This document shows, piece after piece, positions 1 to 64,000 of a DNA stretch of 64,000 nucleotides. Every line of letters begins with the position of its first letter. Position 1 is the stretch's first letter. A model generated the notes under the pieces. The model did no database searches, was not told the DNA's origin, and saw only the letters and a program-made list of their open reading frames with translations. A program made the position numbers and the translations under genes. The stretch is from Gemmatimonadota bacterium (GTDB lineage: Bacteria; Gemmatimonadota; Gemmatimonadetes; Longimicrobiales; Gaopeijiaceae). The stretch covers positions 1 through 64,000 of the forward strand of contig JAPPOV010000036.1 in assembly GCA_028873595.1 (NCBI GenBank), read 5' to 3'.

Positions 1-337
1 CCCCCGTCCCAACCCAGATCACGTCCGGATTGCGTTGATCCACCGCCAGAGCCCCGATCGACTGGACCGGTTGATCGTCGAAAAGAGGTTCCCAGGTCGT
101 TCCTGCATTTCTTGACCGCCATACCCCGCCAGCGGCTGCGCCGACGTAGATCACGTTGGGGTCTTCCACCAGGGCGTCGATCGCGTTGATGCGGCCACCC
201 TGACCTGAGGGCCCGACACTCCGCGCTTTCATCGAGGTGAGTAAGGAAAGGTCCACCTGCGCAGCCGACGTCATGGGAAAGGCAGCGAACAGGGCCATCG
301 AAAGGGTGGCGAGGCGAGCGAGGACCGGGAGCGGCAT
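1..337 (-). CDS. BNR/VPS10-repeat exported protein, N-terminal part (cut by window edge)
   Basis: I read this directly from the reverse complement; the frame stays open to base 1, so the C-terminal part lies outside the window. It starts at the ATG at 337. The first ~24 residues look like a Sec signal peptide: basic start, hydrophobic core, and Ala-Ala-Gln at the end. After it come GPSGQGGRI, then VIYVGAAAGGVWRS, then a second blade with IGALAVDQRNPDVIWVGTG. These 'asp-box' turns (GGVWRSxNxGxTW) are typical of the WD40/YVTN/BNR-like 'glycosyl hydrolase' proteins found in large paralogous sets in Gemmatimonadota and Acidobacteria, usually ~1000 residues long. The substrate is unknown for this family, so I assign no enzyme activity. 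It is transcribed divergently from the DUF1592 operon. Confidence 0.85.
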   Translation of the reverse strand, partial: MPLPVLARLATLSMALFAAFPMTSAAQVDLSLLTSMKARSVGPSGQGGRINAIDALVEDPNVIYVGAAAGGVWRSRNAGTTWEPLFDDQPVQSIGALAVDQRNPDVIWVGTG

Positions 338-526
338 GGGGTCTCCGAGGGTTCGTGAACCGTTGCGGCGAAGGAGCCTGCGTGAGGCATCTGCAACTTG
401 GTGTCCGGCGACCGACTTGGCACCCTGTGTCACGTTCTCACGTCCGTGCCTTTCCACTTTGCGGATTGGCCCTTATCCCTAGCGGGTTAGACGTCGGCGC
501 AACCGAGCACCATCCCAGGGTCCAAG
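338..526. other. Divergent intergenic region (BNR protein / DUF1592 operon)
   Basis: These 189 bases separate two divergently transcribed exported proteins, so they should hold promoters for both. An AGGG about 7 bases before the ATG at 527 is a plausible ribosome site for the rightward operon. I see no convincing -35/-10 pair and no strong dyad. Confidence 0.5.
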
Positions 527-2917
527 ATGAAGCAGGGCGCAGCATTAGCCGTCGCGAGCGCGGCGCTCGCGGTCGGGTTCGGGTCCATGCCCGCGCCCCC
601 GGTGGCGCACGTCCAGGGGTCCACGCCGGCCGCCGTCACCATGACGGACGTGGTCCAGGAGTATTGTGTTCGCTGCCACAACGACAGGCGCCTTCGCGGT
701 GACCTTTCTCTGGAGGACTTCGCGGTCGAGGACGCAGCAACCGAAGCGCCGGTCGCCGAGCAGATGATTCGCAAGCTCCGGGCGGGCATGATGCCCCCTC
801 CGGGTGCGCGGCGCCCCGCCGGCGACACACTCGTCGCCCTTGCCGAGACTCTGGAAGGGATCGTCGATCGGGCGGCCGAGGGTCGCTCGAACCCGGGCAA
901 TCGGCCATTTCAGCGCGTGAACCGGGCCGAGTACGAGAGACTCGTCCAACAGCTCTTACACTTGCAGGTCGATGCATCCAGCTGGCTTCCCGAAGATCAG
1001 ATCAGCGCCAGCTTCGACAATGTTGCGGACGTGCAGGTGATCTCCGCGACCCTCATGGATGCCTATCTCACCGCGGCGTCGGAGGTCGCTCGACAGGCGG
1101 TCGGTCAGTCCGATGCGCCGGTGACGTCGCAGACGTACTCCAACGACCCATCCGTCTCGCAGCATGAATGGGAGACGGTGGAAGGAGCCCCGTACGGAAC
1201 ACGGGGTGGCGTCAGCGTGCTGCACACGTTCCCCGCAGACGGAACGTACATCTTCACGCTCGGTTTCATGTCTGGATGGGGCGAGCGCTTCCACGATATC
1301 GACGTATCGGTCGACGGGGCGCAGGTCGCTCTCCTCCGATACTCTGCGGGCACCTCACGGCTCATCGATTTCCAGGGTCGACTCGGGTATCCCATGCGCA
1401 CCGACTCGGTCTTCGTGCGCGCGGGACAGCACCGCATCGCCGCCGCATTCGTGCGTCAGACAGACGGGCCGTACGAAGACCTGATCCGCCCGAACGACTG
1501 GTCTCTGACCGGGACTGAAGCGAGCTACGGTACCACCTCGCCTCCACACCTCATGCACCTCACCATCGAGGGTCCCTACGAGCCCGCCGGGATCTCCGAA
1601 ACCCCGAGTCGAGGCACGATCTTCTCGTGCCGCCCGACCCGTGCCGATGAGGCGCGTCCCTGTGCGAACGAGATCATGACGCGCCTCGCCACTCAGGCGT
1701 ATCGTCGGGATCTTGAGGATCGGGACGTCGACGCATTGCTCGACTTTTACGATCAAGGGGCGTCCGAGGGTGGCTTCGAGCTCGGGATCCGCACTGCCAT
1801 CGAAGCGATGCTGGTCAGCCCACACTTCCTCTTTCGTATCGAGTCCGAGCCGCAGGGCGTGGACCCTGGTGAAGTGTACCCCGTCGACGGGATCGATCTC
1901 GCTTCCCGCTTGTCCTTCTTCCTGTGGGGCATTGGACCGGATCGTCAACTCCTTCAGGTCGCACGCGATGGACAGCTTTCGGATCCGGACGTTCTGGAGC
2001 GCGAGACCCGGCGGATGCTGGCCGATCCCCGCTCGGGATCCCTCTCGACTCGCTTCGCCCACCTGTGGCTCAGACTTCAGGATCTCGAGAAGGTGCAACC
2101 CGATGCCTTCTGGTTCCCGAACTACAGTCGACAGCTCGCGACCGACATGCGCCGGGAGACCGAGCTGTTCTTCGACGACCTCGTGCGTCGCGATCGAAGC
2201 CTGCTCGATCTCGTCGATGCAGACTATACCTTCGTGAACGAACGACTCGCGGCCCATTACGGTATGGCGGGTGTCGTTGGTGAGGAATTCCGCCGCGTCA
2301 GGTATCCCGAGGGAAATCGTCGTGGCCTGCTCGGGCACGGCAGCATCCTCGTTCAGACGTCACTCGGTAATCGCACCTCCCCGGTCCTCCGAGGAAAATG
2401 GGTCATGGAAGTGCTTCTCGGGGTGCCACCGCCTCCGCCGCCTCCCGGTGTGCCGGACCTCGAGGAAACCAGTGGAGTTGAGGGCATGAAGATCCTGACG
2501 ACGAGCGAGCGTATGCAGGCGCACCGCTCCAATCCGACGTGCGCATCGTGTCACAACCTCATCGATCCCATCGGACTCGCCCTCGACAACTTTGATGTGA
2601 CCGGCAAATGGCGGACTCGTGAGAACGGCATGCCGCTCGACACCCGCGGCACCTTCTACGACGGGAGCGAAATTTCGAATGCTCCCCAGCTTGCCGACGC
2701 GCTTCTTCGGCGTCCGATACCCCTCGTACGCAACTTCACCGCGAACCTCATGACATACGCGCTCGGTCGTCGACTCGATGTCGGAGACCAACCAACGGTG
2801 CGCACGATCGCGCACCAGGCCGAACAGGACGCGTATCGACTGTCTTCCTTCATCGTGGGCATCGTGCTGAGCGACGCCTTCCGGATGAAGCAGGCGGTCG
2901 ACGTGGCCTCGAACTAG
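527..2917 (+). CDS. DUF1592-domain (PSD-type) secreted c-type cytochrome
   Basis: 796 residues with an N-terminal signal peptide ending near residue 25-30. A first heme-c site, CVRCH, lies at about residues 47-51 in the planctomycete-type cytochrome region. A DUF1587-like segment follows (FQRVNRAEYERLVQQLL), then a carbohydrate-binding-like beta region, DUF1595 (ATQAYRRDL), DUF1592 (LASRLSFFLWG), and DUF1588 (RRGLLGHGSILVQTS, RTSPVLRGKWV, poly-Pro). DUF1585 ends the protein, with a second heme site CASCH near 672-676 followed by NLIDPIGLALDNFD. The order and length are canonical for this family. It probably acts in the periplasm as a di-heme electron-transfer or oxidoreductase subunit; the substrate is not known. 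The DUF1552 gene starts 12 bases downstream, and the two families usually occur as a pair. Confidence 0.93.
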   Translation: MKQGAALAVASAALAVGFGSMPAPPVAHVQGSTPAAVTMTDVVQEYCVRCHNDRRLRGDLSLEDFAVEDAATEAPVAEQMIRKLRAGMMPPPGARRPAGDTLVALAETLEGIVDRAAEGRSNPGNRPFQRVNRAEYERLVQQLLHLQVDASSWLPEDQISASFDNVADVQVISATLMDAYLTAASEVARQAVGQSDAPVTSQTYSNDPSVSQHEWETVEGAPYGTRGGVSVLHTFPADGTYIFTLGFMSGWGERFHDIDVSVDGAQVALLRYSAGTSRLIDFQGRLGYPMRTDSVFVRAGQHRIAAAFVRQTDGPYEDLIRPNDWSLTGTEASYGTTSPPHLMHLTIEGPYEPAGISETPSRGTIFSCRPTRADEARPCANEIMTRLATQAYRRDLEDRDVDALLDFYDQGASEGGFELGIRTAIEAMLVSPHFLFRIESEPQGVDPGEVYPVDGIDLASRLSFFLWGIGPDRQLLQVARDGQLSDPDVLERETRRMLADPRSGSLSTRFAHLWLRLQDLEKVQPDAFWFPNYSRQLATDMRRETELFFDDLVRRDRSLLDLVDADYTFVNERLAAHYGMAGVVGEEFRRVRYPEGNRRGLLGHGSILVQTSLGNRTSPVLRGKWVMEVLLGVPPPPPPPGVPDLEETSGVEGMKILTTSERMQAHRSNPTCASCHNLIDPIGLALDNFDVTGKWRTRENGMPLDTRGTFYDGSEISNAPQLADALLRRPIPLVRNFTANLMTYALGRRLDVGDQPTVRTIAHQAEQDAYRLSSFIVGIVLSDAFRMKQAVDVASN

Positions 2918-2929
2918 ACGGAGCCGAGA

Positions 2930-4309
2930 ATGCATTTCATAACCGGCAAACACATCGAGCGCCGAACCTTCCTGAAGGGGATGGGGGCGACCATCGGTCT
3001 TCCGATGCTGGATGCCATGACACCGGCGGGCCGCGCACGCGCCTCGAGCACGGATCAACCGAAGCGACTCGTCTGCATCGAAGAGGTGCATGGCGTCGCC
3101 GGATGCAATGACTGGGCGTCCTCCCAACACCTCTTCGCCCCGGAAACCGTCGGTCGCGACTTCGAATTGCTTCCGGGCAACGTCCTCGCGTCACTGGAGC
3201 CCCACCGCGATGACCTGACCATCGTCAGCAACACGGACGTGCGCATGGCGGAGGCGTTCACTCCGCCGGAGATCGGAGGGGATCATTTCCGCTCCAGCGC
3301 CGTCTTCCTGACCCAGTCTCACCCGAAGCAGACTCAGGGCTCCGATCTCATGGTCGGTACGTCACTCGACCAGATTCATGCCCAACGCTTCGGCCAGGAC
3401 ACCGTTCTTCCCTCTCTGCAACTCTGCATCGAGCCCACCGACAAGGGCGGTGGGTGCGACTACAACTACTCTTGCTCCTACACCGACTCGATCAGCTGGT
3501 CGTCACCGGAGACGCCCCTCCCGATGATCCGCAGCCCGCGTGCCGCGTTTGACTTGCTATTCGGCGCGGGCGGGACCGAAGAAGAACGAGCACTTCGGCG
3601 CAGGACCCATAGCAGCATTCTGGATTGGGTCGCACGCGAAGTCGCCCACCTCAAACGAGAGGTCGGCGTCATGGATCGTCAGCGGATCGATCGGTACCTC
3701 GGCAGCGTGCGTGAAATCGAGCGCCGCATTCAAATGATCGAAGGACGGAACAACAGCGGCGAGCCCCGGGACCTCCCGGGAGCGCCGCCGGGCGTGCCGG
3801 ACTCGTTCAGTGAGCACATGCAGCTGATGTTCGATTTGCAGGTGCTGGCGTTCGAGACCGACATTACTCGCGTAACGGCGTTCAAGACCGGACGAGACGC
3901 CTCGAACCGGACGTTCCCCGAGAGCGGATCCGACCGCGGCTTCCACCCGGCGTCACATCACGGTGGCCGGGAAGAACGCATCCTGGAATTCAACAAGATC
4001 TGTCAGTACCGCGTGAGCCAGCTCGCTTACTTCGTCGAGCGCCTGAAGACGACAGCCGATGTAGACGGAACCCTGCTCGACAATACCGTCGTCCTCTGGG
4101 GTTCACCCATGGGTGACGCGAACCTGCATAACCACCGCCGATGTCCGCTGATCTTCCTCGGAGGGGGCAACGGGGTGCTGGACGGGGGAACTCATTACAA
4201 AGCGCCGGACGGGACTCCGATGGCCAATGTCTTCCTGACCCTTCTTCATCGCCTCGGCCACGAAGACCTGCGTAGCTTCGGCGACAGCACGGGCGAATTC
4301 CTTCTCTAG
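2930..4309 (+). CDS. DUF1552-domain Tat-exported protein
   Basis: 459 residues. The N-terminus carries a twin-arginine signal, RRTFLKGMG near residues 12-20, followed by a hydrophobic stretch and an Ala-rich cleavage region, so export in folded form is predicted. The body matches DUF1552: QLMFDLQVLAFETDITRV, LLDNTVVLWGSPMGD, and RCPLIFLGGG near the C-terminus. It resembles the sulfatase/alkaline-phosphatase-like DUF1501 proteins that pair with planctomycete cytochromes. It sits 12 bases after the DUF1592 cytochrome with its own GGAG site, so the two are clearly co-transcribed. Tat export suggests a cofactor or metal loaded in the cytoplasm, but I cannot name one. Family function is unknown; the pairing suggests a shared periplasmic oxidative complex. 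Confidence 0.93.
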   Translation: MHFITGKHIERRTFLKGMGATIGLPMLDAMTPAGRARASSTDQPKRLVCIEEVHGVAGCNDWASSQHLFAPETVGRDFELLPGNVLASLEPHRDDLTIVSNTDVRMAEAFTPPEIGGDHFRSSAVFLTQSHPKQTQGSDLMVGTSLDQIHAQRFGQDTVLPSLQLCIEPTDKGGGCDYNYSCSYTDSISWSSPETPLPMIRSPRAAFDLLFGAGGTEEERALRRRTHSSILDWVAREVAHLKREVGVMDRQRIDRYLGSVREIERRIQMIEGRNNSGEPRDLPGAPPGVPDSFSEHMQLMFDLQVLAFETDITRVTAFKTGRDASNRTFPESGSDRGFHPASHHGGREERILEFNKICQYRVSQLAYFVERLKTTADVDGTLLDNTVVLWGSPMGDANLHNHRRCPLIFLGGGNGVLDGGTHYKAPDGTPMANVFLTLLHRLGHEDLRSFGDSTGEFLL

Positions 4310-4328
4310 GGGGCGGGGAGCCGAGGGT

Positions 4329-6470
4329 ATGAGCAAAACACGGCCACGGTGGCGAACCGGAAAGGCGGGGCTGACGCTGGGTGCGGTTCTCATACTCGGA
4401 GGCATGGCCCCCTTCGAGGCTCCGGTCGCCGACGCAGCCATGCGCGGAGACATCGAGGCTGTGCGATCGCTGTTACGGTCCGGGGCGGACGTGAACGCCG
4501 CGCAGGGCGACGGGATGACGGCCCTGCACTGGGCCGCCCGGCTCGGTCAGCGAGAGCTTGCTGAGGTGCTCGTGTTCGCGGGGGCGAGGCTCGACTCCGG
4601 AACCCGAATCGGCAGATACACACCACTGCACATCGCGGCGCGCGAGGGTCGTCGGGAGGTGGTCAAGGTTCTCCTGAGAGCTGGAGCTGATCCGGATCTC
4701 TCCACCACGAACAGTGGGGCGACTCCCCTGCATCTGGCCGCACGCTCCGGAGACACCGAGATCATCACCCTCCTGGTCGAGCACGGTGCCCGTGTCGACG
4801 CGAAAGCCGGATCATGGGAGCAGACGCCGCTCATCTTCGCTGCTGCATTAAACCGTGCAGAAGCAATCCAAGTGCTGATCGAGTCCGGAGCCGACCCGAA
4901 CCTCTCCTCGGCGGTGGTCGACGTGGTCGAGATGGCCGCCGCCGACAACGCTGCGGAGCGCAGGCTGCAAGAGGCCATCGAGGGCTTCCGGGACCAGCAG
5001 GCCGGAGGACCCGACTGGCAACCGACTCCGAGCCAGGTGCAGGCCGCCGTCGATCTTGCACGTCAGGTCCAGACCCGTTGGTCGGAGATCTCGCGTCAGG
5101 AGGACGAAGCATCCGCCGACTCGGCCACTGCCGGGGGCGAATCTGACAACTCGGACGTGGAGTCGACATCCGAGGCGGACCCGAGCACGATCGAAGAGGA
5201 TGCGGATGAGGGATCCACGTCGGAACGCGAGGATCAAGAAGCATCCGGAGAGGGAGAAAGCGAGGAGGAGGAGGAGGAGGAGCCCCGTCCACTGTCGTAC
5301 GCCGAGCAGGTCGGTTCGTGGGGTGGTCTAGCCCCGCTGCACCATGCCGTCCGGCAGGGACACGTGGAGGCCACGATGGCGCTGCTCGGGGGTGGAGCAG
5401 AGATCGATGGTGTCACCGGGGACGGAACGACACCGCTCCTGATGGCTGCAATCAATGGCCAGTGGGACCTCGCAAAGATCCTCATCGACTCGGGAGCCGA
5501 CCCCAACACGATGAGTGATGCCGGTGCGACCCCCCTCTACGCCGTCCTGGAACGTGAGTGGCAACCCAGAGCCTCCTACGCGCACCCGACGGAACACCAG
5601 CGTCAGGAAACGACCCATCTGGAGATGATGGAGTTGCTCCTCCAGGCCGGCGCCGACCCGAATGCGCGCCTTTCCAAGCACCTCTGGTACATGGAGTACA
5701 CCTTCGGTGTCCTCCGCGGCAGCGGAATCAATCTCCAGGGGGCCACCCCGTTCTGGCGCGCTGCATACGCGCTCGACCTGGAGGCGATGAGGCTTCTCGC
5801 CTCATATGGCGCCGATTCCGACATCCGGACGATGAAGCCGCCGCAGCGGCGACGGCGCTCGGCACCGATGGAAGAGGAAAGCGAGGAACCGGAAGCGGGT
5901 CAGGAGCCGGCCGCTCCCGAGGGTGAGGCAGCCGAGGAGGAGGGCTCCGAAGAGGAACCCGGGAACGCGGAAGCCGATGCCGATGCCGACGAGGCCACCG
6001 AACAGGTCGAGCAGGATGCGGCGGCTACGGAGAACGCGGATGCAGAGGACGAAGACCCTGACCCGTCGGGCCTGCCGGTCGTACCCACAGGCGGTCCCGC
6101 AATCCACGCGATCCATGCAGCATCGGGCGTCGGGTACGGGCAATCCTTCGCCGGCAACGCCCACCGCTACCAGCCCAACGGCTGGCTACCCGCGGTGACG
6201 TTTCTGGTCGAAGACATGGGTGCCGACGTGAATGTCCGAGACGCGAACGGATACACGCCGCTGCACCATGCCGCCTCTCGGGGTGACGTAGAGCTCATCC
6301 TCTACCTCGTCGATCAGGGCGCTGATGTGATGGCGGTCAGTCGCAAGGGTGAGACGACCGTCGATATGGCAAACGGTCCTGTACAGCGGGTTCAACCCTA
6401 CCCCGAGGCCATCGCGCTGCTGGAGTCGCTCGGCGCGGTGAACAACCACAATTGCGTCTCGTGTGAGTAG
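4329..6470 (+). CDS. Secreted ankyrin-repeat protein ending in a CxxC motif
   Basis: 713 residues with a signal peptide over roughly residues 1-36 (basic start, then LGAVLILGGM, then Ala-rich). Ankyrin repeats (TPLHxAA...LL..GADxN) fall in three blocks: about 37-200, 330-500 and 600-700. They are separated by two acidic Glu/Ser/Asp-rich linkers (about 255-320 and 515-580). The last ankyrin block is followed by NNHNCVSCE and the stop codon. CVSC looks like the start of a heme-c motif, but Glu replaces the axial His. It begins 19 bases after the DUF1552 stop with a GAGGGT ribosome site, so it is the third gene of the cytochrome operon. It likely serves as a periplasmic protein-protein scaffold for the other two; this is an inference. 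Confidence 0.9.
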   Translation: MSKTRPRWRTGKAGLTLGAVLILGGMAPFEAPVADAAMRGDIEAVRSLLRSGADVNAAQGDGMTALHWAARLGQRELAEVLVFAGARLDSGTRIGRYTPLHIAAREGRREVVKVLLRAGADPDLSTTNSGATPLHLAARSGDTEIITLLVEHGARVDAKAGSWEQTPLIFAAALNRAEAIQVLIESGADPNLSSAVVDVVEMAAADNAAERRLQEAIEGFRDQQAGGPDWQPTPSQVQAAVDLARQVQTRWSEISRQEDEASADSATAGGESDNSDVESTSEADPSTIEEDADEGSTSEREDQEASGEGESEEEEEEEPRPLSYAEQVGSWGGLAPLHHAVRQGHVEATMALLGGGAEIDGVTGDGTTPLLMAAINGQWDLAKILIDSGADPNTMSDAGATPLYAVLEREWQPRASYAHPTEHQRQETTHLEMMELLLQAGADPNARLSKHLWYMEYTFGVLRGSGINLQGATPFWRAAYALDLEAMRLLASYGADSDIRTMKPPQRRRRSAPMEEESEEPEAGQEPAAPEGEAAEEEGSEEEPGNAEADADADEATEQVEQDAAATENADAEDEDPDPSGLPVVPTGGPAIHAIHAASGVGYGQSFAGNAHRYQPNGWLPAVTFLVEDMGADVNVRDANGYTPLHHAASRGDVELILYLVDQGADVMAVSRKGETTVDMANGPVQRVQPYPEAIALLESLGAVNNHNCVSCE

Positions 6471-6649
6471 ACAGGTTCACTACGGATCACGTTCCAGAGC
6501 GCACATCGATCCGCGTAGGACAGCTGATCCGGACTCTCTCGTGCCTTCTGCAGGAGTTCCCAAACGTACGACGCGGTAGCAAGAGGCCACCGGCGACCGC
6601 CTCCACGCAAACGCACCAAAGGTCTACGCGATGAGCCCGCGAGCACCCC

Positions 6650-7474
6650 TCACCGACTCGCGCGACCAAAGTAAGGGTCGTGACCAACCGCAATGTCCTG
6701 CGCAATCAACTTGAGGTCAGTCGTGTAGCCTGGGTCGTATTCGTACGTGCGCAGGTCGACACCATAGATGGCTTCGAGCCAAACAAGCCGAGCCAGTTCC
6801 TTGAGAATCCCACCCGCGTGCCCTTTCGCGTCGGTAAAGATCGCTTCGTCCGCCGCCCCCGTGAGCGTCTCGATGTCAGGAAGGGCTCCGGCGTCCAGAA
6901 GATTCCGTAGCTCGAGGGCTGACCGACCGTACGGAATGCAAAAAATCTCGACGCCGGGGAACAAGGCTCGGATCGACTCGACGAAATCGTGCCACCAGCC
7001 CTCGTGGGCCTCCAGCCAACTCTGCGCGTACGTGGAGCCATCGACCTCGGCCGGAAAATCACTCCACGGAAGCCCGATGAAGAATCGGGTGTCGGGGTTT
7101 CGTTGAAGCGCATATCCGATCCACCTCTCATAGCCTTCCGTCGTCGGATACGTGCGTGCGTACGTCATCCCGAAGAGTTCGACGTCGCCCTGGTCCAGGA
7201 CTGCCTGGATCTCGGCTCGCTTCGCCGCATTGTTCCAGAGTGCGAGTGGCGCACCGTTGGCGCCTCCGGCGAAGACGACCGCTTGCTCGTGCTCGACGAT
7301 CCCGGCTTGACCTGCGTGAAAGGGCAACCCATCCGCGATTGGGCGAAAGAAGCTGTGACCGATGAATAGCGAATTGAAGCCTTGCGATGCCTCGGACTCG
7401 GGGGCTGTCACCTCGGCGCAACCCGTCATAACCGAAGCAATCACGACAAGCACACTTCCGAATCGATTTCTCAT
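6650..7474 (-). CDS. SGNH-hydrolase-like lipoprotein
   Basis: 274 residues. The N-terminus has a lipoprotein signal with a lipobox-like MTGC (Cys19). The conserved opening NSLFIGHSFFRPIADGL resembles the SGNH block I (here G-H-S instead of GDS/GNS). A C-terminal FTDAKGHAGGILKEL could supply the Asp/His pair, although the spacing is D-x3-H and not the classical D-x2-H. The rest (LFGMTYARTYPTTEGYERW, RFFIGLPWSDFP) looks like a conserved family without a name that I recognise. It is probably attached to the outer or inner membrane facing the periplasm, and an esterase-like role is possible but unproven. It stands alone, in convergent orientation with the ankyrin gene. Confidence 0.75.
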   Translation of the reverse strand: MRNRFGSVLVVIASVMTGCAEVTAPESEASQGFNSLFIGHSFFRPIADGLPFHAGQAGIVEHEQAVVFAGGANGAPLALWNNAAKRAEIQAVLDQGDVELFGMTYARTYPTTEGYERWIGYALQRNPDTRFFIGLPWSDFPAEVDGSTYAQSWLEAHEGWWHDFVESIRALFPGVEIFCIPYGRSALELRNLLDAGALPDIETLTGAADEAIFTDAKGHAGGILKELARLVWLEAIYGVDLRTYEYDPGYTTDLKLIAQDIAVGHDPYFGRASR

Positions 7475-7651
7475 GTACCCAACCTCCGAACCCTGGCGAG
7501 GATCGTCTCATGAACCTTGGACGCGCCCCGAGGAGCTTCGCTAAAGGGTCACTTCATCGGGGGGATCGGGCGGATCGTTGAGGGCGCCATCACCCGGTTG
7601 CTGTCCACGTCATGACAACGAACCTCCAGTCCATGTCGCCGTCACGCCGGG

Positions 7652-10024
7652 TCAGAATTGAACCAGCCGGGTCACTTTGAGCGTGAGACCGCGATCGATG
7701 ACGAACGGCTGACCGCCGGTCGCGGCCGTCCGACGGCGCTCCGAAAAGACGAGAAAAATGTCGCTCAGCGGTGCGTGGATCAGATTGAACCGTACGTTGG
7801 TCAGCAACTCACCTGCAACACGGTTGTACTGCACGAAGGCGGACAGGAAGGTGCGCGTATCGTATCCAAACTGCATTCGCCCGCGAAAGAGATCGGCGTC
7901 AATCGGTGTACCGTCCAACTCGATGCGGTTGCGCTGTGCGCTGCCCTCGAGCAGCAGATGTTCGTTGGGTCGGATCGACAGGGTAGCAGACATCGACGAG
8001 CGATCGCCATCGAAGAACCGGCCGGAGCTGTACGAGACATTACCGGAGAGGACACGGCCACCGTTCGCGCTGTAGCTGACCGACATCAGGTCGAACTGGT
8101 AGTCTCCCTCAGCGAGCGGCACACCCAGAATGGTACTCGTCTCTGCCAATCGCTCCTGACGGCGAGAATAGTCGATACTGAATCGTCCTCCGTCGTTGGC
8201 GATCACGATCAAGCCCGGCTTGATCTCACGACTCTCGAAGGCGCCACCCGTAGAGTAGTACTCGGTGACGTCGACGTAGGGATTGACCTCGGTCAGCCAC
8301 GATACGGGCCGCTGAAGGTGGACCCCGCCCGAAGCGAACCACTGGTTGGCCGCCGTTCGACTCACGAACCCGACGTCCGGCCGGAATGCTCCTCCGACGT
8401 GCTTGCCCAGCACGGAGAAGTCGAAGACCGGATCACGCCAGCCCACCTGCACCGAGCCGATTGAACGGTCACCGTCCGCGTCCGGGTCGTCCGTCAGCGC
8501 GGCATACGCGTTCACCTGTAATCGGTCGAAGCGAAGATTCGCATCCACGCCTCCAGCCCTCGAGTAGCTTTCTTCGACTGCTCCCGCGGTCGCCTGGCGA
8601 TTCACGAGGATGAAGCCGACATCCGAGCGCGTGAACAGGCTCCGGCGCACACGCGCAACTGCGAAATTCTCGGCCGGATCGTCACCGTCTCGCAGCGTCT
8701 GCATCTCCATGAGCCCTACCTCATAGCGCCCGATGCGGCCGGAAAGCCGGGCTCCTCCACCGATTGGAAGTGGCTCACGGTCGTCCGACAGACCGATCCT
8801 GCGGGAGTGAAAGAGCTTGAAATTCTGCGGGCCAGCTCCGGACCGAAATGCCCGTGAGGCATCATCGGCGAACGTGAAGATCCCATCGTTTTCGAGAAAA
8901 AAATCGCGCTTCTCCGGGAAAAACAGGGAGAATCGGGTCAGATTGATCTGTTCCTCGTCGACCTCGACCTGAGAGAAATCGGTCAGTGCGGTCAGATCCA
9001 ATACGAGTCGGGGTGTCACCGCCCATTTCGCGTCGAGGCCTATGTCGTAATCTCGGACGGGACCGTCGGGCTGCAGCTCACCGTCTCGGCTCGCCCCCGA
9101 GAAGAATGGCTTGATCTGCAGGTTACGCCCGGATTCGAACGCAGGGAGCCCTTCGAGTGTCCCCGCCTCAGACATCCGGAAAACCCGGAACTGCCTCGGA
9201 ATGGCCGCCCAGGTCGCGTATTCGTTTCGACGGCGCACCTGCCGACTGAAGTTCAGCCCCCACGTCTGCTCTCCCTGCCCCGAGGGGAACCGCAGCGTCG
9301 TGAGCGGAATCCTCATCTCGATGATCCAGCCCTCACCGAAGGTGCTCGTCTCGATCTCGTAGATCCCCTCCCATGCGGCGTTAATGGCCGCCCCGTCGTT
9401 GAACGACTGGGCATCCCATCGTGCACCCGCCGGGTTTGCTCCGAACACGTACGCGCTTTGCTTGTCGCGGCTGGCATCGATGGCGACCCCGAACATGTCT
9501 GAGGCCCGAGGATCGAAGTCCGGCTCGAGACCGGCGGCGATCACGCGATCGGGCTCCGCATCGTACAGAACCGCGCCCATATAGAGAGCCTCGTCATTGT
9601 ACATCATTCGGATGACCGTTCGATCCGGGGCAGGAACTCCCGCTTCCGGCTGTGTCATCCAGAAGGTGCCGTCCGTGCTGTCAGCGAGGCTCCAGGACGG
9701 TTCGTCGAGCAGCCCATCAAGCGTGATCTCCTCCTGGGCGCGAAATGCACGCAAACTCGGCCGGAGGCCTTGTTCGGGGGTGATCCCGGTCTCCGCTCGC
9801 ACACCCTGTTGAGCCAGAACGCTGCTCGGGCATGTAAGGATCAGACTCAACACCAATAGAGGGATACCACCCCACACCGAGGATGCCGCACAACGTACCG
9901 ATACCGCGGGTACCGTCGGCCGGAGAGGGTGCGAGATGTTCACTCCACGAAGACACCTCAACCGGAGTCTCTGCTGACCGAGGTGACGGGCCTCGGTCAC
10001 CCGGAGCACACTCGAGTCCGTCAT
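7652..10024 (-). CDS. DUF5916 / CBM9-like outer-membrane-associated protein
   Basis: 790 residues from the ATG at 10024, chosen because a GTAGGGAGTGT ribosome site lies directly before it; the open frame continues upstream to 10267 without conserved content. After a long N-region and a hydrophobic signal (LLVLSLILTC) comes a CBM9-like domain: ITLDGLLDEPSWSLAD, then ALYMGAVLYDAEPDRVIA, then DMFGVAIDASRDKQSAYVF. The remainder is DUF5916 (FPEKRDFFLENDGIFTF, RRIGLSDDREPLPIGGGARLSGRIG), with alternating beta strands and a terminal aromatic (LVQF) typical of outer-membrane barrels. Function is unproven; it may bind or import a carbohydrate-like ligand. It is divergent from the TlpA-like gene, with ~230 bases between the two start codons. 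Confidence 0.88.
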   Translation of the reverse strand: MTDSSVLRVTEARHLGQQRLRLRCLRGVNISHPLRPTVPAVSVRCAASSVWGGIPLLVLSLILTCPSSVLAQQGVRAETGITPEQGLRPSLRAFRAQEEITLDGLLDEPSWSLADSTDGTFWMTQPEAGVPAPDRTVIRMMYNDEALYMGAVLYDAEPDRVIAAGLEPDFDPRASDMFGVAIDASRDKQSAYVFGANPAGARWDAQSFNDGAAINAAWEGIYEIETSTFGEGWIIEMRIPLTTLRFPSGQGEQTWGLNFSRQVRRRNEYATWAAIPRQFRVFRMSEAGTLEGLPAFESGRNLQIKPFFSGASRDGELQPDGPVRDYDIGLDAKWAVTPRLVLDLTALTDFSQVEVDEEQINLTRFSLFFPEKRDFFLENDGIFTFADDASRAFRSGAGPQNFKLFHSRRIGLSDDREPLPIGGGARLSGRIGRYEVGLMEMQTLRDGDDPAENFAVARVRRSLFTRSDVGFILVNRQATAGAVEESYSRAGGVDANLRFDRLQVNAYAALTDDPDADGDRSIGSVQVGWRDPVFDFSVLGKHVGGAFRPDVGFVSRTAANQWFASGGVHLQRPVSWLTEVNPYVDVTEYYSTGGAFESREIKPGLIVIANDGGRFSIDYSRRQERLAETSTILGVPLAEGDYQFDLMSVSYSANGGRVLSGNVSYSSGRFFDGDRSSMSATLSIRPNEHLLLEGSAQRNRIELDGTPIDADLFRGRMQFGYDTRTFLSAFVQYNRVAGELLTNVRFNLIHAPLSDIFLVFSERRRTAATGGQPFVIDRGLTLKVTRLVQF

Positions 10025-10252
10025 ACACTCCCTACGGCATCTCTGAGATGTCCAAGCATGCCCGTCATTCCACTGGTGACGATCTCTGCCAAACGATCTC
10101 GATACCTTTCGGCCGCCCGAGTACGTCCGACCAGTCGGTGTCTTCAGACTTCGCTTCGCCCCCGTTCGTTCGGGTGAAAACGTCGGGCCTGCATGCACGT
10201 ACCGGTAGGGTGCGACGGATCCGGGCCGGGTCCGGCGGGGTTCAAGTGCACC

Positions 10253-10846
10253 ATGCAACGACGGCAATTCTTCGTCTGGGCCGAGCGGGCTCTCACAACC
10301 GCAATCGTGCTCTTCGTCCTCTATCGACTGGGTCCCCAGGTTCAGGCATGGACCGGTGTCGGTCCCGATCTGGGCCGATCTCCCACATATGCGTTCGTCG
10401 CACTCGATGGGTCGGTCGTCGACTCCGAAGACCTCATCGGCAACGTGGTCGTCCTCAACTTCTGGGCAACGTGGTGTGCGCCGTGCAGATTGGAGATGCC
10501 CGCCCTGCAGGAGCTGTACGAGGAGCGTGCGGGTGACGGCGTCGTCGTGCTCGGTCTCGCAACGGACACCGACCGTGGTTCGGCCGTCGAGTCGTTCCTG
10601 TCAGAGCGCAAGATCGACTACCCCGTGGGGCGGGCGACCAACGCTCATCGGCAGGCATTCGGAGGAATCAACGCCATACCCACCACGTTCATCATCGACC
10701 GGGACGGGCTTGTTCGACACCGGGTCGTGGGCTACTTCGCACCACCCGCCATGCGGGCCGCGGTCAATCGGCTGTTGAACCAGCCGACCTCGTCGACCCA
10801 CGTCGAATACGAGGATCTCAGTGCCGGAACAGTCTCCGCCCGGTGA
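10253..10846 (+). CDS. TlpA-family membrane-anchored thioredoxin-like protein
   Basis: 197 residues from the ATG at 10253; a longer frame from 10193 adds residues without family similarity. One N-terminal membrane segment (RALTTAIVLFVLYRLG) anchors a periplasmic thioredoxin fold. The active site is WATWCAPCRLEMPAL, the cis-Pro loop is AIPTTFIIDRDG, and both are diagnostic of the TlpA/ResA/AhpC-TSA-like reductases. These proteins reduce disulfides in the periplasm, often on apo-cytochrome c or copper proteins. That would suit a genome with c-type cytochromes such as the one at 527-2917, but the link is inferred. Its last 29 bases overlap the 3' end of purH on the opposite strand. Confidence 0.9.
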   Translation: MQRRQFFVWAERALTTAIVLFVLYRLGPQVQAWTGVGPDLGRSPTYAFVALDGSVVDSEDLIGNVVVLNFWATWCAPCRLEMPALQELYEERAGDGVVVLGLATDTDRGSAVESFLSERKIDYPVGRATNAHRQAFGGINAIPTTFIIDRDGLVRHRVVGYFAPPAMRAAVNRLLNQPTSSTHVEYEDLSAGTVSAR

Positions 10847-12398
10847 AGACCATCGCGATGCCGTGCTCGTTGGCAGCGGCGATCACCTCATCGTCACGGA
10901 CGGAGCCTCCCGGCTGAATCACGGCCTTAACTCCCGCCTCGGCAGCGGCATCCACACCATCCCGGAACGGGAAGAAGGCATCGGAGGCGAGAACCGAAGC
11001 CGTCAGATCGAGTCCCACGTCAGCGGCCTTCCGCACGGCAATCTTGGACGAATCCACGCGGCTCATCTGCCCTGCCCCGATACCCAACACACCGCCGTCA
11101 CGGGCGAGCAGAATCGCGTTGGATTTCACGCCGAAGATGGCAGCCCATGCAAACCGAAGGTCATCCCACTCCTGTTCGGTCGGCTGCCGCTCGGTCGGGA
11201 CGACCCAGGAGTCATCGATCTCTCCGTAAAAGGGTGGAATCGGAGGTGTCTGCGCGAGCATGCCGCCGTACACGGTACGGAGTACGCGCGGCTCCGGCAG
11301 ATGCCCATGGTTGGACAGGAATGCAGACGGGTCACCTTCCGGAAACGTCATGATCCGGATGTTCTTCTTCGCGGAGAGCGTCTCGATCGCCTCATCTGAA
11401 TATGAGGGGGCCACGAGGCACTCGATAAACAGCTTCGACATCAACTCGGCCGCTGCCGCGTCCACCGGACGATTCACTGCGATCACGGAGCCAAACGCGC
11501 TCACCGGATCGGTCGCCAGGGCCCTCTCGTACGCGTCGGCGAGTGAGTCTCCGACTCCAAGCCCGCACGGTGTGGTGTGCTTGATGATCACGACGGAAGG
11601 CCGAGGTGACTTCGCGAACGGAGACAGGCTCAGTATCGCACCGTCGAGGTCCAGGATGTTGTTGTACGACAGAGCCTTACCGTGGTGCTGCTCCAGAGCG
11701 GAAATCCCAACCGGTACGCTCGGACCGTAGAAGGCGGCCTGCTGGTCAGGATTCTCCCCGTACCGCAGGGTCTGAAGCCGGGTCCACGACTCTTCGAGCT
11801 GCGGGCCAAGCACGTCAGCCGAGCCATCCTGCTCCATCAGGTACGACGCCACCGCAGCGTCGTACGCGCTGATGTGCTGGAAGACTTTGGCGGCCAACTG
11901 CTGGCGTAGCCCGGGAGTGTCGTCTCCGTCGACCGCGCCGATGACGGCGTCGTAGTCCGTTGGGTCAACCACGACCCACACGTCCTTGTGACTCTTCGCG
12001 GCTGCGCGGATCATCGTCGGACCGCCGATGTCGACCTTCTCCATGGCTCTCTCGACCGGAACGTTCCCCGCAGCAACCGTCTCGCGAAATGGGTAGAGGT
12101 TCACTGCCACGAGATCGATCGGGCCGTACCCATGCGTCTCCAGCGCCGTCATGTCTTCAAGGTTCTCACGTCGCGCGAGCAACCCGGCGTGAATGGCGGG
12201 GTGCAGCGTCTTCACGCGCCCATCCATCATTTCCGGGTGCTTCGTGACATCGGACACCGATGTGACCTCGACTCCTCCGTCTCGGAGCGCGCGCGCCGTA
12301 CCTCCGGTCGAGAGGATCTGCCAACCTCGGTCCTGCAGTGCCTTACCCAGGCCCACGATGACGTTATTGTCGGAAACGCTAAGGAGCGCGCGCTTAAT
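10818..12398 (-). CDS. purH: Bifunctional AICAR transformylase / IMP cyclohydrolase
   Basis: Catalyses the last two steps of de novo IMP synthesis. 526 residues when started at the ATT codon at 12398-12396. The conserved PurH opening (x)KRALLSVSDNN begins exactly there, and AGGA sits six bases upstream. No ATG, GTG or TTG occurs in frame between the preceding TGA and the GTG at 12356, which lies after that conserved start. Diagnostic motifs are LSTGGTARAL, HPEMMDGRVKTLHP (cyclohydrolase domain) and the transformylase KHTTPCG with Lys-His. The C-terminus is FTGRRLFRH. It overlaps the 3' end of the purN reading frame by 172 bases and follows it in the operon. Confidence 0.95.
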   Translation of the reverse strand: MKRALLSVSDNNVIVGLGKALQDRGWQILSTGGTARALRDGGVEVTSVSDVTKHPEMMDGRVKTLHPAIHAGLLARRENLEDMTALETHGYGPIDLVAVNLYPFRETVAAGNVPVERAMEKVDIGGPTMIRAAAKSHKDVWVVVDPTDYDAVIGAVDGDDTPGLRQQLAAKVFQHISAYDAAVASYLMEQDGSADVLGPQLEESWTRLQTLRYGENPDQQAAFYGPSVPVGISALEQHHGKALSYNNILDLDGAILSLSPFAKSPRPSVVIIKHTTPCGLGVGDSLADAYERALATDPVSAFGSVIAVNRPVDAAAAELMSKLFIECLVAPSYSDEAIETLSAKKNIRIMTFPEGDPSAFLSNHGHLPEPRVLRTVYGGMLAQTPPIPPFYGEIDDSWVVPTERQPTEQEWDDLRFAWAAIFGVKSNAILLARDGGVLGIGAGQMSRVDSSKIAVRKAADVGLDLTASVLASDAFFPFRDGVDAAAEAGVKAVIQPGGSVRDDEVIAAANEHGIAMVFTGRRLFRH

Positions 12399-13099
12399 CG
12401 GACTTCCTCGTTCGATTCGAGTGGAGGTGAATTTTCTGTGCGGTCCACATCAGGCGGCTCATCCAACCGGATGTCAGCCATGCGACCAGGAATGATGTCC
12501 GCGCGCAATGCCGAGCAGAGATGATCGACGGCCGCGGGGTACAGACGATGCTCCACTTCGAGCACCCGGGCAGCGATGTCGGCCGGTGTATCTCCGGGAT
12601 GTCGCGCGATCTGCCACTGGGCCAGCACCGAGCCTTCGTCGTACGCCTCATTCACGAAGTGAACCGTAGCACCGGTCACCGCGACATCCGACTCCGCTAC
12701 GGCTCGGTGCACATTCATGCCGTACATACCTCGTCCACCAAACTCCGGCAACAGCGCCGGGTGGATGTTGAGGATGCGACCCGCGAACCTACGTGTGACC
12801 TCGGGCGGGATTCGACGCAGGTACCCCGCGAGCAGCACCACATCGATCCCGTGCTCGTCGAACGCCGCCAGGGTCTCTCTGGAAATCTCCTGATCGGTGC
12901 GGCCCTTTGTACTGATGATTCGAACCGGGATGCCCACGGCTCGCGCCCGATCAGCCGCTCCGGCTTCCCGATTCACCACGACAAGACGAACGGTCCATCC
13001 TCGATCGGCCGAGGTGGAGTGGTCGAGTAGCGCCTGAAGGTTACTGCCACCGCCGGATGCGAGTAGGGCGACGTTGAGTGAGCCCACTTCCGAAGTCAC
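12227..13099 (-). CDS. purN: Phosphoribosylglycinamide formyltransferase, with anomalous C-terminal extension
   Basis: Transfers a formyl group from 10-formyl-THF to GAR in purine synthesis. The core (about residues 8-200) is typical: VALLASGGGSNLQALLD, LAGYLRRIPPEV, ILNIHPALLPEFGGRGMYG with the catalytic Asn-Ile-His, GATVHFV, and D-E-G. Family members end near residue 190-220. Here no stop occurs in frame there, and the frame runs on to 290 residues through the start of purH with Arg/Ser-rich sequence that is only the shadow of purH. Either a long same-strand overlap, a programmed event or a sequence error removed the usual stop. Its ATG overlaps the stop of the MBL-fold gene by four bases (ATGA). 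Confidence 0.9.
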   Translation of the reverse strand: MTSEVGSLNVALLASGGGSNLQALLDHSTSADRGWTVRLVVVNREAGAADRARAVGIPVRIISTKGRTDQEISRETLAAFDEHGIDVVLLAGYLRRIPPEVTRRFAGRILNIHPALLPEFGGRGMYGMNVHRAVAESDVAVTGATVHFVNEAYDEGSVLAQWQIARHPGDTPADIAARVLEVEHRLYPAAVDHLCSALRADIIPGRMADIRLDEPPDVDRTENSPPLESNEEVRLSARSLAFPTITSSWAWVRHCRTEVGRSSRPEVRRARSETEESRSHRCPMSRSTRK

Positions 13100-13749
13100 A
13101 CCAGCTCGCCACCGTAGTGGGGCACCAGAAAGGGGTTCGAGGCACGCTCCCGGCCCACGGTCGTGGCTGGGCCATGGCCTGGATACAGGATCATCTCATC
13201 AGGGAGGGAAAGGATCTCGCGCCGGATGGATGCCATCAACGTCTGGAAATCACCGCCCGGAAGGTCCGTTCGTCCAATCGACCCCTGGAATACCACGTCC
13301 CCGACGAGCGCTAGGGAGTCGGGTGCTGAGACGAAAACGACGTGACCCGGAGCATGCCCCGGCGCAAAAGCTACGTCGAACGCACAGTCACCGAAGTGAA
13401 ACGACTCACCCGGAATCAACTCGTCGGTCGGCTGCGGCTGCGGGTCGACCGAAAGTCCGAACATCGCAGCCTGCCGCTGCACACCCCGGTACAGTGCCAA
13501 ATCGTCAGGATGCAACCAGATCGGCGCATCCTGATGAGCGGCCCGAACGTCGGCCACGCCCTCGATGTGATCGAGATGGGCGTGCGTCAGGAGGATGGCC
13601 CGCAGGTCGAACCCTTCGGATTCAACGGTACGCACCAGCATGGGTGCACCGGATCCCGGATCGATGGCAACGCACGCTCCCGTCGATTCGCAGACCGCCA
13701 GGTACGCGTTTTCGCCGAACCCGCCTCCGGTGAAGGTCCGGATCTGCAT
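13096..13749 (-). CDS. MBL-fold metallo-hydrolase (glyoxalase II-like)
   Basis: 217 residues from the ATG at 13749, which opens with MQIRTF as in relatives. A TTG at 13767 would add six residues and is a second choice; neither has a strong ribosome site. The metallo-beta-lactamase motifs are THAHLDHIEG, FAPGHAPGHVVF, LVGDVVFQGSIGRTDLPGG and YPGHGPATTVGRE. These place it among hydroxyacylglutathione-hydrolase-like enzymes that bind two metals. Many of these act on thioesters, but the true substrate cannot be told. It is translationally coupled to purN through ATGA. Confidence 0.9.
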   Translation of the reverse strand: MQIRTFTGGGFGENAYLAVCESTGACVAIDPGSGAPMLVRTVESEGFDLRAILLTHAHLDHIEGVADVRAAHQDAPIWLHPDDLALYRGVQRQAAMFGLSVDPQPQPTDELIPGESFHFGDCAFDVAFAPGHAPGHVVFVSAPDSLALVGDVVFQGSIGRTDLPGGDFQTLMASIRREILSLPDEMILYPGHGPATTVGRERASNPFLVPHYGGELV

Positions 13750-13776
13750 CGAGTCAGGCCCGGCCAAGGAGGGTCA

Positions 13777-14103
13777 TCAGACCGTGAAGGAGCTCCCGCA
13801 TCCACACCCGCCGGACGCGTTCGGATTCCGAAACGTGAAGCCCTGTCCCATCATCGAACTCACATAGTCGATTTCGACGCCTTCGAGATACTGCGCGCTG
13901 AATGGGTCTACGAAGACCTTCACGCCGCCGACTTCGAGGACCTCATCGTCCGATTCGGCTCCGTCTTCGATGTTCAGTCCGTACTGAAAGCCCGAGCACC
14001 CGCCTGGGAGCACCGCAACCCGGAGACCCGCTTCGCTCTCGACGCCGTGCTCCTTGATGAAGTCCTGCACCTTCTCTGTAGCCGTCGTCGTCAACGTCAC
14101 CAT
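13777..14103 (-). CDS. erpA: A-type iron-sulfur carrier (ErpA/IscA family)
   Basis: 108 residues. The three conserved cysteines are in place: one in GGCSGFQYG and two in GGCGCGSSF near the C-terminus. These bind an iron-sulfur cluster for delivery to target enzymes. The insert FVDPFSAQYLEGVEIDYV is typical of the A-type family. An AAGG lies upstream of the ATG. Whether it is ErpA, IscA or SufA cannot be decided from sequence alone, as no isc or suf genes are in view. It sits between the GmhB-like phosphatase and the MBL hydrolase, all leftward. Confidence 0.85.
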   Translation of the reverse strand: MVTLTTTATEKVQDFIKEHGVESEAGLRVAVLPGGCSGFQYGLNIEDGAESDDEVLEVGGVKVFVDPFSAQYLEGVEIDYVSSMMGQGFTFRNPNASGGCGCGSSFTV

Positions 14104-14189
14104 ATCGCCTTCAACCTCCTGCTGTCAGGCTCCTACGCCAGACGGGACCGTCCGTCAGTCGGTCCAAAATATACCGCGTCGTCGAACGC

Positions 14190-14753
14190 TCAAGAACCGA
14201 CCTGAGGCCGTTTTGTACAATCAATGATTACCCGAGACGCCTCGCGAAGGTCGTCGACGACCCAAACCCCTTCCGGAGCTTCGTGCTCCAGCCCCGCGCC
14301 GTATCCGGTCCGAACGAGAATACCCTGCCCTCCGAGCGTGATGCCCGGCTGTACGTCAGTGAGCTTGTCACCGACGTAGAACGAGGTCGTCACATCGAGG
14401 TTCAGTGCGACGGCGGCCGAACGGTACATTCCGAGCGCCGGCTTTCGGCAATCGCAGGGGCCGGTGCGGGCCGGGTGATGTGGACAGAAGTACGTCGCAT
14501 CCATGACGATCCCTTGGGCCGCCAGCTGATCATCCAGCCGGGTTGCCACAGCGTGGTAGTCCTCCGTCGCATAGCGACCCCACGCGATCCCCCCCTGATT
14601 CGTGACGACAACCAGCGCAAATCCCGCCGTTCGCAGGGTGTGCAGGGCCTGCACCGTTCCCGGCACCAGCTCGACGTCGTCAGGATCCGAGAGGTAGTTC
14701 TTTTCGGCGATGATCGTTCCGTCGCGGTCGATGAAGACGGCGGATCGAGTCAC
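14190..14753 (-). CDS. gmhB: HAD-family phosphatase, GmhB-like (heptose bisphosphate phosphatase type)
   Basis: 187 residues starting at a GTG that overlaps the selA stop (GTGA). HAD motif I is FIDRDGT (nucleophile and acid/base Asp). Motif II lies in VVVTNQGGIAWG. A zinc loop CPHHP...CDCRKP is characteristic of the GmhB/HisB-N subfamily, and motif III/IV is YVGDKLTDVQPG. In GmhB this enzyme removes the C7 phosphate of D-glycero-D-manno-heptose bisphosphate for lipopolysaccharide or glycan cores. HisB-N type histidinol phosphatases share the loop, so the substrate is not certain. It is translationally coupled to selA, with no evident functional link. Confidence 0.8.
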   Translation of the reverse strand: MTRSAVFIDRDGTIIAEKNYLSDPDDVELVPGTVQALHTLRTAGFALVVVTNQGGIAWGRYATEDYHAVATRLDDQLAAQGIVMDATYFCPHHPARTGPCDCRKPALGMYRSAAVALNLDVTTSFYVGDKLTDVQPGITLGGQGILVRTGYGAGLEHEAPEGVWVVDDLREASRVIIDCTKRPQVGS

Positions 14754-16156
14754 ACCGAGTGCATTCCGTCCGCCGCAAAAGCTCCCACGACGCATGCCAC
14801 GACGAGCTGGTGCTCTCCCGGAAGGAGAGTTCGAACATCCAGTCTGAGCCGATCGTCGACGATCCTCCCGACGACAGGAGGAGAACCATGCCGAAGCGTG
14901 TTGGCGAGTGCCTGAGTTCCGTTCGGGCCGTCCAACTCCACGGCCCAGGAGTCGAGTTCGACACCGGGATACGTGCCCCCTCCGACGGCTCCCTTTGTGG
15001 GAACGACGGCGCAGGGGACATCCTGATCAGTCAGCATCCCGGCGACTTCTTCGGCGACCGCCCGAAGCGCTTCGGACTCCAGCGAGAGCATCCTCAATGT
15101 GGGGATGCGTTCTCGGACCCGCCCCGGATTCGCATAAAGACGGAGCGTTGCTTCAAGACCAGCCAGCGTGACCTTGTCCACCCGTAACGCCCGGCAAAGG
15201 GGGTTCCGCCGCATCAGTCCAATCAGTGCCGCCTTACCCACGATCACACCGGCTTGCGGCCCTCCCATGAGCTTGTCACCCGACACCACGACGGCGTCAG
15301 CCCCCGCCGCGATCGACTCTGCTGCCGTGGGCTCCTGCGGCAAGCGGAGATCCTCGGCCGGGAGCATCAGACCCGAGCCCAGATCGTGGACGACCGGCAC
15401 ATCGTATTGGGTCCCGATTCCTACGAGATCGGCGACCGACACCTCCTCCGTGAAACCGGTGATCCGAAAGTTGGATCGATGGACCTTGAGGATCGCCGCC
15501 GCCTCGCTACTCGAGACGACCGCCTCATAGTCGGCAGGACGGGTACGGTTGGTGCTCCCGACCTCGACCAGCGATGCCCCCGATCGCTCAATGACGTCGG
15601 GAATTCGAAACCCGCCTCCGATCTCGACCAATTCGCCGCGTGAAGCCGCAACCCCACGCCCAAGACCGACCGTGCTCATCGACAGGACCAGGGCACCGGC
15701 CGCATTGTTCACAACGAGGGCGTCTTCTGCCCCCGTCAGGTCTCGAAGCAATCGGACGCAGTGCACGTAGCGCGAGCCCCGCACACCCTCATCCAGATCG
15801 AACTCGAGGTTCGAGTAGATCGCCGCAGACCGCATCGCCTCCAGCGCCTCCTCCGCGAGGGGGGCGCGCCCCAGATTCGTGTGAAGCACGACCCCTGTGG
15901 CGTTGATGACGCGACGAAGACTCGGTCGGGAGGCGGCGACCAGTAGCGCCGCGGCCTGCCTGATGTACCAATCCGATTCCTCGACGGACGAGGTCGTCTC
16001 ATCGTCCCCTCGACCGATCGCTGTGCGCATCTGCTCTACAGCGTTTCGCAGAGCATCCGCCACCTGTGCTCGTCCCAGGTCCTCCACAAGCGTCTCTGCC
16101 GCGGGTGTGGCGAGCAGAGCATCGATCGACGGGATCCTGCTGCGCGGATCCGTCAT
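14750..16156 (-). CDS. selA: L-seryl-tRNA(Sec) selenium transferase
   Basis: 468 residues from the ATG at 16156, which overlaps the stop of the upstream lipoprotein gene (ATGA). SelA converts seryl-tRNA(Sec) to selenocysteyl-tRNA(Sec) with PLP. The family motifs are RRVINATGVVLHTNLGRAP, NNAAGALVL, VVHDLGSGL and the PLP-lysine site VVSGDKLMGGPQAG. The length matches the usual ~460 residues. Its presence implies selenoproteins, plus selB, selC and selD elsewhere in the genome. None of those is in the window, and I see no in-frame TGA codon or selenocysteine insertion element in the neighbouring genes. Confidence 0.95.
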   Translation of the reverse strand: MTDPRSRIPSIDALLATPAAETLVEDLGRAQVADALRNAVEQMRTAIGRGDDETTSSVEESDWYIRQAAALLVAASRPSLRRVINATGVVLHTNLGRAPLAEEALEAMRSAAIYSNLEFDLDEGVRGSRYVHCVRLLRDLTGAEDALVVNNAAGALVLSMSTVGLGRGVAASRGELVEIGGGFRIPDVIERSGASLVEVGSTNRTRPADYEAVVSSSEAAAILKVHRSNFRITGFTEEVSVADLVGIGTQYDVPVVHDLGSGLMLPAEDLRLPQEPTAAESIAAGADAVVVSGDKLMGGPQAGVIVGKAALIGLMRRNPLCRALRVDKVTLAGLEATLRLYANPGRVRERIPTLRMLSLESEALRAVAEEVAGMLTDQDVPCAVVPTKGAVGGGTYPGVELDSWAVELDGPNGTQALANTLRHGSPPVVGRIVDDRLRLDVRTLLPGEHQLVVACVVGAFAADGMHSV

Positions 16157-17601
16157 CGGTGAGGACCCGGACTCCGCAGAGCCCACCCGGTGTCAGGCGC
16201 AGCCACCGCACCCGTGCCACCCATCCTCACGGAATCACCTCGCGCGATCGAATCCAGGATATCAGCGGAGTCCACGACGACCTCCCGCACGAGCGTCGCC
16301 TCTCCTCCACCACCGGGCAGGCCGAAGATGTTGACGACGCCCGACACCGTCACCGTGAACGCTGCATCGTACGGGATGGGCCCGTCCATGCGCGCCACAA
16401 GCCTGCGGCCCGGCAACACACGGCGTCCGTCCGACGTAGGGCCCGCCGTCGAACCTTCCAGCCGCGGCAGCGACGGGGGAGGCTCGCGCTGGCCGGAGGC
16501 GGCTGATTGCTCGCCGGGAGAGTCGGCACCCATCTGAGTCACCACGACCGTATCGGAAGGCGTCAACGCGTCACCTGTCCCGGTCGAGTCCGGGCTAGCA
16601 GCCTCGAGCAGGATCTCGCTCTCCACACTGTCTGTCGCGGTGCGGTCCACCTCCAGAGCGGCCACGGGGACTCGATCCTCAGCCTCGATCGAGTCCAGTC
16701 GGGCCAGGGAGTCCGTTACCATCTCGACCCAGTCCACATACGCGGTTTCGTGCATCAACTCCAGGAGCATGGGCGCCACCAATGAGTCAGACTCGATGGT
16801 GACTCCGATTCCATCCACCCCGGATTCGTAGTCGAGAAAATCGTCGAAGAGGATTGCGACAGTGGACGAATCAATCGCATCCGCACCGGTCACGTTCGCT
16901 GCGGACGTGTCCGGGGTAAGGATCGGAATCTCCAGGAGCACCGTGTCACCCGCCGCGATCGTGAGCGGCAGCACACCCTGCACTTCCGTCGAGTCCGGTT
17001 CTCCGTTGCGATTCTGATCTTCGAACGCGGTGACCTCGAACGTTCCCCCCGGCAGATAACGGAACGCGAAGATGCCTCCGCGATCCGCCGTCGAGCGGTG
17101 CACGAGGGAGTCCACGTCGATCGCGACCAGGGCGGCATCCGCGACCGGACGTCCGGTGATCCGGTCCCAGACCTCCCCCGCGAGAGTCGTCGGTACAGGT
17201 TCACCCCCGGTCGAAAAGATCAACTCGAACGGATCCCTGATGGTGTTACCGAACATGTCGGAAACGGCCGGTGCCAACGTGACGCGATAGACCAGCCCTT
17301 CTCGCAGACCACCATCCAGCTTCACCGTGAGTGACTGGCGACCGTGCTGCACCTCGTATTCGCCCAGCGTCGGGGACACCGTGACCGCGGTCTCCAGGGC
17401 GCCGCCCGACACACGCTCACTGATTCGCTCATCGAAGTCGAAGCGGATCTCCGTTTGCAGATCGGTCACCGTCTCGAGTGCCCGCGGTTCCGTCGACACG
17501 ACGACAGGGGGACGCAGGTCGTCGGGGCCACCTGGCGGCATTTCCTGCTGCGCACATGCGACCAGCCCGAGGCCCAACGCGAACGAGACCGAGCGCTTCA
17601 G
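16153..17601 (-). CDS. Ig-like-domain lipoprotein, probable CTG start
   Basis: About 482 residues. The open frame continues upstream inside valS, but the natural start is the CTG at 17601. It gives LKRSVSFALGLGLVAC, a complete lipoprotein signal with lipobox LVAC. GGAGG lies nine bases upstream, within the end of valS. After it come a PGGPDD stretch, a bacterial Ig-like (SbsA-type) domain (PPVVVSTEPRAL, SDMFGNTIRDPFELIFSTGG) and a carboxypeptidase-regulatory-like beta domain with a DQNRNGEPDS loop. The Asp/Ser-rich C-terminal half has no recognised domain. It is most likely a cell-envelope lipoprotein of unknown role. It overlaps selA by four bases. Confidence 0.75.
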   Translation of the reverse strand: MKRSVSFALGLGLVACAQQEMPPGGPDDLRPPVVVSTEPRALETVTDLQTEIRFDFDERISERVSGGALETAVTVSPTLGEYEVQHGRQSLTVKLDGGLREGLVYRVTLAPAVSDMFGNTIRDPFELIFSTGGEPVPTTLAGEVWDRITGRPVADAALVAIDVDSLVHRSTADRGGIFAFRYLPGGTFEVTAFEDQNRNGEPDSTEVQGVLPLTIAAGDTVLLEIPILTPDTSAANVTGADAIDSSTVAILFDDFLDYESGVDGIGVTIESDSLVAPMLLELMHETAYVDWVEMVTDSLARLDSIEAEDRVPVAALEVDRTATDSVESEILLEAASPDSTGTGDALTPSDTVVVTQMGADSPGEQSAASGQREPPPSLPRLEGSTAGPTSDGRRVLPGRRLVARMDGPIPYDAAFTVTVSGVVNIFGLPGGGGEATLVREVVVDSADILDSIARGDSVRMGGTGAVAAPDTGWALRSPGPHR

Positions 17602-17605
17602 GGAA

Positions 17606-20353
17606 TCAGACCTCCAGCCCCGCGAGCTTCTCGCGGAGCTTCTCGACCTGATCCTGTAGCTGCGCCGCGTTGTTCCGGGCGGTGTTGACCACGTCCTCCG
17701 GAGCGTTCGCCACGAATTTTTCGTTCGCCAGACGCTTCTCGACACCGCCGAGAACGCCCTCGAGACGCCCAATTTCCTTCTCCATGCGCTCACGCTCCCT
17801 ACCGACGTCGATCACACCCTTCAGTGGGACGAAGAGCTCAGCACCGTTCGCCAGCACCGCATTCGCGCCCACGCCCGAGCCCGTTCCCGACTCGATACGA
17901 TTCACACGAGCCAGCTGTTCCACTGCGGCGGCCCGACTCGAGAGTGCGTCGAAGAAGCCATCGGGTCCTCCGTGAACCACAAGCCCGATCCGCTGACCCT
18001 CTCCCACACCGTATTCCTTGCGAAGCCTACGCACTTCGGTCACCAGGCTCTGGAATCCCGCCATGTCGGTCTCAACCCCCTGGTCGCGATCGACATCGGA
18101 AGCTGTCGGCCACGGAGCGACGATCAGGTCATCCGGACGGTCTGAGCCCTCTGGCCATGGCAGACGCGCCCACAGTTCCGCCGTGACGAAAGGCACGATC
18201 GGGTGGAGAAGACGAAACGCCCCATCCAGAACCGTGACCAGTGTCGTTCGGGCAGCCTGACGGGTCATCTCGTCGGCATCAGCATTGAGGCGACTCTTCA
18301 CCAGCTCGAGGTACCAGTCACAGATCTCACCCCAGAAGAAGTGATACAGCCCTTCGGCTACTTCATGAAGGCGGAACCGCTCCAGACCCTCTGTTGCTTC
18401 TTGGGTCGCGTTCGCGAGGCGCGAGAGGATCCAGCGATCCTCCTCGGCGAGGTGGTTCCGAACTTCGTCGATCGTGCGGATCGGAGATTCGCCCACGCTC
18501 ATAAGCGCGAATCGACCCGCGTTCCAGATCTTGTTCGCGAAATTGCGCCCGTTCGCGAACGCCGCCTCCACGTTCTCGTGGTCGAGACTGATATCCGTAC
18601 CCACCGCACATTGACTCACGATCGTGAAACGCATCGCGTCGGCGCCGAACGCCTCGACCACCTCGAGCGGGTCGATCCCGTTGCCCAGGGACTTCGACAT
18701 CTTCCGACCCTTGATGTCCCGAACCGTGCCGTGCAGATAGACCTCGGTGAACGGCGCTTCGCCCTGGAACTCGTAGCCCATCATGATCATCCGGGCCACC
18801 CAGAAGAACAGGATCTCGGGGGCCGTGACCATGGTGTGACCGGGATAGAACGCCTTCAGGTCATCCGTGTCGTTCGGCCAACCGAACACAGAGAACGGCC
18901 ACAGCTGTGAACTGAACCAGGTATCCAGGACGTCGGGATCCTGCTGCAGCGATGCCCCTCCGCACTTCGGACATGCCGTGGGATCCTCCCGCGCCACGAT
19001 CTCCTGCCCGCAGTCACAATACCACACGGGAATTCGGTGACCCCACCAAAGCTGACGGGAGATACACCAGTCCTGGATATTCTCCATCCAGTGCTCGTAC
19101 ACACGCTTCCAATGGGGCGGCGTGAAGGTGATCGTGCCGTCCCGAGACGCGGCGAGTGCCGGCTCAGCAAGCGGTTTCATGCTCACGAACCACTGCTCGG
19201 ACAACCGAGGCTCGACAACCGTGTCGCAACGGTAGCAGTGCGGAACCGCATGGGTGTGAGCGTCCGCGCCTGCCATCAACCCTTCGGCATCGAGGGCGGC
19301 GAGGACCGACGTGCGAGCCTCGAAGCGATCCAGGCCCCGGAACTCCTCCGGCGCCTTGTCACTCATCTGTGCATCGGGCGTCATCACGTCGAGGATATCG
19401 AGGCCCGTTCGGCTGGCGATGTCGAAGTCGTTCTTGTCGTGCGCCGGCGTCACCTTGACCATCCCCGACCCAAACGCCGGGTCCACGTGCCGGTCGGCCA
19501 CGATCGGAATCGTACGACCGGTGAGCGGTAGCTCCACCTCCGCACCGACGAGCTCCTTGTACCGGTCGTCACTCGGATGTACCGCCACACCCGTGTCACC
19601 CAGCATGGTCTCGGGGCGCGTCGTGGAGACGGTCAGATACCAGCCCCCATCCTCGAACTGCCCGATCGCCTCTGCACCTGCGTCGGAGGAGGCCTTTGCG
19701 GCGCTCCACGACCCCTGTGGGAGCGGATAGCGAAGATGCCACAGCCGCCCCTCGGTTTCCTCGCCCTCGGCTTCCTCGTTGGACAACGCGGTCAGACAGC
19801 GAGGGCACCAGTTGATGATGTACTCACCGCGGTAGATCAGGTCCTTCTCGTACAGCGATACGAAGACCTCCCGCACCGCGCGGGCCAGGTCGTCGTCCAA
19901 CGTAAATCGTGTACGCTCCCAGTCGCATGACGCCCCGATCGCCTTGAGCTGCTCGAGGATCGTGCCTCCCGTTTCTTCCACGAACTCCCACACCCGCTCA
20001 ACGAAGGCCTCCCGCCCGAGTTCCTGCCGGGTGCTGCCAGCCGCCGCCAGCTTCCGCTCTACGACGTTTTGAGTCGCGATACCCGCGTGATCCGTACCGG
20101 GCACCCAGAGCGTCGCTCTCCCCTGCATGCGCCTCCAACGAATCAAAACGTCCTGTACCGTGTTGTTTAGTCCGTGACCCATGTGCAGGGCCGCAGTCAC
20201 ATTGGGAGGGGGAATCACGATCACGTAGGGGTCCCGCCCATCCTCGAGGACCGACGACGCAGGCGCATGGAAATGCCCGCCTTCCTGCCACGCCTTGTAG
20301 CGTGCGGGCTCGATGGCTCGTGGATCGAGACGCGGGGCGAGTTCCTTGCTCAC
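17606..20353 (-). CDS. valS: Valyl-tRNA synthetase
   Basis: 915 residues, the usual length for ValRS. Class I signatures are present: PPPNVTAALHMGHGLNN (HIGH-type) and GRKMSKSLGNGIDPLEV (KMSKS). The editing domain (VSTTRPETMLGDTGVAVHP), the zinc-binding CDCGQ...CPKCGG, and the C-terminal coiled-coil arm (ERERMEKEIGRLEGVLGG) complete the enzyme. It charges tRNA(Val) and hydrolyses mischarged threonine. A 6-bp hairpin lies in its leader, but I see no T-box sequence. It heads the lipoprotein-selA-gmhB operon, with only four bases before the next start. Confidence 0.98.
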   Translation of the reverse strand: MSKELAPRLDPRAIEPARYKAWQEGGHFHAPASSVLEDGRDPYVIVIPPPNVTAALHMGHGLNNTVQDVLIRWRRMQGRATLWVPGTDHAGIATQNVVERKLAAAGSTRQELGREAFVERVWEFVEETGGTILEQLKAIGASCDWERTRFTLDDDLARAVREVFVSLYEKDLIYRGEYIINWCPRCLTALSNEEAEGEETEGRLWHLRYPLPQGSWSAAKASSDAGAEAIGQFEDGGWYLTVSTTRPETMLGDTGVAVHPSDDRYKELVGAEVELPLTGRTIPIVADRHVDPAFGSGMVKVTPAHDKNDFDIASRTGLDILDVMTPDAQMSDKAPEEFRGLDRFEARTSVLAALDAEGLMAGADAHTHAVPHCYRCDTVVEPRLSEQWFVSMKPLAEPALAASRDGTITFTPPHWKRVYEHWMENIQDWCISRQLWWGHRIPVWYCDCGQEIVAREDPTACPKCGGASLQQDPDVLDTWFSSQLWPFSVFGWPNDTDDLKAFYPGHTMVTAPEILFFWVARMIMMGYEFQGEAPFTEVYLHGTVRDIKGRKMSKSLGNGIDPLEVVEAFGADAMRFTIVSQCAVGTDISLDHENVEAAFANGRNFANKIWNAGRFALMSVGESPIRTIDEVRNHLAEEDRWILSRLANATQEATEGLERFRLHEVAEGLYHFFWGEICDWYLELVKSRLNADADEMTRQAARTTLVTVLDGAFRLLHPIVPFVTAELWARLPWPEGSDRPDDLIVAPWPTASDVDRDQGVETDMAGFQSLVTEVRRLRKEYGVGEGQRIGLVVHGGPDGFFDALSSRAAAVEQLARVNRIESGTGSGVGANAVLANGAELFVPLKGVIDVGRERERMEKEIGRLEGVLGGVEKRLANEKFVANAPEDVVNTARNNAAQLQDQVEKLREKLAGLEV

Positions 20354-20386
20354 GTCGACTTCCTGGGATCAGCAGAATGAGGGTCA

Positions 20387-20405
20387 CGCCGCGACGGTTG
20401 CGGCG
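20387..20405 (-). other. Short hairpin in the valS leader
   Basis: CGCCGC and GCGGCG pair around a seven-base loop, 34 bases upstream of the valS ATG. It is not followed by a run of T, so it is not a classical terminator. The surrounding 179 bases (20354-20532) hold no gene and no recognisable T-box. It could influence valS translation or mRNA stability, or be a chance GC palindrome. Confidence 0.35.
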
Positions 20406-20532
20406 GACCCGAAAGATGTCAGTCGGGGTCGCCCATCGGAACCGGCGATGCACCTTGATTCAACGGGTTTCCGACAGGCCCTGGTTCGAGCAGCACGGAT
20501 CCATCACGCAAAGGAGATCGCCCAGACGCCGA

Positions 20533-21348
20533 CTAGCGGTTCCCTGTCGTATCGGCCTGGGCGGCAGCGCGCTCCCGGTCGCGGCGTGCACGAATCGCCG
20601 CGGCCCGCTCCTTCCAGGACTGTTCGATGATGTATCGCTGACTCTGGCGTTCGATCTCCTCGAACTCCCAGACGCGACGGGCCTCGATATCCCGGTGCCC
20701 AACCGGAGTTCCGAAGTTCAGCGGGAGCGGTAATGCCACGTCTCCCAGGTAAATCTTGCCGTCCGCGACTCCCCAGCGTCCGCCGTTCGAGTCCGTGAAG
20801 GTCCAGTCGGTCAGCCGATCCTCGGCCGCCCGCGCGATGGCCACGGAGTCGTACCACGCCACAATCCGCTCCGACACGAGGAGTTCCTCGCGCTGATCAA
20901 TGCTGAGTTCAAAGAACTCGGGCGGCGGCGCGGCCCAAAGCCTGGCATCCGTGAGGTTCGGCCGGAGGCGATCTGCAGCGTTGTTGGGAGGCGGAAGCAG
21001 TTCCCCGATCCGTATACCCTGAATCTCGGGCCGTTCGGCGTCGGCTTCACCGGCCACGATCTCCGCCAACTCCTCGGGGTCGTCCGGACGTTCGAGTTCC
21101 TCGGGAAGGATGTCGATGAGCCGAATGAGGGGTGTCCCCTGTTCCGATGGGCGATCCGACTCAATGGGGAGCGTGAACCCATCGGGTTTCAGGACCGCGG
21201 AGACCGTCGTGTACAACAGAATCGCCACGATGTGGGCAACGATCGAGCCACCGAACGCGAGTCTGCGCAGGCGTGGAGAGCCCAGGCCCCGACTGTCCAG
21301 CCAGGCCCGATCCCTCACGGATCCTTCACCTTCGGGCCGGTTTCGCAT
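20533..21348 (-). CDS. Membrane protein with TonB-like SxxxH anchor, unknown C-terminal region
   Basis: 271 residues. One N-terminal membrane segment near residues 32-52 (GGSIVAHIVAILLYTTV) shows S-I-V-A-H, matching the SxxxH pattern that is functionally essential in the TonB membrane anchor. The following LLYTTV also matches TonB's LLYTSV. A Pro/Glu/Asp-rich spacer follows. The C-terminal part is a charged Arg/Glu helix rich in Ala, with no sign of the TonB beta-alpha-beta fold. It may therefore couple to ExbBD-like motors or simply be an anchored periplasmic protein. A GTG at residue 11 with AAGGA upstream is an alternative start. Its position next to valS carries no clear hint. Confidence 0.65.
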   Translation of the reverse strand: MRNRPEGEGSVRDRAWLDSRGLGSPRLRRLAFGGSIVAHIVAILLYTTVSAVLKPDGFTLPIESDRPSEQGTPLIRLIDILPEELERPDDPEELAEIVAGEADAERPEIQGIRIGELLPPPNNAADRLRPNLTDARLWAAPPPEFFELSIDQREELLVSERIVAWYDSVAIARAAEDRLTDWTFTDSNGGRWGVADGKIYLGDVALPLPLNFGTPVGHRDIEARRVWEFEEIERQSQRYIIEQSWKERAAAIRARRDRERAAAQADTTGNR

Positions 21349-21407
21349 GATCTTGCTAACCCTGGGTCAAACCGCGGTTCCTCGTACTCCGTACCGTTCG
21401 AGCTCCG

Positions 21408-22571
21408 TCATGTCACGACCCGACCCAGGCGTCGTGCGGCCTCCTCGAGTCGCTCCCCGTCGACGGTAAGTGCAATCCGGAAGAAGCCTTCTCCTCCTTC
21501 TCCAAGCGCTGCTCCCGGAAGGACGATCACGCCCTCCTGCTCCAAAGCCCTGGTGGCGAACGCCTCAGAAGGCTCACCGCGTGGGACGGGGACCCACATG
21601 TACATGGTTGCCTTGGGTACAGTGACGTCGAACCCGGCGGAGGCCAATGCCTCCGCCGCGCGGTCACGACGCTCCTGGAAGACAGCGATGTTTCCGGGTA
21701 CCCACCCTTCGGCAGCGTCCAGAGCCGCAGCGCCTGCGGCCTGAACCGCCATGAACTGCCCGGTGTCCATGAAGGTCTTCACCTTCGTGAGGGCCGCGAT
21801 CATCTCGGCATTCCCAACCGCCCATCCCATTCGCCAGCCCGTCATGTTGAACGTCTTCGACAGCGAATGGAATTCAAGCGCGACCTCCTTCGCGCCATCG
21901 AACTCCAGGATGCTGCGGGGACGGTACCCGTTGAATCCGAATTCCGAGTAGGCGTTGTCGTGCGCGAGCAGGATGTCATGCTCCGAACAGAAACGGATCG
22001 CCTCCTCTAGATAGTGGTCGGGCGCGACGGCGGTCGTGGGGTTGTTCGGATAGTTCAGGTACAGAATCCGGGTACGCTCGACCACGCCGGCCGGCAGATC
22101 GTCGAACGGGATGAGAAGGTCGTGCTCCGGACGCAAAGGCACGAGCCCCGGCTCCCCTCCAGCCAGAGTGACCGACCCGAGATACGCCTGGTACCCGGGA
22201 TCCGGAATCACCGCAGCGTCCCCGGCCGCGACATACGCGAACGGAAGATGGGCGAGCCCATCCTTGGAACCGATGAGGGGTAGCACCTCTGATGCGGGGT
22301 CGACCGTCACCCCGAATCGCCGAAACATGAAGCTGGCGACAGATTCCCGAAAAGCCGGAAGACCAGATTGAAACGCATAGCGGGAGTGGATCTTATCTCC
22401 TGCCGCCTCACGTAGTTTCTTAACAGCTGCTATCGGCGGGTCGAGGGGAGCGTCCCCGGCCCCCAGGTCGATCACATCGACACCCGCCGCCTCGATCCGT
22501 CGTCGCATCGCCTTCATTTCGGCGAGCGGAAATGGAGTCAGTGCGGCGAATCGCCCGTTCGTCCTGGGCAT
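21408..22571 (-). CDS. PLP-dependent class I/II aminotransferase, DapL-like
   Basis: 387 residues, fold-type I aminotransferase. The sequence has LGAGDAPLDPP near residue 37, RYAFQSGLPAFRESVA, YLNYPNNPTTAVA, and the PLP-lysine site SLSKTFNMTGWRMGWAVGN. These are close to LL-diaminopimelate aminotransferases (DapL) and related alanine or aspartate-type enzymes; the acceptor cannot be fixed from sequence. If it is DapL, it would make LL-diaminopimelate for peptidoglycan and, through LysA (42581-43843), lysine. Its ATG overlaps the upstream FAH-gene stop by one base (TGATG), so the two are coupled. Confidence 0.9.
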   Translation of the reverse strand: MPRTNGRFAALTPFPLAEMKAMRRRIEAAGVDVIDLGAGDAPLDPPIAAVKKLREAAGDKIHSRYAFQSGLPAFRESVASFMFRRFGVTVDPASEVLPLIGSKDGLAHLPFAYVAAGDAAVIPDPGYQAYLGSVTLAGGEPGLVPLRPEHDLLIPFDDLPAGVVERTRILYLNYPNNPTTAVAPDHYLEEAIRFCSEHDILLAHDNAYSEFGFNGYRPRSILEFDGAKEVALEFHSLSKTFNMTGWRMGWAVGNAEMIAALTKVKTFMDTGQFMAVQAAGAAALDAAEGWVPGNIAVFQERRDRAAEALASAGFDVTVPKATMYMWVPVPRGEPSEAFATRALEQEGVIVLPGAALGEGGEGFFRIALTVDGERLEEAARRLGRVVT

Positions 22572-23191
22572 CAGCCCTGGACCACGGGGTTCTTCACAGC
22601 TCCGACCCCGACCACTTCGATCTCCACGACATCCCCGTCACTGAGCGGAGCTACACCGTCCGGCGTACCCGTCGCTACGAGATCGCCGGGCTCCAGAGTC
22701 ATGATCGCCGTGATGTACTCGATGATCGTCGGGATGTCGAAGACCATGTCGGCAGCGTCTCCCTCCTGTACGACCTCCCCATTCACCCGGGTGATGACAC
22801 CCAGAGTCGAGCGATCCACATCACCGAGCGGGATGGGCGTCCCCACTGAGCAGAAGGTGTCGAAGCCCTTGGCCCGAGCCCATTGATCATCGATACGCTG
22901 GAGATCGCGGGCCGTGATGTCGTTGACGGGGACGAGCGCCTCGATGTGATCCCAGACCTCACTGGCGGCAAGATTTCGCGCCTCCTTGCCCATGATCACC
23001 CCGATCTCACCCTCGAAATCCACGCGTTTCGATGCGGCCGGCATGACAATCGTGTCCCCGTCTCCGATCAACGATGACGGCGGCTTGAAGAACAGGAGGG
23101 GCTCGTCGGGGACTTCTCCGCCCAGCTCGGCGGCATGTTTGGCGTAGTTCCGACCAACACAGACGATCTTACTCGGAGAGATAGTCTTCAT
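22571..23191 (-). CDS. Fumarylacetoacetate-hydrolase (FAH) family protein
   Basis: 206 residues, the short single-domain form. The motifs are CVGRNYAKHAAELGGEVP, PLLFFKPPSSLIGDGD, VDFEGEIGVIMGKEA (metal-binding Glu residues), VPVNDITARDLQ, and a C-terminal LEPGDLVATGTPDGVAPL. Members cleave C-C bonds of 2-oxo acids (acylpyruvate hydrolase, oxaloacetate decarboxylase or 2-hydroxyhepta-diene isomerase); the substrate is open. It starts at an ATG after GGAG and is coupled to the aminotransferase. A terminator-like hairpin separates it from the upstream small membrane gene, so it probably has its own promoter in 23192-23246. Confidence 0.92.
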   Translation of the reverse strand: MKTISPSKIVCVGRNYAKHAAELGGEVPDEPLLFFKPPSSLIGDGDTIVMPAASKRVDFEGEIGVIMGKEARNLAASEVWDHIEALVPVNDITARDLQRIDDQWARAKGFDTFCSVGTPIPLGDVDRSTLGVITRVNGEVVQEGDAADMVFDIPTIIEYITAIMTLEPGDLVATGTPDGVAPLSDGDVVEIEVVGVGAVKNPVVQG

Positions 23192-23246
23192 CGGGGCTCC
23201 GTATGAGGGTCGCCGGGCGCGTCATGCACCGGCTGGGTCATGGGTG

Positions 23247-23280
23247 TAAGGAAGGGCCGCCCGATCACGTCGGACGGCCC
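23247..23280 (-). terminator. Probable terminator after the small membrane protein gene
   Basis: In the leftward direction GGGCCG and CGGCCC pair around an inner TCG/CGA stem and a short loop. TTCCTTA follows, a short T-rich tail. It lies between the small membrane gene (ending 23324) and the FAH gene, ending the rsmI-to-helicase transcript before FAH. Confidence 0.6.
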
Positions 23281-23323
23281 TGGAAGTACGCTGATTCCGG
23301 CGAATACGCTATGTCCGGCGGGA

Positions 23324-23524
23324 TCAGCGGCTGCCTTCCTGAGTGTGGATCCACGTCCCGATCAGGGCGCCACACGCAGCGATCGTCAGGAGCACCGCTA
23401 TCACGGTCCACCAGAAGCCGATGTCGCTGTACCCGGTCTCCCAGCCTGCACTCGCGCGGTTCAGCGCGCCAAATGCGATACCCAGGTAGACCACACCAAC
23501 ACCCATGCCGAGGATGCGCTTCAT
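23324..23524 (-). CDS. Small two-helix membrane protein
   Basis: 66 residues from the ATG at 23524. Two hydrophobic segments are clear: residues 4-21 (ILGMGVGVVYLGIAFGAL) and about 36-58 (WWTVIAVLLTIAACGALIG), joined by a short polar loop with Gly-Trp-Glu. A weak purine-rich site precedes the ATG. It lies 94 bases after the helicase gene and is followed by a terminator-like hairpin, so it is likely the last gene of that transcript. I recognise no family. Its regular hydrophobic pattern and good placement make it more credible than the shadow frames around it. Confidence 0.65.
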   Translation of the reverse strand: MKRILGMGVGVVYLGIAFGALNRASAGWETGYSDIGFWWTVIAVLLTIAACGALIGTWIHTQEGSR

Positions 23525-23618
23525 CTTGCTCTTCTACCGTCGCTTGAGGATGGCGGGCCATTCCGGTTGCCCGACACAGCGAAATGTACGAGCCGCCAAC
23601 GGACCGACCAAGGGGCCC

Positions 23619-26222
23619 TCAACCCTCACCATAGAAACTCCGGACCCGGTACTCCAGATCGGACCATGGCCCCTTGATGAGCGGGGCCGGTGGAAGGGAA
23701 TCTCGCAGGTAGCGGCCATATCGCTTCGCCACAATCCGATCGTCCAGAATCAATACAGCGCCGCGATCGGTTCGAGCCCGAATCAATCTCCCGAAGCCCT
23801 GCTTAAGGCGCAGGGCGGCATGAGGCAGCATGAAGCTCGAAAAAGGGTCCTGGCCCCTTCGCTCCAAGGCCTCCATTCGGGCTGCGGTAATCGGCTCGGT
23901 CGGGACCCGGAACGGCAACTTCTGAATCAGGAGGCCACGGAGCGGGTCACCGGGAACGTCCACACCCTCCCAGAATGACGACGTCCCGAGGAGAATCCCG
24001 CGCCCCGAATCGATGAACCGATCCAGAAGCCGGTGACGATCATCTTCGCCCTGAACGAAGAGCGGCCACGACGTATCGAGTCCACGATCGCGGGCCCCCT
24101 GTGCTACTCTGCGGAGTGCCGAGTACGAGGTAAACAGCGCGAAGAGGCCCCCATCGGTGATGTCTGCAAGGGTGCCCAGGACGTCCAGTGTCGCTTCACC
24201 GAAGCCAGAGTCTGCACCGCTCGCAGAGGGCAGATCCGTAGGGATTACGACGAGCGCCTGCTTCTCGAACTCGAAGGGCGACAGCACAATACGCTCATCT
24301 ACTTCAAGTTCTTTGTCGGACTCTGTCAACACTGCCGTATCGATACCGAGCCGCCCACGTAGAAAACCGAAGCTCCGGCGCGTCGTCAGGGTCGCTGATG
24401 TGAGGATCGTGGTTTCAGCCTGTGTGAAGAGCGACTCCCGCAGCACCCCGCCGAGCTCGATCGGAGCAGCTGCCAGAACCAGATTGGCGCTCCTCCCGGT
24501 CCCTCGAGACTCGAGCCACCGCACAAAAGCGCCAGCATCCTCGCCGGGTGCCAGCACCAGGCGGAGCCCCTGCACCGTCGCAGAGAGGCGGCGCTCGACG
24601 GAGCGCAGGTCCAGAAGTCGTCCCTCGAGCACGTCCATCCACTCCTCGACGAGTTCCAGACGAACTCGCAGCTCCCGTAACTCGCGTTCCAGCTGACCGA
24701 GCGTGCCGAGGACACCCTTGAGCTGCTCCGAGATATCCTGATCGGCTGCAGGCTCGAGCACTCCGCCTTCCCCGAGTCGGACAGGCCCCTCTCCCGGCGG
24801 TGCGAGTGGCTCCAGACGCTCGAGCAGCCCGTCGACCGCAGCCCGTCCTCGCGAAAGCGCCGGCCGGACCCGGTTCTCCACGCGTTCCCGGATCTCGTTC
24901 CCGTTTTCGCCTCCACCGACAGCATCGTGAATCGTGGTCAGAATGCCCCGGCCTCGCCGGTCCAGACGAGACATGGCTCGAGACAGCCCCCGCCGCGTGA
25001 TCTCGACACCCAGGTGGGATGTGGCCGCATCCTCAATGTTGTGAGCCTCGTCGAGGACGACCCGCTTGTATGCCGGGAGGACTGCCGCCTGAGTGTAGTT
25101 CCCGGTCGCTCGTCGCACGGCGAGGTCTGTGAACAGGAGATGGTGGTTCACGACCAGAAGCTCTGCCGATGCCGCCTTCCGTCGCGAGGTCTGGTAGAAG
25201 CATGCCTGGAAATGGGGACACCGTGCCCGGAGGCATATGTCCGGGTCGCTTCGGACCTCTTCCCACGTGTCACTCGACGGGCGAAACCCCAGATCCGACA
25301 GCGATCCGTCGTCGGTTGTATTGATCCATTCGAGCAATCCCCGGATTTCGTCGGATCGGTCCTCATCAAAGAGCGTCCCCTGACTCTCTGCGGCGAGTCG
25401 GGCTCGGCGAATCGAAACGTAGTTGCCGCGTCCCTTCACCAGAGCCCAGCGCACGTCTCCGAGGAGTTCCTGGACCAGCGGCAGGTCCTTTTCGGCCAGC
25501 TGCTCCTGGAGATTGATCGTATTGGTGGAGATCACGGTGCGCTCTGCGTTCTCCTGGGCCCACCGAACGGCTGGAAGCAGGTATGCCAGGGACTTTCCCG
25601 TCCCGGTCCCCGCCTCGATGATCGAAATCCCTCCTTCATTGAAGCGCTCGACAATCGCGTCCAGCATGTCTCGCTGTCCGGGGCGATCCTCATACGCCCT
25701 GTACCGCGACGCGAGCGCTCCCCCGGGCGCCAGCACCGCATCGAGATCCTCCGAACGCAGGAGAACACGTTCCTTCGGCGCAGGAGGCTCCACGACGACG
25801 TAAAGGTCGGTGGCCTCGTTGTCGATGATGGCCGTTCCGATCCCCTGGTCGTAGAGGAGGGCCGCGACCCGCATGTCAGCGTCCGAGGGTTCGAGGAGTC
25901 CGCTGGGATGGTTGTGAAGCATCACACTCCCCTCGTTGGCATCCCGCGCGGCGACCAGGACCGCCTCGAAGTTGCCACGGGCGACCGCGCGCGGCGCTCG
26001 GACCACACGATCCTCGTCAACATCGGCGAGGAAGCACACCTCCCTGCCACCCGCTCGTTCGATCTCGCCACGAAGTCGAGACGCAGCCTCCGGAGAGAGC
26101 GAGAGCGGGACGACCGAGGGCGGTCCGTGGTTTCCAACACCACCCGCCGTGACCTCGTCTGCCACGTCTTCTTGGAGCTCAAGACCGTCCAGACCGAAGA
26201 GCGCCCGTGCCGGGACGGTCAT
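23619..26222 (-). CDS. JAB/MPN domain fused to a DinG/XPD-family helicase
   Basis: 867 residues from the ATG at 26222, preceded by GAAGG; a TTG at 26252 overlapping the upstream stop (TTGA) is the alternative. Residues ~45-140 form a RadC/JAB-like domain with the full metal motif H103-x-H105-x7-S113-x2-D116 (HNHPSG...PSDAD). The rest is an XPD/DinG superfamily 2 helicase: Walker A EAGTGTGKS (Lys210), VLDEAHNIED (Asp391-His394), and a C-terminal helicase domain with GILLGTSSFWEGVDVPG. Three cysteines, 330, 335 and 341, have the x4/x5 spacing known for the DinG iron-sulfur site. The expected first cysteine in GRGNYxC is Ser270. Such enzymes unwind damaged DNA or RNA-DNA hybrids; the role of the JAB part is unknown. 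Confidence 0.9.
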   Translation of the reverse strand: MTVPARALFGLDGLELQEDVADEVTAGGVGNHGPPSVVPLSLSPEAASRLRGEIERAGGREVCFLADVDEDRVVRAPRAVARGNFEAVLVAARDANEGSVMLHNHPSGLLEPSDADMRVAALLYDQGIGTAIIDNEATDLYVVVEPPAPKERVLLRSEDLDAVLAPGGALASRYRAYEDRPGQRDMLDAIVERFNEGGISIIEAGTGTGKSLAYLLPAVRWAQENAERTVISTNTINLQEQLAEKDLPLVQELLGDVRWALVKGRGNYVSIRRARLAAESQGTLFDEDRSDEIRGLLEWINTTDDGSLSDLGFRPSSDTWEEVRSDPDICLRARCPHFQACFYQTSRRKAASAELLVVNHHLLFTDLAVRRATGNYTQAAVLPAYKRVVLDEAHNIEDAATSHLGVEITRRGLSRAMSRLDRRGRGILTTIHDAVGGGENGNEIRERVENRVRPALSRGRAAVDGLLERLEPLAPPGEGPVRLGEGGVLEPAADQDISEQLKGVLGTLGQLERELRELRVRLELVEEWMDVLEGRLLDLRSVERRLSATVQGLRLVLAPGEDAGAFVRWLESRGTGRSANLVLAAAPIELGGVLRESLFTQAETTILTSATLTTRRSFGFLRGRLGIDTAVLTESDKELEVDERIVLSPFEFEKQALVVIPTDLPSASGADSGFGEATLDVLGTLADITDGGLFALFTSYSALRRVAQGARDRGLDTSWPLFVQGEDDRHRLLDRFIDSGRGILLGTSSFWEGVDVPGDPLRGLLIQKLPFRVPTEPITAARMEALERRGQDPFSSFMLPHAALRLKQGFGRLIRARTDRGAVLILDDRIVAKRYGRYLRDSLPPAPLIKGPWSDLEYRVRSFYGEG

Positions 26223-26248
26223 GGGGAAGCCTTCGGGGATCTCCGAAC

Positions 26249-27529
26249 TCAAGTCTTGAGCTTCTGCTTCTTGGCGGCCGGAAAGAGGACGTTGTTCAAG
26301 ATCAGGCGGTACCCGGGCGAATTGGGGTGGAGCGCCAGATCCGTCTGCGGGTCACCGATCTGATGCTCCGCGTCCTCAGGGTCGTGCCCACCAAAGTACG
26401 TGAAGGTGCCCTCACCCAGGTTTCCGTGGACGTACTTCGCCCACCCCCCTTCCTGAGCGAGCACGATCGTGCCCGACTTCAGGCGATCCTGCCGGAACGA
26501 CGTGGTCAGCCCATAGAAATCCGGGATCACGGCTTCGTGGTTCTGGGTCAGCATGGACGCGACCGGATCGAACTTGGCGGAAAAATCGAAGAGGGTGTAC
26601 ACCCCCAATTCGTTGCGCCACGGCGTGTTGACCTGATGACCGTCTATGTCGGAAAACGCGTTCACCGACGGGGCGATCTGCACCTGTGCATCCGTGAACG
26701 CCATCGCCTGATCCCAGTCCATTCTGCTCGACGCGTTCGGGTCCGGCGGCGTTCCATCAGAATACGCCGCAGCGATGTCGGCATCGTGCGCGGCCAGAGC
26801 CAACTCGAGTGTCTCCGTCGCAGAGCACATTGCAAAGAGGAATCCGCCATCCTCGACATACTGACGGATGGTCGCGGCGACGTGCTTCTTCAGAGCGGGT
26901 ACGTCGGCAAAGCCCCCCTGGCGGGCGATCTCCTGATTACGCGCCACCTCCTCCTGGAGCCACGGCGCACCTGAGTAGGTCAGGAAGAACTTCGAGTACT
27001 GGCCGGTAAAGTCCTCGTGGTGCAGGTGGATCCACTCGTATTCGCTCAGGTCTCCGTCGAGTACGTCTCCGTCCCAGATCTTGTTGTACTCGATCCCCGC
27101 ATACTCCAGGGCCATGGTGACGGCATCGTCCCACGGTGTCGAATTCGGCGGCGTGTAGACCGCAACCTGCGGCGCGGATTCGAGAGGGACAGCCTCCATA
27201 TTCGAGGTCGCGACCGTCGCTCGCATCCGCGCCTCGGCCGATGCATCCATAGGCTCGACGCTTACCCCCCGAAAGGCAGCCTCACGTCGGATGTCGTCCC
27301 GGTCAGGCAGGAGGAATGAACCACCGCGGTAGTTGAGCAGCCATTCGGCCTTCTCCTGCTGCTCGAGCGTCCAGTACGTCAGCCCATACGCTTTCAGGTG
27401 GTCCTGTTGCGAGCGGTCCATGGGGACGAGCAACCACTGTGCCGTCGCGTCCACCGGGGCGACCACCAGAGCCAGAACGAACAAGGCCGCATGAAGGGCC
27501 CGGGTCTTCAGAGCCTCACCCGTCATCAT
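26249..27529 (-). CDS. Secreted 'asparagine synthetase B-like' protein of unknown function
   Basis: 426 residues with a signal peptide over roughly residues 1-31, cleaved near DATAQW. The mature start QWLLVPMDRSQQDHLKAYGL, followed by YWTLEQQEKAEWLLNYRGGSF, matches a conserved family in Bacteroidetes and Gemmatimonadota. Databases usually misname it 'asparagine synthetase B'; it has neither the glutaminase nor the PP-loop domain of true AsnB. Later blocks include EWIHLHHEDFTGQYSKFF, DGGFLFAMCSATETLELAL and FTYFGGHDPED, which suggest a GATase/ThuA-like sandwich fold. Its ATG overlaps the TPR stop by four bases, and it lies in the DUF4159/DUF4175 cassette. I would treat it as an envelope protein of unknown role. 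Confidence 0.85.
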   Translation of the reverse strand: MMTGEALKTRALHAALFVLALVVAPVDATAQWLLVPMDRSQQDHLKAYGLTYWTLEQQEKAEWLLNYRGGSFLLPDRDDIRREAAFRGVSVEPMDASAEARMRATVATSNMEAVPLESAPQVAVYTPPNSTPWDDAVTMALEYAGIEYNKIWDGDVLDGDLSEYEWIHLHHEDFTGQYSKFFLTYSGAPWLQEEVARNQEIARQGGFADVPALKKHVAATIRQYVEDGGFLFAMCSATETLELALAAHDADIAAAYSDGTPPDPNASSRMDWDQAMAFTDAQVQIAPSVNAFSDIDGHQVNTPWRNELGVYTLFDFSAKFDPVASMLTQNHEAVIPDFYGLTTSFRQDRLKSGTIVLAQEGGWAKYVHGNLGEGTFTYFGGHDPEDAEHQIGDPQTDLALHPNSPGYRLILNNVLFPAAKKQKLKT

Positions 27530-29274
27530 CCGCGGCCTCTCAGTCTTTGAAGCTCGACGCGAGCATCCGGCACGACGGCCGCGTTGGGCCGATTCGCGAT
27601 CAGATCCTCCAGAAGCCGAATCGCCTCATCAACACCTCGTGGTGTCCGAGCCCGATACCTCGCGAGGGCCAGAGATGCTTCGGCCACTTCGGGTGCATTG
27701 GGATACTCCTCGATGAGGATGGAGCGAAGATCCGCGGCAACCGCAGCTTCATCACCCTCCGCCGCGATACGCGCCGCCTCGGCAAGCATGACGGGAGCCT
27801 CTGCTCGTTCGACTGAATTCGCGGCTTCGGCCAGCTGCCTCGCCGCCTCCTGGTGGGCACCGTGGTGAGCCTTCACCCCTGCTCCGGCCAACGCTTCTGC
27901 CCCCGTGGCTGACAGCCGACCGAGCAGCCCCGCGAACTGGATCACGGCCGTCGCCTCGGACGGCGGCAGCCCCGTCAACGCCAGGAGCAACGCCGACCGG
28001 CCTTCGTCAATGGCACCGTCGGCAAGCAACAAATAGGCTCGCTCCAGCGAACTCTTCGGCCCCTCCACACCCTCGAGGACCGCCGTGGCACCTGCGGCAT
28101 CCCCTCGAGATTGCAGAACACCGGCCACCGTGGCCGCAAGGTCATCGATCTCGGGTGCGTTGGGGAAGTCTGTCCGAAACGTGTCCAGCATGCTCCGAAG
28201 TTCCTCGGGCGTGGAACTGCCACTCTCGAGTCGTATGACCTGTGCGGACGCACGACGGCGGTCGACCGAACCCGGCGAGAAGGACTCCGCCACACGACGC
28301 TGCGCTTCGAGCGCTGCCGCAGTATCACCGGACGCGAGGGCCACGTCGATGATGCGCTGATCGAACTGTCTGCGCTCTGCCGGACTCGACGCGCCAGCCC
28401 CCAGCTCGTCGTACGCCCACGCCGCGACCTCAGCCATACCCGCATCGCGTGCCCTGCGGGCGGCATCCGCAAGAAACGTCGTGCGTGCTCGGCCATCGAG
28501 GTCTCCGGCAACGGCCCGCACCAGATCGAGAGCTGTGGCGCCCACGCCCAGGTCGAGTGCCACACGCGCCGCAGCACGACGTCGAGGGAGCATGTCCGAG
28601 GCTGCGAGCCGATCTACAATACGACGGGCCGCCTGGTCTGAATCCTCCGTGAGCCCCTGCACGCGTCGAGTCACCGTAGAAACCTGAGCTGCATCATCCC
28701 CCACGGCCACGGCCCATTCGTCTGCGGCTTCCGCCGTCCGCCCGGTAGCCGCGAGGAGGTCTCCGATCTCCATGGCCAGCGCGCCTGGCCCGATGATGTC
28801 TCGTCCCTGCCTCAGCACGTCGAGTGCTTCATTCGCACCGAACGCACGCTCGTACGCGCGGCCAATTTCCCGGTAGGCGACCTCGTTTTCCGGGTCGGCG
28901 GCGAGCCACGCCTCGGCCTCGCGTCGCACAGCGTCGAGCGAGTCGACCTCCGTCAGGACCCGCAGCTCAAGATACCTCACACCCGAAGACGCCGGATCCT
29001 CTGCGAGAAACGCATTGACCGCGGGAAGAATCCGAATGATCTCACCCTGGTTACGGAGGACTCGCTCCAACGCGAACAGGCCTCCGGACGAGCTGGGGTC
29101 CTCCTCGAGCAGTTCCCGCAGGACCTCCTCGGCGCCCTGATAATCCCCCCGCGACTCCAGGGCCGAAGCCGAACGGAGCTTCTGAGCTTCCGAGCTGCGC
29201 ATACGGATCTGTGCGTCGGCTGTCATCGGGACCACAGCCAGGACGCAGAAGGCGGCGACGGAGATGCACCTCAC
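27526..29274 (-). CDS. Secreted tetratricopeptide-repeat (TPR) protein
   Basis: 582 residues with a signal peptide at 1-22 (CVLAVVPMTADAQ). Most of the protein consists of helical pairs rich in Ala and Leu. TPR-like units are clear near the start (ALESRGDYQGAEEVLRELLE, then DPSSSGGLFALERVLRNQGE) and the end (AEASLALARYRARTPRGVDE, then AIRLLEDLIANRPNA). It is likely a periplasmic scaffold. It joins both neighbours by ATGA overlaps, with the DUF4175 gene upstream and the AsnB-like gene downstream. Tight coupling suggests the proteins are made in fixed ratio and work together at the envelope. Confidence 0.88.
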   Translation of the reverse strand: MRCISVAAFCVLAVVPMTADAQIRMRSSEAQKLRSASALESRGDYQGAEEVLRELLEEDPSSSGGLFALERVLRNQGEIIRILPAVNAFLAEDPASSGVRYLELRVLTEVDSLDAVRREAEAWLAADPENEVAYREIGRAYERAFGANEALDVLRQGRDIIGPGALAMEIGDLLAATGRTAEAADEWAVAVGDDAAQVSTVTRRVQGLTEDSDQAARRIVDRLAASDMLPRRRAAARVALDLGVGATALDLVRAVAGDLDGRARTTFLADAARRARDAGMAEVAAWAYDELGAGASSPAERRQFDQRIIDVALASGDTAAALEAQRRVAESFSPGSVDRRRASAQVIRLESGSSTPEELRSMLDTFRTDFPNAPEIDDLAATVAGVLQSRGDAAGATAVLEGVEGPKSSLERAYLLLADGAIDEGRSALLLALTGLPPSEATAVIQFAGLLGRLSATGAEALAGAGVKAHHGAHQEAARQLAEAANSVERAEAPVMLAEAARIAAEGDEAAVAADLRSILIEEYPNAPEVAEASLALARYRARTPRGVDEAIRLLEDLIANRPNAAVVPDARVELQRLRGRG

Positions 29275-32200
29275 GAGCCGCCTCCCGGACGGGCACGATT
29301 CAGGCGCTCGAAATACTGCAGTACCAGCTGCCGGACTGCTGGGCTGAGCCGCTGGAGCTGCGTCCCATCCGGGAGTTCGTACTGCATGACCCCCATCTGG
29401 TCAGCCGTCAGTGACATTACCTGTCCCCGCTCGAACGCTTCAGGCTGCTCGGACTCGCGTTCTTCACTGAACTCTTCACGCTCGAGCGAGCGCCCGGCGT
29501 CGAGTAGCCGGTGGAACAGGCGCTCCTGACGCTGGATCATCTCAGGTGTGAGGCGTCCCTGCGCAACCATCTCCTCGGCGATCGCCTTTGCCTCCTGAGC
29601 GAGCTGCTGCAAATCCCCCAGGGATTCCTCCGCCCCGGGTTCGTCCGCCAGGTCCCCCAAGTCACTCGCGACGGATTGCTGCCCCTCCGACATCTGCTGC
29701 ATCTGCTGCTGCATCGCCTGCTCGCCAAGCTGCATCGGCATGAGCTGCGTACTCTGGTTCATGATGTCGCCCTGCTGCTGGGCGAGCTGTTCGAGCTGCT
29801 CCGAGACCTCTTCGCCTCCCTGCCCCTGCCCTTGCTGTCCCATTTGCTCGGCGTTCGCAATCGCCATGAGCGCCAACTGGTTCAAATCGCCGATCGCCTG
29901 TTCGGCCTGCGCGGTCGCCGAGGGCGTACCCCCACGGCGACCTTCCATGGCCTCGATCGTGTTCTGGAGCGACTCCATGGCAAGGCCCATTTGAGCGGAC
30001 AGCTCACGGTTCTCACCCATCGCCCCCTCCGTCGCGAGCTGAAGATTCTCAGCAATGTTCTGGACGCCTTGAAGCATCGATGCCTGCTCGGCACGCATCT
30101 GCGCCAACCGGTCCTGACTCGCGCCCTGCATCTGTTCACTGAGCTGGTTCTGCCGCCGGGCAAGCGAGAGCGCATCGTCGGCGGTTTGCAGCATGGCACG
30201 CTGAACCTTCTCCATCTGTTGCTGCGCCATCTCTGCCATCGCCTGCTGCATCTCCTCGGCGGCCTCCTGCATCTCGTCTGCGGCCTGTTGCGCTTCTTCG
30301 CCCGCCCGCTGGCTTTCGCCCTGCTGAGATTGCTGCTGTGCCTCGGCCATGCGCTGACGTGCTTGCTCGGACCGCTCACGGGCCTCCTGCACGCCCTGTG
30401 AAGCTTCCTGCTCGCCGATCTCGGCCAGTCGTTCCTCGAGCGAGGCCATGTTCTCCTCCAGCACCTCGGCCTGCTGAGCCAAATCCTCCTGCTGCTGTGC
30501 ACGGAGCTCCGGGTCGTCCCCCTCCTTCATCGCATCGGCCAGCGCCTGCTCCTGCCGCGCCAGCTCCTCGACTTCGCTGGTCGTGGCCCTGAAGTCTTGC
30601 TCGAGTGCGGCCCGCTGGAAGCGCTCCAAAGCTTCCTCGAGCCGGTCACGGAAGTTCTCCTGTTCCTCCGCCATCTCCTCGAGTGCCTGGTTCGCATCGC
30701 CCATGTTTTCCTGCTCGAGCGCCTCAGCCATCTCTTCCATGCGCCTCTGCAGGTCGTCGCCCGTCATCTGTTGCAACATTTCCTGCAGTTCCTCGAGCTG
30801 GCGACGAAGTTCCGGGTCGGCCTGCCCCGCTTCCTGCATCATCTGTTCGAGGGCCTCCATCTCCTGCCTCATGGAGTCGACCGCGGCGCTCATTTGCCGC
30901 TGTTCCTCGAGCGCCGCCTCGAGTTCTTCCCGCTCCTGAAACTCGGCATCCTCGTCGTTCTGGCCTTCCTCCTCGAGCCCTCGCGGCGTCGCGCTCTCGA
31001 GCGCCTGCTCACGATTCTCCGTGGCCTGGCGGTCGGCCTCCGCAGCCAGTTCCTCGAGGCGGTCCGCGACCTCCTCGAACGCATCCTCGGCCTCGCGGCG
31101 CATCTCCGCGGCCTCGGGCATGCGCAGCACATACTCTTCGGATACGCCGACCTGGGCGGCCGGGCTGTTGTCGATCGCGCGGGCGTAGTAGCGCACAGTA
31201 TCACCCGGTAGCAGCCCCCAGCTGCGCAGGTCGAGGAGTGGCCGAGCGAGAATCGCCCTCTGCCCCCCCGCATTGAAACCCTGCGCGACAGGCTCCAGGC
31301 GCTCCCCGAACGATGTCACCCGGAACGCGACCAGTTCGATTCGTCGCAATCCGTAGTCGTCGCCACTCTCGAGAAGCAGCGGCTGCCGAAAGTTGAGCGG
31401 CATGATCGTATCACGACCCGGCACCGGGATCCGGATGATCGGCGCAGCGTCGGGAACAACCGTTACGTCAATCGGCTCCGGCTGGATCTCCGCGGCCCCT
31501 CCCATCTGATCTCTGAAGACCCACTCGAAGGAGCCGCTCACAGAGGGAGCCCACTGAGCCCGAAAATTGGTTTCGTCGGTCTCAAACGAGAGCACTTCTT
31601 CGCCGACCGAGTCGACCAGCTGAACGGACGAGAGAGGACGACTCGTCAGACCTTCGAAGACGACAGTGGACCCAGCAGGAAGGCGCAGAGGTGGTGGGTC
31701 ACCCCGGTATTCGTCGGAAGAGAGACCCGTATGGGGCGGATATGCGACGCTCAGCACGAGGTCGCTCACGAACAGAGGGTCCACCGGAACGATGCGGTAC
31801 GTCGGCGATGCGTTTCCAGCCTCGTCGACCACACGGTATTCGATGTTGGCCGACACGGTGCGGAATGAATATCGAGCTCGTCCATCCGTCACATCGACCG
31901 ACTCCGAGCGCGCAATGTCCCCGGCCGCCTGCCACGCAACATCGATCGTGAGTCGGCCGGCGGCGGAAATGTCGAGCTCGACATCCGTTCCGCGCAGCAC
32001 TTCGATATCTCCTGGCTGCACCGCCAACCCGGGAAGGACCGGATCACGCAGGGTCGAGATCGGTGACGTGACAGCACGGATCACGTGCCCGCTCCGAGTC
32101 GGTGACATCACCGTCTGCACCATGAACGTCAAGACCATGACCGTGGTGAACCCGAGACCGCGTCGGGTCCAGAGTCGAACCGACTCTCCGAGCCGTCCTG

Positions 32201-32624
32201 CGAGCTGCTCTTGCGCGCAACCTTCGAGATCACGCACGACCCCGACTACGGCACGACCGGCGAGCGCCGCGGAGGCTCCGTGGGGCGTCGTACGGGACAG
32301 CTCCAGGGCACCTTCAACGAGGCCCGGTCGAATTCCGGCAGCTCGTTCGATGTTCGATGCCAGCTCGGACTCGGTGAGCTGGCTCAACCAACGGCGAAGT
32401 CCGAGCCAGCCTGCCCCGAGAAGGCAAAGAGCCAGCGCATCGAAGACCGCAGGAACGTTGCTACCCTGAGGAAATCCCTGCGGCCCCGCGAGTACCCACG
32501 CGGCCACCAAGAGAAGTGTGACGCTCCCGGCTGCCCACACCGCCAACATCACGCCCGCGTTCCGCGCGACCCAGTCCCGGACCTCTCCAACCCGGCCTTG
32601 GAGTTGACGTGATGCCGGACTCAC
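29271..32624 (-). CDS. DUF4175-like membrane protein with very long Gln/Glu coiled coil
   Basis: 1117 residues from the GTG at 32624, whose GTGA overlaps the DUF4159 stop; the open frame upstream is only a shadow of DUF4159. Two to three membrane segments occur near residues 24-45, 60-78 and 165-185. Beta-rich Ig-like segments follow to about 500 (TFMVQTVMSP, VLRGTDVELDISAAGR, VVPDAAPIIRIPVPG). Then some 550 residues of coiled coil are extraordinarily rich in Gln, Glu, Ala and Met (EELAAEADRQATENREQALE; AEEMQQAMAEMAQQQMEKVQ). The terminus is RLSPAVRQLVLQYFERL. DUF4175 proteins normally accompany MoxR ATPase/DUF58/VWA envelope modules. It joins the TPR gene by ATGA. Function unknown. Confidence 0.85.
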   Translation of the reverse strand: MSPASRQLQGRVGEVRDWVARNAGVMLAVWAAGSVTLLLVAAWVLAGPQGFPQGSNVPAVFDALALCLLGAGWLGLRRWLSQLTESELASNIERAAGIRPGLVEGALELSRTTPHGASAALAGRAVVGVVRDLEGCAQEQLAGRLGESVRLWTRRGLGFTTVMVLTFMVQTVMSPTRSGHVIRAVTSPISTLRDPVLPGLAVQPGDIEVLRGTDVELDISAAGRLTIDVAWQAAGDIARSESVDVTDGRARYSFRTVSANIEYRVVDEAGNASPTYRIVPVDPLFVSDLVLSVAYPPHTGLSSDEYRGDPPPLRLPAGSTVVFEGLTSRPLSSVQLVDSVGEEVLSFETDETNFRAQWAPSVSGSFEWVFRDQMGGAAEIQPEPIDVTVVPDAAPIIRIPVPGRDTIMPLNFRQPLLLESGDDYGLRRIELVAFRVTSFGERLEPVAQGFNAGGQRAILARPLLDLRSWGLLPGDTVRYYARAIDNSPAAQVGVSEEYVLRMPEAAEMRREAEDAFEEVADRLEELAAEADRQATENREQALESATPRGLEEEGQNDEDAEFQEREELEAALEEQRQMSAAVDSMRQEMEALEQMMQEAGQADPELRRQLEELQEMLQQMTGDDLQRRMEEMAEALEQENMGDANQALEEMAEEQENFRDRLEEALERFQRAALEQDFRATTSEVEELARQEQALADAMKEGDDPELRAQQQEDLAQQAEVLEENMASLEERLAEIGEQEASQGVQEARERSEQARQRMAEAQQQSQQGESQRAGEEAQQAADEMQEAAEEMQQAMAEMAQQQMEKVQRAMLQTADDALSLARRQNQLSEQMQGASQDRLAQMRAEQASMLQGVQNIAENLQLATEGAMGENRELSAQMGLAMESLQNTIEAMEGRRGGTPSATAQAEQAIGDLNQLALMAIANAEQMGQQGQGQGGEEVSEQLEQLAQQQGDIMNQSTQLMPMQLGEQAMQQQMQQMSEGQQSVASDLGDLADEPGAEESLGDLQQLAQEAKAIAEEMVAQGRLTPEMIQRQERLFHRLLDAGRSLEREEFSEERESEQPEAFERGQVMSLTADQMGVMQYELPDGTQLQRLSPAVRQLVLQYFERLNRARPGGGS

Positions 32625-33289
32625 GACGCAGCCTGCCCCAGAGCGAACAGGAAGAGGTTCACACCCATCCGAATGGCCTCTTCGCGGGTCTCCGGCGTGT
32701 CCTCGTGGACACCCTCGTCTTCCCACCCATCTCCGAGATCCGACTCATAGGTGTAGAAGACGAGCATGCGGCCCTCGAGAAAAATCCCGAAAGCCTGCGG
32801 CGGTCGTCCATCGTGCTCATGGATCTTGGGGAGTCCCTCCGGAAAATCGTAGAACGTCGAAAAGACCGGATGCTCGGGCGGGATCTCGGTCAGTTCTGCG
32901 TCTGGGAAGATCTGGGCCATCTCCTCCCGAAAGCTCTCGTCCAACCCGTAGTTGTCATCGGCGTGGAGAAAACCGCCCGACAACAGGTATTCGCGCAGTG
33001 CGGTCCGCTCAGCCGGAGTGAATACGACGTTACCGTGCCCGGTCATGTAGAGGTACGGATAGTCACGTAGGGCCGGATCCGTCGCGGTCACGTTGACCTC
33101 TCTGCGCGCAGTCGGCAGCCCGGTCCGTTCCCGCAACGCCTCGAGGAGGTTCGGAAGCGACGATGGGTTCGCGTACCAGTCGCCGCCGCCATCATACTGA
33201 AGACGGGCAATCGTGATGGAATCCGCCTCGGTCACCGCGGTGGTCGGTGACGCCGTGACGGCCATCAAGGCGAGCAGAATCGGATTCAT
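32621..33289 (-). CDS. DUF4159-domain secreted protein
   Basis: 222 residues with a signal peptide in roughly the first 20. The family's blocks are present: TIARLQYDGGGDWYANP, YPYLYMTGHGNVVFT, REYLLSGGFLHADDNYG, and EGRMLVFYTYESDLGDGWED. DUF4159 resembles a GATase/ThuA-like fold and is usually encoded next to DUF4175 and AAA/DUF58/VWA genes in Bacteroidetes, Planctomycetes and Gemmatimonadota. It overlaps the rsmI stop by ATGA and the DUF4175 start by GTGA, so translation is tightly linked in both directions. I infer an envelope-linked role, but no biochemical function is known. Confidence 0.92.
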   Translation of the reverse strand: MNPILLALMAVTASPTTAVTEADSITIARLQYDGGGDWYANPSSLPNLLEALRERTGLPTARREVNVTATDPALRDYPYLYMTGHGNVVFTPAERTALREYLLSGGFLHADDNYGLDESFREEMAQIFPDAELTEIPPEHPVFSTFYDFPEGLPKIHEHDGRPPQAFGIFLEGRMLVFYTYESDLGDGWEDEGVHEDTPETREEAIRMGVNLFLFALGQAAS

Positions 33290-34134
33290 TCGTCGGTCGC
33301 GGAGTCCTGAAGGTCGTGCACGATACGGTACGCCAGATTTCGCGCCAGACCGTGACGTTCTGCCACCTCACGCGCGACGGCAGATGGGCGCGCTCCGGCT
33401 CGAAGCCGATCAGCTGCCAAGGCTCGCGCATGGGCTACGCTGGCCTGTGCATCCCGAGCTGCGTCCGAAGGACCGACGACAACCGTGACCTCTCCGCGAG
33501 GAGCGTGTTCACGATAATGGCCAAGCGCCTCGGCCACGCTTCCGCGCACGAACTCCTCATGAACCTTCGTCACCTCTCGCGCCACGCAGATCCGACGCTC
33601 GGCACCGCACGCCGATTCCAGATCCTCGAGCAGCCGGACGAGCCGCTGCGGCGATTCGAAGAGGACCGTCGTCTCCGCGCTCCGTGCGATTCGAGTGAGG
33701 TCCGCCTGCCGGGCTCGCCCTCTTCGCGCGGGGAAACCCAAGAAGGTGAAACGCTCGGCGGGCAGCCCCGACGCGACGAGTGCCGCCAGAGGCGCACTCG
33801 GCCCCGGGATGGGCGTCACGACGTGGCCAGCCGCCACGACCGCATCGACGACGCGAGCGCCGGGGTCAGATACCAGCGGCGTCCCCGCATCGGTCACGAG
33901 CGCGAGATTTTCACCTTGGTCCAACCAGCTCACGATGCGGCTGGCGCGGGCTCGTTCGTTGTGCTCGTGAACGGACACCAGAGCGGCCTCCGACCCAACG
34001 CGGTCAGCCAGAATTCTGGACCGCCGGGTGTCCTCGGCGAGAATGCGAGACACGCTCCGCAGGACACCCGCCGCGCGCGGCGAGAGGTCCTCCAGATTTC
34101 CGATCGGCGTGCTGACGAGGTAGAGGGTAGCCAC
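33286..34134 (-). CDS. rsmI: 16S rRNA (cytidine-1402-2'-O) methyltransferase
   Basis: 282 residues from the GTG at 34134; no clear ribosome site precedes it. SAM-dependent tetrapyrrole-methylase fold: LYLVSTPIGNLEDLSPRA, AEDTRRSR, LVTDAGTPLVSDPGARVV, and PIPGPSAPLAALVASGLP. RsmI methylates C1402 of 16S rRNA near the decoding centre. It opens a run of 4-nt overlaps into DUF4159, DUF4175, TPR and AsnB-like genes. That neighbourhood is unusual and ties a ribosome modifier to an envelope cassette. The 102 bases upstream hold a GC-rich palindrome (34188-34202), which may end the trxA transcript. Confidence 0.95.
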   Translation of the reverse strand: MATLYLVSTPIGNLEDLSPRAAGVLRSVSRILAEDTRRSRILADRVGSEAALVSVHEHNERARASRIVSWLDQGENLALVTDAGTPLVSDPGARVVDAVVAAGHVVTPIPGPSAPLAALVASGLPAERFTFLGFPARRGRARQADLTRIARSAETTVLFESPQRLVRLLEDLESACGAERRICVAREVTKVHEEFVRGSVAEALGHYREHAPRGEVTVVVGPSDAARDAQASVAHARALAADRLRAGARPSAVAREVAERHGLARNLAYRIVHDLQDSATDE

Positions 34135-34236
34135 GAGGAAAGATAGCGCCGAGCGCAGACGCGAAGCGGGGCCGGTGGACGAATCCGCCGACCCCGGGTC
34201 GGGGCGGCTGTGCCGTCCCGGACCTCACGTACTGTC

Positions 34237-34569
34237 CTAGAGGTGCTCGAGCACCTTGTTTTCGTACATCGCCTTCGGGCCGGCGCCGACCACCTGATCG
34301 ATCAACTCCCCGTCCTTGAAGAAGAGCACAGCCGGGATCGATCGCACCCCGAAGCGTGCAGATGTAGCCGGGTTATGGTCGACGTTCAACTTGCCGACCT
34401 TCAGACCCTTTGCCTGGTATTCGCTCGCAAGCTCGTCTACGGCCGGAGCGATCATCCGGCACGGCCCGCACCACTCGGCCCAAAAGTCGACCATGTACAG
34501 ACCATCTCCGCCTTCGATCTCGTCGGCAAAGTTCTGGTCCGTGATGTCGTTAATCACATCGCTTGCCAT
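34237..34569 (-). CDS. trxA: Thioredoxin
   Basis: 110 residues from the ATG at 34569, with AGGAG seven bases upstream; a longer open frame to 34737 has no conserved content. The redox site is FWAEWCGPCRMIAPAV (Cys34 and Cys37), and the cis-Pro loop is FGVRSIPAVLFF. It is a full-length cytoplasmic thioredoxin that reduces protein disulfides with thioredoxin reductase. It is divergent from the methylmalonyl-CoA epimerase gene, sharing a 90-base region (34570-34659) in which I see no certain promoter. No neighbour suggests a dedicated partner. Confidence 0.97.
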   Translation of the reverse strand: MASDVINDITDQNFADEIEGGDGLYMVDFWAEWCGPCRMIAPAVDELASEYQAKGLKVGKLNVDHNPATSARFGVRSIPAVLFFKDGELIDQVVGAGPKAMYENKVLEHL

Positions 34570-34659
34570 TTCGGCTCTCCTTGTAGCGTGTCCGGGTCCG
34601 CCGTACGATCCGGCCGTCACCCGCTGACCCGTTCCGAACCCCACCGGTTCAGGCCGTTC

Positions 34660-35067
34660 ATGATGTATTCTACCTCGGCGAACCCACTCGACCACGTGGC
34701 GATCGCCGTTCACTCCATCGAAGATAGCGCCAGTCACTTCGAACTCATGTCAGGGGACGTCTGTTCGCCCCCCGAAATTCTCGAGTCTCAGGGAGTCCGT
34801 GTCGCCTTCGTCGGCTCCATTGAGCTGCTCGAGCCCCTCTCTCCAGACACCACCGTCGGCCGATTCCTCGAGCGTCGGGGACAGGGCCTCCACCACATCG
34901 CCTACAAGACGGGCGACATCTCCTCGGAGCTGTCGAGACTCGCCACAGCAGGCGTTCAGTTGATCGACGAGAAGCCGCGGCCTGGGGCGAACGGTCACCT
35001 CGTCGCGTTCGTACACCCCAAGAGTACCGGAGGGATCCTCACGGAACTCGTGCAGCACACGAAATAA
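34660..35067 (+). CDS. mce: Methylmalonyl-CoA epimerase
   Basis: 135 residues from ATG-ATG at 34660; the open frame upstream (to 34210) is a shadow of trxA. Vicinal-oxygen-chelate fold with metal ligands in LDHVAIAV (His) and GQGLHHIAYKTGDI (His), and a Glu in ILTELVQH. Length and motifs are typical of the enzyme that interconverts R- and S-methylmalonyl-CoA. It works between propionyl-CoA carboxylase and methylmalonyl-CoA mutase in propionate and branched-chain catabolism. The mutase is not in the window. It converges with the lipoprotein gene 15 bases downstream. Confidence 0.9.
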   Translation: MMYSTSANPLDHVAIAVHSIEDSASHFELMSGDVCSPPEILESQGVRVAFVGSIELLEPLSPDTTVGRFLERRGQGLHHIAYKTGDISSELSRLATAGVQLIDEKPRPGANGHLVAFVHPKSTGGILTELVQHTK

Positions 35068-35082
35068 CGTCCAGGTCCTGAA

Positions 35083-35592
35083 TCAGCGGGCGGCCATCAC
35101 CGCCTGTAGATCCACCTGTTCGACCATCCAGCGGCCGTCGTCGGCCTGCACAACCACAAAGGGCACATCTGTGGCCTTCGCGCCGTCCGGCGTCGTCAGA
35201 TCCACCAAGATGCGAGTGGCCGGGACGGTCCGACCCGCTACGCGGGCCTCCCCGGTGATCAGGTAGTCCTGATGCTGCAGGATCGACGCGATGGCATCCA
35301 TCCGGATCTCCACATCCTGTTTCTTCACACAGGACTGTCCACCAAACCAGCTCCCGATCTTCTTGAACGCGCATCCGAAGGTGCTGCCCGTGTCCATTGC
35401 GGCACCATCGGCGGTACCGAAGATCCGACCCATGGCCCGAACGTCTCTCTGATTCGCAGCCGACAAGAACCGCTCGACCGAGAGCTGGGCCCCGATCTGC
35501 CCCGTGGGCGGCGCTTCCAGGACCACCGTCGTGCACGCCGTCGGTACCGTCAGAGCCAGGGTGACGAGGGCAATCTTCCTCAATCCAGTCAT
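35083..35592 (-). CDS. Lipoprotein of unknown function
   Basis: 169 residues from the ATG at 35592, chosen because GAGGA lies a few bases upstream and a lipoprotein signal begins there (LRKIALVTLALTVPTAC). The mature part has SVERFLSAANQRDVRAMGRIFG, a cysteine pair (FGCAFKK, QSCVKKQ) and a C-terminal block WMVEQVDLQAVM. The N-terminal half of the mature part resembles nuclear-transport-factor-2-like or DUF-type accumulator domains, but I cannot assign a family. It follows clpB with a 54-base gap and may be co-transcribed with it, although the functions look unrelated. Confidence 0.75.
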   Translation of the reverse strand: MTGLRKIALVTLALTVPTACTTVVLEAPPTGQIGAQLSVERFLSAANQRDVRAMGRIFGTADGAAMDTGSTFGCAFKKIGSWFGGQSCVKKQDVEIRMDAIASILQHQDYLITGEARVAGRTVPATRILVDLTTPDGAKATDVPFVVVQADDGRWMVEQVDLQAVMAAR

Positions 35593-35646
35593 CGGGATCC
35601 TCAGTCCTCCTTGGCGTCGTCGTTCGAATCTCTGCAATTCGCCTCC

Positions 35647-38292
35647 TCAGTGAAAGGCCTTTCTTCGCTCTTCCTTCGGGTTCACGAGTCCGGGCGAGGG
35701 CGGGACCACATCGAATCCGAGACTCGAACCGTCGTCCGCGACGTTCACGTCCACCGTTGTCCCTTCTGCGATCTCCTCGTCGAGCAGAAGCATCGCGAGC
35801 GGGTCCTGAAGCGAGCGCTGGATGGCACGCTTGAGCGGTCGCGCCCCGAAGACCGGATCGAAGCCGGCGTCTGCCAGGAACGAGCGCGCCTCGTTCGAGA
35901 CGTCGAGCTCGACCCCGACTTCGGACGCAAGCTTGACCACTCCGGCCAACTGGATGTCGACGATCCGACGCAGTTCTTCCTGAGAGAGGGGTCGGAACAC
36001 GACGATGTCGTCGACCCGGTTGAGGAATTCCGGCCGGAAGTGTCGGTGCAGCTGACCACGCACCCGATCCTCAACCTCGTCCCATGCTCCTTCCTGTCCG
36101 GCCTCCAGGATGTCCTGGCTCCCGATATTGGACGTCATCAGGACGATCACGTTACGAAAATCGACCGTACGTCCCTGTGCGTCGGTAAGGCGCCCGTCGT
36201 CCAGGATCTGGAGAAGGACGTTGAACACCTCCGGATGAGCCTTTTCGATTTCATCGAAGAGCACGACGGCGTGCGGCCGACGGCGAACGGCTTCCGTGAG
36301 CTGTCCACCCTCATCGTACCCGACATACCCTGGAGGCGCCCCGATCAGACGTGCGACCGCGTGCTTCTCCATGTACTCGGACATATCGATGCGCACGAGC
36401 GCACGCTCGTCATCGAAGATGAACTCTGCGAGCGCCTTCGCCGTCTCGGTCTTCCCCACCCCAGTGGGGCCGAGGAAGATGAACGATCCGACCGGGCGGT
36501 TGGGATCCTGGAGCCCAGCCCTTGAACGGCGGACCGCATTGGAGACCGCGACGATCGCCTCGCTCTGGCCGATCACACGTTCTCCGAGATGTTCTTCGAG
36601 TTGCGTCAATCGCTGACGCTCGGATTCCATCAGGCGCGTGACCGGAATCCCGGTCCACTCGCCGACGACCGCCGCGATGTCGTCCGGCTCGACCTCTTCC
36701 TTGAGGTACTTCTGCTCTTTCTGAAGCTCGGCAAGTCGCGCAGCAGCCTTCTCGATCGACTCCTCGGCCTGAGGAATCTCGCCATAGTTGATCTCTGCCG
36801 AGCGATTGAGATCGCCCGTCCGTGTGGCGCGATCCGCTTCGACTCTGAGTTCGTCGACCCTCGTCCGGAGTTCCTGGATCTCTTCGATCACGTCCTTCTC
36901 CGCCTGCCAGCGCGCCTTCATGCCCTGACTCGTCTCGCGGAGTTCGGCAAGCTCGGATTCGATCGCCTTCTTGCGTTCGCCAGCGGCCCCTTCCGTCTCG
37001 TTTTGGAGGGCCTGCCGCTCAATCTCGAGCTGAATGATGCGGCGCTCGACCTCGTCAATCTCCTGTGGCAACGAATCAATTTCGATACGCAACCTGCTCG
37101 ACGCCTCATCGATGAGGTCGATTGCCTTGTCGGGCAGGAACCGCCCTCCGATGTATCGATCCGAAAGCTTGGCCGCCGCGATGATCGCGTCGTCCGTGAT
37201 GCGCACTCCGTGGTGCACCTCGTAGCGCTCCTTCAGGCCACGCAGGATCGCAACCGCGTCCTCGACCGAGGGCGGCGCGACGAACACGGGTTGGAATCGA
37301 CGCTCCAGCGCCGGATCCTTCTCGATGTGTTTTCGATACTCGTCGAGCGTCGTCGCGCCAACCATGCGCAACTCACCCCGCGCGAGCGCAGGCTTCAGCA
37401 TATTCCCGGCGTCCACCGCGCCTTCGCCACCTCCGGCACCTACGACCGTGTGCATCTCGTCGAGGAAGACGACATAGCGACCGTCAGCTTCGGTGATCTC
37501 CTTGAGGACGGCCTTCAAGCGCTCCTCGAACTCACCGCGATACTTCGCCCCCGCGAGCATCGACCCGATGTCGAGTTCCAGAAGCTTCTTGTCCGCGAGC
37601 GACGTGGGGACATCCCCCTCCACCATACGTTGCGCGAGTCCCTCGACGATCGCCGTCTTTCCGACCCCCGGTTCACCGATGAGAACCGGATTGTTCTTCG
37701 TTCGGCGTGCGAGGACCTTGATGACGCGGCGGATCTCCTCGTCGCGTCCGATGACCGGATCGAGCTTGCCCCGCCGTGCCTGTTCGGTGAGATCCCGCGA
37801 AAAGCGGGCGAGAGCCCGGTAGCTGTCCTCGGGCGTATCGTCTGTCACACGGTGCGACCCGCGTAACGCCTCGAGGGCTTCGCGGACGGCGGAAAGGGTG
37901 GCCCCGGCTTCACGCAGAATCCGACCCGCATCGTTCTTATCCCCTGTCAGCCCGAGGAGCAGGTGTTCCGTCGAGATGAACTCGTCATCGAGCTCCTGCG
38001 ATACGTCTGCAGCGTGATCGAGCGACGTACGCAGATCTCGTGACAGGTTGGCATCGGAACCACCCTCGACACGGGCCATCGCATCCAGAGCATCGACGGC
38101 TCTCGAGCGAACCAGACCGACCTGGACTTCGAGTTTCTGGAGGATCGGAACGACAATCCCTTCCTCCTGGTTCAAGAGTGTGTGCAGCAGGTGAACCCCG
38201 TGGATCTCGGGATTCCCCCGCCGGCGCGCATCCGCCACCGCTCCCTGCAGGGCTTCAGCCGCCTTTACCGTCAATTTGTCGGCGCTCAGCAT
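35647..38292 (-). CDS. clpB: ClpB protein disaggregase (Hsp100)
   Basis: 881 residues, standard ClpB length. The N-domain is [16 protein letters not shown]-like, AAA-1 has [17 protein letters not shown] and [15 protein letters not shown], the middle coiled coil lies around residues 400-520, and AAA-2 has [18 protein letters not shown] and [16 protein letters not shown]. It extracts proteins from aggregates together with DnaK. Its leader contains a promoter-like element overlapping a perfect palindrome. The next gene leftward is an unrelated lipoprotein. Upstream (38433) ends the M48 protease gene, 140 bases away. Confidence 0.97.
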
Positions 38293-38349
38293 ATCAATTC
38301 GTCCGAAATCGGGTGATCATCGACGACTTCGTGCCAAAACGGCAGAACT

Positions 38350-38377
38350 CGTATCGTCTGCCCCTCTAGAGGGTCAA
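38350..38377 (-). promoter_or_regulatory. Promoter-like element with palindrome upstream of clpB
   Basis: In the leftward direction TTGACC (38377-38372) and GATACG (38355-38350) stand 16 bases apart, a -35-like and a weak -10-like pair 60-85 bases before the clpB ATG. Between them, overlapping the -35 by two bases, is the perfect 12-bp palindrome CCCTCTAGAGGG (38362-38373). It is not a CIRCE element and does not match the sigma-32 consensus. A repressor binding here would block polymerase. Confidence 0.45.
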
Positions 38378-38432
38378 GTTCCGGGCCAGCACGGGACTGG
38401 CAGACGATGTCGACGCCACAGCCCCCTTCGAA

Positions 38433-39866
38433 TCAGCGGCGAACCCCTTCGAGCACCTTGATTCGCGTTCCGGCGCTGATCACCTCTCCGGGCGCAACCC
38501 GGTTCAAACGAGCCAACTCCTCGACTTCGACAGGCTGCGGGTTGTTCTGGACGTAGCGGCTTAGCGACGTTGCCTGCGAGAGGGTGGCGATCCGCATGCG
38601 CATCGGCTGCACGCTCAGGACGGCAGGATCCGAAACCTCCGAAAAACTGGAGATCGTATTGGCGATGGACGTGCGGCGAGCACTCCAGTCCGCGTCCGCC
38701 GAGTATCCGAGCATCCGGTAGGTGTTCCCGGCGTGGGAGATTAAGGCCACCTCGCCCGCCATCGAACTGCTCTCGGCCCGAGCTCGGAACGTGGCCCGGG
38801 CTGTCTTTATCCCGTTGCCTTCGGACTCGGTCAGTGGTCCGCCGGACACCCCCTCCTGAGCCAGGAACTCCCGCACACCAGCCGACGGAGTCGCCACGTC
38901 CGATGCCAGCGTGAGGACGACGATCGCGTCCTGCTGGGACGAGACCGCACCAACCTGGTCGCGCTGATTCACGGTCGTCCACCCGTCGGGAAAGGTCACC
39001 TCGAGGGCCAACTCGGGATGCAGAAAGCGCTGCCCTTCGAAGTATCCGTCTCGGGGGTTCTCTCCGAAGACCATACCATGAAGAAACTCCAGGTAGCGAT
39101 CCCGCTCGATCAGCCCGTCACGCGGCGCACCCGTGCGAGCGATTTCCGCACGCAGGTCCGCGCTCCGCGTCTCCGGATAGGGGTGGGTCATCTGCCACTC
39201 CGGAAGTCGACCCTGCCCGCTTCCACCTCCGGCCGTCGCAAGCATGTCGAACACGCCGATCATCGCGTCCGCATCGTAATCGAGACGTGAGATATACCGA
39301 AGTCCGAGGCGATCGGACTGGGACTCGTCGTCCCGAGAATATGAGAGGTTCATGAGCTGCAGGCCCGTGGCCGCCAGCCCGCTGTACTCACGAAATGTCT
39401 CGGATATGGCCATACCTGCGACGAGGCCGATCTGCTGGAGCTGTTGCCGACTCATCTGCCTCGCGCCGTGACGCGCAGTCACGTGGCCGACTTCGTGGCC
39501 GAGGACGCCGGCGAGTTCCGCCTCCGAGTCGAAGTATGCCAGGATGCCCCTGGTGACATAGATGTATCCGCCCGGGAGGGCGAACGCGTTCACGAGCGGA
39601 TCGTCGATCACCTTGAACGACCAGGGGAGGTCGGGTCGCTCCGACACTGCCGCAAGACGCGACCCGAGGTCGGAGACGTACTCCTGAAGAGCCGGGTCGT
39701 CCACCAGGCCGAACTGCGCGGTGATGGCCGGATCCGATTCCCGCCCGAGGGCGATCTCCTGCTGTTCGCTCACCAACATCAGCTCCCGGCGGCCTGTAGC
39801 GGGATTTACGGCGCACGACGCCGCAAGTAGGAGCAGCCCCAATGCACCGAACGTCCGAACACTCAT
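38433..39866 (-). CDS. M48-family metalloprotease lipoprotein
   Basis: 477 residues from the ATG at 39866, with GAGGAG eight bases upstream; upstream frame to 40001 is not conserved. A lipoprotein signal ends at LLAASC (Cys18). The gluzincin motif is HEVGHVTARHG near residues 124-134. The downstream Glu ligand region is DDESQSDRLGLRYISRL, and FALPGGYIYVTRGIL is typical of the BepA/YfgC/M48B group. The C-terminal ~80 residues (RYVQNNPQPVEVEELARLNR, then APGEVISAGTRIKVL) look like a LysM-type module; this is a weaker call. It should act in the periplasm, perhaps in outer-membrane protein quality control. It is divergent from a small lipoprotein gene. Confidence 0.9.
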   Translation of the reverse strand: MSVRTFGALGLLLLAASCAVNPATGRRELMLVSEQQEIALGRESDPAITAQFGLVDDPALQEYVSDLGSRLAAVSERPDLPWSFKVIDDPLVNAFALPGGYIYVTRGILAYFDSEAELAGVLGHEVGHVTARHGARQMSRQQLQQIGLVAGMAISETFREYSGLAATGLQLMNLSYSRDDESQSDRLGLRYISRLDYDADAMIGVFDMLATAGGGSGQGRLPEWQMTHPYPETRSADLRAEIARTGAPRDGLIERDRYLEFLHGMVFGENPRDGYFEGQRFLHPELALEVTFPDGWTTVNQRDQVGAVSSQQDAIVVLTLASDVATPSAGVREFLAQEGVSGGPLTESEGNGIKTARATFRARAESSSMAGEVALISHAGNTYRMLGYSADADWSARRTSIANTISSFSEVSDPAVLSVQPMRMRIATLSQATSLSRYVQNNPQPVEVEELARLNRVAPGEVISAGTRIKVLEGVRR

Positions 39867-39991
39867 CGAGGTCTGCTCCTCTTGGTCAGCGGCGCAAGAA
39901 CGCCGAACTTCATCGTGGTTCTCCGGACCCCGCTGAGCCCCGGCGGAGTATGCTCCACATACACGGATCTCGACCGATCTGCTCCACCGCC

Positions 39992-40306
39992 ATGCCGACA
40001 CGAAGCTACCACATCGCCACCGTCATCCTGGCCCTGACACTCGTCGCGTGCAGCGTCGAGGCGGAGCCGGTTACGATTGATCGGGACACCTTTGTACACA
40101 CGTATGCAAACTTGCGGATCGCTGCGGTCGAAACCGACAGCGGGAGAATCGCTTTTGCCGTGCGAGACTCGATCCTGGAGGCCTTCGAGGTGACCGAAGA
40201 GGACCTCACGCGCTTTGCCGAGATTCACGCCGACAACCTCGAATTCATGCGCGATGTCTGGAACGACGTCGAACTCCTCATGGACCGGGGCGAGTCGGTC
40301 AACTGA
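39992..40306 (+). CDS. Small lipoprotein of unknown function
   Basis: 104 residues from the ATG at 39992. It has a strong lipoprotein signal, HIATVILALTLVACS with lipobox LVAC. The mature part is alpha-helical and acidic, with two Asp/Glu-rich segments (EAFEVTEEDLTRFAEIHA and MRDVWNDVELLMDRGESVN). A cluster of such ~100-residue lipoproteins (DUF4296-like) exists in Bacteroidetes, but I would not name it. It is divergent from the M48 protease gene, sharing a 125-base upstream region. Confidence 0.7.
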   Translation: MPTRSYHIATVILALTLVACSVEAEPVTIDRDTFVHTYANLRIAAVETDSGRIAFAVRDSILEAFEVTEEDLTRFAEIHADNLEFMRDVWNDVELLMDRGESVN

Positions 40307-40460
40307 CGCTCACCTGCCCAACCGGGCAGGCGTCGATCTTCACTCCGATCATCATCGGCTCAGGGTCGCGTCTCCGCTCCGACCCACTCGAGTCTTCCTC
40401 GCTTATCTCAAGCCGGTACTCCGTGCCGTCTGAGCCGCGGTCGAGGTGGGTGTGCCACAC
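40299..40460 (-). CDS. Possible small protein (weak)
   Basis: A 53-residue leftward frame from a GTG at 40460 reads VWHTHLDRGSDGTEYRLEIS and ends DPEPMMIGVKIDACPVGQVSVS. The composition is more protein-like than the usual shadow frames, and the interval 40307-40552 has no other gene. It has no clear ribosome site and I recognise no family, so it may be spurious. Its end overlaps the end of the lipoprotein gene by eight bases. Confidence 0.25.
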   Translation of the reverse strand: MWHTHLDRGSDGTEYRLEISEEDSSGSERRRDPEPMMIGVKIDACPVGQVSVS

Positions 40461-40552
40461 CCATCGTGACGAGAACGAAGAAAAGCACGCTGGAACCCGG
40501 CGTGCGCTTCGTGATATCGTCCGTAGATCAAACCAGACAACGAGGATAGCAC

Positions 40553-40951
40553 ATGTCATTTCACCGTGTGTTCAGCGGTGCTCGATGGGAGACCGACGTG
40601 GGATACTGCCGCGCCCTGAAAGCGGACGACCGGATCTTTCTCACGGGTACGGCACCGATCAACCCGGACGGAACGGTCCACGCGCCCGGGGACGGTTACG
40701 CGCAGGCGATGCGCTGTTTCGAGATCATGCAGACTGCGCTTCATGAGCTCGGATCGGACTTCGAGCACGTGACTCGAACGCGCATGTTCGTCACCGACAT
40801 CTCTCGCTGGAAAGAATTCGGGGACGCGCATGCAGAGATCTTCGCAGATCACCCCCCAACGACGACGATGGTCGAGGTCCGAGCGCTGATCCATCCAGAC
40901 ATGCTCATCGAGATCGAAGCTGACGCGATCACACCAACCCCGAGCCCCTGA
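40553..40951 (+). CDS. RidA (YjgF/YER057c/UK114) family protein
   Basis: 132 residues starting at the ATG at 40553, with GAGGATAGCAC upstream. Family blocks: CRALKADDRIFLTGTAPIN, MRCFEIMQTALHELGSDFEH, VTRTRMFVTDI, and the terminal VEVRALIHPDMLIEIEADAI. RidA enzymes hydrolyse reactive 2-aminoacrylate enamines and related imines. The active-site arginine of RidA proper sits in VARLPKDVKIEIE; here the Arg lies one position earlier and the loop is longer, as in non-RidA subgroups. It may therefore act on another imine or not at all. It converges on guaA, 79 bases downstream. Confidence 0.88.
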   Translation: MSFHRVFSGARWETDVGYCRALKADDRIFLTGTAPINPDGTVHAPGDGYAQAMRCFEIMQTALHELGSDFEHVTRTRMFVTDISRWKEFGDAHAEIFADHPPTTTMVEVRALIHPDMLIEIEADAITPTPSP

Positions 40952-40962
40952 GCGGAAGCCCT

Positions 40963-40981
40963 CACATCGCGCACAGATGTG
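40963..40981. terminator. Possible bidirectional hairpin between RidA and guaA genes
   Basis: CACATC and GATGTG pair with a seven-base loop between two convergent genes. No long T-tract follows on either strand, so it is only a weak terminator candidate. Confidence 0.3.
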
Positions 40982-41030
40982 TCAGGCTCAATCCGGGCGA
41001 CGGACCCGAACCATCAACGCAACCTGAGAT

Positions 41031-42584
41031 CTACTCCCACTCGATCGTTGCAGGCGGCTTCGAGCTTACATCGTATGTCACCCTGTTCACGCCCTTCACC
41101 TCGTTGATGATCCGCGTGGAGATCCGGCTGAGCACGTCGTGGGGGAACGGGAACCAATCCGCAGTCATCCCGTCACGTGATGTGACGGCACGCAGGGCAA
41201 GTACGTTCTCGTATGTACGGGCATCCCCCATGACGCCGACCGACTGAACCGGGAGCAGAACAGCGAACGCTTGCCAAATCGAGTCGTAGAGCTCCGCAGC
41301 CCGGATCTCCTCAAGGTAAATCGCATCTGCTTCGCGCAGAATTTCGAGGCGCTCCGGGGTGATGTCGCCGAGGATTCGAATGGCGAGACCAGGTCCTGGA
41401 AACGGATGGCGACCCACGAAATGGTGCGGCAGACCGAGTTCACGGCCGACGGCCCGGACTTCGTCCTTGAAGAGCTCGCGAAGCGGCTCTACAAGTTCGA
41501 ACGGAACATCCTCGGGAAGCCCTCCGACATTGTGATGTGACTTGATCGTCACTGAGGGGCCGCCTGCCGACACGGACTCGATGACGTCTGGGTAGAGCGT
41601 CCCCTGCACCAGGAACGTCGCTCCGGTGCCTTCGCGCCGGGCGGTCTCGTCGAAGACCTCGATGAACCGCTTTCCGATCGCCTTGCGTTTGGCTTCCGGG
41701 TCGACCACACCGTCGAGATCGCCGAGGAAGAGATTCGCCGCATCTTCGACCACGAGATTCATGTCGTAGTGCGACCGGAACATGGTTTCGACCTGCTGGC
41801 GCTCGTCTTTTCGAAGAAGTCCGTGGTCGACGAAGATGCATGTCAGACGATCTCCGATCGCCCGATGGACCAGAAGCGCTGCGACGGACGAGTCCACACC
41901 CCCCGAGAGACCGCAGACCGCGGTGCCCTCGCCGATTTGGGCCCGGATCTTTTCAATCGTGTCCTCTACAAACGCCCCGGGCGTCCACGTCGGCGCCACG
42001 CCGGCCACCTCGAACAGGAAGTTCGAAATGATGTCGTCGCCACGCGTCGTGTGCGCGACCTCGGGGTGGAACTGGACGCCCCAGATTCGCCGACCATCCA
42101 CGGCCCGGAACGCCGCAGTCGGCAACGTCTCCGTGGAGGCGACCCGCTCGTAGCCCTCCGGGGGATCATCGACGTGGTCCCCGTGCGAACACCAGACAGT
42201 CGTACCACTACCGGGATCGAAACCGGCGAACAGTCCACCTGACGCCTGAACCGTCAGCTCGGCGCGGCCGTACTCGCGGTGACCATGAGCGACGTCCGCC
42301 CCTTCCATCTGGGCGATAAGCTGCATTCCATAGCAGATCCCCAGAATCGGCAGACCCGACTGAAGGAGCGCCGGATCGGTCCTGGGCACGTCCTCGTCGT
42401 ACACCGAATTCGGACCGCCAGAGAGAATCACCGCCGCGGGATTCCACTCCCGAATCCACTCGAGTGATCGTGTAGGCGGATGGATCTCGCAGTAGACGCT
42501 CTCTTCACGAATGCGTCGAGCGATCAGCTGCGTGAACTGTGAGCCGAAATCGAGAATCAGAACGCGATCGTGTTCGTGACTCAT
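41031..42584 (-). CDS. guaA: GMP synthase (glutamine-hydrolysing)
   Basis: 517 residues. The N-terminal class I glutamine amidotransferase domain has [13 protein letters not shown] (catalytic Cys) and [11 protein letters not shown] (His/Glu). The ATP-pyrophosphatase domain carries the PP-loop [15 protein letters not shown]. The C-terminal dimerisation domain ends with [14 protein letters not shown]. It converts XMP to GMP with glutamine and ATP. Its ATG overlaps the lysA stop by four bases (ATGA), so it is the last gene of the long leftward run. Confidence 0.98.
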
Positions 42585-43843
42585 GCTTCCCCGCGGATAA
42601 GGTCCTGGTAGGTCTCTCGACGCCGGCCAACCCGAACGTCGGAGCCGTCGACCAGCACCTCCGCCGGGCGCAGACGCCCATTATAGTTCGAAGCCATCGA
42701 GAAGCCGTACGCCCCGGAGGTGCGTACGGCGAGTAACTCACCCTCGCGGGGCTCGGGCAGCGGGCGATTCAGGGCGAGAAAGTCGCCCGTCTCACAGATC
42801 GGACCCACGACATCGACGGTCACATTCCCACGTTCGCCGATCGCTCCGGCGGGCTCGATGGCATGATAGCCGCCGTAGTGACTCGGTCGAATGAGCTCAC
42901 TCATTCCCCCGTCCACGATCACGAACGTCTTCGGGCCCCCGTCTTTTACGTACTGAACTCGGGTCAGGAAGACGCCGGCTTCCCCGACGAGCGAGCGGCC
43001 GGGCTCGAGGACGAGTCGAAGCCCGGCATCCATGACCCGCGGTACGACCTCCGCCGCCAGGCGGCAGAGATCGAGAGCAGGTCCGTGACCGTAGCTGATC
43101 CCGAAACCACCCCCGATGTCGAGGTATTCGAGCGGGATGCCTTCCTGGCGCAGCTCGGTAACGACTCCAAGGACACGATCGAGGGCCCGAACGTAAGGGC
43201 CCGTGTCGACGATCTGCGAGCCGATGTGTACGTCGATGCCGATGGGATCGAGCGAGTCCCGCTCGAGAGCCCAGCGATACAGCGCTCGAGTCTCTTCCCA
43301 GGGTACACCGAACTTCGTCTCCGAATGCCCGGTCGCCGTGAATTCATGGGGCGTGGCTGCGGCCACGTCAGGATTCACTCGGATTCCGAACCGAGCTCGC
43401 ATACCCTTACCCGCAGCCACCCGCTCGATGCGAGCGAGCTCGGACCGGCTCTCGACGTTGAACGCGTAGATACCCTCGTCCAGAGCGTAGGCGATCTCCT
43501 CCTCCGACTTGCCGACACCGGCAAAAACGATGTCTGATGGGTCGATCCCGGCAGAACGGGCCCGAAACAGCTCCCCACCACTTGTGATGTCGGCGCCGCA
43601 GCCGAGCGATTCGAGCTCGCGGAGGAGCGACAGATTCCCGTTGGCCTTCACGGAATACGCCAGCAGCGGGTCGGCACCCTGGAACGCCTCCCGAAAGGCG
43701 GCAACCCGACGGCGAATCCATGCCAGGTCATAGACGTACAGGGGCGTCCCGAACGTGTCGGCGAGGTCCTCGAGGGGCACCTCGCCGCACACCACACGCC
43801 CATCGACGCGGGGAAAAGGCTGGGTCAGTACGCCCTGGCCCAA
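42581..43843 (-). CDS. lysA: Diaminopimelate decarboxylase
   Basis: 420 residues from the TTG at 43843, which overlaps the proS 3' end by 19 bases; no ATG or GTG lies nearby in frame. PLP site: [15 protein letters not shown] (Lys). Other blocks are [23 protein letters not shown] and [14 protein letters not shown] (the Cys-Glu active-site motif). It decarboxylates meso-diaminopimelate to lysine. Meso-DAP could come from the DapL-like aminotransferase at 21408-22571. It is translationally coupled to guaA. Confidence 0.96.
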
Positions 43844-45285
43844 GCCACCTCCGTCACCGAGTCACCTGAGCCGGACACACACTTGCTCGGCGTCTCCGCA
43901 GAGCGGAACTCGTCACCCGGCAGGCACCGGATCGTAGCCTTGGTGCGCTCCTTTACAGCGTCTTCTACTGCGGGCTCACCATTCCATCCGGTGAAGACGA
44001 AACCTGCTCCGCCATCGAGCGCTTCCTCGAGCTCCTCGAGGCTCTTCACCCCGCGCACCGTGTTCTCTTCCCGGCGCGCCTTCGCGGCGTCCCGCAGTTC
44101 GGACTGGAACGCCTCGAGGAGGTCTGGCATTTCGGCGACAGCCTGAGCTTCCGGGAGAAACGACTTCCGCTTCGCACCGTCGGGGACCACACGACGTGCA
44201 AGCGCGACAGAACCCTTCTCGAGATCCTTCGGCCCGATCTCCAGGCGGAACGGGACGCCCTTTCGCTCCCACTCGTAGTACTTCGCACCGGGGGAGAGGT
44301 TGTCCCGAGCATCGATCTTCACCCGCACACCAGCGGCTTTCAGGCGGCCCGCGACCTCATCGACCTTCTCGAGAACCGCGCTCGGATCGTCACCTTTGAG
44401 GATCGGGACAATCACGACCTGGATCGGAGCGAGTCGCGGCGGCACGATCAGCCCGCTGTCGTCACCGTGCGTCATCACGAGGCCACCGATCAGACGGGTC
44501 GAGACACCCCACGAAGTGTTCCAGGCGTACTCTTCCTGGCCAGCTTCCGATTGGAATTTCAAGTCGAACTGCTTCGCGAAGTTCTGCCCCAGGAAGTGAG
44601 ATGTGCCCGCCTGAAGCGCCTTGTTGTCCTGCATCAGCGCTTCACAGGAATAGCTGCGCACGGCACCGGCGAACTTCTCCGACTCCGATTTGAGACCCGT
44701 AATGGGCGGCATACCGATCCAGTCCTCCATGAACGTCCGGTACAGGCCCAGGATCATCAGGGTCTCTTCTTCGGCCTCTTGTGCCGTCGCATGCGCGGTA
44801 TGCCCTTCCTGCCAGAGAAATTCGGCGGTGCGCAGGAAGAGACGCGTGCGCATTTCCCATCGCATGACGTTGGCCCACTGGTTCATGAGGATCGGGAGGT
44901 CCCGATAGCTCTGTACCCATTTGGCGTACATCGAATAGATGATCGTTTCCGACGTCGGTCGGATGACGTACGGCTCCTCGAGTTCTTTTCCCCCGGCCTG
45001 TGTGACGACAGCCAGTTCGGGAGCAAAGCCCTCGACATGCTCCTTCTCCTTCTCGATGAACGACATGGGGATCAGAAGAGGGAAGTACGCGTTCTCGTGC
45101 CCCGTTTCCTTGAACATGTCGTCCAGGGCTCGCTGCATGTTCTCCCAGATCCCGTACCCCCACGGCCGGATCACCATGCTGCCGCGCACCGGTGAGTAGT
45201 CGGCCAGCTCGGCGCGCTGCACCACCTCGTTGTACCAGGTCGCGAAGTCTTCACTGCGCGGTGTCAGCTTCTTGTCGTCAGCCAT
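43825..45285 (-). CDS. proS: Prolyl-tRNA synthetase, archaeal/eukaryotic type
   Basis: 486 residues from the ATG at 45285; the upstream frame is the shadow of the small membrane gene, which ends eight bases inside this start. Class II motif 2 is YVIRPTSETIIYSMYAKWV with RWEMRTRLFLRTAEFLWQEGHTAH. The core then goes directly to GGLVMTHGDDSGLIVPPRL with no insertion (editing) domain, and the anticodon domain has VVIVPILKGDD. The extra C-terminal zinc-type region ends in WARAY. This is the shorter archaeal/eukaryotic form and not the ~570-residue bacterial form, so proofreading may rely on a free YbaK-type deacylase. Confidence 0.95.
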   Translation of the reverse strand: MADDKKLTPRSEDFATWYNEVVQRAELADYSPVRGSMVIRPWGYGIWENMQRALDDMFKETGHENAYFPLLIPMSFIEKEKEHVEGFAPELAVVTQAGGKELEEPYVIRPTSETIIYSMYAKWVQSYRDLPILMNQWANVMRWEMRTRLFLRTAEFLWQEGHTAHATAQEAEEETLMILGLYRTFMEDWIGMPPITGLKSESEKFAGAVRSYSCEALMQDNKALQAGTSHFLGQNFAKQFDLKFQSEAGQEEYAWNTSWGVSTRLIGGLVMTHGDDSGLIVPPRLAPIQVVIVPILKGDDPSAVLEKVDEVAGRLKAAGVRVKIDARDNLSPGAKYYEWERKGVPFRLEIGPKDLEKGSVALARRVVPDGAKRKSFLPEAQAVAEMPDLLEAFQSELRDAAKARREENTVRGVKSLEELEEALDGGAGFVFTGWNGEPAVEDAVKERTKATIRCLPGDEFRSAETPSKCVSGSGDSVTEVAWARAY

Positions 45286-45634
45286 CGTTGGAAATCCAGT
45301 TCTTCGCTCGGGTTTTCTCCGCCCGCTCGTTCTTTCGAATTTGGATGATCGCGGCTCCACCCGGGATCACGAAGAGGAGCATCGACGCCACGATCCACGT
45401 CTGTCGCACACTCCATCCCACAGTCGCGCCCATCACCCAGGCGACCAGTGCACCCCCAGCCATCGCCATCAGAGCGCCGGCGCCCCAGACCACCCACTCC
45501 AGAACGTTGAGACGCCGGATCGCGCGCTGTGTCACCTCCCGCGCCTGCTCCGCGGCTTCTCGTTCCGCTCGGTCCACCTTGGCGTTTCGCTTCTTGTGAG
45601 GCTTCGTTCGCCCCTGCGTCCTGCGGCGATTCAT
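45278..45634 (-). CDS. Small membrane protein with basic N-terminus
   Basis: 118 residues. The first ~40 residues are highly basic (RRRTQGRTKPHKKRNAKVDR) and then helical (EREAAEQAREVTQRAIRRL). Two membrane segments follow: about 47-68 (VWGAGALMAMAGGALVAWV) and 80-96 (WIVASMLLFVIPGGAAII). The C-terminus is again basic. It is held between hisS (ATGA overlap) and proS (8-nt overlap). A cytoplasmic basic tail could bind RNA or the membrane surface, but no family is recognised. It may be a phylum-specific small protein. Confidence 0.8.
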   Translation of the reverse strand: MNRRRTQGRTKPHKKRNAKVDRAEREAAEQAREVTQRAIRRLNVLEWVVWGAGALMAMAGGALVAWVMGATVGWSVRQTWIVASMLLFVIPGGAAIIQIRKNERAEKTRAKNWISNDG

Positions 45635-46914
45635 CCGACGTCCCCGATCGGGATCTCCTGCTGCTCGCCAGACGTCATGTCGCGCTCGACCACCACCCCT
45701 CTCTGTAGCTCGTCGGGCCCCACGATCAACACGGCCTTCGCGCCTTCGCGTGCCGCCACCTTCAGCTGCTTCCCCACACCCTGGATCCTCAGGGCGTACG
45801 CCACCACATGCCCCCGATCCCTAAGGTCGTGCGCGAGTCGAAGCGCTGCAGCCCGCTCATCTTCCGAGACCGACACGATGAAATAGTCCAGGCTCCTCTC
45901 ATATGCAGGGATGAGGCCGCGGTCAGCGAGAAGCTCGCCCAGCACTACGTCACCCAAGCCGAATCCGACGGCCGGAAGCGGTTCACCTCCAACGCGTTCA
46001 AGCAGACGGTCGTAGCGGCCACCTCCACAAATCGCCCGCAACTCGCCCTTACGATCGAACAGTTCGAAGACGATACCCGTGTAGTACGCGAGGCCGCGAA
46101 CGATGCGCAAATCGAGCTGGACGAAGTCACCCAGGCCCATCGCCTCGAGCACCGCGACATACTCGCGCAACCGCTGCAGCTCTGGCGCGACCGCTTCGTC
46201 TTGGCCGAAGATCTCCGCGACGTCATCCAGATCGGATGCGTCGAGCATCCGCCGCAGCGCTCCGATCTGAAGGTCGTCGAGTCCCACATCGTCGGCGAAG
46301 AGTCGGTCCGCCTTGTCCTCCGGAAGACGGTCGATCTTGTCGATCACGGCGAACGCCACCCCGAGGCGGTCGTCATCGACACCGATCACTCCGAGGAGTG
46401 CCGTGAGGAGTCGACGATCCGACACGCGGGCCGCAAAGTCGTCCGCCGTGAGTCCGAGTTCTCGCAGACCGTCGATGGCGATCGCGGCCACCTCGGCGTC
46501 CGCAGCGACACCCGCCTCTCCCACGATATCCACATTCCACTGGAAGTGCTCGCGGAGACGCCCGCGCTGCGCACGCTCGTACCGAAAGAGCTGAGGCATC
46601 GAAAACCAGCGGATTGGTTTGCTGAGTCCGCGGCTGCGCTCAGCAAGGATCCGGGCGAGAGATGGAGTCATTTCGGGTCGCAGTGCGACCGCTCGATCTC
46701 CCTTGTCCACGAAGTTGTAGAGCTGTCCGACGATCTCTTCTCCACTCTTCTCCACGTAGAGGCCAAGAGATTCGAGAGGCGGTCCGTCATACTCCTCGAA
46801 GCCGTACCGACGTGCGACGCGACGCCACGCACGCTGAATGTGTGCGCGTCGAGCAAACTCCTCGGGCGGGAAGTCCCGGAAACCCGGGAGTCTGGCGAAT
46901 TCCTGAGAGGCCAC
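45631..46914 (-). CDS. hisS: Histidyl-tRNA synthetase
   Basis: 427 residues from a GTG at 46914. Motif 2 region: VALRPEMTPSLARIL and LFRYERAQRGRLREHFQWN. The HisA signatures are the GLAYYTGIVFELFDR block and CGGGRYDRLLERVGG. The anticodon domain lies at the end (FIVSVSEDERAAALRLA). It charges tRNA(His). It follows folC, and a 5-bp dyad in the 38-base gap (46937-46951) might attenuate. It is coupled to the small membrane gene by ATGA. Confidence 0.97.
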   Translation of the reverse strand: MASQEFARLPGFRDFPPEEFARRAHIQRAWRRVARRYGFEEYDGPPLESLGLYVEKSGEEIVGQLYNFVDKGDRAVALRPEMTPSLARILAERSRGLSKPIRWFSMPQLFRYERAQRGRLREHFQWNVDIVGEAGVAADAEVAAIAIDGLRELGLTADDFAARVSDRRLLTALLGVIGVDDDRLGVAFAVIDKIDRLPEDKADRLFADDVGLDDLQIGALRRMLDASDLDDVAEIFGQDEAVAPELQRLREYVAVLEAMGLGDFVQLDLRIVRGLAYYTGIVFELFDRKGELRAICGGGRYDRLLERVGGEPLPAVGFGLGDVVLGELLADRGLIPAYERSLDYFIVSVSEDERAAALRLAHDLRDRGHVVAYALRIQGVGKQLKVAAREGAKAVLIVGPDELQRGVVVERDMTSGEQQEIPIGDVG

Positions 46915-46952
46915 GGACGGTCGAACTTCGGGGGTTGGACCGGAGGGGTCCG

Positions 46953-48278
46953 TCAGAGCCGAAATCTACCCTGACCCGCCAGAGTATCCAGACCCAGCAG
47001 TGTCATCGCCGGCCCTACCGAGTGTGCGGATCCGGTCACCACCACTGTCCCCTCACCCGCACGACGACGCGCTCTCTCGAGCGCCTCCCGGAACTCGGGC
47101 ACCACCCGTACGAGGGTGATCGAGTCCACCAGGTCCGCAGCTGCCACCGGATCCCATTGTCGATCCGCGGGTGCGGTAGGGGGTCTCGTCAGATACGCGG
47201 CGTCCGTCCGCGACAGCAAAGGGGGCAGCATCGAGCGCCAATCCTTGTCACCAAGGACGCCCACCAAAGCCACGAGCGGACGCGGCAACTCGAGCCGGTC
47301 GATGGTGTCCACCAGCGACATGACCCCCGCGGTGTTGTGCGCCACGTCGAACAGGAACGTACAGCCGTCGATCACCCGGATCTCGTCTCGACCCGGGTGC
47401 ACGACGGAGGCGATTCCATCGATGAGGTCGGTGCGAGAGGGTCGCCACGACTCCCCCATTCGCGCGAGTACACCAACAGAAAGAGCCGCATTGATCGCCT
47501 GGTGGTGACCGACCAGTGGCGTCGACAGCGAGAGATCTCCCCAGCATGCTGTAGACACGGCCAGGCGGGTCCCGTCCCGCGTCACGGTGACGTTACGGAT
47601 CGACTCTTCGTCGACATGCGTGTACGGTGCGCCCACCGAGATGGCCCGATCATGGAGCACCTTCCTAATCGACGGTCGTGCTTCTGCCGTCACGAACGGG
47701 ACGCCGGCCTTGACGATGCCCGCCTTCTCGCTAGCGATCGCCTCGAGCGTGTCACCCAGGTAGTCGGCGTGGTCCATGGCGACATTCGTGATCGCGGTCA
47801 CCTCGGGCCGGATCACGTTCGTCGAGTCGAGACGCCCTCCCAGCCCCACTTCCATGACCGCGATTTCGATATTCTCCCTCGCAAACGCGAGCATCGCGAG
47901 GACGGTGACCGCCTCGAAAAACGACAGCCCGTTGTCCGAGATCGGCCCCGAGGCCTCATCCGCGTATGCTATGAGACGACCTTCGTCGATCGGTACGCCG
48001 TCGACGAGCATGCGCTCACGGATCGAGCAAAGGTGGGGCGAGGTGTACGCGCCGGTGCGCTTCCCTGCCTTCTGCATCACGGCACCAAGGGTCGAGGTAA
48101 CCGACCCCTTCCCATTGGTGCCTCCGACGTGGAGCGTCGCATATGCACGGTGCGGATCGCCAAGCGCGGCCAGTGCCCCCTCTGTCCGCTCGAGGCCCCA
48201 TTGCACCCCGGTCGCGAGAACCGGGAAGAGCCGGCCCGCGAGCGGATCGGCAAAGAACCCGTCCGTCAGTCGCTCCAT
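46953..48278 (-). CDS. folC: Folylpolyglutamate / dihydrofolate synthase
   Basis: 441 residues. Mur-ligase superfamily: the P-loop is LHVGGTNGKGSVTSTLGAV, then GAYTSPHLCSIRERMLVDG, the omega loop and Glu/His metal sites in AVMEVGLGGRLDSTNVI, and the C-terminal domain with DVAHNTAGVMSL. It adds glutamate to folates and perhaps to dihydropteroate. Its first 13 bases overlap the accD stop region, so accD and folC are coupled as in many bacteria. Confidence 0.96.
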   Translation of the reverse strand: MERLTDGFFADPLAGRLFPVLATGVQWGLERTEGALAALGDPHRAYATLHVGGTNGKGSVTSTLGAVMQKAGKRTGAYTSPHLCSIRERMLVDGVPIDEGRLIAYADEASGPISDNGLSFFEAVTVLAMLAFARENIEIAVMEVGLGGRLDSTNVIRPEVTAITNVAMDHADYLGDTLEAIASEKAGIVKAGVPFVTAEARPSIRKVLHDRAISVGAPYTHVDEESIRNVTVTRDGTRLAVSTACWGDLSLSTPLVGHHQAINAALSVGVLARMGESWRPSRTDLIDGIASVVHPGRDEIRVIDGCTFLFDVAHNTAGVMSLVDTIDRLELPRPLVALVGVLGDKDWRSMLPPLLSRTDAAYLTRPPTAPADRQWDPVAAADLVDSITLVRVVPEFREALERARRRAGEGTVVVTGSAHSVGPAMTLLGLDTLAGQGRFRL

Positions 48279-49114
48279 CCGGCGAACTGATGCCGGAGGA
48301 TCGTGCCCACCATCGCCTTCAGCTCACGTCGGTCCACAACACGGTCGACCATGCCATGCTCCTGTAAGAACTCCGCTCGCTGGAAGCCCTGAGGCAGTTC
48401 CTGCTTGATCGTCTCTTCGATCACGCGCGGTCCGGCGAATCCGATCAGCGCACCGGGTTCCGCCAGATTCACGTCTCCCAGCATCGCGTAGGACGCCGTC
48501 ACGCCCCCGGTCGTCGGGTGAGTGAGGATCGAGATGAACGGAAGCCCTTCGTCGTGGATCCGCGCCAGAACAGTTGACGTCTTGGCCATCTGCATGAGGG
48601 AGTAAATGCCCTCCTGCATCCGGGCTCCTCCCGAGGCACTGACAATCATGAACGGGATCTTCTTCTTGAGCGCCACAAGCCCCGCCCGGGCAATCTTCTC
48701 ACCCACCACGGAGCCCATCGAGCCTCCGATGAAGTCGAAGTCCATGACGGCGAGTACCACGTCGATCCCTTCGAGTGTTCCGGTCCCCGACAGAAGGCCC
48801 TCGTTCTTGCCCTTCGCCTCGGCAGCCGCGATTCGGGTCGGGTAGTCCTTCAAATCGGAGAAGCCGAGGGGGTCCGCGGCCCTCAGGTCAGCATCAAATT
48901 CCTCGAACGACCCGGCGTCCATAAGGATGCTGATGTAGGCGTGCGCCCCAATCCGCAGGTGATATCCGCACGTGGGGCATACGTTCAGATTTTGCGCGAG
49001 ACGTTCGCGATACAGGATCTCACCGCAGCCCTTGCATTTGTCGAAGACGTCCGTCGGTACGTCCCGGCGGTCTTCGGCCTTGAGCGGCTTCTTGTCCTTG
49101 CGGAACCAGGCCAT
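48266..49114 (-). CDS. accD: Acetyl-CoA carboxylase carboxyltransferase subunit beta
   Basis: 282 residues from the ATG at 49114, preceded by AGGAG; upstream frame to 49300 is a shadow of rodA. A zinc ribbon, CKGCG...CPTCGYH, opens the protein. The crotonase-fold core has SASGGARMQEGIYSLMQMAK, HPTTGGVTASYAMLGD and FAGPRVIEETIKQELP. With AccA it transfers the carboxyl group to acetyl-CoA to make malonyl-CoA. accA is not in the window. Confidence 0.97.
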   Translation of the reverse strand: MAWFRKDKKPLKAEDRRDVPTDVFDKCKGCGEILYRERLAQNLNVCPTCGYHLRIGAHAYISILMDAGSFEEFDADLRAADPLGFSDLKDYPTRIAAAEAKGKNEGLLSGTGTLEGIDVVLAVMDFDFIGGSMGSVVGEKIARAGLVALKKKIPFMIVSASGGARMQEGIYSLMQMAKTSTVLARIHDEGLPFISILTHPTTGGVTASYAMLGDVNLAEPGALIGFAGPRVIEETIKQELPQGFQRAEFLQEHGMVDRVVDRRELKAMVGTILRHQFAGWSD

Positions 49115-49143
49115 GGGGCTCCTGTCGCTACAAATCGTATGAG

Positions 49144-50385
49144 TCAGGTGCGTTCGTGCGCGACCCGAACCGCGATCGCTACGGCCACCCACGACATGAG
49201 GAGGAAGGTCCCTCCGTAACTCACGAACGGGAGAGGAATCCCCGTGATCGGCACCACGCCGACCGTCATCCCCACGTTCACGAACACGTGGACCAGCCAC
49301 GCTCCGAAGATACCGAGGAGCACCAAGCCGGCAAAGGGCGACTCAGCTCGTCCGGCCAGGCGCACGAGCCTCGTGAGTACGTACGCAAAGCCCAGGATCG
49401 TCAGCGTTGTACCGACGAAACCGAGCTCCTCTCCAACCACGCTGAAGATGAAGTCCGTATGCTGTTCCGGAAGGAAGTCGAGCCGCTTCTGAGCGCCGTG
49501 CGTGAAGCCCTGGCCCCAGAATTCGCCACTCCCGAGGGCGACCTTGGACTGGATCACCTGGTAACCGGCCCCTCGAGGATCAACCTCGGGATCGAGGAAG
49601 ACCAGAATGCGGTTGCGTTGATAGGTGGCGAGCGAGTCCCAGAGCGGTCGTGCGAGGGTTGCCGAGGCGAAGTTCGCGAGCACCAGAGCGACCGACTCGA
49701 ACAGGAAAAGGCGAGAACCCAGGAAGAGGATCATGCACCCGATCACGATCAGGATATACGTCGACCAGATTACCGTGTCGGATGCCAGAAACAGTCCGAC
49801 CACCGGACTCGCGACGAGCACGAGCAGCCAGACGGGTGTTGCCGCCCAGTACAGCATCGCGAAAAGAATCCCCACGAACGCCATCCCGGTACCCAAGTCG
49901 GGCTGCAGCATCACGAGACCCAGGGGAAGCCCGACGACCGCACCGGGCATGATGAGGTCGCGAACCGAGGTGAGGCCGGTGTCACGGGTCGACAGCAACT
50001 GAGCCAGCCAGAGTATGGTCGCGATCTTCGCAATCTCCGCGGGCTGGAACCCGAAACCCCCGATGCTGATCCACGATTTCACGCCCGCTGCCGTGCCCCG
50101 CCCTTCGCCGATGACGAGTGTGAGCGCGAGCAAGACCACGCTGACGATATACGCCGGGAGCGCCGCCCACTCGATCCAGCGGACCGAAATCCGCGATATC
50201 GTCGAGAACGCCACCAGAGCGATCACCAGCCATCGTGACTGGCGAATCCACGCTTCAGCCGTCACTGCATTCGGTACGTGGACCTGGCCAGCGGAATAGA
50301 TCATCGCGATGCCAAATGTGCTCAGCGCGAGGATCCCCAACACAAGCGGCCGATCAAGGGTCCAGCGATCGAGCATCGCCGCCAT
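49144..50385 (-). CDS. rodA: Rod-shape SEDS glycosyltransferase RodA
   Basis: 413 residues with about ten membrane segments. SEDS motifs include GVKSWISIGGFGFQPAEIAK, LQPDLGTGMAFV and FIFSVVGEELGFVGTTL. The C-terminus has GIPLPFVSYGGTFLLM. It polymerises peptidoglycan glycan strands together with PBP2 for elongation. Its ATG shares one base with the PBP2 stop (TGATG) and has GGAGG a few bases upstream, so the pair is tightly coupled. Confidence 0.97.
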   Translation of the reverse strand: MAAMLDRWTLDRPLVLGILALSTFGIAMIYSAGQVHVPNAVTAEAWIRQSRWLVIALVAFSTISRISVRWIEWAALPAYIVSVVLLALTLVIGEGRGTAAGVKSWISIGGFGFQPAEIAKIATILWLAQLLSTRDTGLTSVRDLIMPGAVVGLPLGLVMLQPDLGTGMAFVGILFAMLYWAATPVWLLVLVASPVVGLFLASDTVIWSTYILIVIGCMILFLGSRLFLFESVALVLANFASATLARPLWDSLATYQRNRILVFLDPEVDPRGAGYQVIQSKVALGSGEFWGQGFTHGAQKRLDFLPEQHTDFIFSVVGEELGFVGTTLTILGFAYVLTRLVRLAGRAESPFAGLVLLGIFGAWLVHVFVNVGMTVGVVPITGIPLPFVSYGGTFLLMSWVAVAIAVRVAHERT

Positions 50386-52286
50386 CAGTCGCCTCCCCCC
50401 TGCGCCTGGGCCCTGGCCTCGAAGGCCTGAGGGAAGCGCTCCCGGTACCAGGGCGGGACGGGGCCGGTCATGATGTGTTCTCGGTAGGTCTGGATCGTGT
50501 CGATCGGCATGCCGCGCTTGCTACGCAGGTAATAGTCGGCCGCCTTCGCGACGATCGGGGCCGCCACCTGACCGCCGCTCTCCCCGTATTCGACGATCGC
50601 CACAACGACGATTTCGGGCGCGCCACCGGGTAGCCCTGCCATCCCGGCAAACCACGCATGGTCCTCCGCGAGGCCACGGACGCTCAGTGGGTTCTGCCCC
50701 GTTCCTGTCTTCCCGATAACGTCCCAGTACTGGAGCGCGGTTCCGAAGTGGGCCGTGCCGCCGGGGGCCGTTACCATGCGCAGGCCCTCTTGAAGAGAGG
50801 CGATGTGGTTGGGCGCCAGATTCAATTCCCAACCCTCGACCACGGGAGCGTCACGCGCGATCGACGGGGCCGGCGCTGATCCGTCACCGGCGAGCGCCAC
50901 ATAGAACTGCGCCATCTTGAGCGGAGTCTGAGAATTCGGCCCCTGGCCAATGGCCAGATTCAGAGCCTCCCCCTCCGTCGGCCGGTAACCGAAAACCTCC
51001 TGCCAGTACTCCGGCCCCCGGGGGAAGATGCCACGGCTCTCCTGGGGCAGGTCGACTCCGCACTGCGTGCTGAACCCGATCTCGGTGGAACGATCGAGGA
51101 GCTGATCGAGACCAAGCCTCAGGCCAAGCTGGTAGAAGTACACATCGCACGAGTTCCCGATCGCTTCAGCCAGCGTGTTGAACCCGTGGCCTGATCGATC
51201 CCAGCAACCCCAGAAGCGGTTGCCCCAGAACCAGGTACCTTCGCACGGGTCAGGCATGACTTCGTCCGGGGTGACGACGCCCGCGTCGAGTGCGATCCCC
51301 GCAGACGCCAGCTTCCATGTCGACGCCGGTGCATACAGGCCGAGCACTGCCCGATCGAAGAGAGGCTTCGCCTCGTCCCCGTTCAGGCCAGCCCATGTAT
51401 CCACGTCGATACCGCCGGTAAACAGGTTCGGATCGTACCCGGGCGCTGAGTACATCGCGAGTACGCCACCGTCCTCAGGGTCGAGCGCGACAACCGCGCC
51501 CGACATCGAATCCGGGAAGATCTGGTGGATCCACTGCTGCAGCCCGAAGTCGAGATTCAGATGAAGGTCCTCCCCCTCGACAGGCGCTACCCGCTCCACG
51601 CCGGCAAAGTCCCCAACGATGCGTCCGCGGGCATCGAACTCGACCCAGCGAACGCCCTGACGGCCCTGAAGCGTCGATTCGTATTGCCGCTCGATCCCAA
51701 TCTTTCCGACGATCATGCCCGCCTCGTAGAGCGAGTCCGGAAACGTCGGCGTGGCGAGTTCTTCTGCCGTGACCTCACCCACATAGCCTGTGAGGTGGCC
51801 TGCCGCCGCGCCGAGGTGGTAGCGTCGTCGGGGCCGCATGTCGATGTAGACACCCGGAAAATCAGCACGCCGCTCCTCGATGGCCGAAACGACCGCGAAG
51901 TCCGCGTCGGAATCGATGATGACTTCTCGACCGAAACGACGTAGTCGGGCAATAATCCGCTCTCTGTGCTCTTCCGAGAGCTCCATATGCTCCGACATCC
52001 GATTGAGCGTCGCTCGCACCGAGTCGATCGGGCCCGGCAGGATCGTGACCGAGTACCCTGGCACGTTGTCGGCAATGATCACGCCATTGCGGTCGTAGAT
52101 CGTTCCACGGGGTGCCGGGATCGGAAGGATCCGAACACGATTGGAGCTCGCGCGGAGAACCCAGCCCTCAGACTGGATCACTTGCACACGGAAGAACGCC
52201 AGGATCAGCACACCGAGGATGACGCCGGTGGCGGCGTACATCCCAAGAGCGCGTCGACGTCGGGCATGTGGGTGATAGATGCTCAC
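50385..52286 (-). CDS. mrdA: Penicillin-binding protein 2 (elongation transpeptidase)
   Basis: 633 residues with one N-terminal membrane anchor (GVILGVLILAFFRVQVI). The pedestal domain has PRGTIYDRNGVIIADN and DMRPRRRYHLGAAAGHLTGYVG. The transpeptidase domain has the catalytic S-T-W-K (APASTWKLASAG), the SxN-type triad GNSCDVYFYQ (Ser-Cys-Asp), and KTGTGQN. It cross-links peptidoglycan during rod elongation with RodA. It overlaps mreD by ATGA. Confidence 0.97.
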   Translation of the reverse strand: MSIYHPHARRRRALGMYAATGVILGVLILAFFRVQVIQSEGWVLRASSNRVRILPIPAPRGTIYDRNGVIIADNVPGYSVTILPGPIDSVRATLNRMSEHMELSEEHRERIIARLRRFGREVIIDSDADFAVVSAIEERRADFPGVYIDMRPRRRYHLGAAAGHLTGYVGEVTAEELATPTFPDSLYEAGMIVGKIGIERQYESTLQGRQGVRWVEFDARGRIVGDFAGVERVAPVEGEDLHLNLDFGLQQWIHQIFPDSMSGAVVALDPEDGGVLAMYSAPGYDPNLFTGGIDVDTWAGLNGDEAKPLFDRAVLGLYAPASTWKLASAGIALDAGVVTPDEVMPDPCEGTWFWGNRFWGCWDRSGHGFNTLAEAIGNSCDVYFYQLGLRLGLDQLLDRSTEIGFSTQCGVDLPQESRGIFPRGPEYWQEVFGYRPTEGEALNLAIGQGPNSQTPLKMAQFYVALAGDGSAPAPSIARDAPVVEGWELNLAPNHIASLQEGLRMVTAPGGTAHFGTALQYWDVIGKTGTGQNPLSVRGLAEDHAWFAGMAGLPGGAPEIVVVAIVEYGESGGQVAAPIVAKAADYYLRSKRGMPIDTIQTYREHIMTGPVPPWYRERFPQAFEARAQAQGGGD

Positions 52287-52771
52287 GCGTCACCCCAGGC
52301 GCCGAGAGCACGTGCCATTACGAAGGCGATTGCCGCGACATACAGCGCTCCGATCGTACCCTGCACGGCGACCTGCTCCACAAACGGCTGCCTCACATCA
52401 CGGCCCACGGCGATCCAGTGGACAAGGTCGCGCGTCCACTTTCCGAAAAAAATATAGGCCGGAAGAAAGTGTCTTGAATCTCCCACGAAGAGATCACGCG
52501 TAATCGACCCTCCTGCGGCAACGATCGTCATCGCGATCGTATTCGCCCCGAATGCGAGCACGCTCATGGCGTCTTCCAGCAGGCCCACGACCAAGCCGAA
52601 CACGGTGGCTCGGCCCAGGCGCGTCTCCCGAGCCGCGATCAGGAGGCCAAGAGTCAGAAGGTCGGGAGCCTCGCGTCCGTAGGACAGTCCGACGTGCAGC
52701 ACGAAGTGCAGGATCAGGAGGAGGAGGACGAGGATCCAGACAAGGACCGCACGGACATCGACCCGGCTCAC
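52283..52771 (-). CDS. mreD: Rod-shape-determining protein MreD
   Basis: 162 residues from a GTG at 52771 that overlaps the mreC stop (GTGA); the frame extends upstream only as a mreC shadow. About five membrane helices: VLVWILVLLLLILHFVLHVG, LLTLGLLIAA, VFGLVVGLLEDAMSVLAFG, NTIAMTIVAAGG, and IGALYVAAIAFVMARAL. The opening, the length and the position between mreC and PBP2 identify MreD. It is an inner-membrane component of the elongasome. Confidence 0.93.
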   Translation of the reverse strand: MSRVDVRAVLVWILVLLLLILHFVLHVGLSYGREAPDLLTLGLLIAARETRLGRATVFGLVVGLLEDAMSVLAFGANTIAMTIVAAGGSITRDLFVGDSRHFLPAYIFFGKWTRDLVHWIAVGRDVRQPFVEQVAVQGTIGALYVAAIAFVMARALGAWGDA

Positions 52772-53649
52772 CGTTCGCCGCTCCCCTGCGGCACGACGGC
52801 CAGCGTGTCCGGCGGCCATGCGTGCGAGGCGTCGTCGCTGGCGCCGACGGCGAGCACCAGCACGTGGGTCGCAGCCGCGGGCTCTGCAATCGGATCGAGG
52901 AAGTACGCCTTCCTCCATGTCCCCTCTTCTTCCGCCACGCTCAGCACTGTCCCGATCGGAATCCCCCGTGGGAAGATCCCCCCCAGGCCACTCGTCAGAA
53001 CGGTCTGCCCGGAGTCGACCTCCTCATGGTACGGAATCCCGTTGAGCACGAGTCGGTCCTCCTCGCGGAACGCGCCACGCCGGCTCTCCACTAGCCCGTA
53101 GGCAGAGCCGTCCGACAGCATCGCACTCGGCCGGAAGTCCGGATGGGTCCAGTCGATCCCGACGGAGTTCGACGTCCGCGCCTCCCTGATGACTCCGACG
53201 AGTCCTGCCGGGGACACCACGGGCGCGCCGGACTGCACACCATCGCGCGTGCCCACGTTGACCAGAAACGTACTCTCCGACCCCGGGGCTCCCGGGCGGT
53301 TCACCGCAGCGGGCCGATAGGTCAGCCCCGCTCGTTCCTGAAGCTCGAGGAGTGAACGAAGCATCCGGTTCTCCACGGCAACGGCTTGGTGGGTCGACAT
53401 CGCCGCCGAGAGCGAGTCTACCGTCGCCTGTAGAGCGTCGACCCGGACACGCCGGGCGCCAGCGTCGGCCAACAGACTCTGCATGCCGATGAACGGACGA
53501 AGTGCGGAGGTCTGCAGAGCCGACGAGATACGTTCCTGGGTCGTCGAAGGCAGATACGCCGTACCGAACGCGAGGAGCAGCACGAACGCCGTCAGTGCGA
53601 GGTCTCGGCCGCGTCCATCCGATTCCGCCCCGTCGCCGTAGGAAGGCAG
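52768..53649 (-). CDS. mreC: Rod-shape-determining protein MreC, probable CTG start
   Basis: About 293 residues if started at the CTG at 53649. The GTG at 53583 would cut into the membrane segment, losing GRGRDLALTAFVLLLAFG, which is the normal short cytoplasmic tail and helix. AGG stands seven bases before the CTG; no ATG, GTG or TTG lies between the mreB stop and 53583. A coiled coil follows (LADAGARRVRVDALQATVDS), then beta-barrel domains (FLVNVGTRDGVQSGAPVVSP, VLTSGLGGIFPRGIPIGTV). MreC is a periplasmic dimer that regulates PBP2/RodA. It begins 12 bases after mreB. Confidence 0.92.
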   Translation of the reverse strand: MPSYGDGAESDGRGRDLALTAFVLLLAFGTAYLPSTTQERISSALQTSALRPFIGMQSLLADAGARRVRVDALQATVDSLSAAMSTHQAVAVENRMLRSLLELQERAGLTYRPAAVNRPGAPGSESTFLVNVGTRDGVQSGAPVVSPAGLVGVIREARTSNSVGIDWTHPDFRPSAMLSDGSAYGLVESRRGAFREEDRLVLNGIPYHEEVDSGQTVLTSGLGGIFPRGIPIGTVLSVAEEEGTWRKAYFLDPIAEPAAATHVLVLAVGASDDASHAWPPDTLAVVPQGSGER

Positions 53650-53661
53650 CTCAGAGCCTCG

Positions 53662-54708
53662 CTACTGCACGAGGACCGTGCGGTACTTGGTCAGGTCGTC
53701 CAGAATGCGACCTGCCCCGCGGACGACGCACGTGAGCGGCTCCTCATCGACGTGGATCGGCAGGTTCGTTTCGTGCTTGAGCAGCTTGTCGAGCCCGCGA
53801 ATCAGGGCACCACCACCCGTCATCATGATTCCCCGGTCCACGATATCGGAAGCGAGTTCGGGCGGGGTGATCTCGAGCGCACGACGCACCGCGTCGACGA
53901 TCGCCTGGATCGGCTCCTGAAGGCACTCCCGAACCTCCTGGGAATGGACGGCAACGGTCTTCGGGATCCCGCTCACCAGGTCCCGGCCCTTCACGTCCAT
54001 CTCACGCTCTTCGCCATAGTCAAACGCCGAGCCGATCTGGACCTTGATGGCTTCCGCAGTCGGCTCGCCGATTAGCAGGTTGTAGTTCTTGCGCAGAAAC
54101 GTCACGATCGCTGAATCGAGCTCGTCGCCCCCGACACGGATGGACGTGTCCGATACGATGCCCGATAGCGCGATAACGGCGATCTCCGTCGTGCCGCCGC
54201 CGATATCGATCACCATGTTGCCCGTCGGCGTCTCGACTGGAAGGCCGACCCCGATCGCAGCCGCCATCGGCTCATCTACCATGAACACCGACTTGGCGCC
54301 CGCGGACATGGCGGACGACCGAACTGCGCGTCGCTCGAGCTCGGTGATCCCGGATGGCACCCCGACGACGACGGTCGGCTTGATTCGGAAGATTCGCTTC
54401 GAGGTGACCTGCTTCAGGAAGTGCCGCAGCATCATCTCGGTCACATCGACGTCGGCAATCACCCCGTCCTTGAGCGGGCGGATTGCTTCGATGCCCTCCG
54501 GCGTCCGACCGAGCATACGCTTGGCTTCGAGGCCGATACCCAGAATGCGCCGACTCCCCTTCTCCACAGCGACCACAGAAGGTTCGTTGAGCACGATGCC
54601 CTCGCCCTTCACGTAGACGAGCGTATTCGCGGTACCCAGATCGACGGCGATGTCGTTGACCGGGATCAGTCGACCAGAGCTAAGCCAGTTCGTCAGTTCA
54701 GGAAGCAA
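53662..54708 (-). CDS. mreB: Actin-like rod-shape protein MreB
   Basis: 348 residues from the TTG at 54708, which has AGG seven bases upstream; a GTG at 54759 would add 17 unconserved residues. Actin-fold motifs: NDIAVDLGTANTLVYVKG (phosphate 1), VVGVPSGITELERRAV, MVIDIGGGTTEIAV (phosphate 2), and the adenosine loop DIVDRGIMMTGGGALIRG. It forms membrane-bound filaments that guide elongation. It leads mreC, mreD, mrdA and rodA. Both start choices are unsupported experimentally. Confidence 0.96.
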   Translation of the reverse strand: MLPELTNWLSSGRLIPVNDIAVDLGTANTLVYVKGEGIVLNEPSVVAVEKGSRRILGIGLEAKRMLGRTPEGIEAIRPLKDGVIADVDVTEMMLRHFLKQVTSKRIFRIKPTVVVGVPSGITELERRAVRSSAMSAGAKSVFMVDEPMAAAIGVGLPVETPTGNMVIDIGGGTTEIAVIALSGIVSDTSIRVGGDELDSAIVTFLRKNYNLLIGEPTAEAIKVQIGSAFDYGEEREMDVKGRDLVSGIPKTVAVHSQEVRECLQEPIQAIVDAVRRALEITPPELASDIVDRGIMMTGGGALIRGLDKLLKHETNLPIHVDEEPLTCVVRGAGRILDDLTKYRTVLVQ

Positions 54709-54846
54709 CGTGATGCCTGTTCCGGCGGCGTAAGGCGTTAAGGGGTGCCATTTTGACACATCGAGAGACGGGCGATGAACATACGTTTACGGACGACCGC
54801 GTGCCAGTAGTTTCGATTCATGCCTCAACCGTGGCCCCCGCCAGAT

Positions 54847-55290
54847 TCATTTCGTCCCTGTACTGCCGAATCCACCCTTCCCCCGCTCGGTCTCGGACAA
54901 CTCGTCCGCAAGATCAATCGAGGGAGCTTCAAAACGTGCGAAAACGAGCTGGGCAATCCGTTCACCTCGCTCGAGTGTGACCGCCTCGGGTCCAAGGTTC
55001 TGCATGATCACGCGTAGTTCGCCTCGGTAGTCCGGATCGATCGTTCCAGGGCTGTTCGGGAGAGTGATCCCGTGCTTGAACGCCAGGCCCGACCGCGGCC
55101 GGACCTGGCATTCCATCCCCGCGGGCAACTCCATAACGAGGCCGGTCGATACGAGCCGGATCTCCCCGGGTTCGATCGTCACTGCCTCTTCCGCCGACCG
55201 CACGTCGTACCCGGCGGCATGTTCCGTGGCCCGCTCGGGGAGAGGCAAATCCGGATTCGACGGGAGCCGCCGAAAGCGTACGGTCGTCAT
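54847..55290 (-). CDS. dut: dUTP diphosphatase
   Basis: 147 residues from the ATG at 55290; upstream frame to 55335 overlaps ald. Motif 1 is ATEHAAGYDVRSAEEAV, motif 2 RPRSGLAFKHG, motif 3 GTIDPDYRGELRVI, motif 4 RGERIAQLVF, and motif 5 RGKGGFGSTG. All five trimeric dUTPase motifs are complete. It cleaves dUTP to dUMP and PPi, keeping uracil out of DNA. It lies 11 bases after ald. The 138 bases to mreB hold no gene and may carry the mreB promoter. Confidence 0.97.
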   Translation of the reverse strand: MTTVRFRRLPSNPDLPLPERATEHAAGYDVRSAEEAVTIEPGEIRLVSTGLVMELPAGMECQVRPRSGLAFKHGITLPNSPGTIDPDYRGELRVIMQNLGPEAVTLERGERIAQLVFARFEAPSIDLADELSETERGKGGFGSTGTK

Positions 55291-55301
55291 CGGGGCTGAG
55301 C

Positions 55302-56420
55302 CTAAACTCCGAGGAAGTCGTCGATCGCGCGGCACTCCATGTCGAACGCGTCGGCAACGCCCTGATACGTGACGTGTCCGCCCACGACGTTCACACCGAG
55401 TTTCAGCGCCTGATCATCCAGGCACGCCTTCTGCCAACCCTTGCTCGCCAAAGAAATCGCATATGGCAACGTCGCGTTGGTCAGGGCGAGCGTGCTCGTG
55501 CGAGGCACACCTCCCGGCATGTTGGCTACGGCGTAGTGGATGATCCCCTTGACGTCGTAAACCGGATCGTGGTGCGTGGTCGGCTTCATCGTCTCGACGC
55601 ACCCACCCTGATCGATAGCCACATCACAGATGACGGTCCCCTCGCGCATGAGCGAGAGATCCTGACGGGTAATCAGACTGGGGGCTTTCGCGCCCGGGAT
55701 GAGCACCGCTCCAATGATCAGATCGGCCTCCTGGATCTGCTTGCGGATGGCGTAGCGGGTCGAAAACAGAGTCTCGACGTTCGCCGGCATGACGTCATCC
55801 AGGTATCGCAGCCGCTCGAGGTTGATGTCCATGATGGCAACGCGGGCACCGAGTCCAGCCGCCATCTTCGCCGCGTTGGTTCCGACGACACCACCACCGA
55901 GAATCAGCACGCGGCCGGGCTTCACGCCGGGGACGCCGCCGAGCAGCACGCCGAGCCCACCCTGGGGCTTCTCGAGATACTTCGCTCCTTCTTGAACCGC
56001 CATGCGACCTGCCACCTCAGACATGGGGGTCAGAAGCGGCAGCTCACCGGTATCGAGTTCGACGGTCTCGTACGCGATCGCGATCGCACCAGAGCCCACC
56101 ACAGCCCGCGTCAACTCCTCAGAGGCAGCGAAGTGGAAATAGGTAAAGATGACCTGGTCGGCGCGCATCCGTGGCCATTCGGGCTCGATAGGCTCTTTGA
56201 CCTTCATGATCATCTCGGCTCTCGCCCACACCTCTTCGGCTGTCTCGAGAATCGTCGCGCCCGCATCCTCGTAGAAATCATCCGTGAATCCACTGCCCAG
56301 ACCGGCACCCTTCTCGATGACGAGCTCGTGGCCCGCGCCAACCAGCATCTCCGCGCCAGCCGGGGTTAAGGCAACACGGTACTCGTCGGCTTTGATCTCC
56401 TTCGGTACACCAATCAGCAT
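55302..56420 (-). CDS. ald: Alanine dehydrogenase
   Basis: 372 residues, typical length. Substrate-binding start [20 protein letters not shown], the NAD-binding Rossmann site [22 protein letters not shown], and the conserved [10 protein letters not shown] and [20 protein letters not shown]. It interconverts alanine with pyruvate and ammonia using NAD. An AG-rich stretch lies before the ATG. It is between an M16 peptidase and dut, all leftward. Confidence 0.97.
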
Positions 56421-56467
56421 CTCGATCTCTCGTGGGTTATGCAGGTGGTATGGGTTGATGCCTGTGT

Positions 56468-57709
56468 CTACACGGCCCCTGAAACGGCGTCATCGGGGCC
56501 CAGCCGCAGCTCCAGGTGGAGCGTGGGGTCGAAGTAGTGCGTGGCGACTCGCAGGATGTCGTCCCGTGCTACGGCGTCGATCCGTGCGAGTACGTCGTCG
56601 AGCCCACGGAACGGCTCGTCATGCAGCGCGAAGGACGCGAGTCGATGGAGGCGAGCCCCGGTCGACTCGAGTGAGAGCATGACCTGCCCCTTCACTTGTT
56701 GCTTGATCCGGTCCAGATCGATGTCGGTCAGGCCTTCGGTCGCCACCCGTTTCAACTCCTCGCGTACGGCTTCGGAAGCCTGCTCGGCAGTCGCCGGGCG
56801 CGTGCCGACGTACACACCGACCAACCCGGCTGAGTGGTAGAAGCTTTGGAAGGTGAAGATCGAGTAGCAGAGCCCCAACTCTTCGCGAACCTTCTGAAAG
56901 AGCCGCGAACTCATCCCACCGCCAAGCACGGTGGAGAGCAGGATGAGTGCATACCGGTCGTCACTCGAATGTGGCGGCGCTTCCGTGCCGAACACGATAT
57001 GCGTCTGGGCGGTCGACCGGTTGATGCGCTCGAACCCCGAAGCTGTGGCAGACGGATGCACAACTTGCTCGCTCCGATCTCCGGGCGAGACGTCGGCGAA
57101 GTACCCTGCTACCCGGCCGGCGAAGTCCTCATGCTCGACGTTTCCGGCGGCCGCCACCACGAGATTCTGACCCACGTATCGGTCAGCGTGGAGGGACCGA
57201 AGGGTCCCGACCTCCATGCTCGTGACGGACTCCTTTGTCCCGAGGATCGAGCGCCCGTACGGATGGCCATTCCAAAGACGCTCGGTGTGCATCTCGAAGA
57301 CCAGATCATCCGGCGTATCCTCCACCTGAGCGATCTCCTCGAGCACCACCTCACGCTCAAGCTCAAGGTCGCTGTCCGCCAGCGTCGGAGAGAGAACCAG
57401 ATCCGACAGCACATCGAGCGCAATCGGCATGTGCTCGTCGAGCACGCGTGCCTGGTACGACGTGTGCTCGCGACTGGTATACGCATCGAGTGATCCACCG
57501 AGCGCCTCGAGCAAGTCGGCGATCTCAAGCGCCGACCGCCGCTCCGTCCCCTTGAACACCATGTGCTCCAGCAGGTGACTGACGCCGGTGTCCGCATCCG
57601 TCTCGTGTGCCGCACCCTGCCGAACCCAGACCCCGATCGCGGCTGAGCGCACTCCAGGGATCTGCTCACTCAGCACGCGGACACCGTTGTCGAGTCGAGT
57701 CTCGATCAT
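56468..57709 (-). CDS. M16-family zinc peptidase (processing-protease type)
   Basis: 413 residues from the ATG at 57709; the upstream frame is not conserved. The inverted zinc motif HLLEHMVFKG (HxxEH) lies near residues 46-55, and the distal Glu ligand is in LELEREVVLEEIAQVEDTPDDL. The C-terminal half resembles the second, inactive M16 domain (GLVGVYVGTRPATAEQASEAV). Relatives next to pnp in Mycobacterium and other phyla are called PepR or MlpA. It degrades or trims peptides in the cytoplasm. It follows pnp with a 130-base gap. Confidence 0.93.
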   Translation of the reverse strand: MIETRLDNGVRVLSEQIPGVRSAAIGVWVRQGAAHETDADTGVSHLLEHMVFKGTERRSALEIADLLEALGGSLDAYTSREHTSYQARVLDEHMPIALDVLSDLVLSPTLADSDLELEREVVLEEIAQVEDTPDDLVFEMHTERLWNGHPYGRSILGTKESVTSMEVGTLRSLHADRYVGQNLVVAAAGNVEHEDFAGRVAGYFADVSPGDRSEQVVHPSATASGFERINRSTAQTHIVFGTEAPPHSSDDRYALILLSTVLGGGMSSRLFQKVREELGLCYSIFTFQSFYHSAGLVGVYVGTRPATAEQASEAVREELKRVATEGLTDIDLDRIKQQVKGQVMLSLESTGARLHRLASFALHDEPFRGLDDVLARIDAVARDDILRVATHYFDPTLHLELRLGPDDAVSGAV

Positions 57710-57839
57710 CGCTTCGGCCAGAGACCCACGGCCCAACGACGTAGAGGGTACGGAATCTCGCCCGTGCCCTCCACGTTCTGCGAGGTGGTCAATCACACTC
57801 GATTCCCTTCTACGAGCCGTGTAACGTGCGCCTCGGGCC

Positions 57840-59975
57840 TCAGCCCTCGGCGCCCTCCTCGGCGTCTCCACCTTCGGCAGCAGCGTCCTCGGCCAATGCG
57901 GCCTTGCGAGAGAGGCGGAGACGCCCCTTCTCGTCGATGGAGAGGAGCTTGACCCGGACGATGTCGCCCTTCTTGACCACGTCCTCGGTCTTCTCGGTCC
58001 GGCCTTCCTGAAGCTCGGAGATATGGCAGAGCCCTTCGGTTCCCGGCATGATCTCGACGAAGGCGCCGAAGGTGGTCGTGTTCTTGACCGGACCTTCGTA
58101 GATGCGGCCCACTTCGGGATCCTTCACGATCGCCTCGATCATCTCACGGGCCCGAGCACCGGCTTCGCCGTCCACCGCCGCGATCTTCACGATGCCGGAA
58201 TCGTCGATGTCGATCGACGCTCCGGATTCCTCCTGGATCGCCCGAATCGTCTTACCCTTCGGTCCGATGATCTCGCCGATCTTCTCGGGGTTGATCTGGA
58301 TCGAGACGATGCGCGGCGCCCAGTCGGACAGCTCGTCACGGTGTGTCTCCAGTGCCTGACCCATCTGGTCGAGAATATGGAGGCGGCCCTTCGTGGCACG
58401 CCCCAGCGCCTCGGTCAGAATGTCGACCGTGAGGCCCTCGATCTTGATGTCCATCTGGATCGAGGTCACGCCCTCGCGGGTGCCGGCGACCTTGAAATCC
58501 ATATCGCCGAGCGCGTCCTCGAGACCCAGGATGTCCGTCAGGATCGCAACATCGTCTCCCTCTTTGATCAGTCCCATCGCGACACCGGCACACGGAGCCT
58601 TGATGGGCACACCCGCGTCCATGAGCGACAGAGACGACCCGCAAACTGTCGCCATGGACGACGAGCCGTTCGACTCGAGAACGTCCGAAACAATCCGGAT
58701 TGTATACGGGAAGTCGTCGTACGCCGGCAGGAGCGGCTGGATGGCCCGCTCGGCCAGGTTCCCATGACCGATCTCGCGACGCGAGGTGCCACGGAACGGA
58801 CGTGCCTCGCCCACCGAGAACGGCGGGAAGTTGTAGTGCAGCATGAACGACTTCTTGATCTCCTCCCGAGAGTCGATCGAGTCGATCCGCTGCTCATCGC
58901 GCGATGTGCCGAGCGTCACGACGGCGAGCGCCTGCGTCTGCCCGCGCGTGAAGAGCGCTGAACCGTGCGTGCGTGGCAGGACGCCCACCTCGGACGTGAT
59001 CGCCCGGATGTCGTCGACGCCACGTCCGTCAGCCCGCTCGCCCTTGTCTAGGATGTTTCGGCGCATCGTCTTCTTCTCGATGCTCCGAAGCGTTTCCTTG
59101 ATGTCCTTCTCGTGTTCGGCGTAATGCTCGTCCTCTTCGATCAGGGCGGCGATCACGTCTTCCGTGACTGTCGCCATCGCCTGGCTGCGCTCCTGCTTGT
59201 CGCCGATCGCGAGTGCCTCGGCAACCTTCGGTGCCGCAAGGCCTTCGACTTTGGCACGCAGATCGGCGTCGACCTCGACCGGGGACCAAGCCATGTCGGG
59301 CACCAGGTGACCCTCGAGGAACTCATCCTGCATCGCGCAGAGCTCCTTGATGGCGTCGTGCGCGACCGTGAGGCCCTCCAGGATCTCGGCTTCAGGCACT
59401 TCGAGCGCACCACCCTCGACCATCGTGATGGCGTCGGCGGAGCCGGAGACGACGATATCGACGTCCGAATACTCGAGTTGCTGAAAGGTCGGGTTGATCA
59501 CCCAGTTGCCCTGAATGCGACCAACCCGAACGGAAGCGACCGTCGTGTTGAACGGGACCTTGGACATGTTCAGGGCCACGGAGGCGCCGAGCAGTGCAAT
59601 CACATCGGCGTCGTTTTCCTGATCCGCCGAGAGGATAAAGCACGCGACCTGAGTCTCGTGCATGAACCCGTTGGGAAAGAGCGGTCGAATGGGTCGGTCG
59701 ATCATCCTCGCGGAGAGGATTTCCTTTTCACCCGGACGGCCTTCGCGCTTAAAGAAGCCACCCGGGATCTTCCCGGCCGCATACGACTTCTCACGATACT
59801 CGATCGTGAGCGGAAAAAAGGGGAGGTGGGTGGGGTTGTCCTGCACCGTAACGGCGCAAAGGACGACGGTGTCGCCGAACTGCACGAGGCACGAACCCTG
59901 CGCGAGCTTGGCCATACGGCCGATCTCGAGCGAGAGCGTGCGCCCTGCGAATTGGCGCTCCAGTCTCTGCATCAT
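57840..59975 (-). CDS. pnp: Polynucleotide phosphorylase
   Basis: 711 residues. Two RNase PH domains lead (LSLEIGRMAKLAQGSCLVQF; LPRTHGSALFTRGQTQALAV), with the helical linker between. KH (GPKGKTIRAIQEESGA) and S1 (GPVKNTTTFGAFVEIMPGTE) domains follow, and an acidic tail ends the protein. It degrades RNA 3'-to-5' phosphorolytically. Two adjacent hairpins lie in its leader. As in many bacteria it follows rpsO. Confidence 0.98.
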   Translation of the reverse strand: MMQRLERQFAGRTLSLEIGRMAKLAQGSCLVQFGDTVVLCAVTVQDNPTHLPFFPLTIEYREKSYAAGKIPGGFFKREGRPGEKEILSARMIDRPIRPLFPNGFMHETQVACFILSADQENDADVIALLGASVALNMSKVPFNTTVASVRVGRIQGNWVINPTFQQLEYSDVDIVVSGSADAITMVEGGALEVPEAEILEGLTVAHDAIKELCAMQDEFLEGHLVPDMAWSPVEVDADLRAKVEGLAAPKVAEALAIGDKQERSQAMATVTEDVIAALIEEDEHYAEHEKDIKETLRSIEKKTMRRNILDKGERADGRGVDDIRAITSEVGVLPRTHGSALFTRGQTQALAVVTLGTSRDEQRIDSIDSREEIKKSFMLHYNFPPFSVGEARPFRGTSRREIGHGNLAERAIQPLLPAYDDFPYTIRIVSDVLESNGSSSMATVCGSSLSLMDAGVPIKAPCAGVAMGLIKEGDDVAILTDILGLEDALGDMDFKVAGTREGVTSIQMDIKIEGLTVDILTEALGRATKGRLHILDQMGQALETHRDELSDWAPRIVSIQINPEKIGEIIGPKGKTIRAIQEESGASIDIDDSGIVKIAAVDGEAGARAREMIEAIVKDPEVGRIYEGPVKNTTTFGAFVEIMPGTEGLCHISELQEGRTEKTEDVVKKGDIVRVKLLSIDEKGRLRLSRKAALAEDAAAEGGDAEEGAEG

Positions 59976-60001
59976 GTGTTTCTACTCACTTCGTTTGCGG
60001 A

Positions 60002-60030
60002 CGGGATCGTCCCGCCCCTGAACAAGGGGC
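60002..60030 (-). other. Two adjacent hairpins in the pnp leader
   Basis: GCCCCT/AGGGGC (60014-60030, five-base loop) and CGGGA/TCCCG (60002-60014, three-base loop) stand side by side 27 bases before the pnp ATG. In several bacteria the pnp leader is a structured site that RNase III cuts and PNPase uses for autocontrol. Whether that happens here is not shown. Confidence 0.5.
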
Positions 60031-60217
60031 CGAAGTGCGCGCATGAGGTCCGGAGGAGAGAGCGACCGCCGCAAGGGGGCACGGTGCGTTTGCAACGCGA
60101 ACCGCGAGCCCGACTCTGCAGCCATGTTGTAGGCCGTCTCCCACCCGAGGCACGAACGCACTCGGCTGATGTGCCGGCTCCGCGCGCCGTCTGGCGAGCG
60201 GGCCGGGTCCTTCACCA

Positions 60218-60231
60218 CGACCGGACGGTCG
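60218..60231 (-). other. Hairpin just after rpsO
   Basis: CGACCG and CGGTCG form a tight inverted repeat about 10 bases past the rpsO stop. No T-run follows, so it looks more like an RNA stability or processing element than a terminator. The rest of the 265-base rpsO-pnp gap holds no gene. Confidence 0.4.
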
Positions 60232-60240
60232 CGGAGTTCC

Positions 60241-60501
60241 TTAGCGCCGCAATCCGAGATCCTTGATGAGCTCGCGGTACTGCTCCACGTCGTTGCGCTT
60301 CACGTACTCAAGGAGCCTACGCCGGCGGCCGACCATCTTCAGGAGGCCCTGCCGGGAGTGGTGGTCCTTCTTGTGCGCATCGAAGTGCGAACGAAGGTCG
60401 TTGATCCGTGCAGTCAGGATCGCGATCTGGACCGGGGCGCTCCCACGATCACTCTCGTGGAGCTGATACTTCTTGATGATGTCTTCCTTGACGATCGCCA
60501 T
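60241..60501 (-). CDS. rpsO: 30S ribosomal protein S15
   Basis: 86 residues from the ATG at 60501, with GGAGG nine bases upstream. The family blocks are [37 protein letters not shown] and [20 protein letters not shown]. It binds helix 22 of 16S rRNA early in 30S assembly. It is usually ~89 residues, so it is essentially full length. The leader carries an inverted repeat over the ribosome site. It sits between ribF and pnp, the classical arrangement. Confidence 0.98.
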
Positions 60502-60614
60502 GGTGGCGTGCCTCCTCAGGAGTCCGATGCTGCAAGGGAAGCGAAAGCTGTACACCCACAATGGGTGGCCTTCGAGTTTCAGCCTGAAAAGCTAGGCAAA
60601 GCAGAGTAGAGCGT
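60502..60614 (-). promoter_or_regulatory. rpsO leader with hairpins, one over the ribosome-binding site
   Basis: Two dyads lie in these 113 bases. CACCCA/TGGGTG with a three-base loop (60553-60567) is upstream. CTCCT-C-AGGAG (60512-60522, + strand) covers most of the GGAGG ribosome site of rpsO and could hide it. S15 represses its own mRNA through structured leaders in several phyla, with unrelated structures. This leader might be another such case or simply chance. Confidence 0.45.
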
Positions 60615-61562
60615 CTACGGGCTGGGCGTCCAACTCGACACGACAGCCCTCGCGCGATCGACGTCTTTTCGGATCTGGTCGAGCAGCGCGTCGACACCGC
60701 CGAACGGTTCAATGCCACGGAGGCGCTCGATGAAGTCCACTCGCACCTCCTCTCCATATATGTCTCGATTGAAGTCCAGGATGTGCAGCTCGACACTCGG
60801 TGGCGAGCCCTGGAACGTCGGGCGCGGACCCATATGGAGTGCACCCGTGTAAGTGCCCTCACGAAGGACAGCCCGTACACCGTACACGCCCGCCGGAGGC
60901 AACAGCTTGTCCCCAGCCCCGACGGCGAGATTTGCGGTCGGGAACCCCAGACCACTACCCCGCCCTTCGCCCCGCACGACAATGCCACGCACGGAGTACG
61001 GTCGCCCCAGTGGCTCGATAACCTCCGCGACTCGCCCTTCGAGAAGCGTGCGGCGGATACTGGAAGAGGAGACGGCTTCGCCCCCGATCGAAACCGGGGA
61101 CACTACATCGACGGTGAACCCGAGCTCGGCGCCGATAGAGCGCAGCGTTTCCGGATCTCCCCGACGGTCTCGACCGAAGCCGTGATCGTATCCGATCACG
61201 AGTTCCTGCACCCCCAAACGTCCGACGAGAATCTCCTCCACGAAGCGACGTGGCTCATACCGCGACAACGCCTCTGTGAACGAGATGAAGACCGCGTAGT
61301 CGAGACCGGCCTCGGCTAGAATCTCCTTCTTCTCGACCGGGGTGGTGAGCATGCGCGGCGCATGCTCGGGACGCACGATCCGGAGTGGGTGCGGATCGAA
61401 CGTGACCAGCACGCTACGACGGCCGGTCGCATCTGCCCGTTCTCGGATTTCCCGCAAGACAGTCCAGTGCCCACGGTGGACACCGTCAAACGTACCGACC
61501 GTGGCAACCGTACCCCGATCTGAGGGAATCCCCGGCGGATATGCCCATTGGACCGCACTCAC
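60615..61562 (-). CDS. ribF: Bifunctional riboflavin kinase / FAD synthetase
   Basis: 315 residues from a GTG at 61562 that overlaps the truB stop (GTGA). The N-terminal nucleotidyltransferase has TVGTFDGVHRGHWTVL and VLVTFDPHPLRI, with SSSSIRRTLLEGRV before the linker. The C-terminal kinase has GEGRGSGLGFPTANLAV and AGVYGVRAVL. It makes FMN and then FAD. The stop leaves 113 bases before rpsO. Confidence 0.96.
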   Translation of the reverse strand: MSAVQWAYPPGIPSDRGTVATVGTFDGVHRGHWTVLREIRERADATGRRSVLVTFDPHPLRIVRPEHAPRMLTTPVEKKEILAEAGLDYAVFISFTEALSRYEPRRFVEEILVGRLGVQELVIGYDHGFGRDRRGDPETLRSIGAELGFTVDVVSPVSIGGEAVSSSSIRRTLLEGRVAEVIEPLGRPYSVRGIVVRGEGRGSGLGFPTANLAVGAGDKLLPPAGVYGVRAVLREGTYTGALHMGPRPTFQGSPPSVELHILDFNRDIYGEEVRVDFIERLRGIEPFGGVDALLDQIRKDVDRARAVVSSWTPSP

Positions 61563-62446
61563 AGGGGGAAAACCTTCCGCGGCCGCAGGACACCATCGTC
61601 CAACTCCGCCATGGCGAGGAGTTCCGCGCCGCACGTCACCGCCACCAGCGGCTCCGAAGCAGAGCCCGGGTCTGCGATGCGCACCCGCTGCCCGTTCTGA
61701 AGGCGCCCCGCGATCCCTTCATCCACCGAGATGTTCGTGAGATGAGCCAGCCCCTGAACGGGCTCAATCCGGGCAGCTGCAACCGCATCGGCATCCGCGA
61801 ACGCCTCGATCGCCAAAGCGGAGTCGACATGGAGAGTTCCGACTTCGGTCCGGCGTAATTCGGTCAGGTGCGCTCCGCACCCGAGCGTTCGCCCGAGATC
61901 CCGCGCAATCGCCCGAACGTACGTGCCGCTCGAGCAACGAACCGAGAAGTGAACATCAGGCAGCGACACATGCGTCACCTCGATTTCGTACACCGTGACG
62001 GAGACGGGTGCGAGCGTAACCGTTTCGCCACGCCGAGCGCGTCGGTGCATCGCCTCACCATCCACCTTCTTGGCAGAAAACTGCGGTGGCACCTGTTCGA
62101 TAGGTCCGACTTGGGTCGCCGCAGCCACCTCGATGGCACGACGATCCAGTTTTCGCCAGCCTTCGTCATGAGCGACAGCCTCACCAGCATGATCAAGCGA
62201 GTCCGTCTCTATCCCGAGTCGGGCCACCGCCTCGTATCGCTTGTCCATTCCTGAGACGTACTCGGCGAGCCGCGTAGCCTGACCCACACACAGCACCAGC
62301 AGACCGGATGCGAACGGATCGAGCGTACCTGTGTGGCCGACACGCCGTGTGCACAGCACCCGTCGAGCCATCCCGACGATATCGTGGGACGTGGGCCCAA
62401 CTGGCTTGTCGACCGGAAGAAGGAAGTCGCCGTCGGCGATCTTCAC
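61559..62446 (-). CDS. truB: tRNA pseudouridine-55 synthase
   Basis: 295 residues from a GTG that overlaps the rbfA stop (GTGA). The catalytic block is RRVGHTGTLDPFASGLLVL with the nucleophile Asp. Others are VDKPVGPTSHDIV, PPQFSAKKVDGEAMHRRARR and SSGTYVRAIARDLG. A C-terminal PUA-like part (GIAGRLQNGQRVRIADPG) follows. It makes pseudouridine in the T-loop of tRNA. Confidence 0.97.
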   Translation of the reverse strand: MKIADGDFLLPVDKPVGPTSHDIVGMARRVLCTRRVGHTGTLDPFASGLLVLCVGQATRLAEYVSGMDKRYEAVARLGIETDSLDHAGEAVAHDEGWRKLDRRAIEVAAATQVGPIEQVPPQFSAKKVDGEAMHRRARRGETVTLAPVSVTVYEIEVTHVSLPDVHFSVRCSSGTYVRAIARDLGRTLGCGAHLTELRRTEVGTLHVDSALAIEAFADADAVAAARIEPVQGLAHLTNISVDEGIAGRLQNGQRVRIADPGSASEPLVAVTCGAELLAMAELDDGVLRPRKVFPL

Positions 62447-62868
62447 GAAAACACTTCCCCCTCCTGGTCACCCTCCTCCGCATCGACATCGAACGGCGAC
62501 TCGGACTCGACGCCCTCTTCGTCCCGGCCGTCGGGCAGGACCTCGGAGAGGACCTGCTCAATCCGAGCCGCCCCCGCGTACGAACGATCCTCCTGGAAGC
62601 GAAGCTCCGGCACACGTCGGATGCGCAGAATGCGCCCCAGAGAGGTACGAAGGAAGGGCGCGGCAGCCCCGAGGCCTTCGAGATTCTGTTCCATCTCCTC
62701 GGCACCGCCGGTGACGCGGACATAGACACGAGCCGATCCCAAGTCGGCTGCGGTGTCGACGCCCGTGATGGTCACCAGCCCGACCCGGGGGTCTCGCACC
62801 TGCGTGCGGATCAATTCGGACAGCTCACGACGCAGCTGCTCATTGAGCCGTGCACGGCGTTTGCTCAT
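62443..62868 (-). CDS. rbfA: Ribosome-binding factor A
   Basis: 141 residues. The KH-like fold shows RRARLNEQLRRELSELIRTQ, VRDPRVGLVTITGVD, ARVYVRVTGG and a C-terminal RIRRVPELRFQEDRS. An acidic tail of ~35 residues, rich in Glu and Asp, extends beyond the usual end. It assists late 30S maturation. It lies in the infB-ylxP-rbfA-truB cluster. Confidence 0.96.
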   Translation of the reverse strand: MSKRRARLNEQLRRELSELIRTQVRDPRVGLVTITGVDTAADLGSARVYVRVTGGAEEMEQNLEGLGAAAPFLRTSLGRILRIRRVPELRFQEDRSYAGAARIEQVLSEVLPDGRDEEGVESESPFDVDAEEGDQEGEVFS

Positions 62869-62890
62869 CGGATGATCGCGTTCAGGGTGG

Positions 62891-63175
62891 TCATGTGTAG
62901 AACTCTCTTCGAACCCGGACGATCATGGCTCCGCCGTGGGATTCGACGAATCGGTCGGCCTTGTCGAGCACTGATTCGGCCATGCGGCGGTCGCTGGAGA
63001 CCAGGGCGACGGAGAGCTCTGCCCTCGCATGCACGTCGTGTACCCCAGTCTCCGCGACGGACACATTGAAGCGCGACGAAAGCCGATCCCGGATCGACCG
63101 CACGACCGACCGCTTTTCCTTCAGCGAAGAGCATCCGGGCAGAGAGAGCTCCCACGTCTGCGATGCGACGACCAC
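62891..63175 (-). CDS. DUF503 (YlxP-like) protein
   Basis: 94 residues from a GTG at 63175. Family blocks: ELSLPGCSSLKEKRSVVRSI, RLSSRFNVSVAETG and ELSVALVSSDRRMAESVLDK. DUF503 proteins such as YlxP are encoded between infB and rbfA across bacteria and have been linked to ribosome assembly; the molecular role is not settled. The gap to infB is 39 bases. Confidence 0.92.
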   Translation of the reverse strand: MVVASQTWELSLPGCSSLKEKRSVVRSIRDRLSSRFNVSVAETGVHDVHARAELSVALVSSDRRMAESVLDKADRFVESHGGAMIVRVRREFYT

Positions 63176-63214
63176 GGTGACCGACCTCGAGCGGCGTCAG
63201 GCCTGACTCGGCCG

Positions 63215-64000
63215 TCAGGTCGAGCTCGCGAGTGTCCGAGCAACCTCTTCGACGGAGTAGGCCTCAATGACATCGCCAACTTTGATGTCGTTGAAATTCT
63301 GGATCCCGATCCCGCACTCGAACCCTTCACGAACTTCCTTCGCGTCGTCCTTGAAGCGCTTGAGCGAAGAAATCTCCCCGTCGTATACGACAACACCATC
63401 GCGAATGAGGCGCGCGTGTCCGTTACGGTCGATGCGACCTTCCGTCACATAGCAGCCCGCAATCGTACCGACCTTCGAGACCTTGAACACCTCCCGCACC
63501 TCAGCCGACCCCTCGACGGTCTCCCGCTTCTCGGGTGAGAGCATGCCCTCGAGAGCAGCCGTGATGTCATCGACCGCCTCGTAAATGACGTGGTAGACGT
63601 TGATCTCGACGTCTTCACGCTCGGCAGCCTGACGTGCCGCGGTTTGCGAACGCACACGGAAGCCCAGGATTACCGCACCCGCCGTCTGAGCGAGCAGGAT
63701 GTCGGACTCGTTGATCGCCCCAACCCCGCGGTGGACAATATTCACCGCGACTTCGCTTGTACTGAGCTGCTCCAGAGAGTCTGACAGTGCCTGGACCGAG
63801 CCGTCCACGTCACCCTTGATGACGATCGGAAGTTCAGAGAGCTGCCCTGCCTGAGCGAGCTTGCCGAAGTCACCGAGCTTGAGGCCGCGCTCTCGGACGC
63901 GCAGCTGCTTCTCGCGATCGAGACGCTGACGCGTGGACGCGATCTCGGACGCCTGATCAGCGGTCATGACCTGGAATGTGTCACCCGCCTGCGGCATTCC
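63215..64000 (-). CDS. infB: Translation initiation factor IF-2, C-terminal part (cut by window edge)
   Basis: The frame is open at base 64000, where it reads Gly-Met-Pro-Gln-Ala-Gly. The visible 261 residues cover the C-terminal part: LPIVIKGDVDGSVQALSDSL and NIVHRGVGAINESDILLA (domain III) and the last beta-barrel domain with VGTIAGCYVTEG and CGIGIQNFNDIKVGDVIEAY. The GTPase domain lies outside the window. It starts the leftward cluster visible here. Confidence 0.97.
   Translation of the reverse strand, partial: GMPQAGDTFQVMTADQASEIASTRQRLDREKQLRVRERGLKLGDFGKLAQAGQLSELPIVIKGDVDGSVQALSDSLEQLSTSEVAVNIVHRGVGAINESDILLAQTAGAVILGFRVRSQTAARQAAEREDVEINVYHVIYEAVDDITAALEGMLSPEKRETVEGSAEVREVFKVSKVGTIAGCYVTEGRIDRNGHARLIRDGVVVYDGEISSLKRFKDDAKEVREGFECGIGIQNFNDIKVGDVIEAYSVEEVARTLASST

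Follow-up and report, generated by a model that had tools for sequence, protein, structure and literature searches.

We asked what is made, and what it might do, at a locus where a domain resembling RadC precedes a DinG-type helicase in the genome of a Gemmatimonadota bacterium. The locus lies in a stretch of 64,000 nt (contig JAPPOV010000036.1; hereafter, the window). In our reading, which we hold at a probability of roughly 70%, the gene encodes a chromosomal, single-copy RadC-like DinG, i.e., an XPD/DinG-type helicase carrying an N-terminal, metal-dependent JAB hydrolase of the RadC type.

Gene structure and domain composition

The gene corresponds to an open reading frame (ORF) of 877 aa on the minus strand (23619–26252). 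The original prediction had placed it at 23619–26222; the end at 23619 was retained, but position 26222 proved to be an internal ATG. A TTG at 26252 is the likelier start, as it overlaps the stop codon of the upstream gene (TTGA) and as the residues between the two candidate starts (PEGFP) look like those of a relative, L035. The sequence joins a RadC-type JAB domain and a DNA-repair-type helicase in one frame, and the predicted chain begins with a tail (residues 1–46; 26115–26252) that is predicted to be disordered, with pLDDT <50 in the full-length model. The RadC-like JAB/MPN domain (about residues 50–165; 25758–26105) and the DinG/YoaA-type helicase (residues 186–877; 23622–25697) follow.

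The H-x-H-x7-S-x2-D pattern that had drawn attention to the N-terminal domain was found to be exact at residues 113–126 (HNHPSGLLEPSDAD; 25875–25916). These include His113, His115, Ser123 and Asp126, which, with the putative JAMM catalytic glutamate Glu71 (26040–26042; invariant in alignments A2 and A3), make up a complete metal and catalytic set as judged from the sequence. By itself, the pattern was rejected as proof of a JAB domain: chance alone would give 0.42 matches in the stop-free segments of the window, at least one was present in 107 of 300 shuffles of these segments, and the window holds a second, unrelated match. Among shuffles of the 877-aa protein, 12 of 20,000 contained the pattern.

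The motif alone being weak, the N-terminal JAB domain was confirmed by Pfam, profile and fold comparisons, sequence- and model-based as they are, together with the conservation of its site. Pfam RadC matched residues 70–134 of the whole protein with 23.0 bits (cut-off 22.1) and the N-terminal domain taken alone with 27.8 bits; all 62 members of alignment A2 matched it as well (E 0.01 or better). When the profile of A2 was compared with the PDB, it recovered RadC 2qlc (E 1.2e-8), the alignment running through HNHPSG...PS.AD. The JAB fold, whose absence was to count against the original prediction, was predicted confidently by AlphaFold2 from A2 (pLDDT 92.9, pTM 0.80). Foldseek with this model returned RadC 2qlc in the top five rows, followed by homologues of CSN5, BubCD and Rpn11, and VIA-align gave Z-scores of 10.4 for BubCD, 10.2 for Rpn11 and 8.7 for RadC 2qlc, with the JAMM/MPN structures Rpn11, CSN5, PfJAMM1 and BubCD spanning 8.6–10.4. 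The TM-score of 2qlc was low (0.42–0.51) though its Foldseek E-value was the best; it ranked 34th in the Z list, with a Z within 2 of the top. In the model, Glu71 immediately precedes the first long strand, the central strand ends with His113 and His115, and Asp126 lies near the start of a helix, a layout that is also described in PMC11981726.

The assignment of the remainder to a DinG/XPD helicase held as well. Pfam detected DEAD, DEAD_2 and Helicase_C_2 (E 7.8e-45), the last of these being the second motor domain (23688–24173). The best NCBIfam models were YoaA (525 bits, cut-off 680) and DinG PRK08074 (461 bits, cut-off 789), and TIGR01407 covered the helicase part only (residues 187–861). 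None of the Pfam and NCBIfam models for an N-terminal exonuclease (DEDD) matched the 877-aa protein. The full-length model (pLDDT 88.9, pTM 0.87) found its best solved match for the helicase in E. coli DinG with single-stranded DNA (6fwr). The ATP-site and DEAH motifs of both motor domains appear intact in the sequence, including the Walker A motif EAGTGTGKS (residues 213–221; 25590–25616), whose columns are invariant in alignment A3, and the DEAH box (residues 401–404; 25041–25052), also read from A3. When the own genome was searched for proteins with PF13307 (Helicase_C_2, DinG/XPD-type), only this one was found. The same genome holds partial matches to the RadC family on contig 29 (82745–82921) and contig 48 (5–100), perhaps one ordinary radC gene split by contig ends.

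Distribution, decay and gene neighbourhood

The pairing of the two domains had been thought uncommon. Genome and literature searches did not support this, as the pair turned out to be common and described already: a probe made of the N-terminal domain matched 233 of the 298 genomes of the phylum (E 0.001 or better), the pair was present in several other phyla, and PMC11981726 names a subgroup for it. The helicase part was searched in 30 chosen genomes, namely 20 of the 65 genomes without an N-domain match and 10 genomes with one. It was found in seven of the 20 (two cut by a contig end), with none in the other 13, and in nine of the 10. A scan of wider genome contigs yielded at least 306 relatives; the best 80 were kept, and their taxon counts are no census. 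Within these 80, 79 continued into the helicase, some being cut by contig ends; the C-terminal helicase part of L143 is in another frame, and L166 stops at a contig end. By record label, the 80 comprised 56 Gemmatimonadota-type bacteria, 13 spirochaetes, six Geobacter-type bacteria and one each of 'Deltaproteobacteria', Nitrospirae, Hydrogenedentota, 'Planctomycetota' and 'Vicinamibacteraceae'. Judged by these sequences, the domain pairing is kept across several bacterial phyla. In phage and plasmid records, coverage of the 877-aa protein stayed below 80% throughout, and there is thus no sign of a mobile-element family.

The metal site was conserved along with the pairing. Glu71, His113, His115, Ser123 and Asp126 were all present in 79 of the best 80 of at least 306 relatives, from Gemmatimonadota, Geobacter-type bacteria, spirochaetes, Nitrospirae and Hydrogenedentota. 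The one exception (L145) has a gap at the glutamate, and the other four residues were kept in all 80. We also assembled a phylum set of the window and 85 rows, L003, L004, L090 and L091 having been dropped beforehand as duplicates. Here, the five-residue site was complete in 74 of the 84 rows uncut by contig ends. The 10 rows without an intact site all retain the helicase, and most or all of their site residues are gone together. In four of them (L035, L077, L081 and L084), 111–125 of the 125 N-domain positions align and the site is mostly or wholly gone; the frame upstream of the L077 helicase reads unlike a JAB domain. In the other six (L074, L075, L078, L086, L087 and L088), the N-terminal domain is little or not recognisable. 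A second alignment gives other letters at the site in rows without a real domain, which are to be read as 'not intact' only.

Domains that had lost the site also diverged faster. Given helicase identity, N-domain likeness was reduced to a mean z of −3.52 in L035, −3.57 in L081 and −4.59 in L084, relative to a fit to 1128 intact pairs that are not independent of each other. Such faster change with the scaffold kept is expected if selection keeps a catalytic function. On a FastTree phylogeny of 138 rows, at least six changes between the intact and not-intact states were counted, and seven were counted in an earlier 154-row analysis that included the contig-cut row L083. Repeated decay or loss with the helicase retained shows that the helicase can persist without the N-terminal domain; from these sequences, the domain looks useful but dispensable. 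Both states occur within one genus (L015 intact, L035 decayed). Fusobacterium vincentii encodes a DinG (L092:2842–5310) with a RadC-like N-terminal region that has neither metal histidine and looks, by its sequence, like a dead version. Its record, of 2.1 Mb, is labelled a plasmid and looks like a chromosome. Intact, decayed and lost N-terminal domains form a ready natural comparison series, down to one genus.

The five nearest genes in the window encode an FAA hydrolase, an aminotransferase, a TPR protein and two proteins without a Pfam match. Directly upstream, with a 4-base overlap, lies the gene for a 426-aa protein (26249–27529, minus strand) that had no match in Pfam or NCBIfam. We compared neighbours in 43 of 81 loci, using ORFs of at least 120 aa, which excludes small proteins. 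Twelve of the 43 loci, all Gemmatimonadota, have a relative of the 426-aa protein upstream. Among the 22 largest neighbour clusters there was no partner gene conserved across phyla, which fits a self-contained enzyme; only two small clusters, an ABC ATPase and a LexA-like repressor, crossed phyla, and within this comparison nothing pointed to a ubiquitin-like system. The LexA-like gene (L126:11234–11888 and others), whose product we take from reading its sequence to be such a repressor, is located downstream, at up to about 5.5 kb, in three of the 43 loci, two from Gemmatimonadota and one of Geobacter type. An SOS link via this neighbour is possible and may be chance.

Serine in the iron-sulfur segment

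Alignment with E. coli DinG placed the iron-sulfur segment at 25200–25415. Cys340, Cys345 and Cys351 align with ligands, and the place of the first ligand is taken by Ser280 (25413–25415). In the phylum set, the Ser-Cys-Cys-Cys arrangement was present in all 44 rows from the window's order that could be read, the window itself among them, whereas all 40 rows of other families had four cysteines. The wider set, drawn from the best 80 of at least 306 relatives, had 26 rows with serine (window included), 54 with cysteine and two that were unreadable (L118 and L166); the 26 are all the rows of the window's lineage, each with Ser-Cys-Cys-Cys. As the two sets overlap, these counts are not to be summed. 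The serine codons are all TCN (TCG in the window, TCN in 25 others). Among the serine rows, a search for columns with cysteine in >30% revealed no new cysteine that would compensate; besides Cys340, Cys345 and Cys351, only column 73, in the JAB domain, passed, and it is often cysteine in the four-cysteine group too.

Two Cys-to-Ser changes were counted on the 138-row FastTree phylogeny, two on the 154-row tree and one on a quick IQ-TREE tree of 74 rows (branch SH-aLRT 93). A single origin, as against two, is therefore likely from these trees, not certain. A genome labelled Longimicrobium (L120) belongs to the serine group. Two records labelled Planctomycetota and Vicinamibacteraceae (L096 and L114) carry the serine of the window's lineage and show high identity to the window gene; they are probably misnamed bins.

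With serine in place of the first cysteine, the cluster and the usual helicase mechanism are not assured. In related helicases, such a change at an iron-sulfur ligand has been made in the laboratory, and the lineage-wide Ser280 is its natural counterpart. PMC11981726 notes DinG-like proteins in which a single cysteine is replaced by H, S or D (for instance CCHC and CCCS), and also counts three cysteines as able to serve an iron-sulfur domain. Ser280 is a new instance of this kind of change, here fixed across one lineage.

Function and relation to known systems

DinG and YoaA are driven by ATP in the 5'-3' direction on single-stranded DNA. By analogy, the motor of the RadC-like DinG would move along single-stranded DNA in this direction at replication sites that have stalled or been damaged. 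The JAB domain would bind one zinc, and a zinc-activated water in its site would cut something that the motor exposes or delivers. The tether to a motor of known type means that whatever the domain acts on must be close to single-stranded DNA, which makes the substrate of such a RadC-type JAB domain testable.

We lean slightly towards nucleic acid over protein as this substrate. The original prediction had suggested that one protein might process DNA as well as a protein or DNA adduct, a role that stays conjectural. A nuclease or nucleotide-processing role, in which the domain would trim the strand unwound by the helicase as the N-terminal exonuclease does in ExoDinG, is a tentative view that we put somewhat below even odds. 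To our knowledge there is no one-metal JAB nuclease, which counts against it, and among solved structures most matches to the predicted fold are (iso)peptidases or MPN proteins without activity. A DALI search reported in PMC11981726 likewise gave no nuclease similarity, but the same source shows exonuclease or endonuclease domains of other DinG subgroups in the N-terminal slot that the JAB domain occupies here, and an argument in PMC5512222 and a passage of Iyer et al. favour nucleic acid. Fold and site residues are the reasons to consider instead a peptidase that, as the helicase pulls on the strand, would cleave a repair partner or proteins crosslinked to or stalled on DNA: the closest folds of known activity are the JAMM (iso)peptidases BubCD, Rpn11, CSN5 and PfJAMM1, and the Glu/His/His/Ser/Asp set is complete. 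We consider this rather unlikely, given that RadC-type JAB domains are said in PMC5512222 to be unlikely to have a groove for the ubiquitin tail and that none of the neighbour clusters shared among the 43 loci (ORFs of at least 120 aa) is conspicuous as a ubiquitin-like protein. Repair of DNA–protein crosslinks by one chain, in which a helicase walking on single-stranded DNA would feed protein to a RadC-type JAB metalloprotease, in one Gemmatimonadota lineage with a three-Cys/one-Ser cluster, is doubtful; if true, it would give the RadC-type domain a biochemical role. What nucleic acid and protein leave of the probability goes to other amide or amidine bonds or to no catalysis.

A structural or regulatory domain that binds DNA or a partner without catalysis would agree with the repeated decay of the domain beside a persisting helicase and with the histidine-less region retained in F. 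vincentii. It is improbable in view of the five site residues being kept together wherever the domain is intact and of the faster change in domains that lost them. A CRISPR type IV (CasDinG) helicase was considered too, since the helicase part is hit by typeIV_DinG models of PADLOC (E 8.7e-131). This identity was rejected, its probability being negligible: the NCBIfam Csf4 model scored 106 bits (cut-off 400), three of four cysteines are present here whereas the iron-sulfur region of CasDinG is vestigial (PMC10450177), the five nearest genes are those given above, and the gene for the N-terminal domain is in most genomes of the phylum.

A RadC-like DinG remains our preferred identification. The pairing of RadC and DinG has been described before and is a known but unstudied protein type: fusions of RadC to DinG/RAD3-like helicases are cited in PMC5512222 (2017), and a review (Cheng 2025; PMC11981726) names and models the subgroup 'RadC-like DinG', with Desulfuromonas soudanensis as type model, lists its JAB residues as Glu, His, His and Asp, finds metalloproteases as the nearest folds of the RadC-like domain and states that 'no research has been conducted' on it. 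From Attaiech 2008, the review reports that E. coli radC mutants are normal in DNA-damage sensitivity. Its main text, Table S1 aside, does not contain 'Gemmatimonad', 'Geobacter' or 'Treponema', and a literature search for Gemmatimonad, DinG and RadC gave matches that, by title, were on other subjects. Added here are the intact site in most lineages, the several decays or losses of the N-terminal domain with the helicase staying, the dead-looking F. vincentii version and the serine for the first iron-sulfur cysteine across the window's lineage.

The protein shares with the RadC-like DinG subgroup an N-terminal JAB domain of RadC-like type that has the Glu, His, His and Asp residues, a YoaA-like helicase that has an arch domain and a putative iron-sulfur domain, and a C-terminal helix, predicted here at residues 863–876; it differs, with its lineage, in Ser280. 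It resembles E. coli YoaA and DinG in the helicase part, by bit score and fold, but falls under both NCBIfam cut-offs and has the JAB domain in addition. RadC itself (UPF0758) has the same fold and the HNHPSG...PS..D motif, with about 21–22% identity between 2qlc and the N-terminal domain; at 21.8 bits against an NCBIfam equivalog cut-off of 180, however, the window protein is not a RadC protein. Like the ExoDinG proteins (DinG of S. aureus and B. subtilis), it has an extra domain of catalytic type N-terminal to a DinG helicase, here a predicted JAB fold and not a DEDD exonuclease. With the JAMM/MPN+ metalloproteases, it has in common the JAB fold, the glutamate and H-x-H-x7-S-x2-D.
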